From NCBI GenBank assembly GCA_947561715.1, contig OX387202.1, positions 10,367,001-10,431,000 on the forward strand: 64,000 bases of DNA, in the 5' to 3' direction. The notes under the pieces are model-generated. The model made no database searches, had not been told where the DNA came from, and saw nothing but the letters and a program-made list of their open reading frames with translations. How positions within the stretch are numbered: the stretch's first letter is position 1; every line of letters starts with the position of its first letter. Position numbers and translations under genes: made by a program. The DNA comes from Ascidia mentula. Taxonomy: Eukaryota > Chordata > Ascidiacea > Phlebobranchia > Ascidiidae. Of the stretch, positions 1 through 64,000 are shown one piece after another.

Positions 1-2165
1 TGCGTTGCCGTTTTTGGCTGGCAACTTTACACTAATATTTTAATAACTTGCTTGCTATGTTCGTTTTTGAATGATGAACAGAGGGCTACGGACTCTAAAA
101 TATACTGTATGTGATACAAGAATCACAAAACGTTGAGAACCATTGGCTGATTTATTTTTTTCCGTATTGAATGTTTTTTATTTTCCATCGTTACCTCAGC
201 TCTACATAAAGCTGTTCTACGCCGACAGGCAACAATTTGCTGACACTACACCTTAACCAAAGCTGGATACACATCACTAACATGTTGTAGCCTACGTTAT
301 TTCCACAATATAATACTCTGTCGGTGCATAATACAGTCAATAAACATTAGTACACTCGTGTCAGGAGTTAAAAGTGTCAGGGGTACCCCTGGACTCTAGC
401 AGGATAAGTACAGTATTTGTCTGCATATGTTCAGAAAACTTCGACAAAGTTTAAAGGCAGTCGCATATTCTAATTTTAACCAAATTTAAGAAGAACTAAA
501 GCACATTTAATTTCAACTACAATTTTATTTTAAAAAAGCCAAAGTTTGATTGTATAAGTCTGATGACCTGTTCAGTAAGTTATTTTGGGCCACCTGTTTT
601 TTCTTTTTGTGAGTTTTGTGTGTAACTGTGTTAAAATTCTGAAATTTGAGCACAAAAATATGTCCATCAGGCAAACGTCAATATATATTTTTATTCAACT
701 AATTTTTTTTTAAAAGTGACGATTATGTTTATTTACAAAACATATTCAATTAAATAACAATAAATCAGACGGAACTGACCAGTTAAAGTTCAAGTGATCA
801 ATCTTGATCGACGTGTTCGTCACCAATGTTAACATATACTCGTTTAAACGATGATGTCTTACTGATTATCACGTTACTTTATTTTCAAATATCACAGTCT
901 TACTGTGGCGTTGATTCTTACTAATTCGTCCAAACCCTGACGCGGTCTGATCATCTAAATGGCATCACACCAGTTGTGACAATACCTGTTCGAGATGTCG
1001 AAAAATCTTTAAATTGCGTTGAGCGCACCGGGAAATGCTGCTCGATGCTTCAATTCTGAACATCATGTGTACCCAATTAAACCTAAATTATGTTTCTCCA
1101 ATACAAACTATTGTTGGACAGTCAGACAACACTTAAAATCCATGGTAAAAGATTTTTGGTTAAAGATCTGTATAAATCACATCAATAGAATTATTGACTT
1201 TGTGGATGGCTTGGTATAACCATTGTTATAACTTTACATTTGGAACATGTTTTACATTAACCTTAAGTATAGTATTGTATAAAAACGATTAATTAACCTT
1301 CCCTTAGACATAGGTGGCTGGAAAGAGTGTTTCATTTTCTAGCTTGATTTTGATGATAGTAAAAAATTCAATGGACATACGGATTCTTCCATGCCCCGGG
1401 GATAACTCATATCATGCTGGGAATGCGATTGCGGGAAGGAAAGTACCTGGCATACTAACACCTCACAAACCTATTTCATTTTTAATCCCTTATTTGCCAT
1501 GATAGCGGCATCTGGTCAAATAATTGCAGGGTCAGCAGTTGAAAAGCAAATAAATGAGAAGTTTATTGCGTAAAAGATATTTGTTCTGTAATAAGTTTAA
1601 TTTGGAGAATATGATTTTCGAAGATTAATTTGAAATATTGTTAAAAATTGTTGGAAACAAACGATGTAAACATGTTGACTCGAGAAAGTTCGATGCAAGA
1701 GAATAATGTGCTATAAACATCGCAAGTGTAGGTGATCAAAAACAATGTAATCAGATAACTGATGCTAAAGTAATGTATAAAAGATACTGGTACCTTTACC
1801 CGATGAGTTTTGCACATTCGTACCAGTGTAACTAGAACTAGAACACAATATAAAAAGAATCCTCGCGGAGAGTGCGATTTGTCCCACTGACTCCAATTTG
1901 CCAAATCAAATCCTTCGCAGTGGGAATGTTTGGGAAAGCTTATTACTGTAATTTATACTGCATGGAAAATGCAGTACTGCGCCTCCTTCAGAATTAGCAT
2001 TGTAAATAAACGAAATTTCTATGCTAATCCATATAGCTGTTTTTGTGAGTAAGTTAATAAAAACGATTTTTAGAATCGACAATAACCCTGTTTACATGGC
2101 CAAGTCGACTTGAGCATCAAGAAATAAACGAAGAAGTGACTTCCAAGAGAAAATCCAAACGAACA
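1..2165. other. Intergenic, no gene seen
   Basis: This stretch is AT-rich with only short, unconvincing open frames. No splice-consistent exon or recognisable domain was found. The missing amino-terminal exons of the GPCR that begins near 2170 were looked for here, as a signal peptide or LDLa cysteine pattern, and not seen. Confidence 0.6.
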
Positions 2166-2169
2166 AAGA

Positions 2170-4697
2170 CAAAGGGGTCACACCGTTGCGATTTGCGAAA
2201 AATCCTACATACCTTTTAACTGGATAAATGATACCTTCGTAGATTGTGTTGATAAAACTGACGAAATTTGCTCATTTTTCAACATTACATGTCAATCTTG
2301 TTATTTGATGGCTCTAACATGCCCAAGTGAAAAGGATGCCAGAAATCTCATACATACTAATGCTAATATTACGTGCAATGAAGTTTTCAGTCAAACGTGC
2401 GCTACTGATGTTCATAATTGTGAAGTTGATAAAGCGATTTGTACAATTTCAACATGCAGTGAATCCTGCAAAAACGTTTTTTTCTGTGAAAATCAACAAC
2501 TTATTGCAAGTGAATACTTTTGTGACACGCAAGCTGTTTATGGCTGCAAGGACAAAAGTGACGAAATTTGTCATGGGTTTGGGTTTAAATGTTCTGGGTC
2601 AACAAGAAAAGGTGTTTGCGTTTTACCTCAAACCAACGTCTACGATTCAGTGGCTCAATGTTCTGACAGTTCAGATATTTGCTTCCTCAATGGACAGTTT
2701 AGATGTTTCCAGTGTTTGGACGGAAAAATGGTTGTTTCAAGCCAGCAAGTCTGTGACGGTGTGGTGGATTGCTTCGATATGTCAGATGAATGTTTGTGTA
2801 AAAATCAAACATTGTGTCGCGATATAGTAGGAGATTGTGCACACAACCAAATGCATTGTAAGGACAGTTCTACATGTGTGAACCAAGATAAGGTGTTGTG
2901 TAACACAAGTGTAAAGTGTGTCAACCAAACTAACACAAAATATTGTTCAACTGCCACGGTATTAGTGCAAAATGAATGTATAGCAGATGGCAGCATTTTG
3001 AAAGGCAAAATATGGGTAATGATTCGATGTGCGTTACAGTTATGACGGAATTGTTTACATCATATGCTTCGATATGGGGAGGGATAGCTGAACTAAACTA
3101 TCCTTTGTGGTGTGATGGATCTGTCAAAGACGGTATCGGAGTTATCGGCGAACGTTTTTGTCCCAACAGGTTTAAGTGTTTTAGCAATGGAGAAATTAAC
3201 ATAGATAACCAAAGAGTCTGTGATGGAATAATTGATTGTGACGACAAATCAGATGAATTTCTAAATCTTTGTAACAATACCCGCTACTACTGCAGAAGTA
3301 AAGGAAAGAATTCCATAAATAGAGATCATGTTTGTGACGGAATAATTGATTGTCACGACGTATCTGATGAAAGCAGGTGTCGCTGTGAAAATACCAGGTT
3401 TTATTGCACCAACAAACTTCCTTTATCCGTTGAAATAGGGCTTATACAGAACGGAATTAATGATTGCTCAGACGGAAGTGACGAATGTGTCAATTTGGAT
3501 AGAAACGCTTTTGCAGACGTCAACGAAATGATCGCAAATCCCGTCTATCGCGGTATCTTCTGGTTGACAGGCATCTTAGCAATGGGAGGGAATTCGTTTG
3601 TATTTGTTACAACCACACTTGATTTGATTAAAGTCAACAAAAATAACAATTTGTTTATTAATACAAGCGTTTTTGTTCTTAATCTATGCGTTTCTGACCT
3701 TCTCATGGGAGTTTATCTACTAGCAGCCATAATACAAGCTAACAGATATTCTGGATCTTATTGTTTGTTTGATAAAGAATGGAGATCAAGTAGCTTGTGT
3801 TCAGGACTTGGGGCACTTCAACTGGTATCATCAGAAGCATCAGCACTCACAATGACAGCTATGACAACATTTCGCCTGATATCGGCCTATAAACCTTTCC
3901 ATATGCGAAATGTCGGTATTACGAAAACTTTAATTGCTGAATTGTCTTGTTGGATATTAGCTATTTTGATGGCAACCGTTCCTTTGCTTCACCCAACTTC
4001 TGAGTACTTTGTAACTGATGTTTGGTTTCCAAACAACTTTTTTGAAACAGATTTTGTGTCAAGAGAAAACATGATGTTACTTGCAGAAAGAATTTCGTTA
4101 TCAGAGCCAGAGTCTTGGTACGATGTTAAGCGTACAATTGTAAGTGCCTTTCCACGTAATTCTATTAAAAGAGAGTTTGGATATTATGGTGGAACGAGCG
4201 TCTGTATGCCACGTTTTTTTGCAACAACCAATGAGTATGCTTGGGAATATTCAACATTCCTTATTACACTCAACTTTCTCATGTTTATCTACATAGTGGT
4301 TGCTAATTTTCTTGTTTACAAGCGAAGCAACCGCATGAGAGGCTCCAGGAGAAATGACATCAGCTCCCGGATGCAGAAGAGAATCACCAGGTTGATTTTG
4401 ACCGACTTTTGTTGCTGGATTCCAATTTGTGTTATGGGATTTTTGAGTTTTGGAGGAATGAAGATGCCAGGAGATTCTTATGTGCTGAGTGCTTGTATGT
4501 TGCTTCCAATCAACAGCGCCCTTAACCCCTTGCTCTACTCCAAATCATTAGAAGAGCTATTGTCGAAGATAAAAGAATGGCTCGTTTCCAAAATATCATC
4601 ATCACGTACATCAAGGAGTCGTTCGTCTGAATTAAGCGTTAGATACAATCCCCGTGCTGAGCAGAGTGATGATCGAGTAATTGAGATTGTTGAATGA
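2170..4697 (+). pseudogene. LDLa-repeat relaxin-receptor-like GPCR, copy 1, with one frame change
   Basis: This encodes an LDLa-cysteine-rich ectodomain followed by a class A 7TM domain. The same architecture is intact at 31802-35728, which is the basis for the call. The open frame extends upstream of the first ATG (2308) to about 2190, giving an LDLa-like segment with the pairs DCVDKTDE and CQSC, so the copy starts mid-ectodomain and lacks the seven amino-terminal LDLa modules. A frame change falls between about 2985 and 3025: homology to the intact copy runs in one frame up to NECIADGS and in another from ELFTSY onward. After it come three LDLa modules (CDGIIDCDDKSDE type) and seven membrane segments. 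The NPLLY motif of TM7 is present, with FRL in place of DRY at the end of TM3. The frame change could be a true mutation, an undetected tiny intron or an assembly error. The 7TM half is otherwise undamaged, so decay is recent or absent. Confidence 0.75.
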
Positions 4698-5367
4698 TGA
4701 GTGGAGATGTTTTATCCTTATTATTTTTGGTTCGAACATAATGAACCTTCTGTAAACAATTACGACATAAATGTGTTATTGTGGCCAAGATTTCAAAAAC
4801 AACAAACCTGACAAACGTTTGAGATTCCGAAATTTCAAACCACGTTTTTAGAAATTTTGTTTCAGTTTTGTCTAAAATATGTTGATATCGATTTAGCGAA
4901 CGTCATACTTAACAAACGTTGCAAACTTTTATTCCGATCCAATGTTGTCTGTTCTTTTGATTTGGTTTAGTTATACTGTATTGTAAAATTTCCCCGAATT
5001 CGTAAATATTTTATCATTCTTTTGGTAATACTACTAGTGACTTGTATGTAACTTACATTGTTTTGGAACAGAGAAAAAAACACTGTAAAAACAATCAATT
5101 CCAGTATATAACGAAAGATGTAGCAGGCAAATGAGGCCCAGGAGTTCCCAACCATCAAGCAACATATAGAAACAACTACAAGCCGTAATGTGTGGGCTTT
5201 CTGTTGCAGCAGCGGTGTAACACTATAGGAAGGCCGTCTGTCTGCCACATAAGATAAAATAAATATCTCAATGGCTGTCTGTCTAAAACGCACAAATTTC
5301 TTTTCCTGTAGACCACCATATTCTCGTCAAGTTTTTTGTATTCGTGAGAAATGTAGGAAATGTGGTA

Positions 5368-5700
5368 ACAGAAATCAAGTTGTGAAACAACGATAAGACG
5401 GCTCTGCGCTACCATTTTGTAAACGCGCACCCACCAGTAGGAACGCGCCTAAGCATTTTTATGTTGTTTTTCGGTAGTATTTGTGGAACAGCCAAACGCT
5501 AAAAGGCTGGATGTGTGCAAAGACATGTGGCTGAACCGTAAGCAAGCCTTAACAAACATCCAAAAAATAATTCACGGCTTCCTGTTTTGTTTGGTGTGTT
5601 TTATGAATGGAGTACATCTTTTATCATTGTTTTTGATGTTGTGTAATGACGTCGTGCGTTCGTGCTGTGGGTCGTTAATATTTTGCGTGCTCACGTAATT
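5368..5700 (+). mobile_element. Penelope-like element 3' fragment (fossil)
   Basis: This piece matches, in opposite orientation, the 3' end of the Penelope-like fossil at 16566-17870, and in the same orientation the piece at 17871-19255. It carries no complete coding region. It also preserves an uninterrupted version of the site where a piggyBac-like element sits in the other copy. It is a short broken remnant. Confidence 0.6.
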
Positions 5701-8243
5701 CGCACTATCTTATCTTTCTGCCTCCGGTATTAGAAGGACTGTGAAGTTTGCAGTTGTGTACATGCAGTGGTAGGGGACATTGTGCTCACCATTTCAGTTT
5801 TATTTTTATTTGTTTTCTAACACATGGCTCTAACATGTCCAAAATGATATACAACGTAACATTTTAGTGTCGTAACACAATTGAAAAAAAAAAATAGTTT
5901 GCAAAACTCGACCCAAATCAAAAATGTAATGATCAAAAGGTTTCTTTTCGATCTAGTGTTCGCTGACGGTCGCCTTCACGAAGAAATTTATTTTTAAACG
6001 CTAAAACTCTCTTTGTGGGAGGATGTAGCGCAATGTAGGTTACGCGAGTCAAAATAATAATTACTGGAAAAACAACACCTTAGTTTTTCCAGTTAGTCGA
6101 TATTATGATAGGCGTAAACAAGTTGTAATAATTTTACACGAAAGACGCCTGACTCGATAACCCTTATGGTTTTGTCGGCGCCCGTGCTATTTATTTAGCT
6201 TACTTACGTCATAGCTCTTTATCGGCTCTGGTGGTGGCGTGTGATTTCTATGTCAGCTCTGGGGTGAGGTCAAAATGAGAGATGAATGTGTCACGGAATT
6301 ATTTCGGCAACCTAACGCTGCCTCCCTAATTCCGACAAAAAGGCCCGGACCTGCAATAACGGCTCACCACTTAAGCCAAAATACATGGTTTCACTAAATG
6401 GGCGCCTGACTTTAAAGTGCATATGACACGGTAATGACAAACTTTCCGTAAAACTAAAGGTACATTTACAACTAACATATATCCGGTTCTACGCCATCTA
6501 AAAAATGTACTGCACAAAACGTAGCGGCGACCAAAAATCGTAAACCTTTTTCGCTGTGGCGAAATTGACATCACGCAGGGCGCTCGCGTCCAAAAATGCA
6601 TTGTCCACATAGGAGAAGGCGCCTTATATTGCAGATATCGAATATTTTCAAACATAGGAGAATCCACAGATTACGTTACCTCAAAGGTCGGGACAAGGTT
6701 TTACATCACACAAAATATGTCAATGTGACGTCACAAACCAAACGCTTATTCGTACCGGATTATCGGAAGAACAAAGGTTATAGCAGAAACAACGACACTA
6801 CTCTGTACTTCGAAAAGACAGGGATAGTGCGTTTCTTTGCTCAGTGACATTACATGACGTCATTTTGGGTGTGATGTCACAACTTTAACCTCACCTTTGT
6901 GTTGACTTTAGTTTGATGATTCCAACATTTGTAGTTACAACTATATAGCGAAAAATACATTAGTAGTTGGTTGTGGAGAATGGCAACGTAACTAGCAGGC
7001 AACGCTACTGTCGGACAAAAAGTGGTACTATGACAGAATAACAGTGTTGTGTTGCATCATCAGATAATTTGGTCGGTTTTTCTCGGCGGTCTTTGCCAGC
7101 CTCAAAATTTAATTAACCTACTTCTATTTTTTGCTGTGAGTGGACAAAATGACAATGCTAAATTAAGGGTTTGTCTCTGTCGTGTTTTTAAAAGTTTATG
7201 TATTTTTAAGTTATAAACATCTCTTAGTTTCATTGTTAACATTTTTACGTGTCTCATGCACTTTAATAAACGAACTAATGCGATAAAACGTACGTACATA
7301 CAATACCAGTAAACGCCAATAAACCCTTCAAGAGTACTTGCTTGTTTGGCGACACTAAAAACAACCGTATAACACAACGCCCATCTCAAGACTACTGGTC
7401 ATGCACACAGCACTCCTTGCACCGGCCAATCAACCAATCAACAACTTGCAGGTGAACCAATGGAGCGTTACGGGATGTGGCAAACATAGAAAATAAACAC
7501 AAAGGGAAGTTTGATAAAACGTGAGTGCAAGAAACAGATAAAAAACAAAAGCATAGTGCGATGTGTTGTGCGTGTAAGGTTTGAACCTCACCAGCAAACC
7601 GTTGTATCCGAATAAACAGTTTATTATCAGGCTATGGGAATAAATCCCAAGCCGGCGAATAGCTTGTAGAGTCTCAGTAATAATAGCAGTGTAACAGTAA
7701 TACGATAGAACAAGTAGAATCGAATGGAATGAATTTACAGGCACACTAGGCTTTTTAAAGCTCTCCATACTGAGCGCTGATTGGTCAATAATGTCACGTG
7801 ATATCATGAGGCGCTTGAAGTAATATAATACATGAACATAGGTGTGATGTGACATAAGCAAAGGAGAACATTTTATGTCGTAAACAGGATGTTGAATGAA
7901 TCACTTTACTCGAGAACATTCGATGAGTTTATCATATGGGTCGCAGTATGGGATTTTGCAAAACTTGTGCACACGAAACATTACGAAATATAAACACTGA
8001 TTTCTGTGACGTATGTTACAAATACTTCCCCCCAGATTTGCAGGTGATGAATATAACATCAGCTGTGGGCGATTAAAAAGATGGTTAATGCGATTGAACG
8101 AATAAAACGCAAATGGTGGGTGCGGAAAAAATGATATAATACGCAAATTTGGTATGTTATTAATAGAGACTATCTCGGTTATAATGGTGCACAAGGAATA
8201 GTCATAACAAACGTGCAATGACATGCGAATACACAAAGGGTAA
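5701..8243. other. Non-coding, shared flank of the duplication
   Basis: No gene was recognised. The parts around 5710-6230 and 7150-7572 are duplicated near 19260-19920 and 19980-20372. A perfect 11-bp-stem hairpin lies at 6063-6093 (stem ACTGGAAAAAC). Open frames here are shadows without recognisable domains. Confidence 0.6.
6063..6093. repeat. Perfect hairpin with a loop inverted in the duplicate
   Basis: Stem ACTGGAAAAAC and its complement enclose AACACCTTA. In duplication copy B (about 19751-19777) the same position has TAAGGTGTT between GGAAAAAC and GTTTT, the exact reverse complement of the loop. Confidence 0.85.
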
Positions 8244-8594
8244 TTACTGTGTCATGGGGCTGATAACAATGCGGGAAACTTCACCCTTTAAAAAGATATT
8301 TGATCTGCTAGTTTTATTGATATTTAAGTTTGTCCGAGCCCGTGCTAGATAATGAGCAATAGTTGGTCTTACACGTGGGTATAGGCGTAGCCAGACATGC
8401 TTAATTGCAAAACCCGTTAATATGACACCCCAAATTAAGGATAAAATGACTAAAATATCCAAGATACTGCTCCAAAATGGGTCTGTTATAGAGGAGAGTG
8501 TCATTAATAACGTTTGTTTAAGTACTGAATGGATGCTGCTTGAGATGCGCAAGTTTGCCACATCCGACGTTTTGGAGAAGTTCTTTGCCTCCAA
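8244..8594 (-). CDS. Unrecognised open frame with one membrane segment
   Basis: This is an open frame of about 116 codons without an ATG at its upstream end; the first ATG is internal, at MTLSSITDPF. It includes one strongly hydrophobic stretch (ILDILVILSLIWGVIL) followed by a basic segment, which would fit a single-pass or carboxy-terminal membrane segment. A possible acceptor AG precedes it near 8607. A second open frame of similar look lies at 8748-8957 on the same strand, but no consistent splice was found between them. No family is recognised. It could be a terminal exon of an unknown gene or chance. Confidence 0.2.
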   Translation of the reverse strand: MEAKNFSKTSDVANLRISSSIHSVLKQTLLMTLSSITDPFWSSILDILVILSLIWGVILTGFAIKHVWLRLYPRVRPTIAHYLARARTNLNINKTSRSNIFLKGEVSRIVISPMTQ

Positions 8595-9504
8595 AATACG
8601 AGTCTAAGCGTTCATTCTGCGGTTTGCTCTGTGCCAGTGACGCGAGAATGGAGTCGAGATCCCTAAGCGGGTAATTAGGGGTTCCTATAAGAACATTCTA
8701 TAGAATGTTTGAAGCTTCGATAAAGTTATCTTACTTAATCGACATATTTATAGGAAGCAGTTGCGAGGATAATTGGTTGATATTCGTTCAACGTGGGACA
8801 TTGTATAATTAATAAACCGATAGGTTTTTCCTTGTATTTTAAAGTGAAAAATCCTATTAGGTTGGTAGTGCTCTACAAACTGTACCTTTGAGTGTAATTC
8901 TCCGTTAGAGTACAGCTCGCGCTTATTTACAACAGAGCGCTTTCTGTGATGCAACAATCGTTGCCTTAATTGTTAGATCTTTGCGTGGCAAAAGGCGTGG
9001 AGTGTTGCGTGAAATGCTTGAAACACTTTGTTATTCAGAGCATTTGGGTTGGCGTTTGGCGTTTGGCGCTTGCTGCTGAGTGTGAAAAGGTGTAAAAATG
9101 TGAAGTTGTTAAGGTAAGTTAACTTTTGTGGTGTTGAACTTGTTTTTTTTCTACGCAACGATAATATTCCGGCTTCAGGCTGAAAAGATAAAATGCATGT
9201 CTTTAAGGTAAAATAGTTGTCAGATATTTGGCCAGGTAGTAAATGTTTTTTTTTCAACAATATGCAATTCGACCGAGAACCGAAAAAATCAAACAAGCCA
9301 ATCAGCAGAGTTAGCAAAAAAATCAACATGCTTTAAACAGGCTATCAACAAAATGCGAAAACAATTATTTCATTGCGGTTTACGATAACTTAGCATGAGG
9401 AAGTCTACGGTTTAATTAAAATACTGATCAATAATACGAATATTTTAACATAGCATAATTGAAAAAGAGCAAATGTAGGCGGCATTGCGATTGTTCATGG
9501 TGTT

Positions 9505-11723
9505 TTATACAAGAAAACCCTTTCGAAGGGGGTCTTCTTCTTCAAATTCAAACTCGTGACATCCGGTTCTGTAGGCTTTGTTTTTGATTTCAATGATCAC
9601 CGCATCTTTTTTGCCAACCTTAGTTGCTTTAACTGCTGATACAGTTGCACTGCACACGAAAAATGCACATTTCATTGTTGATAATATGAAATGTTTCACA
9701 TTCCTGTACGGAAAGTATTTTTTTATGATACATGATACGATTTTTCGAAGTGCTTTTTTTTTGCTTGCTACAGCTAAAATTAAGCAACACTAATGACGTT
9801 GTACACTCGCTTGTACACTGTATGGAAAAAAAATTTGCAAACAGGTAATTTCGAGCAATCAAGAAAATCCCCGTCTTTAACAGACGATAATTTTTTCATT
9901 GTAACATGGCAATATGGAAACACTGTTCATCGAATTGTTTGTAGCTTCAACAATCTAATTAAAAGGCTGTCCTAAATGCTGTAAACATTGATATGCATAT
10001 TAAACGTTTCCACATAAATTCCTATGCCATTATCCGTATACACAAGGGCCCATGAGGGAGAGAAGTACCTGTTTGAGAACTTCTTTTGGAAATAAAATCA
10101 CAACATTTTTTGAGAAAGTCAGCTATATTCCCTAGTCAACAGTTTTTGGGCCCGTATTTTGCTATTCAGGGCCCATCTAAACTGGTATATGGACCCATTT
10201 ATTGTAGGGCCTGAGAATATTCAACATAATCATTGGAAGACAGACGCCTTTTAAACAATTGTGGTTATTTCTCTCACCATTGTTTTGTCACAATACTTCC
10301 ATAATCACGTGTCTCGCCGAGTTTTAGTTTTCCGCTAAAATAGTCGAAAGCTGCTCGACAAGTAGATCCGGAGCCGCAGAAACCGCGGTTCACCTGTAAC
10401 CGACATGGATTTGTAAATCCTGGAATTTGTCTTCTTTTTAAACCTTGCCTTGGAAATAAAATTGCACGAATATTTCGCTTGCATCCTCTTTGACCCTATG
10501 CAGTATATGTTTTTCTAGTAACTATTTAAAACCGCGCTTTTGGCTTAGATCCAAAAGAATCCTATTGCCAAACCGTGTTCAATAATTAGATGGTAGCACG
10601 TTTGTTTAAAGTAAAGGCAGCTCACTGAAAACATTAAATCAATGTTCGTTTGAGGGCAAACAAAGTTTTGTTCCTAAACTCACCATGGACTCGCCAACCA
10701 CGATGAAATGAAACGAAAACGATGTATGATTTCTATCCGCAATAATGGTACCGCTGACTGGAACTTCTTTCTGTCAACAAAACAAACAATTTTACTAAAA
10801 TTTGTCCTTTAAACACCGTTTCAGTTGTCAGTGTTCTAACCCAAGCTTCGATTGCTCGTTCCGTGACGTCATCACCTAATGACGTCATAGCGCTGATCTC
10901 ATTTTTATCAATGTCGATTTTGAGTTCGTCCTGGTAAACCACCACGTAGTAGGCACCGCCGTACACGAGGTTGGCACTTATTTCCAAACCTGTCGATAGT
11001 TTTAAACTTCGGTCTGCAAAACAAAAGCAGCAAGAGTTACATAGATTTTTTTTGGAGCCCGAAATTTGACTGAAAAATGCACCTTTTGCGTGCACGAACG
11101 AAGGCACCATGTTCAAGCGAATGTTTCCAACTTTCCCATTGGTCCATTCTGCGTAACACGTGACCAGACCGGGAGGACATTGGACGACCAACTTTGTTTC
11201 CGGTTCAGTGCCTTGAATCAAACCGTGTTCCAGCAAGTACCTTAGCAGTGTATATTGGTAAGATTAAACATATATGTGCTTAATGTAGGGTTGGCTGTAT
11301 TAAGTTAAATTGTAGTTAAACAACTTAAATTGTAGTTAAACCACCTTGTAAAGCAAATAGTCGCCTCTCCGCACATCGGCAAGTACATGGTAGCTGCGCA
11401 AAAGATCACACCGACGTCGGCCACTGATTGGTCGTGAGCCACTGGCATGACAACGGTCATGGATCGGTAACCACGGGGTTCCCAACATAGCTGCCTGTGA
11501 TATGAGGTGAGCTTTTTTACGTTGGCAAATGTCTTCTACTACAATGCACTGTAAAGATGCAGATTTCAGTCGCACAATCCACTTACTTGCGAATGAAATC
11601 CAGGTTTTCGTGCACGTATTGCTTTCTCTCCTCAAAGCAGCTTCCTTCGATTTTCGGTAGTCCTCCGGTAATGATCCGCATAGGGGAACCCCCGCAATGG
11701 TAGTCGATGGTCTTGAGGCGCAT
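9505..11723 (-). CDS. Proline racemase / hydroxyproline epimerase family protein
   Basis: Seven exons on the minus strand: 11723-11587, 11494-11345, 11240-11083, 11013-10817, 10770-10684, 10393-10278 and 9649-9505. All introns are GT-AG with matching phases, giving 329 residues, normal for this family. It begins MRLKTIDYHCGG, the family's amino-terminal motif. WEPRG follows at about residue 51, and MCGEAT (Cys87) and FCGSG (Cys249) occupy the two active-site positions. YGGAYY and EDPLRKGF near the end are also family hallmarks. Known members use a Cys/Cys pair for racemases and epimerases, or Cys/Thr for animal trans-3-hydroxyproline dehydratase (L3HYPDH). This protein has Cys/Cys, so epimerase or racemase chemistry is more likely than dehydration. 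The usual His after MCG is Glu, and the usual Asp before the second motif is Asn, so activity is uncertain. No signal peptide is seen; a cytosolic enzyme is inferred. The exon 4 donor is the least certain boundary. Confidence 0.88.
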
Positions 11724-13496
11724 TTTCAAACGCTTGATGCGCTTCCGTTTCTTTACTTCGAATAACTACACTGACAGTTCAATCGTCAACACTTCTCTAT
11801 GAAGGCCGTAAGCCGGATTGCAAAACCAGCAACGTTGGCAACTCACGACAAGTCAATATTTGGTCCTGACATACATTCGCCTGCAGGTCAATAGAACTTC
11901 ATATGTGAAATATAAGCATACCATTTTGCTCATACCGCAGTTCAAACCAAAGTACCAAACGTTAGTTGTATACATAATGATTTTCTGAACGATTAAGTGC
12001 TGGTCCTTGTTAATTTTGGCGACAAAAAAATAAGGCCGGGGCAGCGAAGCCTGTTAGACTAAACCTAATGATAAAGAATAAAGCTTCATTTCATTCGGAT
12101 TATTTTCTAAGCAGCCAATAGAAAGTGTACATATAGGTATATGGTAGATTTTTGACAAACCTGTCTCATATAGTGCTGAGACAATTCTTCGGAAATTAAA
12201 TGTTCTTTCGGCTGGGTAAACGCTATAGAACAAACAGGCGATTGTTTGTAAACAGAAGAGCGGTAAAAATTGTGGGAAAGCGAGAAAAAATTGTGCCTGG
12301 GCGAGACGAACCCCCTTTTTGGAGATTACATTGGATGGTAGGGGTCTTTTTGTAACTTGGTGGTTTTCAACCTTTTGTCATGGCGGACCACTTACGATTT
12401 TTTAATTCAAACTATATCCGCACATTATAGAAATGTGCTCGCGTGCCACCGGTTGGGAAACACTGCTCTACGGACCCACGGTTGAAAACAGCTGATTTAA
12501 TGCAAAAAAAGCTTAGTCACAAAGCAAACAATAACATTAAATCCATGAAGCCCCAAAATTCACATGGGTCGAAGTGAGCCACAACGGATTCACCCCCTCT
12601 TGTGGCGATTGTTTACAAAACATGTACCCTCTCAGCAAACTAACTTAGGCTTAACGAATTAACTGTGACATAGGATAGGTTCATAATCGAGGGCTCCGCG
12701 AATACATTTAGCGCGATCCACAAATGATATTCGTAATATGTCTCACGACGCAAATAAGAGGGTAACACTTGCAGTTTTCCTGAGGTCACTTCTGCTTGCG
12801 GCGAATTCAACACTTACGTAACTGCAACGTAATAATTGATCATGTGCAAAACAACATACAGCGCAAATGATTATATGATAACGAAGGGACTCACTTGAAT
12901 ATTGACAACATGTGCGCATTGAATGTTCGTTTAGGCGCAAGAAAATTTAACCAAATTTTCGCGTCACAAAATGAACATTCTGGCCAAAATTGGGTCGCAA
13001 CCCACCACATGTGGCCCCCTGTCTTAAACAACATCAGCTTCCTGCCAACGTTTTGCCACCCTAAAACACTTTAATGTACGTAAAAAATTTCGATATCATA
13101 TATCAAACAATGGGGAATTCGGAATATTCTGCTGTTCGCACCACACTGCCCTGATCTATACCAGGCGAGGTTACAGTTGTATGTCGGATGCTGTAATGTT
13201 TTGTCGGATGCTGTAACGTTCCCACGGAATTCATATGCGAACACCATAGCACAAGCTGTTCGTTATTTTCTGTCAGAGCATATTTTTGCATTAGTATCAG
13301 TGAATGGTAATTCGGACTGCAATTTTATAACTGTTTTAAAATTGATCATATCCTTTCTCTTTTTTGCTAATCAAATGTTGTTTAATTTGGAATACTGCTT
13401 TAGCTTCCAAGAACGGTTCGACTGTTCGCCTTTCAGTGTATAATAACAACAAAGATAAAGCACGCTACTAGCGTGTAGAAGTAATGCCATGCTTAC
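11724..13496. other. Intergenic; possible hAT-like miniature element inside
   Basis: No coding exon was recognised. Between about 12358 and 12503 the sequence opens with GGTTTTCAACC and ends with GGTTGAAAAC, in a context (GGCGGACCAC, GGACCCAC) typical of short non-autonomous hAT elements. No 8-bp target duplication is evident, so this is tentative. Confidence 0.4.
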
Positions 13497-13536
13497 GCAT
13501 AGCAAGGCGGGATCGCCCCACTGCGCAGGCCCTTTA
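13497..13536 (-). repeat. Short dispersed repeat, related copy at 27440-27475
   Basis: On the minus strand this reads GGGCCTGCGCAGTGGGGCGA, and a near match occurs on the plus strand around 27443. It directly precedes the tRNA-derived SINE and may be part of a composite repeat. It has no coding content. Confidence 0.45.
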
Positions 13537-13568
13537 TATTTGGCGATCACAGCTCTAATATTCTGATC

Positions 13569-13745
13569 ATAAGGTTCACAGGCTTCGCAGCCAAGGCATT
13601 GCAGCCAAGCTGGATCAGCCACTTTTCCCGACAAGTCGCAGCGAGATCTGAAATATCAAGCTCCCGGTGAGGTTTGAACTCACGACCCTGGGCTAACCAG
13701 GCCCAACGCTCTACCAACTGTCAGTGGCTTCACGGGGTATATTGT
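13569..13745 (-). mobile_element. tRNA-derived SINE
   Basis: On the minus strand there is a tRNA-like head (about 13720-13661) with TTGGTAGAGCG as A-box region and GAGTTCAAACC as B-box region. The anticodon-stem-like GGGC/GCCC encloses a 7-base loop. A tail follows, running through CTTGGCTGCAATGCCTTGG to CCTTAT. The acceptor and D stems do not fold properly, so it is not a functional tRNA gene. A second copy with the same tail lies at 14531-14695 and a tail fragment at 23098-23143, which supports a dispersed SINE family. Confidence 0.65.
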
Positions 13746-13809
13746 GGCCAAGGTACACTGGTGCGCAAGCGCACAACTTGTCAGGCGACCTCGAGTCTCT
13801 TCTTTGCGA

Positions 13810-14095
13810 AGTCATTTTACTGCAACTGATTAACAGATACACAAAATGCAGTTTAATATTAACGTACTGATTTGCAGCTCACTATAATAAAACTACATTA
13901 TCAGCTTTGTTGCTTCTGTTGATCAATCTTTGTTGGTAATTTATCAATCCCCTACATGTGAGCGTGTCATTTCCTCTCACTACACGATGCTCTAAGTATT
14001 GGCAGTGGAGAGGTTTTAGTTGCCAACGTGACCAAATAACGTTTTGATGAATTTTGGGTGGAAGTGCTTCTAATTTATATTCGGTTATTCGGTCG
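13810..14095 (-). repeat. Dispersed repeat shared with the gypsy fossil at 51 kb
   Basis: About 280 bp match 51048-51330 closely, including AACAAAGATTGATCAACAGA and CACATGTAGGG on the minus strand. In the 51 kb copy it lies just downstream of the coding remnants of a Ty3/gypsy fossil, so an LTR or 3' flank origin is plausible but unproven. No coding capacity is recognised. Confidence 0.5.
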
Positions 14096-14530
14096 TATTT
14101 CATTTACGTGATTACGCAGTAATGTGACACTCTTGGATCTGCTTTCATTGTTGATGTATGGTCGGCGTTGGTATAACGCGAGTTTGGTCGTTTGGCTGCT
14201 AATAATGTCCCACATGTTCGTGACATAATGGGAGGAAGTTGTACTAGTACGCAACGTGGTTTGATCGATGACCATTTGGCTTGCTGTGGTAACAGTTCTG
14301 TAGAAGTTCTTTGTTGGATGTGCATTTAACGCTTATTTCAACCAGTGACTTTCGCTGCGAGCATTGTTACAGTGTTAAATTTTGTACTACGTTCCACGAA
14401 CGGTCAGTGCACTTGCAAGCCCTGTAGGCATGCATTTTAACAGATCTATATTTACATGAACTTGTATTCCTAAAAAGTTAGCCACCGATTTCCATGCCAT
14501 TTTATGTTGCAAAACAGAACAAATCCGTAT

Positions 14531-14695
14531 TATAAGGTTCTCAGGCTTCGCAGGTAAGGCATTGCAGCCAAGCTGGATCAGCCATTTTTTCCAACAAGTC
14601 GGTGCGAGTGCGAGATCAAGCTCTCGGTGAGGTTTTAACTCACGAACCTGGGCTAATCAACTCCCGTGGTTTCACGGGGTATCCTGCTTTGCTAT
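14531..14695 (-). mobile_element. tRNA-derived SINE, second copy
   Basis: This has the same tail and B-box region as the copy at 13569-13745 but is more diverged and internally shortened. It ends about 40 bp before the left edge of segmental duplication copy B, so a SINE-mediated or SINE-adjacent breakpoint is possible. Confidence 0.6.
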
Positions 14696-14737
14696 GCAAA
14701 AAGAAGGTATTTCTTCTGCGTTATCCGTATAAGGTTG

Positions 14738-15948
14738 TGTTAATTTGGATAGAAAACGCTTTTGCAGATGTCAACAAAATGATCGCAAACCCAGTTTATC
14801 GAGATATCTTCTGGGTGACAGGCATCTTAGCAATGGGAGGGAATTCATTTGTATTTGTTACAACCACACTTGATTTGATTAAAGTCAATAAAAATAACAA
14901 TTTGTATATTAATACAAGCGTTTTTGTTCTTAATCTATGCGTTTCTGACCTTCTCATGGGAGTTTATCTACTGGCAATCATAATACAAGCTAACAGATAT
15001 TCTGGATCTTATTGTTTGTTTGATAAGGAATGGAGATCAAGTAGCTTGTGTTCAGGACTTGGGGCACTTGAACTGGTATCATCAGAAGCATCAGCACTCA
15101 CAATGACAGCTATGACAACATTTCGCCTGCTATCGGCCTATAGACCTTTCCACGTGCGATATGTCGGTGTCACTAAAACTTTAATTGCTGAATTGTCTTG
15201 TTGGATATTAGCTATTTTGTTGGCAACCGTTCCTTTCCTTCACCCAATTTCTGGGTACTTTGTAACTGATGTTTGGTTTCCAAACAACTTTTATGAAACA
15301 GATTTCGTGTCAAGAGAAAACATGGTGTTACTTGCAGAAAGAATTCCGGCATCAGAGCCAGAGTCTTGGTACGATGTTAAGCTTACAATTGAAAACACTT
15401 TTCCACGTAATTCTATCAAAAGAGAGTTTGGATATTATGGTGGAACGAGCGTCTGTATGCCACATTTGTTTGCAACAACCAATGAGTTTGCTTGGGAATA
15501 TTCAACATTCCTTATTACACTTCACTTCCTCATGTTTATATATATGGTGGTTGCTAATTTTCTTGTTTACAAGCGAAGCAACCGCATGAGAGGCTCCAGA
15601 AGAACTGACGTCAGCTCCCAGATGCAGAAGAGAATCACCAGGTTGATTTTGACCGACTTTTGTTGCTGGTTTCCAATTTGTTTCATGGGATTTTTGAGTT
15701 TTGGAGGAATGAAGATGCCGGGAGATTCTTATGTGCTGAGTGCGTGTATGTTGCTTCCAATCAACAGCGCCCTTAATCCCTTGCTCTACTCCAAATCATT
15801 AGAGGAGCTATTGTAGAAGATAAAAGAATGGCTCTTTTCCAAAATATGGTCATCACGTACATCAAGGAGTCGTCCGTCTGAATTAAGCGTTAGATACAAC
15901 CCCCGTGCTGAGCAGGATGGTGATCGAGTAATTGAGATTGTTGAATGA
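14738..15948 (+). pseudogene. LDLa-GPCR copy 3: duplicated 7TM domain without ectodomain
   Basis: Homology to copy 1 begins abruptly at the segment just before TM1 (NAFADVN). It continues through all seven membrane segments with only scattered substitutions and no interruption until TM7 (NPLLYS), where a TAG replaces the TCG of copy 1 after LEELL (15814-15816). The homologous carboxy-terminal tail continues as untranslated sequence to about 15948. No LDLa module, signal peptide or recognisable promoter precedes it. Upstream in-frame sequence from 14602 is SINE-related and not part of the family. The 3' flank has lost about 195 bp relative to copy 1. An open 7TM frame without the ligand-binding ectodomain suggests a truncated duplicate, possibly not expressed. 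Its low divergence indicates a recent event. Confidence 0.85.
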
Positions 15949-16565
15949 TTTAGCAAACGTCATACTTAACAAATGTTGCAAACTTTTATTCCAATCCAAT
16001 GTTGTCTGTTCTTGTGATTTGGTTTAGTTACTATACTGTAAAATAACTTTCCCGAATTTGTAAATATTTTATCATTTTTTTGGTAATACTGCTAGTGACT
16101 TGTATGCAACTTACATTGTTTTGTAACAGGGAAAAAAACACTGTGAAAACAATTAATTCCAGTATATTACGAAAGATGTAGCAGGCAAATCAGGCCCAGG
16201 GGTTCCCAACCATCAGGCAACATATAGAAACAACTACAAGCCGTAATGTGTGAGCTTTTTGTTGCAGCAGCGGTGTAACACTATAGGAACGCCGTCTGTC
16301 TGCCACATAAGATAAAATAAATAAACACTCTATGGCGGTCTGTCTAAAACGCACAAATATCTTTTTCCTGTAGACCACCATATTCTCGTCAAGTTTTTTG
16401 TATTCGTGAGAAATGTAGGAAATGTGGTAACTGAAAAATGATGCAGAAGACAAATAAAACACTATTACGAGATTAACAGAAATCAAACAAACACACGTCA
16501 CCTGCTGTTGATAAAAAACAAGCTTTATGGTGATTAAATACAACAATACAGTATAGTACTTTGTT

Positions 16566-17870
16566 TACGAAAAAAAAATAACGACCCGCAGCACGAATGC
16601 ACGACGTCATTGAACAATATTAAAAACAGTGGTAAAAGATGTACTCAATCCATGAAACACAACACCAAACAAAACTGCCAGCAATATACTAACGAATTCG
16701 GGGAGAATTATTTGGATGTTTATTAAGGCTTGGGTGCGGTTTAACCACATGACTTCGCATACATCCAGCCTTTTGGCCATTGGCTGTTCCACAAATACCA
16801 CCGAAAAACAACTTGAAATGCTTAGGCGCGTTCCTGCCGGTGGTTGCGCGTTTGCAAAATGGTGGCGCAGAGTCGTCTTGCCGTTGCCTCCCAACTTGCC
16901 TTTGACTAAATACAATATGTTGGTGTTGTGCCCATGTTGTTGAACGTGTATGTTTTGTTTGGCCAACGTATTGTTCATGACATGTTGTGCAGGTCGCAAC
17001 ATAAATGCCGAAAATCGCACACGTTAGGTTATTGCATCGTTTATTGTTTGCCTGCTTTTGTTGGTAATGTTGACGTTTCGTTAACCATGGATACATACAT
17101 GATTACCATTGTGTCCGCACAATGCGCACCCATAAGGGTATAACAGGAGGGTCGTTGCAGACCGTCTGCAGCGCCAGCTTCCTGTAATTTGTTAAAATTT
17201 TTCCCAAAGAGGGGGGTCGTTTGTAAACACTTGGACCTGGCTGCTTATTTTATCTTTAATCTTGTCGGTGGAGTTGCGGAAGGGTGTTGACCACGTTCGT
17301 GCCTCTGCGATACTCGTATCAATGGCTTTCTTGGAGAAGCCCGATTTCCTGCATTTGTCCTCAAGTCGTTTAAGGCTTTGTAGGTGTGGTCCTGTCTTTG
17401 GTTGAGGAGGCGCATGCGGCATGCTTCACTGAGGAAAATCGACTTTTAAACATGTCTGGGGTGGTATGACGTTCGGCGGAGTAAACAGCGTTCTTTTCTT
17501 GTACCTTTGATGAAGTCTATGGTTACAAACTCAAAGTTTGACTCGCTGCACGGCACTTGCCACACATCCAAAAACTCCGAAGTAGTTTTATCATCCTTGG
17601 TACGCATTTTTCGAAAAACAGTTTGAAGGCCCATAGTTAAGAATGTTTTTGAAAGATTGACGCGTGAGTTTCTGGTCAATTCCACTCCCGTGGAAACCCA
17701 AATCCCCATGGAAACCCAAATGATATCGTCAAAATACTTCTTAAAGTTGTGTGCAGTATTCAGTGACTTTTCCACTGATAGCACAACACATAGTGAAGAG
17801 CTATGTTCGCGAGAGAAATATAAATTTCCAACAAGATAGACACATCACCGGGCAGATTGAAATTTACCCA
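16566..17870 (-). mobile_element. Penelope-like retroelement remnant (fossil)
   Basis: The minus strand keeps recognisable pieces in the normal 5' to 3' order of a Penelope-like element. First comes the end of the reverse-transcriptase region (about 17790-17450). Next is the linker motif SYHP followed by a region like the family's RT-endonuclease connector (about 17450-17190). Last is a GIY-YIG-type endonuclease region with CTTCHEQYVGQTKH (about 17090-16800). The pieces lie in different frames and the element is broken. It abuts, in inverted orientation, a plus-strand 3' fragment of the same family starting at 17871. Age is moderate: motifs are still readable but no full coding region survives. 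Confidence 0.65.
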
Positions 17871-19255
17871 AAGGCAAGTTGTGAAACAACGATAAGACGG
17901 CCCTGCGCCACCATTTTGCAAACGCGCACCCACCGGTAGGAACGCGCCTAAGCATTTTAACCCTTTAGAGCCCAAGGGTATACTGAGCAACAGAAAAAAA
18001 TTATTGTATAGCGTTTTGTTGCGTTTATGGGTCCAATAACACATTTAATGAAAAATATTTGAGATGTTTGACCGTTAACCTCCATTTTTTGGTGTGGTCA
18101 CATGTGACCCATTGGCCTCTGGCGTCTACCCAATGAAAAAAATTAACTTTCTAATTTTGTTGAAGCGAGTGTAGCTATATGCATTTCTTTAGTAGTACAA
18201 GTAACAACCTGAATGAAATCGATGTAATATTTTACTATGTTTGGTCAAACAACTGATTTTTAGACCCCCACTACGTCTGATTTTCGTGTTTGGTAAGTTC
18301 AAGTGGGCAGAAAACTTTGTATTTCAGTATTTAAAGCTAAACAACGCTTTATTTAGGTTCGTGTTGATGCTGCACAAATTATAACAGCGATATTTGACAA
18401 CTTTTGCTAGTCAATTATTATTTATACCGATAAAATTCGAAAAAACCTTCATAAATAGCTATATTACCGTGCATAAAACAAAAACCTGACCCGAAATCGA
18501 GACAATAGATGATGCACGTATTATTTCTAGTATCATGTGATGCTGTTATGTAATAATATTCATTGAAAAGCTTAAAAACATGATTCAGAAAAATTAATCG
18601 TACTTGTCACCAATGCCCTATGTTCCATACACGACCCCATGAAATTATAAGGTGTACCGTTTCTTAAAAATGCGTGCTACGAATACCTAACTTTTTTATA
18701 GATACTATAATGTCATAGCTAAAGGATTACCAACTTTATTTGCAAATTGTTCACCAATTAAATGGTATTTTTTACATATATAAATGTAGCATATAAAGCA
18801 CTTTTGCGTTTCCTTTAGTTGTGCTTGCTGTGTCAATTAAAAATTGCCTATAGCGACATCTACCGGCTTTAAAATTTTATGTAGATCAGGGCAAAGTGGG
18901 ACTCTGGGCTATAAAGGTAAAAAAAAACCTTTTCCAAAAAAAACAAAAAAAAAATTCAAAAGCAGAAACCTTCTTGTATGGGTCTTCAAAGTCATGGGGT
19001 CACCGGTGATCCCTGGGGCTCCAAAGGGTTAAGTTGTTTTTCGGTGGTATTTGTGGAACAGCCAATCGCCAAAAGGCTGGATGTGTGCAAAGCCATGTGG
19101 CTGAACCGTACGCAAGCCTCAACAAACACCCAAAAAATAATTCAACACTGAATTCGTTAGTAGTTGCTTCCTCTTTTGTTCGGTGTGTTTTATTGATAGA
19201 GTACATCTTTTATCATTGTTTTTGGTGCTGTGTAATGGTATTATTAGTTGTGTAA
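17871..19255 (+). mobile_element. Penelope-like 3' fragment carrying a piggyBac insertion (fossil)
   Basis: After removal of the inserted element (17961-19028), the flanking 17871-17957 and 19033-19255 line up with the continuous sequence at 5380-5700 and with the reverse complement of about 16690-16890. It is a broken 3' remnant. Together with the adjacent minus-strand piece it forms an inverted pair. Confidence 0.6.
17961..19028. mobile_element. piggyBac-like non-autonomous element
   Basis: This 1068-bp element is flanked on both sides by TTAA (17957-17960 and 19029-19032), the hallmark target duplication of piggyBac. Terminal inverted repeats are CCCTTTAGAGCCCAAGGG on the left and CCCTTTGGAGCCCCAGGG (complement) on the right. 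The interior is AT-rich and has no transposase frame, so it would depend on an enzyme supplied elsewhere. It sits within a Penelope-like 3' fragment, and two related copies without it (near 5455 and near 16810) show the uninterrupted site. Confidence 0.9.
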
Positions 19256-20372
19256 TGGTATTACTGCCTCCGGTATTAGAAGGACTGTGAAGTTTGCAGT
19301 TGTGTAGATGCAGTGGTAGGGGACATTGTGCTCACCATTTCCGTTTTAGTTTTATTTGTTTTCTAACACATGGCACTAACATGTCCAAAATGTTATACAA
19401 CGTAACATTTCAGTGTCGTAACACAATTGAAAAAAAAATACTTTGCAAAACTCGACCCAAATCAAAAATGTAATGATGGAAAGGTTTCTTGTCGATCCAA
19501 TATTCGCTGACAAGTCGACCAGCCCTGTTATACATTGTTAAATCAGTATATGGCCTGAAATTTTCGGGAAACGAGTTGACAGACAAAACATGTTATGGGG
19601 TGGAAATCCATTAACGAGTGATCGACACTCACAAGATCGTTCGTTGATCACGTCACCGCTTGCCTGATGACAACATGCAGAAACGGTTGCCTTCACGAAG
19701 AAATTTATTTTTAAACGTTTGATGTAATGTAGGTTACGCGAGTCAAAACATAATTACTGGAAAAACTAAGGTGTTGTTTTGTCGATATTATGATAGGCGT
19801 AAACAAGTTGTAATAATTTTACACGAAAGACGCCTGACTCGATAACCCTTATAGTTTTGTCGGCGCCCGTGCTATTTTTTTTGCTTACTTACGACAAAGC
19901 TCTTTATCGGCTCTCGCACGAAAAATGCGACTTTGATCAGCTCTATCTCAGAAACCAGTCGCCGTATCAAGCTACGTTTTTCGCCAAAAATGTTTTGAAG
20001 TTATGAACATCTCTAAGTTTAATTATTAACATTTTTACGTGTCACATGCACTTTAATAAAAGAACTAATGTTAAAAACGATGATAAAACGTACACACAAT
20101 ACCAGTAAACGCCAATAAACCCTTCAATAGTAATTACTTGTTTGGCGACACTAAAAACAACCGTACAGCACGACGCCCATCTCAAGACTACTGGTCATGC
20201 ACACAGCACTCCTTGCACCGGCCAATCAACCAATCAACAACTTGCACGTGAACCAATGGAGCGTTACGGGATGTGGCAAACATAGAAAATAAACACAAAG
20301 GGAAGTTTTATAAAACGTGCGTGCAAGAAACAGATGAAAAACAAAAGCATAGTGCGATGTGCTGTGCGCATA

Positions 20373-21227
20373 TATGTAATTAGGAGTGTTTTAAATAAAC
20401 AACACAGATGATCAAAGAAAGCACAAAGAAAAGCATTGGTGCCGTGTGTCATTTTCGCCACATTTGCGTGATAGTCACACGAAGGACTACGCTGTAATGC
20501 AGTGTGAACTAGAAGTTTTGGTATCGCATCAACTTTCCGAAGAATGTAATTTGGGGGTGAATTTGCTTCAGGCCAACTCATGCATTGTTAATTACAATTA
20601 AATGACTCGAACAGCAGGAAACGGAAAGTTGCCCGTGTTACTTAAACCAGGTATGACTCGTGCCTGATGTGCAAAAATTTTGGAATCAGTTATCATTCCT
20701 CCTCTTACGGAAGTTGAATCGTTTTAGGCTGTGAGAATCTACCACGAAGTGATGTTTTGTCAAGGGTAAGGCCAATATAATCGATAAGTTTTAGGTTTGC
20801 CCTGCAAGAATCGTTACTGCGGAAACCAGGTAGTTTTAAAAATTTGAAACAAAGAAAATTTTACCAACGAAACGTTGCAAAAGTTTTGCCATTTTTTAAA
20901 ATGAGGGACAATTACTTTATTTACTTAAGTCACAGGATAACATTGTTTCATAAATGCAAATACACCGTTAGCTGTAAAAACTTCTTCAAAAATCTGTTTA
21001 TTTACAAAATATAAAACAAAAAAAAAAGAAAAATTCCGCATTGTAAATCAGCAATGTATTATAAGTTGCATCGAGAATTGATGGGAATTTAATATGTCAC
21101 TCAAATGACAAAACCCCAAAAGATAAAGATAGACCCCAATTTCGACAAGAACTCCGATAACTGCGTTGTATATAATCGCGTGATACTGTGTGTCCCATAC
21201 GATATGTACTGTACATGTATTTAATAC
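20373..21227. other. Intergenic, nothing recognised
   Basis: No exon, RNA gene or repeat was recognised. The sequence is AT-rich with short open frames only. Confidence 0.5.
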
Positions 21228-21905
21228 ATAGATTCAAGATTCAAGATTTGTTTATTTTTTCGTCATCATAAATTTCACAATTTTTCAAACACTAATATGG
21301 GGGCCTATGTGAGACGAAAGGGTACAGCTAAGAATCAAATAATGGTTGTCGAGTAGCTGACCGGATTGGGGGCTGAAACTAAGTGAGATGTAATGGTAGT
21401 GTACGAAAAGTTAAACACATAAGCATTAAAATGAAAACGCAGCACAAGCAAAACTGTAGATGAAATCAATGTCAATGGGCAGAAATTCAATTGTAATTAT
21501 TCAATCATTGTGAATGCGTAAGCACGTGATTGGACTGGGAAAACGAGGCAAGCAAATAGTCTGGAAGGGAGACCTAAATAACGCCGGAAGCATTGCAGTA
21601 AGTGGTTAGGGATTGGAGGTTTAATGTTTTGTGGTATGTCATTCCACACTGTTACGCAGTATTGCAATGTCCGTTGGGCACATTTGGTCCGTACACGTTA
21701 TAAGAAGAGGTTAGTATCTGCACAATTTCTTGTACTGTGGTCATGTACCTCCATTGCGAGAACAAAGTAATTGCCAAATACTTCCGGTAGGCGTTTTTTA
21801 CTAAAACACATAAATAATACATTTGGTTTTCTCAATGTTTTTCGTTCGTAGTTAAAGTAGTTTTTAAATTAAAAGTAGCTATCCTTTTTGGACAAAATAT
21901 GGTCA
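21228..21905 (-). mobile_element. LINE 3' end (CR1/L2-like)
   Basis: On the minus strand the carboxy-terminal end of a non-LTR polymerase can be read: LPEVFGNYF, then EVHDHSTRN, then VWNDIPQNI and LLQCFRRYL. This matches the usual spacing of the LINE ending (His-x-x-x-Thr-Arg, then WN-x-x-P). It ends toward the left in tandem ATTCAAG-type units (about 21230-21250), a common CR1/L2 3' terminus. It is 5'-truncated, contains at least one in-frame stop, and is a dead copy. Confidence 0.7.
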
Positions 21906-22334
21906 ACGTCATCGTTGCTTTGCACCCCTGTAATACACGAAGATAGTAGCCCTACTTTGCACAAGCATAACCAAGTAACGGAGCCCAACATCAATGTTTC
22001 AAGTTCAGGTAACTATTTCGTTTGCTTATTCAAGGGGGATAGTATTTTACACTTCAATGTCTGATGTTCGTATTTGCTCACTTGGGAAACAAAATTTTCG
22101 GACCGCAATGCTTCATAACGAGGATTGCAGAGCATGCGGCATTGATGCTAGCAACGAAAGTATTCTTCTGTGCCATCCCGTGTTCCTATGGTTTAAACTT
22201 GTCAATATATTTGTAGTAGCAGTGTACTGACTATCAAACACTGTGTGAAACTTGAAATACTGCAGAGATTTGGTATTATATTTAAAGGAATCAGTATATC
22301 AAAACTGGTAAGACATGAGTGACCTTTAGTAACC
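21906..22334. other. Intergenic, nothing recognised
   Basis: A 78-codon open frame at 21994-22230 has no recognisable motif and no splice context. I see no other feature. Confidence 0.45.
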
Positions 22335-22740
22335 GCGACGGACTGTTTCGGACGGTTCGAGTCTCTTAAGTACGACAATTCTTCAAGCAGGACATTATTG
22401 CTTATAGACCCAGCTGCAGCAGCAATGCTGTTGGCAAGTTCGTTTCTATTGTCTGTGGGTGCCGATTCTTTCTAGTTGGTTGCGTAAGTATTGTCACCCT
22501 GGTTTCGCATGCTGATGAATGCATTTTCTATATTTGGATGTTGTTTTACTGCCCACTGTTTCCGCATAAAAACGCCACCAACGTCAACACAGCAATGATG
22601 ATCACGATTTCAATAACAACAATCAGACAAGGTTAATATGAATTACTCACATCCACTTGTCTTCGGTGATAAAGCAAAACACCATGGGTCGAATTGCTCG
22701 GTTCAATGCAACTATCAAGATTCATATTCCACTGTCTCAA
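22335..22740 (-). pseudogene. Decayed C-type-lectin-like receptor: membrane segment and tail
   Basis: This is a relative of the gene at 23982-24872. The minus strand shows the transmembrane segment (VVIEIVIIIAVLTLVAFL) and then, in another frame, the tail (NIENAFISMRNQGDNTYA), aligned to the neighbour's NVESVYINMQNREDPTYA. The first tail tyrosine is replaced by Phe, and there are stops and a frame change. To the right (about 22710-22650), THGVLLYH matches the start of the neighbour's lectin exon but is directly followed by a donor-like GTGAGT. The tail end has SNNVLLEELSY, which reappears as SNNLLLEQLSY at 26985-27085. Confidence 0.6.
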
Positions 22741-23097
22741 GGCACCAACAAAGCAGAGAATGGGCATACAAAAATAATTTTATGCAAGCCTTGCATATGT
22801 GACTCATGTTGGACTGTCACATTTATTTTTTAATCCGGAGCTCCATACTGCGAAGGCTTTCCACATCAAAAACGCCAAACAACAGCAGATATGCTTAAGT
22901 TTCGGATCTAATGTTGAAACGTCAAATTGCGATTTAAAGTAGAAAACGACTTTCACAAATACTCGCGTTAAAAACTGTTGAGAAAAAATGCAAAAGAATT
23001 TCGCATGACCACCGTAATTCCATTTCACGAACCTAAATTTTGAAAACATAATTTTAGACAGAGAAACCAACGGGTTAAAAATAACTTCACTTGACTT

Positions 23098-23143
23098 TAT
23101 AAGGTTCACAGGCTTCGTAGCCTAAGCACTGCAGCCAAGCTTA
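23098..23143 (-). mobile_element. SINE tail fragment
   Basis: This short piece matches the tail of the tRNA-derived SINEs at 13569 and 14531 (AAGGTTCACAGGCTTCG on the plus strand). No tRNA-like head is attached. Confidence 0.55.
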
Positions 23144-23981
23144 CGTATTTTTCAGAGAGCAACTACTATATGTAAAGTTGGGATGGTCGCGTGGCATTGG
23201 ACTTTTTTATTTAATTTTAAGTAAACATTGACATTTTACTGATTCTAATCTAAACAAGTGCGTCGCGAAAACATCGAAATGGGAACAATTTAGTGTTCTG
23301 CTTTGATTCCTGTTTCTTGATCATGTTTTCCGATAAATTCCAACTTTACTTTAAAAGTTTTGTTGTTTTAGGCAAAATGCGCAAAGAAAAGGGAGTGTAG
23401 CCGGTGCAATGTAACTGCGGGCCCATGTCCGTCTGTAGGGCCCAAGAATAGCAAAAAAAAGACAAACACAATATTTTGCTTTAAAACTATCGTATAAAGG
23501 CAAAAATGACAAGTGACTTTCATTAATAATGGTCTTCGCACCAGGACATTGTTTTCGCACCCGCAATGCAAATATGCGAAATTGTTGCTCCGAAAACTGA
23601 TGTCGGGGATTCTCACCTACAGGTTTGTGAGCAGCATGAAGTGAAAATGTGTCGCAAGGTCAATAAAAGACATAAATACGGGGGGAGATATGTATTGGCT
23701 TGTTTAAATGCAATCACTTCCAAAAAAATCAAACAAACAAAAAAACATTTATATTCAACTGATTAATTTGCATGAAAATATGTACAGTGGCTATTATTTA
23801 AATCATACACAAGACTAACTACAGAATTGATAACAAGATCAGTGGAATACATTGTATAGCCCGAAAAAAACCTTAATTAAGAATATTAAGTTGTTGAATC
23901 GCCTCGTTTCGGCTTTTTCACTTCACTGTAAACTTCAATTACTTTCTTCTCCTTATGAACTTGCGCGTAGACATCGGGAGG
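23144..23981. other. Intergenic / 3' flank of the lectin-like receptor
   Basis: No exon was recognised. It probably includes the 3' untranslated region of the minus-strand gene ending at 23982. Open frames on both strands near 23351-23766 show no motif. Confidence 0.45.
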
Positions 23982-24872
23982 TTAAGAAGTGCTTGCGTTG
24001 GCGGTAAGAGGTGCGGAACGTACGGTGATCCCTTCATCAGGCCAAAAATTATTGCGTGTAGGCGTAACTGGATCAATAAAGCTGTAGGTATGTCCATTTC
24101 CACTGTCTGTAGGCGCCACCGATACTTCCTGAATGTTTGCGTAGGTGGGGTCTTCCCGGTTTTGCATGTTGATGTACACACTTTCCACATTTACCTGTTG
24201 TTGTTGGTGCTGTTGTTGCCTACGACGCAAGAACGCCACCAAAGCCAACACAGCAATGATTATCACGATCCCAACAACAACAATCCCAGCAGTCATTCCT
24301 GCAGTAGCAGATGAAGCTACTGTGCTGTTGTGATTTGGCAAACCGATTGTGCTGTCGAATTTTGGCAGAGATATTTCGCTGCTAGTTGTTTTTAAAACTA
24401 TTGCGCTGCTGGTTTTTGGGAGAGTTTTTTTCCTTGTAGTTTTTGAGGAGCAATTTGTGCTGGTTACTATACCCTGTGTGTGACTTGATGACTGTTTGTG
24501 TGGCTTATAACAAAGAAATGCAAGTCGTTTACTTGCACCCCCAAACCAAATATATTGTTTATTTCGAGCTATTTCGCCGTAATCCTTCTTTCCGCTTGTT
24601 GCTCTATCAAGTATAATACTTTGCCCTTCTGCAACACGTTGAAAATTTTCTCCTGTGATCCAAAAAGCATCAAAGTTACATCCCTTGTCATTTAATCCAA
24701 TGCGGTAATAGTTTCTTCCACATGGATGCGCGGGTGGAATAAAATCCACTGCATCTTTGAACTTTTCACTTGTGTTTAAAACTGCCAACCTTGCACTCTG
24801 AACATCCTGGCAATGTTGATCTGAATCACTCGCATTCAACGGCTGTTGGTGGTAAAACAAAATGCCGTGGTC
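23982..24872 (-). CDS. C-type-lectin-like receptor, terminal exon with ITAM-like tail
   Basis: This is a single long exon of about 296 residues, opening after an acceptor AG at 24874-24873 and ending in TAA at 23984-23982. Domains in order: most of a C-type-lectin-like fold (GILFYHQQ, then SARLAVLN, RIGLND, and the final FLCYK), a Ser/Thr-rich stalk, a membrane span (GIVVVGIVIIIAVLALVAFL), basic residues RRR, a Gln-rich stretch and a cytoplasmic tail. The tail has YINM, then seven residues, then YANI, close to an ITAM (YxxL/I, 6-8, YxxL/I). A YSFI follows. The lectin WND calcium motif is not seen, so sugar binding is doubtful. The signal peptide and first part of the domain must lie in exons to the right that I could not find; a foldback element begins about 360 bp away. 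Role inferred: single-pass cell-surface receptor signalling through tyrosine phosphorylation. Confidence 0.75.
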   Translation of the reverse strand, partial: DHGILFYHQQPLNASDSDQHCQDVQSARLAVLNTSEKFKDAVDFIPPAHPCGRNYYRIGLNDKGCNFDAFWITGENFQRVAEGQSIILDRATSGKKDYGEIARNKQYIWFGGASKRLAFLCYKPHKQSSSHTQGIVTSTNCSSKTTRKKTLPKTSSAIVLKTTSSEISLPKFDSTIGLPNHNSTVASSATAGMTAGIVVVGIVIIIAVLALVAFLRRRQQQHQQQQVNVESVYINMQNREDPTYANIQEVSVAPTDSGNGHTYSFIDPVTPTRNNFWPDEGITVRSAPLTANASTS

Positions 24873-25232
24873 CTATTTCTTGTTTGCATGCAGTTAGCAA
24901 CATCCATTTTACTGGTTCGATGAACTATAATTACAGAAACTATGCATAAAAACGTTTATTTATTTAATTCATGGAAAAATGCAATACTCCATGTTTTTTT
25001 GACTACAGTTTTTTCAAATCTCAAACCACTTTATGAACTTTCTACAAAACTTTCCTTCATTTAAAACCGTTTTTCGAACATTGAATCACACGAGAATTTA
25101 AACTTTCGAATTACGTTAACGCCGATTTCCCTTTTATTTAAACCCAACATTAAACAAACCGACACTTCCAAGTAAGTTTAAAAAACCGTGGATCAAACAG
25201 CTTACTTATCTTTGAACTGGATTTTCGAGAAG
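24873..25232. other. Intron or 5' flank of the lectin-like receptor
   Basis: This is AT-rich sequence with no recognised exon. The upstream exons of the receptor were not found here. Confidence 0.4.
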
Positions 25233-25369
25233 GGGCTGTAACGTTACGGCTAACATAGTAAAGCGTCCAAGATCAGTAAACTGGACAAAATCGGTAACCT
25301 AAATACGTGACTGCAGCGGCAAACAGGGAGGGTACATATTTTCATCCAAGGGGGGTTATTGAAATCATT

Positions 25370-25932
25370 TACTTTATACCTTGCACTGTGTCCACGATAG
25401 GTAACTTTGTTAAACGTTATTGTAGTCACGCTATACCTTGCACTATGTCCATGATAGGTAAGTTTGTTAAACGTTAAGGTAGTCACGCTATACCTTGCTC
25501 TTTGTCCATGATAGGTAAGTTTGTTAAACATTAAGGTAGTCACGCTATACCTTGCACTATGTCTATGATGGGTAAGTTTGTTAAACGTTAAGGTAGTCAC
25601 GCTATACCTTGCTCTATGTCCATGATAGGTAAGTTTGTTAAACGTTAGAGTAGTCACGCTATACCTTGCACTATGTCCATCATAGGTAAGTTTGTTAAAC
25701 GTTAAGGTAGTCACGCTATACCTTGCACTATGTCTATGATGGGTAAGTTTGTTAAACGTTAAGGTAGTCACGCTATACCTTGTACTATGTCCATGATAGG
25801 TAAGTTTGTTAAACGTTAAGTTAGTCACGCTATACCTTGCACTATGTCCATGATAGGTAAGTTTGTTAAACGTTAGGGTAGTCATGCTATATCTTGCACT
25901 ATGTCCATGATAGGTAAGTTTGTTAAACCTTA
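25370..25932 (-). repeat. 57-bp minisatellite, left arm, about 10 units
   Basis: Ten tandem units of 57 bp are oriented on the minus strand, each containing AACGTTTAACAAACTTACCT with small changes. All units belong to one subtype. They differ from each other by a few substitutions such as CATGAT versus CATCAT. Confidence 0.9.
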
Positions 25933-26745
25933 ACAATTAAGAAACTTACCTATGTTGGACATAGTGCAAGGTATAGCGGGACTACCCTACCAATTAAGAA
26001 ACTTACCTATCATGGACATAGTGCAAGGTTTAGCGTGACTACTCTAACGTTTAACAAACTTACCTATAATGGACATAGTGCAAGGTATAGCGTGACTACT
26101 CTAACGTTTAACAAACTTACCTATGATGGACATAGTGCAAGGTATAATAGCGTGACTACTTTAACAATTAAGAAACTTACCTATGTTGGACATAGTGCAA
26201 TGTATAGCGTGACTACCTTAACAATTAAGAAACTTACCTATGATGGACATAATGCAATGTATAGCGTGACTACCTTAACGTTTAACAAACTTACCTATCA
26301 TGGACACAGTGCAAGGTATAGCGTGACTACCCTAACAATTAAGAAACTTACCTATCATGGACATAGTGCAAGGTATAGCGTGACTACTCTAACGTTTAAC
26401 AAACTTACCTATCATGGACATAGTGCAAGGTATAGTGTGACTACCCTAACAATTAAGAAACTTACCTATCATGGACATAGTGCAATGTATAGCGTGACTA
26501 CCTTAACGTTTAACAAACTTACCTATCATGGACATAGTGCAAGGTATAGCGTGACTACCTTAACGTTTAACAAACTTACCTATGATGGACATAGTGCAAG
26601 GTATAGCGTGACTACCCTAACAATTAAGAAACTTACCTATGATGGACATAGTACAATGTATAGCGAGACTACCTTGACGTTTAACAAACATACCTATCAT
26701 GGGCACAGTGCAAGGTATAGCGTGATTCCCGTAACAATGAATGAA
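25933..26745 (+). repeat. 57-bp minisatellite, right arm, about 14 units
   Basis: Roughly fourteen to fifteen units are oriented on the plus strand. Two subtypes are interspersed: one with AACGTTTAACAAACTTACCT, as in the left arm, and one with AACAATTAAGAAACTTACCT, seen only here. One unit has a 3-bp insertion near 26150. The last unit, near the edge, is diverged. Confidence 0.9.
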
Positions 26746-26984
26746 GTTACGTATCGATGACGCAGTACAGGTTAAATGATTTCAATTACTCCCCTTGGAT
26801 GAAAATATGTACCCCCCCTGTTTGCCGCTGCAGTCACGTGTTTAGGTTACCGATTTTGTCCAGTTTACTGATCTTGGACGCTTACCTATGTTAGCCGTAA
26901 CTTTACAGCCCTATATGGGATTTTCGCCACAGTAATCTTAACAATACCTGCAACGAAACAATGAAACAATAAGCGCGACAGATT

Positions 26985-27085
26985 GTTTCGTTACGGAGGC
27001 GTTTTGAATCTCTTCTCGAAGTACGACAATTGTTCAAGCAGGAGATTATTGCTTGTAGACCCAGATTCTTCCTGGTTCGGGAGTT
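26985..27085 (-). pseudogene. Tail fragment related to the lectin-like receptor paralogue
   Basis: The minus strand reads SGSTSNNLLLEQLSYF, matching SISNNVLLEELSYL in the decayed relative at 22335-22740. Nucleotide similarity extends over about 90 bp. No membrane segment or lectin part is attached, so it is an isolated duplicate fragment just outside the foldback element. Confidence 0.5.
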
Positions 27086-27599
27086 GACCGCAGGTATTAA
27101 TTAATGGACAGGGGTTTTCCATTCATGGTTGGTTTAAAGAAATTTATCTGCCAGACGTGTATGACCGTCGAAGCGCTAGTCAGTACCAACGAAGGCATTT
27201 GCTGGAAAATTATTGCGAACAAAGGAAATTTAAGCGCTCACAAACAAAACAGTCTGAAACGACTTCTTTAGCACTTTCCTAAACTTCGTCATATAGAAGA
27301 ACGTTGCGTGATAATGCTGAATTCTGTTTGATAAAAAGGATTACTAAACACAAAACACTATTTTACCACATGCAGCCACTTGGTGCAGTGGAAGCTCATC
27401 AACAATGTCGGGTTGTTCACGGTGCAAGGTTGGCGGTTTTAATGGGCCTGCGCAGTAGGGCGATCCTGCCTTATCATTAATGCATTATCATGTACAGTAT
27501 GTAATTTCAACTAGCTTTTTTATTCACAAAGGTGAAATTTGAACGTTAATTCCAATAAAAATCATATGTTAACACAAAGAACGCCGTCTTATCCCATGT
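27086..27599. other. Intergenic with a short repeat
   Basis: The 27440-27475 stretch is a relative of 13497-13536 on the opposite strand. It is preceded by a possible tRNA-like sequence at 27370-27430 (TTGGTGCAGTGG, then GGTTGTTCACGG), so another SINE is possible. There is nothing else. Confidence 0.4.
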
Positions 27600-27613
27600 A
27601 AATGGATCAGGCG

Positions 27614-27839
27614 ACGAGAACAAAGACGAACAACGTTTAAACCAACATCCATGCGACGCAAAGTGTTCCAAGCACAGAAACTACTACACATGCGAGACAA
27701 CGATGCGTTTCGGTGGAAGTGCAGGTGCAAATTCAACTACTTAAGGAACGACAAAGAAGTGTGCGTAAAACTATCTGAATGCCCCAAGAAGTATTCCCAG
27801 TACGAATGTAATACCACCTGTCACTGGTCAAAGGAATAG
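27614..27839 (+). pseudogene. TIL-domain (trypsin-inhibitor-like) exon, frame change inside
   Basis: Cysteine spacing fits a TIL domain split over two frames: CDAKCSKHRNYYTC in one frame, then CRCKFNYLRNDKEVC and LSECP in another. LSECP is the usual carboxy-terminal signature before the next module, here begun as YECNTTC. The frame changes around 27700-27715. TIL proteins are usually secreted protease inhibitors or mucin-like modules. No signal peptide exon was found upstream. It could be a gene with an intron or sequence error, or a pseudogene. Confidence 0.4.
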
Positions 27840-29000
27840 TTGGGAAAGCAATAGCAGCTGGTTCGTCCCTTGCCGTTTTTTTAATCCAAACTTTAAGTAC
27901 AAATTTACTGATGTAAGAAACTTTTCCCATTATTAAAAAACTTAGTTTAGTAAAAAGAGCAAGTAAGTCAGCTTTGTTAACTGAGCTGCGGACAGTGCAC
28001 ATCGTTCAACTTATTATGTTTTCGGTTCGATTTTCAGTGTAAATTATTGCGAGTGCCCGTAAGAAACGAATATGCTTAACCACTGTCTGTATTCAGGTCT
28101 TGTTACATATTGTTCCATCGTTTTAAATTTTGTCTTGGTTTCTTTAACTTAAATCCCGCCTGTCATAAAAAGATTAAATGTCTTAGGAAAAGGTCAAAAA
28201 CGTGTGGTGATCTCTCAAGGAGACATATGGAAATACAGTTGAATAATTTCATGCAAATTTAGCGTCTACATTTTTGTGTTTTTATTTAGGGTAAACCAAA
28301 ATCGCGTGTTTTGTTTTTTCAGGGACAATTTGCAAACAGAAGCAGATAATAAGGAACCACCCGTTGTTGTCCAGTCGTGTGATTGTTTCAAACGGAAATT
28401 TTAAACTTAAGAAATGTTACCCCACTAGACGCGGAGAAGTATTGTGGATGCTTTTAAACTTGACATTTGCTGTAAAGAATAATTGAATAATTGAAGAAGA
28501 TAAGTCTGATGGCCGACGCATTTTTTGTAAATCAACACCGGGGACAATAGTTCCGTTTTCAACATGTGGCCGCGCATTTATGAATTTTAGTAATCTGCGT
28601 TTTGCAAAGATAAGACAGAGCAGAGCAACGGACTTGACTATTGTTTGACTATTGCTTCCTGTAACTAGTGTCGTAGATTACAGCACGATGACACGCTCAG
28701 GGGATTTAACGTGCTGAGGTGACGTATAAGACAGGAGACAAAAAGGACGCTAATGGTTAGAGTAGAAACCATCATCAAACTGTTGATGAACCGTTTGTTA
28801 CCTTGGTCTTGTGATAAAATTTAATATTGCCGAAAGAGTAAACGCTATTTTTTTTCTGGAAACTTGTATTATCTCTGCAGTATGAGGTTATGCTTTATAA
28901 AGCTTTTATTCTCGTCTACAAATAAATATTGCATGTGGAAAAACACTTAATGCCCAGAAGAGAAGACCCTATAATGGCATTGAATGGAATGGGGGTACTA
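27840..29000. other. Intergenic, nothing recognised
   Basis: The sequence is AT-rich with no exon, repeat or RNA gene recognised. Confidence 0.5.
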
Positions 29001-29019
29001 GCATAGGTGAATCATTGTG

Positions 29020-29450
29020 TATTCTGAAACGTTCGAGCAACGTTTGTAGCGCCTCGACGCTGTTTTGCAGCGTGTGGTGGCTGACGGGATAACTCTAAAG
29101 ACCTTGTGTCACAACAAACCAATCGCAGGTACTTCAGATTTGCCATCAGGCCCTCAGTTCTAATAAACACATGTTAGTTTCTCAGCCTCTTTTGCGCTAC
29201 CCTGATGTTTTGAAACAATTTGTGTTGGACACTTAAAACTTTGCGGTTGGCTGTGTGTTATCGCAGGTATATGCTGGAAAAGAGCACCCGATTGCTTATC
29301 GAATGAGAGGAATTATTCCTTGATTAAGCGATTGTTTTCCTGACGACAACGAACTGACCAAGGAGGACAATTTTTTTTCCACGTTGCAAACAACTCGTCG
29401 AACCTATATCGACAATTAATGCGAAACACTGAAACATCACAAAAGCACGC
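29020..29450 (+). mobile_element. Ty3/gypsy retroelement fragment (fossil)
   Basis: Near 29030-29110 the plus strand resembles the end of a gypsy reverse transcriptase. Near 29230-29310 it resembles the start of RNase H (FAVGCVLSQVYAGKEHPIAY). No other parts or LTRs were recognised around it. The fragment is short and broken, and looks old. Confidence 0.55.
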
Positions 29451-31801
29451 AATATTGTTAAGCTTTCGATCAATTTGGTCCTGCAGCATAATGTTTTTGT
29501 CATGGTGATTTTCACGCATGTTTACGTGAGTTGCGTAATACCTTTTTTGGGTAATGTTTATCAAGCAATTGATTGATTGATAATGCATTTACGAGTTCGG
29601 ACAATATCTAACACATATCGCACTTCATCTCATGACACGCAACTTAACGAATTGGAAGCATTACAAGAGGCCTTTGGCCCATTTTTTATGTGTAGCAGAC
29701 AAAGAAATATTCACAACATTTGATTAACATTGTCTTTTTCCTCTTCCTTTTTTGGTCCCTGTCATAGCTACATTACATGATATACCGTTTAAATCGAAGT
29801 TCAATTCGATTTTATATTATTTCTGCGACATGACTCTGCTAATATTAATACGACTCCACATGCTTTTTAGCGGTTTGAGATTTCCACAGGCCTGATAAAA
29901 AAAAGGTTGCTGTTGAATCCGGAGACTTTCGCGTAATTATTAGCCAACAGGGCTTTGGCCTCCAACATACTCATTACGCTTGCGCCATCAGGGCCAATAC
30001 AGCATTGGGTTTGACCATCCAAATCCCTGCAAAGGATATTTTATTATCCTCAAGTATTTCATAATCCTCCAGTAACAGCATTTTCGCAAAAACCAAACCT
30101 TAAAAACAAATTCTTGTGGTAGCACTAAGTGCTCATTTTATCAATCCGTCAATACAGAGAATGGAAATAGTTCACACCCAAAGGAACACTGAGCTCGGAA
30201 TCCACGAACGTATCGTACGGCATAACGTCTATACGCTGCCTACTCGCTTTATACATCGGACAAACTGGACACACACTACGACAAAAATTTAACGTTTAAA
30301 CAACGAAATTTTACAAACATCACTGCAAAACTAGTGGGGGCAATTTTAACGACCCTGCTCGTAATGTAGAAAATGTCAGAGTGTATAATACGAAACTGCA
30401 ACGTATTTTTACGGTTTGCTCTTGCATCGTATTATTACATAGGTTCCTAAAGCAAACTCCTGTGAATTGACATGTCCAAACTAATTTGCATGTCAAGTAA
30501 TTGGGCATAACGCTTCCACCAGTTACGTAATTTCGAAAATATAAAATTGCAAATGTTACCTGACCATGTCAAGTCAAAAATAAAAAGTTTACAGTTTGAG
30601 GAACTGATCGTCAAACTGTCAGTATGTGCGTGGCGTGCTTGTCATCTGATCGTGGAAGAGCAGTTCAAGATTGATTGATGTGCCCATTAAGTTATGTTTT
30701 TTTACGAAGCAATGTCAACATAATAATATCGTATACACGTTGGTTTTCTTGCTTCTAATTTATGGGATTGAATTAAAGAGTATTTTGCTCATTAAAGTCC
30801 ACTAACCCGCATCCATTTCTTGCCAATCTACCACAGGTTTCCCATGAATTATTCAAAGATTACATAGTTTATTGGCGTGTATACACATAGTGCACAGTAA
30901 TGCACGTTATGTACTAATAATACGAACCCAGGAAGTATCTGATATCGACCGATCGACCAGCGTGATTAATTATTGTTTCTATGAAAAAGGAAATGAGTAC
31001 TTAGTCGCAAACGGGTCAGTTCTAAGAAATTTTGTCGTACGTTTACAAAATTATGCTATACATTGGAGGTTTTTAATACGCATAATTTAAAAGTCAAATA
31101 AAAGTAAATCATAATTTAAAACTCAGGGAAACTGACAAATAAAGTTTCCGTTCGCACCAGTTTATTAACGTTTTATGCTTAAATTTTGTCTTGGGTTTTT
31201 GAAAATAAAAGCCGAGTAATAAACTTCCCCCCAAATGACAGAAATGACGAAACAGCGCATGTTTCATGCTCGTCATGCCACTTCATTTACCATGTTCGTC
31301 AACTCGGTTTGGATATAGTTCACGCGAACAACATTGGCTGGATATTTAGCTGGCAAGATCGTTGACATTCACACCATAGCTGTACAAATGCGACCTTTAG
31401 GTCGAAGCAGTGGCCCTGTTTGTAGCTCACTATAAAGAACATTGGCCAATGATTAAAAAGTTGGCAGCTATTGCTGTGCAAACACTTGTGTCGCCTGAAA
31501 TCAATCAAACATGCGGATATCCGCAGTAAACCGTCCTACCTTTCAAAGGAAGTGCTCGTCACAGTATTTGACACGTGCACGACTTGACAGTCTGCCAAAA
31601 ATATGGACATCACCAAACTCAACATGTACTAACGGTAGTTTTCATCACTGAGAGGAGTGAGGTTTTGCGTTCAATGACAAGTGCGAGAGTTAAGAGTTAT
31701 TTTAAGTTTTTCTTTTGTCTTGGAGCATCTCTCATGGTGTAATATCACACGTATAACAACAGGCTATAAGCAAATTTTATTCCAATCGACAGAGGTGTAA
31801 G
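29451..31801. other. Intergenic; one weak exon candidate
   Basis: No gene was recognised. On the minus strand, 30031-29885 is an open stretch after a good acceptor (TATCCTTTGCAG) that reads DGQTQCCIGPDGASVMSMLE. I cannot place it in a family. The upstream promoter of the GPCR starting at 31802 would lie at the right end, but no distinctive element was picked out. Confidence 0.4.
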
Positions 31802-34800
31802 ATGATAAATGTAATAAATATAGTGCTTCTGTCAGTTTGTTTGGTGGAAGGTCTTTGTCCAACGGAGGACACAAGTTTGGCTCCACTTCCCTTCAAAAGT
31901 AAGTTGCGACATTTTTATTGCTCACGATTAGATATTTTGTGAATAAATCACTTTTTTTTGTGTGTGATTTTTTTAGTGATTATGTGGGTAAATCAGATAA
32001 ACACTTAATACACTTTACAACTTTCATTTGCACGATTAAGCACCAAACGGAATGTGAAACTGACAATTGACATACAGTCTGTAGTTGTGATGACCTCTGG
32101 TGAACTATTCCATAAATTAACATCATTTCAAAAACAAAAACAAATGTTGTCAAAATTTTGCGCAGGTCCAACGAACCTGACAACGTGTACCCCACCATAC
32201 CATGACGTCAATTGTATATGCCCAACAACCATGTTCGAATGCGCCTGCCATAAAATAGGAAGTTGTAAACCAAATGTACAGGGATGTATAAACATGATAA
32301 ACTTATACGACGGATGGAACAACTGCGGAGACTGGAGCGACGAAGTGGCCTCTGTGTGTCCCCCAGATTTTTTCCAGTGTCACTGCTACAATACATCATG
32401 CAAGTACGGAGGAAGCTGTGTATTTAATTTGCTTAAATGCGATTTAGTTGACGATTGCCCCGACGGAAGTGATGAGTTGGGTTGCGCATGTCCAGCCGAT
32501 AAGTTTGAGTGTCCATGCTACAAAACAGGAAACTGCACAAAGCTAAGAAGCGGGGGTGTAGTTGCAACAGTCGGTGGTTTTAATCCCTCATCTGGTTGTA
32601 TTAACAAGTCAGAAGTGTGTGACAGTTATAACAATTGTGGTGATTGGTATGACGAAATCAACTGCACATGTCCAGCGAATACATTAGAGTGTTCGTGCTA
32701 TAATACACAGAACTGTTCGCACCAATTTGGATGTCTTAATTATCCAAACATTATTCATTGCGACGGATTTGATAGCTGTGGGGATTGGAGTGATGAAATC
32801 AATTGTACGTCCTGTCCTGCTCACATGTTTGAGTGTCCGTGTTACAAAAACCGAAATTGTTCATCTGGCATCGGTTGCCTGTTAGCAATGAACCTGTGTG
32901 ATGGATTCAACCACTGCGGCGACTGGAGTGATGAGGAAAAATGCACATGTCCTGCTAATACATTTGAATGTGATTGTTATAAATCCAAAAACTGCAGTAA
33001 CGCCCTGGGAGGTTGCATTTCGTTCATTAATCAGTGCGACGGCTTGAACACATGCGGAGATTGGAGTGATGAAGTTAATTGCACCTGTCCAGCCAATACG
33101 TTTCAGTGTGCATGCGTCGGCACCAGACAATGTGTTGGAATAAACTTGAACTGCATTGATCATTCGTTGCTATGCGACGGAAATGAAGATTGTATTGACG
33201 GAAGTGATGAAACGCATCATACATGTAACTGTTCCGGTATTTCAGCAAAATGTCAGAATGAATATACAGGCGCCAATTTATCTCTACCAGGCAGATGCAT
33301 TCCCTATCAGTGGGTGGGCGATAACATCACAGACTGCATTGGTGGAAGTGACGATGCCTGCACTTCTAGTTCGTTTTCTTGCCAATCTTGCCACTCACTT
33401 TCTGTCAGCTGCAAAACGGAAAAGGAAGCCAGACAACTTATCAACACCAACACATCAATAATCTGCAATCATGTCACAAGAAAGACTTGTTCTTCCGATA
33501 TCAACAACTGTACATCAGAGAAGGTAGTTTGTACGACTACATCGTGTGCAAACGCAATTTGCAGGGATGTATTTTTCTGTGAAAATCAACAACTTGTTGC
33601 AAAAACAGAGTTTTGTGATGGTTCAAGTGACCCTTTACTCACTTGCAAAGACAAAAGCGACGAAATTCGACATGGATTTGGGTTTAAATGTTCTGGAGTC
33701 ACACGAAAAGCTGTTTGTGTTTTACCTCAGTCCAACGTCTACGATTCTGTGGCTCAGTGTTCGGACAATTCTGACCTATGCTTTGTCAATGGCCAATTTC
33801 GTTGCTTTCAATGTCTAGACAAAAGGCTTATAGTATCAAGCAAACAGGTATGTGACGGTGTTGTGGACTGCTTTGACATGTCGGACGAATGTCTGTGCGC
33901 TGATCAAACTTTGTGTCGGAAAGTTAGAGGAAGTTGTCATAGGAATGAAGTATTGTGTTACAACACGTCAGTATGCTTAGGCCAGGAAGGCGTTTTGTGC
34001 AACACAAGTGTTCAGTGTTCTGACCACATAAATACAAAATACTGCTCAAACGAGAAAAGATTGAAACCATATCTGTGTCCAGCAAACATAAGGATCAATC
34101 CAAATCGAACAGAAATCAGTAACCCCCGCTACAAATGCACAAAACTTGAGTTTTTTATGAGCAAGTATCCAACTGCTCCAAACAAAGATTTGCTGCAAAT
34201 ACTTCCATTTGTATGCAGTGGAAAAGTACAAAACCAATTGGGAGTTTTCACCGAACTTTACTGTCCAAACTTTGTTAGTTGTTTTAACAAGGGTGAGATT
34301 AATATCGCCAGTGATCGCGTATGCGACGGAAAAATCGACTGCGACGACAAATCAGATGAGTTTCTCGAAAAATGTAAAACTACTCGCTATTACTGCAAGA
34401 GTAAAGGAAGGATTTCAATTGCAAGAAAACATATTTGCGACGGCATAGTTGATTGCGACGATGAAACAGACGAAAGCCGTTGTAGTTGTGAAAGAACCAG
34501 ATTTTTCTGTTCAAATTCTCAACCTATTTCTATTGACAGGAAGTTTGTACACAATGGAATCGACGACTGTTCGGACGGAAGTGACGAATGTGTAAATTTA
34601 GTAAACAATGCATTCGCAAACGTAAACGAAATGATCGCAAACCCGTTTTATCGGGCTATCTTCTGGATTATGGCCATATTAGCGTTGGTGGGAAATGTTG
34701 TTGTGTTTGTCTCAACTGCTTGGAAACTGGCCAAATCAAACAAAAATGAGAACGTGTTTTTGTGTACAAGCGTGTTCATTCTTAACCTCTCAGCAGCAGA

Positions 34801-35728
34801 TTTTCTTATGGGGATTTACCTGTTGGGGATTATTATCCAGGCAACCCGGTTTTCTGGTTCCTATTGTTTGTTTGATAAGGAATGGAGATCTGGAAGCTTA
34901 TGTTCAGGTTTTGGAGCACTCGCTGTTTTATCGTCAGAGGCGTCATCTTTTACCATGGCCGCCATGACAACATTTCGCTTGATTTCAGCATTTAAGCCGT
35001 TTCTTATGAGGAATGCCAGTGTCGCTAAAACCATAACTTCAGGACTGTTTTGTTGGCTTTTTGCCATCCTTCTGGCTGTTATCCCGTTGTTGCAAGTTAC
35101 CTCAGGTTATTTTGTCACCAGTGTGTGGTTTCCAAACAACTTTTATCAAACGGATCTTGTTTCAAGGAGAAATATGTCACTTCTAGCTCACAGAGCTTCA
35201 AATTATAAACCCAGCCATTGGATTGACGTGAAAAGGGTTATTAATGAGATGTTTCCAAGGCAACCAATCAAAGGGGAATTTGGATATTATGGAGAAACAA
35301 GCGTCTGCATGCCGCGTCTATTTGCATCATCTGGTCAGTTCGCTTGGGAATATTCCACATTCATCATCACAATCAACTTTCTACTCTTTGTGTACATGGT
35401 AATTGCTTATGCTTTTATATTCAAGCAAAGCAATCGCATGAAAGCATCCCGAGGCAACGACAAAAGCTCCAAGATGCAGAAGAGAATAAGCAGATTGATT
35501 TTGACTAATTTCTTTTGTTGGATTCCGATTTGCATTATGGGATATCTGAGCATAGCAGGCGTAAAAATGCCTCCGGATGCTTATGTAGTGAGTGCTTGCC
35601 TGTTGCTTCCAATCAACAGCGCAATTAACCCCTTGCTCTACTCAAGTGTATTGATTGTGCGCCTGAAGAAGGCTAGAAATGACTTTACTTCTGTTGCTTT
35701 GTCTGTTCTTGGAACCAACGATAACTAG
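31802..35728 (+). CDS. LDLa-repeat relaxin-receptor-like GPCR, intact copy
   Basis: Two exons, 31802-31898 and 32166-35728, have a GT-AG intron and matching phase, giving 1219 residues. Exon 1 encodes a signal peptide (MINVINIVLLSVCLVEG). The ectodomain has about 13 LDLa-like modules. The first six use a GDW(S/Y)DE or DGSDE calcium motif with extra cysteines (FECxCY pattern); module 7 is followed by a degenerate one, a Cys-rich linker and five more modules, the last with CSDGSDEC. There are no leucine-rich repeats, unlike RXFP receptors or snail GRL101. The 7TM domain (about residues 855-1190) resembles relaxin receptors: DFLMGIYLL in TM2, SSEASSFTM in TM3, GYYGETSVCMP before TM5, and NPLLY in TM7. 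DRY is replaced by FRL. Extracellular loop 2 is about 75 residues long with VWFPNNFYQTD. Role inferred: plasma-membrane receptor for an unknown ligand. No frame damage is seen. Confidence 0.9.
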
Positions 35729-37694
35729 GCCAGGTGAACCACAGATGAATTGTGAATTATAATCCAAAAATATACGGCCATTAGGAGACAATTACTTTGT
35801 ACAGTTTACATTCAGTTTTATTACTGCTGTTTCATTCTTCATGTTCACAAATATAGGTGATGTTGTATGCATTTGACAATATGTTAACCAATGCTCTGCA
35901 AACTTACTTTTATATATAACGCCTTGTGGTTCCCCCATCCGTTGCATATATATATATGACTATATTTTGTCGGACAACTACCATCTTTCTGACCCACCAA
36001 CCTTTGTAAATATCATAAAGTTTCCCGGAATGTTTATGTTTGAAACACGTTTATTCTTAGAATCTTTATCGTATTGTAGTTATGTCTCTTATTGAACCAC
36101 TTTGTACTGGTAATACAATGTAAGTAAATTATACAAATATAACTTTTAAAACAACTGGGGAGATTACGACAATATGTTCCAATTAAAAAAGTCTGAGGTT
36201 TCCAGTCGCTCTTCACTACAATGGGTCGTGTATTAAGTCCTTTTCCAGAAGCTTTGAGGTTAGATTGGGAACTGGACGTCAAACTTTCGGTAGCTGCATG
36301 AGCCATCAAAACGTCTGCTGGTTTCCCAAAACATTATATTGGAATGGGGACAGACATTTCACTTGAACGTAAGATTGGAAGCAAACATTGGTTTATTCTT
36401 GTTCTTGAAATTTGTATATGAAAGATATGGTCACTACACAATTGAAGTCCATGGAATCTATATTTTAATGCGCCACGTATTTACATACTAAGTTTTTTTT
36501 GTGATATTGCTACGATACAGAAAGTGTAGAAAGTCTTACGTCCAAAAAGCAAGTTACGTTTCCGAATGATTGGCGGTCACAAGCTTGCAGAGTTAGTCTG
36601 TTCAATGACAATGCACCAAATATTCCCAGGAAAAGCAGTAGCGAGAAAGTGATAATTTACAATAACACAGAAAACCGAAAATAACATATTGTTGAACCTG
36701 TTCTTGTGGTTTAAAGTTTCACTTGGAGCCAGGAAAACGCATCGAAAAAAATCGACAAACGTTTGAAGGAAGGGCAAATACAAAATGTTCAACATCTGTA
36801 TGATTTCAGCAAAGTAACAAACATTTTTTTCCGCACGCGAACTAATTAATGCCAGCCCATGTTACCGCGTGAATTGTCTCCTCTGAGTTGCGCTTCCTGT
36901 ATTTGCAAGTTTCTGAATCTTCTTGCAAACTTTTCTCGTCATTAGCAACTGATTCTTTTTTTTGGATTTTAAAACGCAGTCTGTCTTGTGTCCTAATTTG
37001 ACAAGGCATTTTTGGATAAAAACATTATGTACGTTTATTGGTATTCGATGGTACATGAAACAGATAAAGTTTAACTCACTGGCACCGACCCGACCACAAA
37101 CCGTTGAGTACAATTTCCTGTACATCGCTTTGTGATAACGCTGGCCCAAATCTGTTAGTGCAAACGCTAGCTCAAAGGGCGTATGGTGTTCTCTCCATTT
37201 TAATGTGTGTTTTAAATTCTGTTTCACACGATTGACTGTCGCCGCAATTTCCTCTCTCTAATCATTGCTCACTTTTGCAAGTGTTGATCCTCGCATTCTA
37301 CTTTTAATATTCGTGCCCATGCCATGGAACAGATTTGTTGGCTATATCGCGTTACAAACTACAATGGAAGGTTTGCAGATTAACTCACGAATAATTTAGT
37401 ATAGTGTAGGACTGTAGGAACTTTTTTGCACCTTCCGTTCCAATGTTTCGAAAAATGATTATTGTTTTATATTCAATGTTTCGAAAAATAATTTTTGTTT
37501 ATATTTTGTTTCACCCGTGTATACTTTTTTTATAACTTGCGTGGCAACATAGCTTATTGACAGTAGCTGAAAAACATGTTGGAGGCTGGAAGTGCAAGAT
37601 AACATGACAGCGACAAGTTTAGGTTGTTTATCAGCTGAAACGTAAAATAGAAAAAATATGTATTTTGAGGGCTACAAACAGGATGTACTCACTG
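35729..37694. other. Intergenic / 3' flank of the GPCR
   Basis: No exon was recognised. A 121-codon minus-strand open frame at 36862-37227 is basic and without known motif. The first few hundred bases presumably hold the GPCR 3' untranslated region. Confidence 0.45.
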
Positions 37695-37717
37695 TTTCAA
37701 CCATAAGGTCTCATCAG
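37695..37717 (-). ncRNA. Hammerhead-like core, degenerate
   Basis: The minus strand reads CTGATGA, GACC, a 4-base loop, GGTT, GAAA, i.e. a hammerhead core with a short stem II. Flanking stems I and III do not pair convincingly, so this is probably a decayed relative of the complete motif at 43373-43425. Confidence 0.4.
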
Positions 37718-38177
37718 TAAATCTGGTGAAAAAGTTTGCATTCACTTGGACCTAAAATATATTTTCTTCCTGTTTGTTTAGCAGGTAAATGCGACAGTTA
37801 TGTGTGAAATGCTTATTTATATAAATTCACTAGATATCGTACACACATATTTTTGCAACATGACCTTCTCTTTCTTACCTCGTGGCATAGCGAAAAAATG
37901 CTACAGTTAGGCGCTAGGTAAAGTGCACTACTGTCGTGTGTAAGCCATAAAACACACGTCGTTTGAACTGCACTTTTATCGTTTTAGCCATTTCTATGTA
38001 TTAGTGTCCGTTCTATTAAATATAGAGTAGCCACCTTGGTCGCACAGCACCTGGTGTTTGCGGTAGAACGTCAGCGCAGGGTACCTTGACGTTTACCAAA
38101 TTGGGTTTGACGACCCTGCTTAAAATAGCAGTTCGTATAGTGTTAGTTTAGACCCTTACTTACTCGCCACCTGAACG

Positions 38178-38360
38178 TAAGACAAAGTTCTGTGAAAAAC
38201 GCTCCATTCAAAACGGTCACCTTGAAATTCACAAGAGGATCCACACCGGAACAAAGCCTTACAAATGCAAGTTTAGTGCAAAAAAACACTTTCACACCCA
38301 CACTGGAGAAAGAACATTTAAGTACAAAGTCTGTATACATTCTTATATGCGTCTTCAATG
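38178..38360 (+). pseudogene. C2H2 zinc-finger fragment
   Basis: The plus strand reads fragments of C2H2 fingers: [19 protein letters not shown], then TGTKPYKC, and a shortened second finger ending HTHTGERTF. Cysteines are missing in both fingers and a stop follows, so it is a relic. It lies tail-to-tail with the minus-strand fingers at 38362-40880. Confidence 0.6.
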
Positions 38361-38791
38361 AAGCGTTATGCCGAAACGACTTCTCGCAAATTTTGCAAGG
38401 AAAAGGTTTTTCTCCAGTGTGAATTTTCATATGTATACTGAGGTGGGACTTGTTTCGAAAATGTTTTTCGCAAACTTCGCACCTAAATTGTTTGCGATTA
38501 GTGTGAGTTAAGGTGGCTGTACACAGAATGCGTAATGCGTGTACGTACGTAAATCGCATCCGAAAACGGACCGACAGATTACGCACGTAAACGGACCGAA
38601 TTTTCGTTCCGAACCATCCGTTAAAAGGCACTGTACACAGAATCCGTTATCGTACGAATTTACGCTTGGTTACGCATGTCAACAAAGGACCGATGACTGC
38701 TGCTGCTGCGCACATGTACAATACAATTGCAGACCAGTGATTTTCCTTTGGTATCCTTGCTCAAAGATGGCGGATACTTAGATCAACAATA

Positions 38792-38920
38792 ATGGCAAAC
38801 GTTGTAACTGCAACTCAAGTTGTTAAGGCTACTGTGGTTTTACATAACTGGTTGCAGAGCAAAAATTTGAAGAAGTCTTTGGAAACTAGGGAATACAGTG
38901 CATTGGTGCCTATGAAGTAA
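38792..38920 (+). pseudogene. Harbinger transposase, carboxy-terminal remnant
   Basis: The open stretch contains VVKATVVLHNWLQ, matching the conserved end of Harbinger nucleases (ATVVLHN). It is followed by YSALVP and a stop. The catalytic DDE portion is absent from the element, so the remnant cannot encode an active enzyme. Confidence 0.6.
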
Positions 38921-39407
38921 CTGTTGAACTTGTTGAGTGAGCTTGACGACAAGAGGAAACTGTATGTCTTCCCAACATCAAAAATTTCACCACCATTCAT
39001 TGTATGCAAGGCAAATAAGAGACTTGCTGAAGGACTACTTCAGCAGCAGCCAGGGGGAAGTTGCTTGGCATTACAACATTTTTTTCCCCTGTTTCACAGG
39101 GAACAACCCTTGAGTAAGACCGACTGCTTTTCTTTTTTATGTTTATTGTTTTTTTTTTGTAATAAAATAACAGTTAATGCATACTGAATGTTGGCATATA
39201 TAACAATGCAAATTGAAGAGGTATTTGAAGGAAATAAAAAACACTACAGATGAATAGAACAGAACACTGGCAGTAAAATACTAAAGAAAGTGAACAGTGA
39301 AATGAAAAGAACAGTACCAATACTTGTGTTTCAAGTAAATTGCAGTCAAACATGTGAAAAAGAACTGAAAGCAGTTTGATATTTGCATATATACAATGAA
39401 TACAAAG

Positions 39408-40423
39408 CTATACAATCTCCGCAGTTTCCTGCATCTCAACTTTGTCATAATCTGCCAGTATTACAGTAATGGCTACAAAAGCTTTATGCATGTTGTTTGG
39501 CAATGCATCTAATCTTTGTTCAATATTTTTGGCATAATGGAATGCTGAGGTTTTTTTAGTTGTTCAGAAATCAAAGCATTGGTTGTGTGCAAAGTTTCAC
39601 CCAATTGTTCCCATGCAAAATCATTGCAATTAAATGATATAAATTATTTTACATATCCTCTTGCTAGGTTTAAATAATATTACCGATAGATCCACACCCG
39701 CTGCCTTCCTCCTTCTCTTTTTACCAACTGAACTGGGTGAACGACCAGTTAATGCTTGTGGATTTCGTTTTTTTGGGGTTTCTAAACTTTCAGGTGTACC
39801 AATTTCATGTACTTCGGGCTGTTTACCCGAAGTATTAGGACTTATGCCTAAAAAATACAGGACCTTGTCCTAACAGTTTATTAACATGCTGTTGATTGTA
39901 TTACCAATGTCTGCTGCCTCACAAAAAGCAGAGTAAACTTGTTGTTCTGCTGTCAAAGTTGGGTCCTCTTGCAAAATGTGAGACTCAGTCCTAAACATGT
40001 AGTAAGTTCAGATACAACCAAATAAGTTTAATAATAATATTGCATGCGATGCTTTGTATAATTGTCCAAAAACATCATTGATGAAAAGTATGGCCAGGTT
40101 GGAGTAGGTATGTAACCAGATCCACTTGGTCTCTGCTTCTTTCTTTTTGCGTACATACGTATCTCTTAGGTTTCTCCATTTTTCTTTGGCACTTTTATCT
40201 TTCAACGGCAGGCGAAAACATTATCTTTGCTTGGACAAATTGTACAACAATAAAATTTCGAAGTTTTATAATTTTTGTTACCTGTTATACCACACGCTTT
40301 GCCAACAGCATCCCATGCATTTTTGAAAATATATTTTGACACAATGTTTTGTATTTTTTATATCATATAAAGCTGGTCTTTCACGGACAAGTTCAATCAG
40401 TTTTTTTCTTTACTATATTCCAT
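39408..40423 (-). CDS. Harbinger MADF/Myb-like DNA-binding protein
   Basis: It starts MEYSKEKKLIELVRERPALY, the first helix of a MADF domain. It continues in a shifted frame with FKNAWDAVGKACGIT up to a donor near 40283. After a short intron the next exon reads DKSAKEKWRNLRDTYVRKKK, the end of the MADF domain. Further pieces toward 39408 hold a polar, basic stretch (PKKRNP, GKKRRRKA; possible nuclear signal) and a carboxy-terminal helix region ending ETAEIV. In known Harbinger elements this protein helps bring the transposase to the nucleus and to DNA. A frame change inside the first exon suggests that this copy is damaged. Downstream exon borders are approximate. Confidence 0.6.
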
Positions 40424-40880
40424 TTTAGGGGCCTACCAGTTGTTATGCCATTGTAACAGCTATTATTACTGATAATCACTGCCTCAAAAAGATATTTATC
40501 CCAAAAAAGGGTAAAAAATCAACTGTTGATCTTAAAAGTACCATTTTAACCTTTCAAGTATGCATAAATATTACAAAAACCCACTTTATTGAAGATGGGT
40601 ATATTTTCACAGCAACAAAATCGCATGCGTACGTGCGTAAAAATCAAACATGTTTGATCGCGTCGGATGGCCTTGCGTTAACGCATGGTTCGCAAGTTTC
40701 GGCATTACGCATTCTGTGTAAAGACCCCGTCGGAAGGCGACGGACCGAATTTTTACGCGCGTATGCGCTTACGGACAAAAACGGACCAAAACGCATCCTG
40801 TGTACAGCCACCTTTAGACTGTGCGACTTCAGGTGAGAATTCCGTATAAATGTCTTTTCACATATCTCACATTTGGATTT

Positions 40881-43015
40881 TTTATTTTAATCTCAGATAT
40901 ATAAAGCATACTGGTATTATGAATAGATTTGTTACAGTACATTCCTCTTTTGATTTTTCATACCTAATCTTGCCTTATAACCCTATGGCATGGCACAAAA
41001 ACCAACAACTGAACTTAAATGTGTTTCACAACATAGTGCTTGTTTAACGGTAAGTCCATACTTAAATCTGAATGATCGTCGTGCAACAACCAGCAATTGT
41101 TTATCAAACGTTCTTATCTGCGAAGGTTGCAGTACTTGACTTCACACTAAAGATAACGCTGGCGCCGCAAAATCGTGCTTATCGTTATTTAACAGGCGAT
41201 AGTTTGATGTGTTTCAAAACTTGGAAAATTTATATCAATCCCTGTTGATAAACCTGCGACCATAGGTTGCCACTTATTCACGATTTATCTGTGAACCGAA
41301 CACAATCAGAACAAAATGACTGACACTTGTAAAAAGCATAGCATTTGAGAATGCATAACATCTAATCAATACCATCGAAATATAGGAAATCTCAGGCGTG
41401 ACTTCACGAGGCAAAATATTGTCTGCATATTTTGTTGATCATCCGTCAACTATGGGTTCAACAAATGTTAAGCGGATAATATCAACATACTTAAACATAA
41501 AAATACATGTATCCATATACGCACAATAAAGCTGCTCGCGCACAGTTACAGGTATATAAGTTAAGAAAGCGTATTGTGAGACTGCAGCGTACCATTTGAA
41601 TTCCCGGTCGACTTGCTGCTGTGCTGAAGCTAAGTCTGCTTGCGTGTTCTTGCTGTAGACTACTGAATTTAAAACTCCGTGGCAGACTTATTTATTAATG
41701 GAAACACACGTTTGCAATACCAGGTGGCGTAAAGTTTAATTTTTTTCCAAGCCAGTTGTTAGTTAAGTGACCGAGACTATAGTCGGGTGGCAAAGTTAAT
41801 GACAGAGAATGACAGCGAATAATGACAACGAACAGAAAGAGTAAAGTGAGAACAGGTATTTAACAAGTTACAACGAAAAAAAGGTCTGTCGTCGAGCCGG
41901 ATGCCAGAAGACTGTGCGAGTTCTGCCGGAAAGTCTAACACCGTCTGCAGCCATCGGTCCGTATGTGTTTCAAATGTGTGAAGAATTAAGTAGGGAAACA
42001 TCCGTGTTGCTACAAGAGCAAAAAACTGTACACAGCACCGTAAGACCAAAAAACACATTCGGCAGGTAAATGGAGAAAGTTGGGCGCAGCGGTTGACCAA
42101 AAAATTATTGCTGGTCAAATAGATCACCACGCAAGCGCCAAAACAAAATTTAGTAATGTTGAAGTTCAAAAATTTTTGGGTGTAGTCTGCCAGACAAATA
42201 AACTTGTAAAAATATGGAACCAGAATTGCAAAACTATTGGGTGCTTGAAGTCAAATATACAAAATAAATTAAGCCAGAGAAACATCTCTCCCACGTTATG
42301 AGCAATGATTTTGAGTCAAAAGGAAACCTACACGAAATCGTCAATCTCACAGTAAGTGGAAGATTACCAAAATAATTTTAAAAATATGACCATGTGTTTG
42401 ACAGGCCACTTTCTCAACATAATGGGTTTGATTAGTGCAGCTTTGGAGTGACAACAACTATCATACAGTCGCTATGAGCCAGTCGATAGAAAACTTGACG
42501 CATAGGTTTTTTGCTCTATGCCATAGAGATAATGTATAGAGTTTAAACGTAGATGTGTCCCTGTACATTTAATTCAAGAATCTAGGATGACTTTTTATCG
42601 TTTAGAAATTAGTAGGAAAAGTGTAACTAACAACGTCCCATTTTAATATGCATTTCACTTGTGGATAGTATAGCTCATTGGGAGATATAGTTTGTTCAAG
42701 TGTAAAAGTGGATATTTCTTGGAAAGTTAAAGTAATCGCTGTTATTGGGACAAAATAAAATAAATTACCATTATTTACAAATTTATCATTATTTTCCCAA
42801 CTCCATTGTTTCCCACATACATGACTGTGTCTTGGAGGATCGTGTTGTGACATGTGAGTATGAAATGAAGTGTACAAAGAAGTCAGCTGGATTTTGGCAT
42901 GAAGATATTTAAGCGAGTCAGCAAAAATACTGTAACTAAGCAAGCGTTTGCAGGATGTCACACGTTGCTTGCTGACTGCAATAATTGCAGATTCATGTTT
43001 CCGTATTTACCGCAT
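40881..43015. other. Intergenic, nothing recognised
   Basis: Several short open frames (for example 41777-42169 on the minus strand) have no domain or splice support. No repeat was recognised. Confidence 0.45.
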
Positions 43016-43026
43016 TTTACCTCCAC

Positions 43027-43305
43027 CAGGAGAAAAAACATATAAATGTAATGATTGTGAAAAACAGTTTGCACGTTTTGGTGATGTTAAAGGACCACAC
43101 TGCAACGTACATGAAGGGAAAGAACCATCAGTTTAACGTCCGCAAGAAGCTTTTTAGCAGAAAAAATGGCCTTAAAGTTCATCTCACACATTGCAGTAAA
43201 ACCATATTGCAATGTTTGTAAGAAGGAAATGTCAAGATCAACTAGTCTGACTCTACACGATCGCACCCATAGAAAAGAAAAGCCTGATAAGGGTCTTGCT
43301 GGCAA
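43027..43305 (+). pseudogene. C2H2 zinc-finger pseudogene
   Basis: The plus strand reads GEKTYKCNDCEKQFARFGDV in one frame, then fragments of a second finger (LFSRKNGLKVHLTH) and a third (YCNVCKKEMSRSTSLTLHDR), in different frames. Cysteine and histidine spacing is partly kept. At least two frame changes show that it is decayed. It is probably related to the relics at 38-41 kb. Confidence 0.6.
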
Positions 43306-43348
43306 AAAACATCCAATTAGAAGCACTTAACGGAGTGATAAATGGAAA

Positions 43349-43645
43349 AGCCAACAATAATTTTATTGTGTAAGCTGCAGACAGATGGCCACTGTTTCGA
43401 CCTAAAAGGTCTCATCAGTGCAGCTGGTGTGACTTTCAGACGACTTTGCTGACCAAACGGCCCAGCAAAGACTTCCACTTTGTGGTAAATATGCAATCAC
43501 CGCATCCGTTGGGCTCCAAACTAGATGCAACCTTACGGAGAAAACAAGGTGGAAATACTATGGCCAAACAAAACTCAACCAATAGTGCCGTCAGGCCCTT
43601 TGTCACAATCTGTCTGCAGCTTACACAATTCATATTATTGGCTCC
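43349..43645. repeat. Short inverted repeat around a hammerhead motif
   Basis: The arm at 43349-43388 (AATTTTATTGTGTAAGCTGC inside it) has an inverted copy at 43606-43645, separated by about 215 bp. The left arm includes the ribozyme's cleavage-site strand, and the right arm repeats that strand in opposite orientation. No coding content is recognised. It is likely a small non-autonomous retroelement or part of one. Confidence 0.6.
43373..43425 (-). ncRNA. Hammerhead ribozyme, complete
   Basis: The minus strand folds as a type I hammerhead. Stem I is AGCTGCA paired with TGCAGCT (7 bp). The core CTGATGA is followed by stem II GACC/GGTC with a 5-base loop. GAA follows, then stem III ACAG/CTGT with a 7-base loop, and the cleavage residue C (complement of 43380) before stem I. 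All conserved core positions are present. Such ribozymes are known in animal non-autonomous retroelements and in Penelope-like elements. Predicted activity is self-cleavage of a minus-strand transcript between complements of 43380 and 43379. Confidence 0.87.
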
Positions 43646-43799
43646 ACTTTGCTTAACTAATAATTTTATTGTTTGGAAACTTGCAGGAGATTTCGTTTCC
43701 AGCAATGAAGAAAGTATAGTGGTTTACCTTCTGTTCAGTGCATCGTATTTCGCACGATCACACGTTTCTAAGCTTTTACAAACGAATGAATTCTGAACG

Positions 43800-44487
43800 T
43801 AATTTGTCATTAATACCTACCAGTTTCAATTAAGGAATTACAAGTTTTAATAACTTGGCAAGTAGCCAACATGAGACACAACGCTCTACCGCAAACCAAA
43901 CTATTTGTTAGTGAAAACTGAAAGTTGGTGAAACCGACAAACATAATAAACTATCGTTCTTTTATCTTCGATTTTGCAGTAACTTTGTTTTTTTCTTTAA
44001 AGATATCACATTGAGGCATTGACAAAAATCCTGCATTGAATCAAGTTTATTCACATTCTGTAAAATCTGATAAATTGTTCATATATTTACAACGCTGATT
44101 GTTTTTCAGCATAAAGCATGGAAATGGCTAAGCGGGGTGTTAAAACAAACACATGATATACAAGGGATGATAAACAGACGGATATCTTGTTAATAATTGA
44201 TTCGTTTCCTTGGAATTTTTTTATATTGACAGAGTGTTGACGTAGAATTATTTCGAAGTTTTGGTACCGACTGGTACCTGGATTATGAAAAACACGCAAC
44301 TATGCAATTTACAGCTTCGCAAAGATTTGTGTACAAGATTGTTTGATGGAAATCTGTTTCGTAATATTTATTACCTTTATTTTTTATTCTCTGATATACG
44401 ACATGTGCGAAGTCATGTTGTTAGCAAGGTTTTAAATGGCATTATAGTTATTGGAAGTTTAGCTTTTTGAAGCTTCCTAGATACTCA
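43800..44487. other. 3' flank of the ficolin-like gene
   Basis: No exon was seen. The 3' untranslated region of the minus-strand gene ending at 44488 should lie here. Confidence 0.45.
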
Positions 44488-47400
44488 TTAGCATTTAACT
44501 TTCATTTTAGATGCAAAGACTGTATTATATCCTCTCCACTGGTGCCAAGCAGTTTCTCCCCACTGACTATTGAGTTTGGCAATTGTACAGTATTGTCCAC
44601 GCCACCATGCTCCAAGACGATCTATATCACAATTGCCGTCTGGCCGTCTGCGAAGTACACAACGAAAAAATAATTTTCGTCGTTTCTAAACACCAAAAAA
44701 ACACAATAATGAAACATGCTCTATCATTATTACTCACACATCGCCGTGTCTGTCACGAGTTGTAAATCCCATCCCGTTAATGAATGTCATGGCGTCAGTT
44801 ACATTTCCCGAATCATGGGATAAAGTTATTCTGTAAGAACTTCCTTCATCGCCAATGCTAAAATTACTAAAACAGAGATTATACTAATGCAAACTAACAT
44901 CAGTAAATGACAACAAAATTTGTAGTTTTAAATCCATCTGCTTAGATTGGTTCTGTTTTACACCATGCTTCGAAAATATTTTCACATTGTGTCGTGTTGT
45001 GTGAAAGTGTTATTTGCAATGTATTAAAGACTGAGTAGAAAGAGAAGTGTGTGATAGGACGTAAGATAGGATGGTCGGTTGATGAATTCTTACTGCGTGT
45101 CGTAACGTGCTCAAATTTCAGATGTTATTTAACCTCGTCAAGGTAGCCCAATACACCGAATATCCTATTTACTTTTTTTCAAAGTATTTTTGAATGTAGG
45201 CCACACGTTTCTAGCACTAACACATGTATTGTCACCCAAGCTGTCATTTAAATTGTGGGTCCGGGTGACTTCTGTTAGAGGATAGAAAGTAAAAATACAT
45301 AGTTCTCTACATAGGTTGTGAGATGGTTTCGATTTGATTTGTTTGGCCTAATTTGTTTTGTCTGGAGACTGGCAATCAGTAAATTGTTTGCTGGTTGATT
45401 TACAACTCGATATAACCTTTACAACTGGCTATTTCCAATATGGACAAAATTACAAAATATTCCAAAGAAAAACTATAAATTTGCATTAACATCATTTGCA
45501 ATTCTTTACATTACGCTGTGTCGAGTAATTTATCGCTGCCACGAATTGATTAATTTCAACACAGTAAAATGATAATCTTACCTATACTCGGCAAAACCAA
45601 AACCAGTCCAGACAATCCGCATATCAATACGAAGACGACATGTAGTGGACGCACTGGTGATTTGATGCAGTTTCTCTAAACCTAATAAGGTTTTTTTTGT
45701 TACAAAAGTTTTTGGCGAAACAGACTACTGGCTTTATATCAACTGGGATCTTTCTCGGTACAAGTTTCATTGACGTATTGTTCGTCAGTGGTCGTTTATA
45801 GCAACCATTGACGAACAATGTTTTGAAAGCCAGGTTATCTATAGTATATAGTAAGTTTGTTGGCATAACACCATGAAACTAGCGATTAGATAATCTTCAC
45901 CAAACAAAACAAGTTCTTAATTTTAATATAACGCCACCAGCTCGAAAGTGTTAGTGCTATAGGACACTGGTGTTTAGTTTCTGTTCAAACTTATGAGTCA
46001 ATTGGACAATAACCTATCCAAAATTCTGTAGATAGATTCCCAAACCCCTTCTTGTAATCCACCCAATCTCTATCGAAACTCACAGATCCATCGTAACGGC
46101 GTTGGAACACCTGTTATTTATCACAGTTTTTATCAAAGCTGATTAAATAAACGGCCTAACATCCAATAACACTACATTTATATTGAGGTTCCATTAGAAG
46201 GTTGCAACATGGATAATCAACATTTACTCAAGTAAACAATGAAATGTATATTTTCACTTTCACCTGCCACCCGTCTTCACAGTAAGCTTCTTCTCCAGAT
46301 CTAAGAAGTTGGAGACCATGAACATGAGATGTTTTACAAGATTCGGAACCAAGACTTTGTAGAAGTTTTTCAATCCCTGTTTTTTGAAAATGTGTTATGT
46401 TGTATTATATTAGGTTTAAAGAACACGGACACATGAGGGACAATTTTCAACATCAGATTTTTGAAAAATTCCAATGTTTATGTAAAGTAACGTACGACCA
46501 GAAAGATCGTTTGAGAATCAATCAGTATTTTTATTTATATTGATTCACATTCCATGCGATTCGGGATGTTTTTTGGGGGGAAGGAGCTGGGACGAAAGTG
46601 TCGGGTTTGAAAAGTTGGGTTGTGAACTATTACACAACCCAACTTTTACGACCATTGTGGTGATGAACAACTTGGTGTTTATTACACGAAAGGGCAGTAA
46701 TGAACACAATGGTATTTTTTGGATAACGTTGCTTAATCTGTTTTAAACGAATAACACGAGTCTAAAGCTTGTTTGCACAAGTATAAAAATGAGTGATCTT
46801 AACTGTGATATGTACGATTCTGCTTATTCTGGAGTCGATCCACTTCATTCGTCAAAGCTATGAACAAAAGCTTGCGATTAAATAAAGAAGATAATTTATT
46901 TGCGTTAATTGCGGGAGTTTGAAGATAAACGATCAAAAATTATTAATATCCTCTAACATCTTGCTCTGCTAAACATAGTTGGTGAAATTTTCAGATAGGT
47001 AACTCATTCTTGAACTACCGGTAATAATTGAAGGTTTACTTTCAAAGTCTCTGGAATGCTATAGTTTCTAGTTCACTTCTTGTGAAAGACTGTTTTTTTA
47101 GTACATTGTATTTTTACAGCTCTTACATTTAAACCTAGATGAGTTGTTTTAGAAAATACGTTTATTTTAAATTATGTTTTACTGCTTCCTGGTACCCGCG
47201 CTGTTTATGCAGCGTGTCACGTGTAAAACTTGTTGTATGGATAACTGTCACGTAATTGGTTGGCTAGGCCACCAGTGGCAAATAGGAGTGATGATTACTT
47301 TCTTTTTCAATTTGTATTTCAAAATGTGATTACCACCTTCATATGTTTCATTTGAAGAAAATAAGCATGTGGGAAATCCACATACCGTTAATAAGACTCA

Positions 47401-47653
47401 TCATTTCGTCAACGTCAGGTCCTTGTTTTCCGATTTCACCTCGAGGTCCTCGCTCTCCACGTGGTCCATGTGCGCCCTTCTCTCCTCTGCTTCCTGTGAT
47501 TCCAGGTTCTCCCTTTATTCCTCTGATCCGAATACCGTCTCCCTGATTTCCTGCATCCCACACAACTCTACATTGCTGTTCTTGTTGATGTGTTATAACA
47601 AGACGGCCGACCAATACAACTCCAAACAAAATCAACTTTATCATTTTTATCAA
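44488..47653 (-). CDS. Ficolin-like secreted lectin (collagen + fibrinogen-related domain)
   Basis: Six exons on the minus strand: 47653-47386, 46376-46264, 46110-46014, 45681-45582, 44857-44738 and 44647-44488. All are GT-AG with matching phases, giving 285 residues. In order: signal peptide ([18 protein letters not shown]), a short linker with Cys28, 11 Gly-X-Y triplets (residues 45-77), and a fibrinogen-related domain (about 98-285). Domain hallmarks are [37 protein letters not shown] and HQWRGYN. Collagen plus this domain is the ficolin layout. Ficolins bind acetylated glycans and trigger lectin complement in chordates, so a haemolymph or mucosal recognition role is inferred. The calcium loop is unusual (DRHGD in place of the common DxDND), and a Cys is the last residue, which could link subunits. 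The collagen stretch is shorter than in vertebrate ficolins. The start could be either of the two nearby ATGs (residue 1 or 4). Confidence 0.9.
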
Positions 47654-48412
47654 ACTTCGACTGTGTGAATCTGTAACACCACACAGGAGAATTATATTAG
47701 TGGAATCAAGTGACCCAAAATAGTTGAGATCATTTCATTGCTAGTAAGTTTTAAGTACAAACTGCAAGGTGATCGCACGTCTAAAACCGCAGAAACTATA
47801 CAAACACTGTAGATAATAACAAATATATAAGTTGGTGTTTTAACATGAATGTTCTATCGAAATTCAAAACCAGATAAAAATGCAAACTATGTAAATTATA
47901 TAAAAATGTAAATTATTCTTAATCAGGAAAAATTAATTATAATCAGGCTATTGACGACACAACGTGCATTTAAGCTGAACATGTTAATTTGACGAACAAC
48001 ACACGTTAACAATCATCTAAAGTAGAATTATTGACAAACAGCTTTGATTAAAATCGTTGTTTTCTTCACAACGGTTAGTTCCGTAGCGTTTGGTCGTGTT
48101 ACAGTCTACTTGTCCCACTGAAACCATTCAATTCAGTATCTACAGGTACATTATTAAACAAAACTTTTATTAAACAGTTACATTTCATTTAACGGATAAC
48201 TTGGAATATCGATAACCTTACTTTGCCTGTCAGTAATAAAGTATCTAAAAACTGGATGATTTTCCCTCAGATACAACAAACTTTCCAATCGCATTTATCC
48301 TATCGTACTTTACCGAATATAATCTATTTCAAGACGGAATTGTTTTATTGATAACAAAGCATCATTCTTACCCTAGACCAGTACAAGAACCAAAAGTGTT
48401 TATCATAATAAG
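47654..48412. other. 5' flank of the ficolin-like gene
   Basis: The promoter is expected here but no clear element was picked out. The sequence is AT-rich without recognised repeats. Confidence 0.4.
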
Positions 48413-48460
48413 ATGCAGACATGGCCACTGTTTCAACCTGGAAGGTCTCGTCAGTGCAGC
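48413..48460 (-). ncRNA. Hammerhead ribozyme, second copy
   Basis: The minus strand has CTGACGA (allowed variation at the seventh core position), stem II GACC/GGTT with a wobble pair, GAAA, and a shortened stem III (ACA/TGT). A cleavage C precedes TGCA, which pairs with TGCA of stem I (4 bp). Flanking sequence (ACTTCCACTTTGTGGT nearby on the plus strand) is shared with the copy at 43373, so both belong to one dispersed repeat. The weaker stems suggest reduced activity. Confidence 0.65.
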
Positions 48461-51047
48461 TATGGTGTGACTCACAACCATCTTGTCAACTAAATAGCCG
48501 GCAAGACTTCCACTTTGTGGTGACTATGCAGTCGTAAACAATGTTTGCAGATCATAACACACATCTTGCATCCTAAATTGTGCCAGTCATGAGTAAACAG
48601 CATTTATCTCTAGTTTGTTTTATTCCATCCTGAACGCAATCATTCATAATTATAACTGATTTTTTATAAAAAAACGATAACACAATTTGTGCCACAACCA
48701 CAAGTTTTCTAACACGTTCCGAAATCTACCTTTTTCCAACGCCACCTGTTGTGCGTGACACAAGCGATAACTTCTTATTTGCAAAATTACAATATAACAT
48801 AACTTTGTGTCAAGCGCATTTATTGTAAAGAATACATGTTTCGCTAAAAGCTTCCTCAGTTCAAAAATGAAATAGAAAAAAAAAGTAAAATGCTGAAAAT
48901 GAAATGTTAAAACTGGCCGAACAAATAGGCTGCTGGTGGTAACCTCCAAGACACTGTGAATAGTCAGGTGACCTACTTGCGTGACGTAGCACCGCGGCCG
49001 CAAGCATGCGGTGCGTGTGAAGATAAAACCGTAGGGCAACTGAAAGAACGTTAAAGTTGCACGAGCCCTCTGGATTGCCGACGACTTTAATCAGAGCAAA
49101 CAACTTCTTGTTGCCCGATAACACGAAATCGGAAGCAGATCAAATGATAAGAACGACAGAGAAACATGGCTTATCAACACACAGCTTGTCATAACGAGGG
49201 TGTGTAGATTTTGTTCAAGGAAAAGTGGCGCAATGAATAATGCTAGCCTTGTTTGCTAACGATGGTTTGATTGGTTGATTTTGTAACATTTGAACCACGG
49301 TTTAAAGATCCAAAAGGTTTGAAACAAAATGTAAAACTAAGTTACATTATGTTTTTTATAAACCTCATGACGTATACAAAGATACCAGACCCTGTCCTGA
49401 AATTACTAAACACCCAGCGAAACAAACTCACAAGTAGTGTTCACTTTCCGAAAAACTTTTCATATTGATGTTCTTGTAGCGTTCCTTAACCTTTGTTTTT
49501 ATTCTGGCGTAAAAAGTTCCTACCTGTTATGTTGGATGTGTGATATAACGGTAAACGAAATCAGCAAATGTAACTTTTAACGTGCATGGCAGAAAGAGTC
49601 AATTGTCACTAAAATACATGCTGGTTTTTGATGGTCTCAATCCAATGCTCAATCCAAGTATTTGTTCCCACATCTTTCCATTTTACGTTTTCTGATAAAT
49701 GTCTATAATCTTAGGTAAATGTCTTTAATCCAAAGAGGCTGTGATGGTATTTAAATAAAATGTGGTGGCTAATGTAAATAAACTTATATATTGATCACAC
49801 ACAACTGTTTAGAACGCAACAATATTGCTTTCATTTGTACGCTATGTCCAAACCATGACTACAACGTGTCGGAAGAATTATCTACCTACAGAAGTAAAGA
49901 CAACAACTCAACACATTCCACCTTGTACATTGAAAGTGAGTCACCCTCGATTAAAGGGAACCTCAAACATTTGCTTAAAACCGTGTGTAATAAAGTTATT
50001 ACACCTCACATCTCAGGGGGACTTCCTAGCCATCAAAATACGTTATGATGACGCAGAAAAACACTATTTGTTTTTCACACGACTATGACTCAAAAAGTTT
50101 ATGCCTAAAAAACACTAAAAGGTCGAGATGTATTTTCTAATATTTAATTTTTTATCATAGTGCATTTAGATTGTTTTTTTTACCCTTTGTTTTTATCATA
50201 ACCGCAGACAACTCGTTGTTCGGCTACTAATCTCTCGAAAAGTCGAAAGGGCTGTATCATTGAATTCTCGACCATTGCATTGGCTAATTTGTTAATTTCA
50301 AAGTCACATTTCTTCCCGGTTTGCTGTCACAATATACTGCATTATTCTAAGTCATCATTATGGACTGCAGAAACTCATCGGCCATAGTAAGTGTATTAGC
50401 GAAGATACATAAGTAGAATATGTCAGACAAACTGGACATTACAATAAAGTATCGTTGTTTATAAGCCAAATGTGCAGTTTCTAACAACCTGGGATTGATA
50501 GACATGAAATCCTAGGTGTTTCGTAAAACAAATAACTTCTGTACTTTGCATAAATTTATTTAATGGCTTCACTCGAGTCTTGTCGACAGTGATTTCATTC
50601 CGTGTTGATTAAGACTATGCCCAAGAAAATCCATAGTGGTTTTGCCAAATTGATATTTCTGTAGGTTAAGAACCAATTCGTAATCGGAGAGAAACACGCG
50701 AGAAAGGGCACACTGCACGCCTGGGTGCACATTATTCATGGCACATTCAACGTGGTCGCCATAACAGTTTGATTTTCATCACGTAAGTTTCTTAATCACG
50801 TCCAACCAATGCATAATTACAGATATACACTTCACTAACTCCTTTAGATGATCACGTTTGTCAAGAAAATTTATTTTAAAATGTGGAGCCAAACATTTTA
50901 TTCAAAGTATCATTTTCAATAGTGTGAGATATTCCATCATATTTTTCACCGTCGTAGGAGAAAACGTTCAATAGAATTTTACCATATGTGTTTATAGTGG
51001 TTGTCCCATTTTTCATTACTCCAGCAGTCTTTTTTTTGCAAGGCCAT
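48461..51047. other. Intergenic, nothing firm
   Basis: Open frames at 48650-49124 (minus) and 49791-50088 (plus) have no recognisable domain. The left part continues the hammerhead-bearing repeat for about 80 bp. Confidence 0.4.
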
Positions 51048-52985
51048 TTTACTGGAACTAATTAACAGATTAACAGATGCACAGAATACACAGAATACAC
51101 TTCAACATAAACGTATAATGATTTGCAGATTACTATAAAACAAACATTGCCGTCTCTATTGCTTCTGTTGATCAATCTTTGTTGGTAATTCATCATTTCC
51201 CTACATGTGAGCGTGTTACTTCCTCCCACTACAGGATGCTCCAAGTATTGGCTATGGGGAGGTTTTAGTGGCCGACGTGACTGGTTTCGAAATAACGGCT
51301 AGAAGTGCCTCTAATTTATATTCGAGATTACAATACAAATATCATCGTGTCAAAAGGCAAAATGCAACATAATCGTTCAAAACACAACATTTTGTTGCTG
51401 TCCAGTGTAGTCTGTGTGTCAACTCAAAACCAAACTTTTTCGTTTCGTCTACAACGAATTTTTCCTTTTTCCCGAGCGTACGCCCGCACGCCGACCTATA
51501 ATAAAACAAACAAAGAATCCGCCGGCGCAAAGCGTGAGTGTGGACCCGGCCTTAGACTAAAGGTTATCACTGAATGATGTAGGAAAAATTGTTTACAGCG
51601 GCTCAGGGTCGGTTTGATGCCAGTGGCTAAAGACCAATTTGCAGTACTTTATGCACCGAGGCGTAAAGATAGATGGTTACACCTTGCAAATCTTTGGTAA
51701 TGTCGTCCATTATCGCTTGGAAATAGCCTGCAACGGAGGTTATACCAAATGCCAAAACGTTTTGAAATAGTATAACTCCGTGTGTACAGATTCTCTGGCT
51801 TCTCGCGTTTCTCTAGCACAAATCGGATTTGGTTATACGCGTCAGCTAGATCAATCTTTGAAAAGCCGTATTCACCTTGAAACTTGCGCATCACGTCTTC
51901 AAGAAATGGAAGTACGTGACGGTGTGAAAATAACTGCAAGTTAACTGCTACAAAGTAGTCTCTGTAAACTCGTATTTTGGCTTTGGTTTGTCCTGGAAGC
52001 GGTGACTTTCGTATTTAAACCACTAGCATTTCCAACTTGTAAAATTTCACAGGAGTCTAAATACGATGTCAGCGTCATATGCTCCATTGACATCGTCTTG
52101 TAATGCGAAGGCAACTGGTCTCGACTAGCAGAATATAGGCTTTAAGTCGTTTGTAAACATTACCTCTAGTTCAAAATCCTTCAAACGTTCCAATTCGGAC
52201 GAAAAGATCTCGGTATTGTTCGAAAGATGTTTGCAAGCTTCTTGTAAATGCATGTGTGTCCGGATAGCTCACGTCAAATAATGCGTGTAACTACTCCTCG
52301 GGACTCTAAAGTAGCTTGTACAACGAAATGTGCAAGGATTCGATGGCGCATTGTCCAAACAAATTTAGAAGCGGCATTTCGGAGACGAAAAATTCGACCT
52401 TATTCATTTTTGGTCAACGTTGAACTTTTGCCTTAAACGCCCCCACAACCGGAAGAACATGTTCTGTCGAGATCCAATTTTCTCTATTTCACGACAGAAA
52501 TAGAGTTTCTGGTAACGGTACCCTACAGGTTCGTACTTGAACTGAATTGCGGCTTGTTTGTAAACAACATGTTGATATTGTCGGTAGATGTCCGCTTCTT
52601 TCTGCAAGCACCTTCCACGTGTCCCAAACGTTTGCAAAAATGGCATGTGGCTGTTTTTATAACGGCAATTGGGTAGTTGGTGACGCAACAGCGTTTTCCT
52701 TGCATTCCGAACATTATACCCGATCCCTGTGTTCCACAAACGGTTTCATTTGCAACCTTTTTAGCGTCTTCAGTTTGCATGGCAACCACAATAGCACGCA
52801 TCAGCTTATCACAGTTGATTTTAAAAATTGCCTCTGCTTCATTGGCTATGGAGCAAAAAAACCTTGTGTGCAGCGCTTCATCCGGCGGGTTTGGAATCGA
52901 AGTCGCACATACCTGCGTCGTGGCGAATGCGTGCGGCCAATTCTTACACCGTTTCGCAAGGTTGGGATATATGTTGCTCCAAAAC
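51048..52985 (-). mobile_element. Ty3/gypsy LTR retroelement (fossil)
   Basis: The minus strand shows, in the expected order, a gag region (about 52985-52400) with a nucleocapsid zinc knuckle (CHFCKRLGHVEGACRKK) and a reverse-transcriptase region (about 51940-51650) with FSKIDLADAYNQI. A 280-bp block (51330-51048) shared with 13810-14095 follows, possibly LTR or 3' flank. RNase H and integrase were not found between them. The element is broken in many places and looks old. No matched pair of LTRs was identified. Confidence 0.65.
51352..51460 (+). repeat. Dispersed repeat, inverted copy at 57725-57845
   Basis: About 110 bp (GGCAAAATGCAACAT and GCTGTCCAGTGTAGT inside it) match the reverse complement of 57725-57845. 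The family is unknown and there is no coding content. Confidence 0.55.
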
Positions 52986-53033
52986 TTAAAGTCTTAAATC
53001 TCAATTTGTATGATATTTTTTCTTTTGTTACAG

Positions 53034-53165
53034 GTCTTGCAGGGACTTCTTGACAACGTCAACTTTTCCCTTAAGGACAAAAAGGTCAACATGGTTAACG
53101 GTAATGAAGTAATTTTGTGGGAGGTTGCATTCGTTAACTTGAACACTGAACATTGCCAAATTTGA
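53034..53165 (+). pseudogene. Duplicated METTL24-like last exon
   Basis: After an acceptor (TCTTTTGTTACAG), the exon reads VLQGLLDNVNF, then NGNEVILWEVAFVNLNTEHC, and a stop, 44 codons in all. Its intron end, start and 3' untranslated region match the last exon of the gene at 54305-55870. No other METTL24 exons lie upstream; a gypsy fossil abuts it. It seems to keep a longer, more typical carboxy terminus than the downstream gene. It may be an orphan exon or the end of a paralogue disrupted by the retroelement. Confidence 0.6.
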
Positions 53166-53420
53166 TGTATCACAGCGTTCGCGCCTAAATAAACGAATTA
53201 TAGTGTTGTACTGTGAAAAAATGTCAATATTAGATTAGTTACAAAAAGATTATGTACAGTATTTCAAATTCGAATGTATTGTAGTAATGTAAATTCTGAA
53301 AATAAATGGTTTGCAAATAAAAATTTAAATGAATGCATTGCCCCATCGTGTACATCAACTATTGTTATGTGGCCTCTCTAAACGGTACCGCGCAATTAAG
53401 AATATAGCTTCCGTCATTTA
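53166..53420 (+). repeat. Duplicated 3' flank, partner at 55845-56070
   Basis: About 250 bp after the orphan exon match the 3' flank of the METTL24-like gene. Shared landmarks include GAATGCATTGCCCCATCGTG and TTATGTGGCC. With the exon and its acceptor, the duplicated block spans about 52998-53420. Confidence 0.75.
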
Positions 53421-54304
53421 TTATTACTGCTCTGTTTACAGTTTGCTGTGCATTTTTTTCCTATTACATGTAAAATATCACTTGCTTTTAAATGCAACAT
53501 GTTCGTGAACATTAAATCGTCCGTACTGGCGTGTGGTTGACTCGATAGGGGAAGGATTCATGAATGATTCCCTCGAAACTGTAGAGGAACTGTGTTGTTT
53601 ACATTACACTCGTTGTTTTTTGTGAGCTACACGGTACAGTTATATATGAGTTAAAGACTTGCAGAGCGATAGGTCATAGAAGTTGTTTAACAGCCCAAAT
53701 TGTCGTTTTCGATGTTTTAGTGATATCCATGACTTAACGCTTTGATACTTTATGGTTATTTTATAATTGCGAAAGGTACGCAGCACTTGGGTGCAAAATA
53801 TCTGGAATTAATAAATTTGAAAAGGAAAGCCAAAGCTAGGGTGCTGTTAATAATATCCTATGTAATAGTAGTACTTTATTCTGAGTGTTGTGTTTCTTTG
53901 TGTTAGTTTAAAAAAAATGGAAAAAAAATAGAATACAAAACAAGGCTAACGACGCTCACGCATATAAATGGTAGTCAAATTGCAGAATGAAAATATGGGC
54001 ATGTGGTACGCCAGTGTCGTGCGTGTGTATGAGGCGAAACAACAACACTGAATATCATTAAGCGTAATAATCGATAACGCGCTGGTGTTATAAATTGTAC
54101 CTCTTCCAGTTATTTTATGCAGACTGTGTTGATGTATGTGTCCCAAGAAAGTAAACCAAAAAAATGTTCCAGGCTCAGTGTGGAGCTATTACGTTTCACG
54201 TAAATCACAAAGTTATTCGAATTTTGCTATTCAAGAAGAACATGAACTTGTTTAGTAATTACATGATCAAGAATATTCAAGTCATTTTCTTGCAATAGGT
54301 AATC
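53421..54304. other. Intergenic / 5' flank of the METTL24-like gene
   Basis: No exon or repeat was recognised. The promoter of the plus-strand gene starting at 54305 should be here. Confidence 0.4.
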
Positions 54305-55870
54305 ATGATGTTGGCAAGGAAAGATTTTAGGTACCTGATATTAAATTTGCTGATAGTAGTTGCTGTTATATTCTACGTAGTTTGGCAAGTTAATTTAGCA
54401 GGTTAGTTGACCTTACACTTTGTGGCCATTTGCATTTCTTTGAAATTTGTCATTCCAAAACCTAAAACTTCACATAAATGCAAACGCTTGCTTACATGTT
54501 AATATCAGTCGAGGTTTTTATGTAATTTTTGTGGCTGACATCGTAGCACTGGTTAAGGGGTAGTCACGTTCTTTAAACTGCGAAATGCAGTGCATTTTTG
54601 CGCTAACGTATGAAACAGTGTTATGGTGTCACGTACGTCGAAGAAATTTATAAATTACAAAGCATCGTTAAAAATTTTTCTACAATACCTTTTTTTTTAT
54701 CAATATAGCTGAGATTCGAGAACTTCGTTTAAGACTGGAGATAAATAAGGACGTTTAAACCAACAAAATTAATCTGGAAAACAGTAAAGTTGCATCTTAT
54801 GCTGGGAATTACCACGTATCAGATAAAATTTAAGAAATAATATTAATTTATTTGGTTAAGTTTTCATAAATATACCATAACAACTGAATACTCCCGCAAA
54901 TGTGACGGAGGATCTTGTTGTAATTCAAGCGAAGGAGATATTGAAGTTTGGTCCACCAGGACAATCTTCACCTCAACAGGAATTCGATCGTCTATGGAAT
55001 TATATTTACAAAATACAGGTGGCAGATTTGTTTGTTTTGTTGTTGGAAAAATACGTGATGTTAGATATTTTTTTTTTATTTGAATTACAGTACCATTGTT
55101 TGCAAGTTGAAAACTACGGTGGCGATCAGTCAGCTTTGGGCGACGGTGTTTATCCAGTATGTTTGGAACCCAAATTTTGGAAGGGAAACACTGATGGCTA
55201 CAAATGTTTGGTTTACTCTTTCGGCGTGGGAGGTGATTTTAGCTTCGATGACGTAATGGCAAAAAAAGGATGCGAAGTTCACTCGTTTGATCCAAGTAGA
55301 AAATTGTTTTATGTTTTAGGAAACGTGCTGGAAAAACAAGAGTTTTAACATTTTTAAAGAAGTTTGCCTGCAAAAAATATTTGCAAAAACTTTTTTAGCT
55401 GATAAACTCTTTTATCAAAAAAAATGGCGCACACATAAACCAGACATTTTCTTGCAGGTATGAAACTGGAGGATGGATTTAGACGGGATTCTGGAGTAGT
55501 GTTTCACAAAATCGGTATCAGCAGTGAGAACCACGACCAAGGCGGATGGAAACAGCGAACTTTGCGTGAGTTACAGCGACATACACTCGTTATTAGAAAT
55601 AACATAAATTATTTGCCCAGGTACGATACTCGAAGAACTGGGTCACAAAGGAAGGTATTTAGATTACCTAAAGGTGGATATAGACAACCCAGCTGGGGGA
55701 GGATTTGAAGACCAGGTAAGACATGATATGTGCCTTGAATCTCAATTTGTATGAAAATTTTTCTTTTGTTCCAGGTCTTGCAAGAACTTCTTCACACCGG
55801 TTTGTACAAATGCGTCAGACAATTTGGTTTAGAAACGCGACTAAATACTAAACGAATTGTGGTGTTGTAG
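54305..55870 (+). CDS. METTL24-like methyltransferase, shortened carboxy terminus
   Basis: Exons are 54305-54401, 54718-54761, 54911-55018, 55091-55295, 55458-55565, 55621-55715 and 55775-55870, giving about 250 residues. Phases agree throughout. Exons 4-7 are secure; the junction between exons 2 and 3 is the weakest. The product opens with a signal-anchor segment (LILNLLIVVAVIFYVVW), then a short helical stem. The catalytic region follows: VYSFGVGGDFSFDD (motif I), EVHSFDPS with the acidic end of the next strand, GGWKQRTL, LEELGHKGRYLDYLKVDID. These are METTL24/Methyltransf-type hallmarks. A type II membrane protein of the secretory route is inferred, with unknown substrate. The last exon ends early (CVRQFGLETRL then RIVVL) compared with the usual roughly 350 residues. 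A duplicate of its terminal exon lies at 53034-53165. Confidence 0.82.
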
Positions 55871-56145
55871 TGTTAAAAAAATGGTAATATTATGCAAGTT
55901 ACAAAAAAGATTATTTACACTACTTTAAGTTCCAATGTACTGCAGTTGTGTTAATTTAGAAAATGAAATATTTGCAAAGAAAAATTTAATTGAATGCATC
56001 GCCCCATCGTGTGCACCAACTGTTGTTATGTGGCCTTTCTAAACGGTACCCCGCAATTAAGAATAGCTTCCTCCACGTTGTTGTATTTTATTATAGACAG
56101 TTTTCATTACAGTATTGAGAGCTTCACACAGTTATATACACACTC

Positions 56146-56176
56146 TTTCGACTTGCATTCTCTCATCAGTGCAGCT
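56146..56176 (-). ncRNA. Hammerhead-like core, degenerate
   Basis: The minus strand has AGCTGCA then CTGATGA and, 13 bases later, GAAA, the same stem I strand and core as at 43373. Stem II pairs over only two bases and no matching cleavage strand was found. It is a decayed relative of the family. Confidence 0.35.
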
Positions 56177-59100
56177 GGAGACTGTGGCACTGGGCTAACT
56201 TTTAAACTAGCAGACACACGTATTTCCACGTTTTGGTACCTTCCGGATAGCAGTTCTCAATGATTATTATACCTATTTTGCACATACATTATATTTTTGT
56301 CGCTACAAATTACCACGTTTCGAAAATAGTTTAAATGCCGTTTTATTTCGAAACCAAGAATAGCCTTAAAACGCATTTTCATGAGTGAAGAAATATGTAA
56401 TGATTTAAAACCAGCTGCTAACCCAAGAAGTTGTAATTTGATATCGGGAAGCAATAACGACTTACGACGACGAGCTTGAGGTGGTTCGTTCGTTCTGGCG
56501 ATTTCAGATTCAACTTATCGTTTTGTTTTTATGAGCACACATTGAAGCAAAACTTAACGTATGTTGTTGTCGACCAGTTAGTGCATGTTATGAAAACCAA
56601 GTTTTTGCAAAAATACCGTGTTTAATGCCAAAAGGTTGGCAACAACGCACTACAAATTCGTAGAGATCGTCGATAAATTCATCTTACCTTTCTGCATCCT
56701 CCCAGTGATCTCAACAAGTCATTGCACAATCTACAACATTTCCGTATTGATAACCTAGAAAAACTATGCGTAATCCCGAACAGATGTAGAATAGCTTTGT
56801 TTGATGAACAACACACACAAAGTGCCATGAACTCTTTTGACTTCACAGCATTATGATGAGCCCAACAGTGTTCAAAACATTTGACTAATAATGATTAGCA
56901 TATTAACACACATAATACCTGTCAATAACAGATGAATATAAAAATCAACTATATTTGTGAGTTCAAAGGTGAGTTTAATAAGTTTGTGCGTCTATACTGC
57001 AAGTCTATGTTTAGGCTATTTGGGGTAACTTGTAACATCATATTCCATGTTACAAGCAACACATTCATCGCTGCTTGTAAGTGCAATTTACAAATATCAG
57101 CCACTGTTGATGACTAAAGGCCAACGTAAAAATTTTTCGAAACGCAAATCCATAAGACAACTTGAAAGGTCAATTAAATTGTCATTAGAATGCAAGTCCT
57201 CGATGGAAATAACGCCCAGTGAGGTTCGCTTACCCAATACAAAGATGTAGACAAATCTTTCTTCCAAGAATGCCATACCTTTTAGTTTGACTATCTGCTG
57301 TTTGTTCATTGTTGCTTGTTGTTTACTGAGAATTTCCTTTCAAACCAGTAATATGTCTATTGTTTTAAATCCGTGTGCAAAACAGGAAATACCGCCATCA
57401 ATGACACTTCTTGGTAAAAACAATCATAACAGTTTTGGGTCTTATATAAAGCATTCCATTGTGATCCTAATATTTTTAAAGTTTGATGAATATTTCGTAT
57501 CAACCAATACTACCATCACAGATATCTGAGGTGAACCAACTGACTTTAAAATCCATAGTTAATGTAGCAATTTTTTCATAACATTCGTTAATAGTGAGTA
57601 AAACATATTTATTTGAGTGAAAATATAAGAAGTTTTGACGCGTGAAGAGAATGAATTGTGAAGAAAGCGTGTCATGAAAGTCGTCTATCTTCTCTTTTTT
57701 CTCTCACGTTGCATGAGAATCGGTGACATCTGGTGAATAAATTCCTTAAACGGCGGAAGGCAAAAGTTTGGTTTCGAGTTGAAACACAAACTATACTGGA
57801 CAGCAAAAAAATGTTTTGAACGATGTTGCATTTTGCTTTTTTTTTAATATTTCGGCCAAAACAAAACATTTTGAACCAAATTTCGCTTGCAACAATTCAG
57901 TTCAACGTAGTAATTAGCCAAATAGTCAACTGTTCAACTATCGTAATGCAGAAAAATTGACGCCAGCAAGAAAACATTCCACCAGCTGCTGTAATTACAC
58001 GTTATTTTATGTTGTAATTTTAAGGTTTCCCAAAATTTTTTGACAAATCTTTCTCTTACTTTTTTACGTACAAATAACAGTGTGCCTTGTAACGTGCGCG
58101 AATAGTTAAGAATTTCAACTTATGGAACAGAACTCATAATAATGAAAAGATTATGACTAATTGTTTCAATGACCTTATTTCATTTACAAACAACTTGTAA
58201 ATTAGAAAGCTTCGAATGCCCTATCTCAAAAAAGACTTTGAAAGGTCTGAAAATCAGAGGCTAATTTTTAAGGAATACAATTTCATGCAAATATATATCT
58301 GTTAAAATGCATGCCTACAGGGCTTGCAAACAACAATGCGAAAGTTACTTTCAACAGTTGAAAATAAGCGTGAAGGAAGTGCGCATCACGAAATTAAAAG
58401 CATGGTTTTAAAACATTAAACCAATAAAGAGAGTCTCGTATTGGTCGTTAACAATTGCTTGTAGTAACCGCATTTTGTTAAAAGTCACCGCCAATTTATT
58501 CAAACCGTCAGACTGTCGCCACATTGTTGCCAATCGCGGTTGCATGTATTGTGTTTCATTTCCTCGTCATTTTTACTTCCCTTTTGTTTCACAATCACCG
58601 ATCTCGCACTTGCGCCGCCGATAACAACCACTGCTTGGCACCTCCTAATAATTCTTTCTCTCTTCTATCACACTTTCGTTCTTTATAAGCCATCACATTT
58701 CTCAACCATGTGTGTTGTTATGGAAACAACCTAATCATCACATAAATATTGAGGCTTAAAAATACTCTGTATACTGTGCGAATAAATCATTGAGGATTTT
58801 TAGTTACGTTTAATCAGTGAGACGTTTTGTATGGTGTGAGATATAGGGTAGTCGGCAAATATATTGTCAAGAGATCTACATATATGTAAACTGATAAGAA
58901 ACAGAGAATAATTTCGTACATATTTTTGTTGTGCCTTATTTGGAGTCGGACTGTTATTAAATGAAGATTCGTATTTTGTCGCTTTACTATAGTACGACAC
59001 TCATCGAGGTTGGGTTATATTCTGACACAGGGCGAACTCCGCGAAGCAGCGGCCTTATAATGCACGTGGTTGACCGTTCGAGTATTGCAAGTTTTCCTCG

Positions 59101-62100
59101 TTCTGGGATGAGGAAGAAGACGCAAATGTCTGGGGTTCGGTGGGAAAATCGTTTCGTTTTTTTTCTACCAAATGCATTTTATTCCATGGAGAGTGAGAGA
59201 TGATTAAACTTGTCTTATGTTCAGGAATCCTATGTACGCCCTAATTTCAAAAAATTGTCCTTATTTTCAAGGACAACATCACATGTAATCTTTTTCCTAC
59301 ATTACCAAAATGTTTTGTGTAACATTTATGAGTGGGAACACATCAGCCCCATACAATGGAAGCACGATTCTCCCGAGTTCAAACTTTTATAAGATCGTAA
59401 TGTTGTGTTCACCATATAGCATCAAAAAAGGAATTGTCGAAAAATGTTCTTTTTTGAGTCAATGACAATCCTCCATTACATATTTGCCGAAACGATACAC
59501 AGATTAAATATTTTATATATTCTCACATTTATTTTAAATTGAGGTGTGTATTTGGCGACGCAATTTGTACTTATTTCATGTTTCCATTGCTTTGCGCATG
59601 AAATTAATATTTACTAAATGTATTTTCTCGGTGGGAATAGGAAGATGTTTAAACTTTACGATGTCCCTACCTTTTACATATGATCTAAAACTAATAGGTC
59701 AAAATGTTTTCATATTTCAATCTATAATGTTGTGCCGTCCAAGGACTGGATCGGGCAATGTCCCGAAGCGATACAACAATTAAAATGCGTAGAACGCCGT
59801 ATATGAGAACGAGAAAACGATACCTTCGACGTAGCCTGGTTTAATTTAAGAATCGTGAGCATGGCCCGGCAGAACTAGGAGTGGTTATAAAAACGTCAAA
59901 TTTTGATGGATTAACAACCTTTACAGCTTGTTATTAATCACAAGAGGATCTGTCATTTTTCGAAAACTAACCAAGTCAGTTTATTATTCATACACAAAAA
60001 AGCACACTGTTCTTTCAGGATTTAAAAAATTATATTAGACCCTTTGCAATATCAGACACGACCAACAATAAGGTATTTATAAAAAATCAGCCTAAGAACT
60101 TTGAGAGGTCTAAGGGCATTTGAAACATTCTAAAATATTCATTGTTCCTTGATTCTGGGAAACGATGATTGCATCTCATTTGCGACTAAAATCGATGCGA
60201 TTTCGGCAGCTTGATCAGACAATCCACAAGAGGAAGATGGCAATCAGAAAGCTCAAGTAATGATAATGCATAAGTCAACGATATGGAGTGAGTGATTTGA
60301 TGACAACATCTCTGCATATGGAGCCAGAAGTTCAAAACCCCTTGTTTCATTGAAAGCCTTTTTTTTGAAAAAATTCATTCTAATGCAAACGTTTCGATGC
60401 CTCCTCATTTCCAGATATAGACCGTGCCTACACAACTTTGAAAAATGATTTTATGTCCCGTTTTCTTCGTCAAGATATTTTGTTTTCCACAGAATGTTTC
60501 CACTGGCTACAACGATGCAACCAAAGCAACACCACTGCGGTAAACGTGTAATTGTTTCGGGGCAAAAATAACTTCCCATCACGATTCCACGACAGATGGG
60601 ACAGGAAAGAAGAAATATCACCCACCTGCGTGTTGTTAGCGATGGCAATAAAACACTCCCTGTCCCGAAAATAAAGTGGTATTAATGGTCAACATGGTGG
60701 TGTGTATCGCCTATAGTGCCTCCCAATGGAAAATACGCGAAAACACATTTTTAGAGAGGCCTTTATCTTTAAAGAAAAGACAAAGATTGGGTCTTTAAGG
60801 AAATTGTATATTATAGGACATATAAAGAGCAGCAAAGCCGCAGAATAACAAGACGACGGTATCGCGGACGTGAAGTGTCATACTGCCACCTATCTCCCAT
60901 CTGATATTTTGTGTGGTGAGGTCGCTATAAATAATTTTGCGATTGCTGGAGCCGCGTCCATTCATTATTAAAAGCCGTTGATTCGTCGCGCAGGAGATTT
61001 TTGCAGGTTGTTGATGACGTGCTTTAGGGCAGAATGCGTCCTGCAGCCTTTTTCTGTTTTAACCGTTTTTCATACCCCCTTCTTGATGTGCATTTACTGA
61101 ACTAGTACAATGTTCACAAACAAATATCCTTCTATTTACCTTTATTTGGGAGGATAACAATGGAAGATGGCGCTCATTTTTTGCAGCACTAAATGACTGG
61201 AATTATTTCCTTCTTGGTTTATTTTCTAGTGACTATATAGCCATTAATGTATGGGTGGAATTAAATCAAGACTTTTTCGCTTTTGACAGCACTTAAAATC
61301 GAACCAGGATCAGATAATGAATCGCTCGACGATCAGCTCAAATAATTTCCAGAATGCAATAATAGAGATAAAACCCATGTCCACTTTGAATCGAAGAATT
61401 AGCTCCAACATAGTAAAATAATTATCATATACTCCACAGCACTGGAGGCCAGTAGCTTGTTTTACCTCAAAACCTGGTTTATAATCTTGAGCGCCACCAG
61501 TCATTTATTTTGTGCTAAATAAAAGTCGCAAGATGTCGCTTACGATAAAGTAGTGTCCAAGGATTTTTGCTTCGGTCCAAGACAGGTCCCGGTGTGGTAA
61601 AAAGAACAAAACATAAATTGAAATTTTGTTGGTAAACCTCAAACTGTTCGCTATATACGATATGCGATTTATATGAGCAAGTACGCTGAATGTTTTAAAT
61701 ATGTAAATTTTTTTAAAAACAAAATTATCTTTTGGTTAGCAACATAAAGAGTAATTACTTAAAACACAGTACCGTTTCGAAATGTTTCTTTTCAGCAAAT
61801 TCAGGCGATGAGAAAAACTTCGGGGAAATGAACAGAAAATTGTGCCAATCAAACGCATATATAAAATACACACCATATATGTAATGCCCTGGTAATAATA
61901 ACAATGACTTCTTGTTTTGTTCGGTAACGCTGCTGGCTATTTTTGAGTTTTAACAAGAATTCTGCAAAATTCGTACTAACTGCCAAACCACAGACCACAA
62001 TGTGTGGCTCGCATACGGTGGTAAACAACAGTATTTAAATCAATGGAGCCAGTGGTGTTTTGCGGTTGAATAATCATACCGTGGCAAAACCGCATGCCTA

Positions 62101-62607
62101 AATAACATTCACAATAATTGTCCTGCACTTATTTAAATAAGCGCATTGAAACTATTGATACTGACGACAATTTTTTTCAAATATTTTCTACAATCTTTGC
62201 TGTCCCCATAGATTACGTTGATCAGTAACATTTTAGTAACATTTATTGCAAAACTTTTGCGTGGCCGTGACACTTCACACAGTTATTTGAGTGATAAGCT
62301 TGTACATAATTCATCTGTACATTTAATTCATAACAATTCACAGCGCGCTTTTAACAAGAAGAGAAACCAATAATGATGACAAACAAATCTTAGAAACGTA
62401 ATTTGAAAGAAGAAACGGCGTGTAGAAAGGTTTCTATCAATCGTAGAATTGAGCAAATGCACTGTTATTTTCGGACTTTTTCAAAAAGCGTGTGCCACTT
62501 AGATATACATGGGACATATTGGAGAAATAAACAATATATACAGAAAAACAAAATATACCACGCTAAAATTACATGTAGCTGCAGAGTTGCGGCTACCTAG
62601 TATTCAC
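56177..62607. other. Long intergenic stretch
   Basis: About 6.4 kb without a recognised gene. It contains a dispersed repeat at 57725-57845 (inverted partner at 51352-51460). Small minus-strand open frames at 60451-60648 (Cys-rich, one hydrophobic stretch) and 61310-61504 (contains LQCCGVYDN) lack splice context and were not called. The left end includes the duplicated METTL24 3' flank to about 56070. Confidence 0.45.
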
Positions 62608-64000
62608 CTAGTTTGAACGAAGTGAGAATACAAAAGAGGCAATGGACTTTCGTGCTTGACCCAAGCGCCGTTCCAATATATTAGAGTAGAGCAAGGGGTT
62701 AAGTGCGCTGTTGATCGGTAGCAACAGACAAGCACTCACTACATAAGCATCCGGAGGCATTTTAACACCTGATATGCTCAGATATCCCATAATGGAAACC
62801 GGAATCCAACAACAGAAATCAGTCAAAATCAATCTGCTTATTCTCTTCTGCATCTGAGAGCTATTATCGTTGCCCCGGGATGCTTTCATGCGATTATTTT
62901 GCTTGAAAATAAAAACATAAGCAATTACCATGTAGACAAACATTAGAAAGTTGATTGTGATGATGAATGTAGAATATTCCCAAGCGAACTGATTAGTTGT
63001 AGCGAAAAGTCGTGGCATGCAGACGCTTGTTTCCCCATAATAACCAATTTCCCCTTTAATTGGTTGCCTTGGAAACATATCAGTTATAATTTGTTTTACC
63101 TCAAACCAATTATCTGGTTTAATATTTGAAACTCTTTGCGCCAGAAGTGACATATTTATTCTTGACACAAGATCTGTTTGATAAAAATTGTTTGGAAACC
63201 AGACACTTGAAACAAAATACTTGGAAGTGATGTGTAACAGTGGGATAATAGCTAAAAGAATAGCTGCCACCCAGCAAAAGACTACAACAGTTACAGTTTT
63301 AACGACACTGGCATTCCTCATAACAAAGGGTTTCAATGAAGAGATCAAACGAAATGTTGTCATGGAGGCCATAGTAAAAGATGACGTTTGCGATGACACA
63401 AGTGCAACTGCTCCAAAACCTGAACATAAGCTTCCAGATCTCCACTCCTTATCAAACAAACAATAGGAACCAGAAAACCGAGTTGCCTGGACAACGATCC
63501 CCAACAGGTAAATTCCCATGAGAAAATCGGCTGCTGAGAGGTTAAGAATGAACACGCTTGTGCACACAAACACGTTCTGATCCTTGTTCGACTTTGCTAA
63601 TCTACAAGCAGTTGAGACAAACACAAACGAATTTCCCAACAATGCAAAGATTGCCATAATCCAGAAGAAAGCACGATAAAATGGGTTTGCAATCATTTCA
63701 TTAACGTTTGCGAATGCATTGTTCACTAAATTTACACATTCGTCACTTCCGTCCGAACAGTCGTCGATTCCATTGTTAACAAGCTTCCTGTTAATGGAAA
63801 GAGGTTGAGAATTTAAACAATAAAATCTGGTTCCCTCGCAACGACAACGGTTTTCGTCTATTCCGTTATCGCAATCAACTATGCCGTCGCAAATATGTTT
63901 TCTTGCAATTGAAATCCTTCCTTTTCTCTTGCAGTAATAGCGAGTAGTTTTACATTTTTCTAGAAACTCATCTGATTTGTCGTCGCAGTCGATTTTTCCG
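62608..64000 (-). CDS. LDLa-repeat relaxin-receptor-like GPCR, copy 4, partial at window edge
   Basis: The open frame enters from the right edge with no stop and ends in TAG at 62610-62608. It covers the last three LDLa modules (CDDKSDE, CDGIVDC, CSDGSDEC) and the whole 7TM domain. TM2 has DFLMGIYLL, TM3 has SSQTSSFTM followed by TTFRLIS, and VWFPNNFYQTD lies in the long second extracellular loop. TM7 has NPLLYS, and the short tail ends SLRSN. It is closest to the intact copy at 31802-35728, and clearly more distant from copies 1 and 3. Orientation is opposite to the other copies. One LDLa module is altered (DNGIDE for DDETDE), which may weaken calcium binding. The rest of the ectodomain lies outside the window. 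Confidence 0.9.
   Translation of the reverse strand, partial: GKIDCDDKSDEFLEKCKTTRYYCKRKGRISIARKHICDGIVDCDNGIDENRCRCEGTRFYCLNSQPLSINRKLVNNGIDDCSDGSDECVNLVNNAFANVNEMIANPFYRAFFWIMAIFALLGNSFVFVSTACRLAKSNKDQNVFVCTSVFILNLSAADFLMGIYLLGIVVQATRFSGSYCLFDKEWRSGSLCSGFGAVALVSSQTSSFTMASMTTFRLISSLKPFVMRNASVVKTVTVVVFCWVAAILLAIIPLLHITSKYFVSSVWFPNNFYQTDLVSRINMSLLAQRVSNIKPDNWFEVKQIITDMFPRQPIKGEIGYYGETSVCMPRLFATTNQFAWEYSTFIITINFLMFVYMVIAYVFIFKQNNRMKASRGNDNSSQMQKRISRLILTDFCCWIPVSIMGYLSISGVKMPPDAYVVSACLLLPINSALNPLLYSNILERRLGQARKSIASFVFSLRSN

What the first reader, a model, noticed from the sequence alone, without database searches (positions are those of the whole stretch)
43373..43425. Complete hammerhead ribozyme on the minus strand
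All core positions (CTGATGA, GAAA, cleavage C) and three helices are present: stem I 7 bp, stem II 4 bp, stem III 4 bp. A chance match with all three stems paired is very unlikely. Such ribozymes mark retrozyme-like or Penelope-like non-autonomous elements that may circulate as RNA circles.
Basis: seen in the sequence. Interest (0 to 1): 0.75.

Follow-up and report, generated by a model that had tools for sequence, protein, structure and literature searches.

The report
Sea-squirt retrozyme with Penelope-type ends
The predicted self-cutting RNA motif is real and sits in a small repeated jumping element of a sea squirt, and the way its copies are inserted matches that of Penelope-type elements in the same genome, pointing to what moves it.

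Summary
A complete hammerhead (stems 7/5/4 bp, intact core) lies on the minus strand at 43373-43425. Rfam gives no hit at its curated thresholds, but the genome holds 1,944 exact matches to core plus stem II, against 0 for the reversed control. The genome is Ascidia mentula, a tunicate. The motif belongs to a non-coding 285-bp unit, dispersed and sometimes tandem: an animal non-LTR retrozyme.

The new part is the insertion anatomy. The window copy is a head-to-head insertion flanked by a 14-bp duplication. In 17 of 17 head-to-head insertions, among 31 distinct insertions traced, one arm ends +9 to +27 nt past the cleavage site and the other +36 to +52. A tail of about 30-40 bp on one of two inverted ends is a published trait of Penelope-like elements (PLEs). 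An 801-aa PLE family in this genome shows it in 5 of 5 head-to-head pairs, with 12-14 bp duplications. This is strong but indirect evidence that PLE machinery moves the retrozyme, a point the papers I read leave open. Self-cleavage, RNA circles and the partner PLE remain unproven.

The parts
43373..43425 (-). type I hammerhead ribozyme: stem I 43419-43425 with 43373-43379; core CTGATGA 43412-43418; stem II 43407-43411 with 43399-43403; GAAA 43395-43398; stem III 43392-43395 with 43381-43384; C17 at 43380
   Evidence: sequence; 0 of 400 random sequences; 1,944 genome matches
43370..43609 (-). long arm of the inserted retrozyme, most of one 285-bp unit, with the short end (+13 after the cleavage site) at its 3' side
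   Evidence: about 90% identity to the L009 unit; end positions (locus L029 = this copy)
43608..43658 (+). short inverted arm, head-to-head with the long arm, carrying the long end (+44 after the cleavage site)
   Evidence: inverted repeat 43365-43386 / 43608-43629, 22 nt, 100%
43356..43369 (.). target-site duplication, left copy AATAATTTTATTGT; its right end overlaps possible element letters, so the true length is 9-14 bp
43659..43672 (.). target-site duplication, right copy
48408..48532 (-). decayed family A fragment with damaged ribozyme (48409-48463)
   Evidence: 53.5 bits; 79% identity
31353..31429 (+). decayed family A fragment with damaged ribozyme core
   Evidence: 44.8 bits
37666..37729 (-). 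decayed fragment with damaged ribozyme
   Evidence: 36.1 bits
56116..56246 (-). decayed family B copy with damaged ribozyme stem II
   Evidence: 34.7 bits; 78% identity
56250..56296 (+). inverted arm of the same decayed B copy (head-to-head)
   Evidence: 79% identity over 48 nt

Best explanation
The site is the ribozyme of a non-autonomous, non-coding animal retrozyme in the sea squirt Ascidia mentula. Inferred cycle: tandem units are transcribed; the hammerhead cuts the RNA into 285-nt units; a host ligase may close them into circles; the reverse transcriptase and GIY-YIG endonuclease of a PLE cut DNA on both strands and start copying the RNA at two fixed sites flanking a tail hairpin (about +13 and about +44 past the cleavage site), one for each target strand. 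This gives head-to-head insertions with one short end, one long end and a duplication of about 12 bp; repeated trips round a circle, or copying of an uncut multimer, gives tandem arrays. Shown by sequence: ribozyme anatomy, copy number, non-coding unit, an array, duplications, two fixed ends, the one-short-one-long rule, and the same rule in a PLE family of this genome. Inferred: self-cleavage, circles, hairpin recognition, and the partner PLE.
For: Genome counts with zero controls. Duplications of 8 bp or more in 15 of 31 distinct insertions against 18 of 930 mismatched flank pairings; 12 of the 17 head-to-head ones have them. One short and one long end in 17 of 17 head-to-head insertions, 11 of 11 if the six fetched by similarity to the window copy are left out; mean difference 29.7 nt, range 23-37. 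The same rule in 5 of 5 head-to-head pairs of an 801-aa PLE family, ends 39 nt apart, duplications 12-14 bp; a second PLE family has ends 32 nt apart. PLEs with RVT_1 and GIY-YIG in one frame exist here. Published PLE traits: an optional 31-bp tail on one of two inverted pLTRs with short duplications (PMC3846280, passages); a PLE protein that extends both strands and starts copying at two internal sites bounding the tail (PMC11167929, parts 1-2 of 4).
Against: No partner PLE: the retrozyme shares no end sequence with the 27 PLE 3' regions compared, and PLE ribozymes here are of a different, minimal kind. Tail lengths differ (about 30 nt in the retrozyme, 39 in the 801-aa PLE). Duplications of 8 bp or more are missing in 16 of 31 insertions, 5 of the 17 head-to-head ones among them. 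For the window motif a non-catalytic fold is predicted 1.4 kcal/mol better than the active one. Against copying from a single circle: arms of one insertion differ by 1.8-8.6% in 7 of the 8 two-arm comparisons, and two adjacent L031 units differ at 9 of 284 positions. No RNA data.
Confidence: 0.8

Rival explanations
1. The retrozyme is moved by a LINE; the inverted arm comes from twin priming or template jumping.
For: LINE-type reverse transcriptases are abundant (150 of 150 scored RVT_1 candidates; I did not classify them), and LINE insertions also have duplications of this length (established knowledge).
Against: Twin priming leaves the second end at variable internal places; here both outer ends are fixed and one of each kind occurs in 17 of 17, as in PLEs of this genome.
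Confidence: 0.1
2. A satellite DNA spread by recombination or extrachromosomal DNA circles, with a decayed or idle ribozyme.
For: A 285-bp tandem array exists; similar animal repeats were long called satellites (PMC7761336, passages).
Against: In the listed places 79 of the first 100 are neither head-to-head nor tandem neighbours within 600 bp in pairs counted (15 close pairs in all), and dispersed copies have duplications and fixed ends.
Confidence: 0.05
3. The unit is a cut-down PLE (a solo or tandem pseudo-LTR of a PLE not yet found) rather than a separate retrozyme lineage.
For: Same ends, tail and duplications; PLE pseudo-LTRs also carry hammerheads. A published review suggests retrozymes may derive from PLEs (PMC11722881, passages).
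Against: No match between unit and 27 PLE 3' regions; the ribozyme has helix III whereas PLE ones here do not.
Confidence: 0.15
4. Chance resemblance to a hammerhead.
For: No Rfam hit at gathering score.
Against: 0 in 400 random sequences; 1,944 genome matches, control 0.
Confidence: 0.01

Closest known systems
Metazoan non-LTR retrozymes (PMC7229834: abstract, part 2 of 6, sections 14 and 17 and passages read)
   Same: Type I hammerhead in 150-450 bp tandem units, GC below 50%, non-coding, duplications longer than 4 bp, co-existing PLEs.
   Different: Tunicate host. The main text of that paper does not contain 'inverted' or 'head-to-head', so the head-to-head ends with a tail are not described there in those words. 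Circles and cleavage, shown there for coral, mussel and axolotl, are not shown here.
Penelope-like elements (PMC3846280 passages; PMC11167929 parts 1-2 of 4)
   Same: Head-to-head insertions, a tail of 30-40 nt on one of two inverted ends, duplications of about 8-14 bp, tandem copies, hammerhead motif.
   Different: The retrozyme encodes no protein and its ribozyme has helix III; PLE ribozymes seen here lack it.
Plant LTR retrozymes (PMC4918200: search listing only; described in PMC7229834 and PMC7761336)
   Same: Non-coding retroelement with a hammerhead and an RNA-circle stage.
   Different: Type III ribozymes in LTRs, 4-bp duplications, thought to use Gypsy enzymes.

Membership tests
Hammerhead ribozyme, type I | conserved core and three helices, stem I open | tested here: met
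Hammerhead ribozyme, type I | Rfam RF00163 at gathering score | tested here: not met
   also below it in six family loci, best 24.7 bits against 34
Hammerhead ribozyme, type I | self-cleavage | not testable with these tools
   needs transcription assay
Metazoan non-LTR retrozyme | tandem units of 150-450 bp with the ribozyme | tested here: met
   285 bp, 5.9 copies in L009
Metazoan non-LTR retrozyme | GC below 50%, no coding frame | tested here: met
   GC 0.47 and 0.46; longest stop-free frame 94 and 69 aa
Metazoan non-LTR retrozyme | duplications longer than 4 bp | tested here: met
   8-16 bp in 15 of 31
Metazoan non-LTR retrozyme | no LTR, primer-binding site or polypurine tract | not tested
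   not searched for
Metazoan non-LTR retrozyme | expressed as small RNA circles | not testable with these tools
   no RNA data
Penelope-like element | reverse transcriptase frame, usually with GIY-YIG | tested here: not met
   no such frame in the unit; in the loci L009-L040 only L035 and L039 show a nearby RT-motif fragment
Penelope-like element | head-to-head insertion with a 30-40 nt tail on one end | tested here: met
   17 of 17 head-to-head insertions; 5 of 5 PLE pairs for comparison
tRNA-derived SINE | tRNA-like head | tested here: not met
   ARAGORN finds none in L009, L013, L022, L031; degenerate heads would be missed

The most novel reading that the evidence does not exclude
A PLE reverse transcriptase copies the ribozyme-made closed RNA circle itself: it starts at two fixed sites flanking the tail hairpin, one on each cut DNA strand, and runs one to several times round the circle. 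Animal retrozymes would then be parasites of PLEs and their genomic copies direct footprints of circle copying.
Probability: 0.4. Interest if true: 0.75.

Novelty: new member of a known kind. Interest (0 to 1): 0.6.

Why it matters
Which enzyme moves animal retrozymes is left open in the papers I read: 'LINEs or PLEs among others', with PLEs a strong candidate (PMC7229834, section 17), and no conserved motif from which to deduce the partner (PMC7761336, passages). Two fixed ends, one short and one long, are a footprint that can be counted in any genome and that points to PLE machinery. It also narrows the template to an RNA continuous across the cleavage site and names two start sites to test with purified PLE protein. 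It adds a tunicate family of about two thousand ribozymes.

Tried and rejected
Chance match: rejected. Ribozyme shared by retrozyme and PLE: of 27 PLE 3' regions compared, L054 holds a separate retrozyme copy beside the PLE and the weak match in L081 is a decayed retrozyme copy. Partner by shared end sequence: none in those 27. Identity of the two arms as proof of one template: inconclusive; perfect in L009 (148 nt) and L014 (117 nt), but 1.8-8.6% different in L010, L011, L012, L015, L016, L024 and L028. My note that subfamilies A and B are unrelated outside the ribozyme was wrong: 210 of 266 aligned positions are identical. The core cannot be called conserved from alignment A1, because the loci and the extraction both used the core as a filter; covariation is weak (2 of 16 pairs change on both sides).

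Limits of the counts: L009-L016 and L028 were chosen from the listing because ribozymes lay head-to-head, and L029-L040 by similarity to the window copy, so 17 of 31 is not an unbiased share of head-to-head copies; the one-short-one-long rule was not a reason for choosing the first group, but similarity to a query holding both ends could favour it in the second. Five loci (L002, L005-L008) were left out before the count as overlapping, or assumed duplicates of, L027/L028 (flanks of L007/L008 not checked), and 13 of 44 insertions because they shared flanks. L027 has a weak second arm and was not counted as head-to-head. Of the 14 insertions not head-to-head, 9 end at +9 to +17; the others are partial or complex. 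In the PLE set of 22 regions, L053 lies inside a tandem array and is not a true end, and L073/L079 share flanks.

Full report
What was checked. The minus strand at 43425-43373 carries every element claimed: a 7-bp stem I, CTGATGA, a 5-bp stem II with a 3-nt loop, GAAA, a 4-bp stem III and C17 at the cleavage site. Core and stems together occur once in the window and in none of 400 random 64-kb sequences. Rfam does not call it; the sub-threshold match is a poor type III alignment, and six other family loci also stay below all gathering scores. The genome holds 984 + 960 exact matches to core plus stem II, control 0, and 852 + 805 to a pattern reaching the distal strand of stem I, control 0. A family model gives 88.6 bits at the site, circular because the window sequence equals row 1 of its alignment, and finds four decayed relatives in the window. 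At 37 C a non-catalytic pairing is predicted 1.4 kcal/mol below the active fold for the window motif, while for subfamilies B and C the optimum contains the hammerhead with an extended helix III; at 15 C the non-catalytic pairing is the optimum in all three. Covariation is weak.

Which organism. The mitochondrial COX1 makes sense only if AGA/AGG read as glycine, the ascidian code (the conserved COX1 motifs used as yardstick are recalled). The first contig is 27,920,005 bp long, exactly the longest scaffold of the Ascidia mentula assembly kaAscMent1.1, and the other chromosome-sized contigs seen agree with its table (PMC11109543, passages). The window is on C70, 21.17 Mb, matching chromosome 6.

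What the element is. From cleavage site to cleavage site the unit is 285 bp in family A (the window's) and 293 bp in family B; the two agree at 210 of 266 aligned positions, have GC 0.47 and 0.46 and no stop-free frame above 94 aa. L009 holds 5.9 tandem copies; of its five full units three are identical, one has 3 mismatches and one an indel, and the inverted arm matches over 148 nt. Eleven other insertions differ from this unit by 0.8-7.0%. The uniform array fits one circle copied several times; a uniform source array or gene conversion would do as well, and L031 has two adjacent units with 9 mismatches in 284, which one circle would not give unless they diverged later.

How copies are inserted. 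I traced 44 insertions in 35 loci; 31 remain after removing shared flanks. Exact duplications of 8 bp or more flank 15 of 31, against 18 of 930 mismatched flank pairings. Seventeen are head-to-head (12 of these with such a duplication). In each of the 17 one arm ends +9 to +27 after the cleavage site (15 of 17 at +9 to +19) and the other +36 to +52; the mean difference is 29.7 nt, range 23-37. If each end were chosen freely with equal odds the chance would be about 1 in 130,000; leaving out the six fetched by similarity to the window copy, 11 of 11 obey (about 1 in 2,000). Among the 100 listed ribozyme places, neighbours within 600 bp form 10 head-to-head, 5 tandem and 0 tail-to-tail pairs. 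The window copy is typical: ends at +13 and +44, duplications at 43356-43369 and 43659-43672. In both families the two ends lie on either side of, or within the far strand of, a predicted hairpin.

What this matches. [quoted passage not shown] A purified anole PLE protein cuts and extends both strands at AT-rich sites and starts copying at two internal sites whose interval is the tail (PMC11167929). In this genome 121 GIY-YIG matches were found among 150 scored of 382 candidates, and one open frame carries RVT_1 and GIY-YIG together. For an 801-aa PLE family I read 22 three-prime regions: 14 end at the short site, 8 contain the long site 39 nt further on (one of these internal to an array). 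The five head-to-head pairs, picked because they were head-to-head, each have one of each, with shared flanks of 12-14 bp. Another family shows ends 32 nt apart. PLE ribozymes recognised in 8 of 20 further 3' regions are minimal, with an extra base before stem II and no helix III.

Reading. The retrozyme encodes no enzyme, yet its copies bear the insertion footprint of PLEs in the same genome. The simplest account is that a PLE enzyme inserts it. Both ends lie downstream of the cleavage site, so the template was not a linear monomer cut at both ends: it was a closed circle or an uncut multimer. I lean to the circle because of the L009 array and because circles are documented for retrozymes of coral, mussel and axolotl (PMC7229834, PMC7761336), but arm and unit differences in older copies do not favour it.

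Known and new. Animal retrozymes are known, and PLEs have been named as likely movers from co-occurrence, tandem copies and shared ribozyme type (PMC7229834; also PMC8969392, passage), while a review says the repeats show no motif from which to deduce the partner (PMC7761336). No held paper contains both retrozyme and ascidian. Ten papers hold at least three of retrozyme, pLTR, Penelope and inverted; in the passages or parts I read of six of them I saw no PLE-type tail described for retrozymes. Nine type I hammerhead loci are reported in another tunicate, Didemnum vexillum, without retrozyme context in the passages seen (PMC8704543); the search that found it listed 12 of 1,465 papers. Three relevant papers are not held, so earlier mention cannot be excluded. 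Compared with the returned draft, only the odds of the circle reading were lowered (0.45 to 0.40), because of the L031 unit difference.

Noticed in passing
window 43391-43421 (-); family A unit as circle: CACTG, which overlaps the catalytic core, can pair with CAGTG after GAAA; this hairpin is in the predicted optimum of the window motif and of the family A circle. It could be an off switch protecting circles from re-cutting.
   Followed up: partly
loci L001, L029 (window), L032, L033, L034, L037, L038: A recurrent junction: the long-end arm is minimal and starts in or next to the ribozyme, while the short-end arm starts at unit position about 44-77, as if copying stalled at the ribozyme fold or at the tail.
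   Followed up: partly
window 41831-45150: 98.8% identical over 3.3 kb to G000:C70 about 116 kb away (L030), with the same retrozyme insertion: a recent segmental duplication.
   Followed up: partly
window 42404-42442: 77% direct repeat of the ribozyme stretch 43387-43425, probably another retrozyme relic; not found by the family model at E<=10.
   Followed up: no
window 2305-4697, 14602-15816, 32054-35728, 62608-63726: Rhodopsin-type receptor genes and LDL-receptor class A repeats; the frame at 2976-4697 has both.
   Followed up: no
G000 small contigs C15, C21, C49, C51: Reverse-transcriptase hits in stop-free frames of 3,977 to 19,197 aa; perhaps masked stretches, not looked at.
   Followed up: no
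locus L054 957-1201: A head-to-head family B retrozyme lies several hundred bases downstream of a PLE frame.
   Followed up: no
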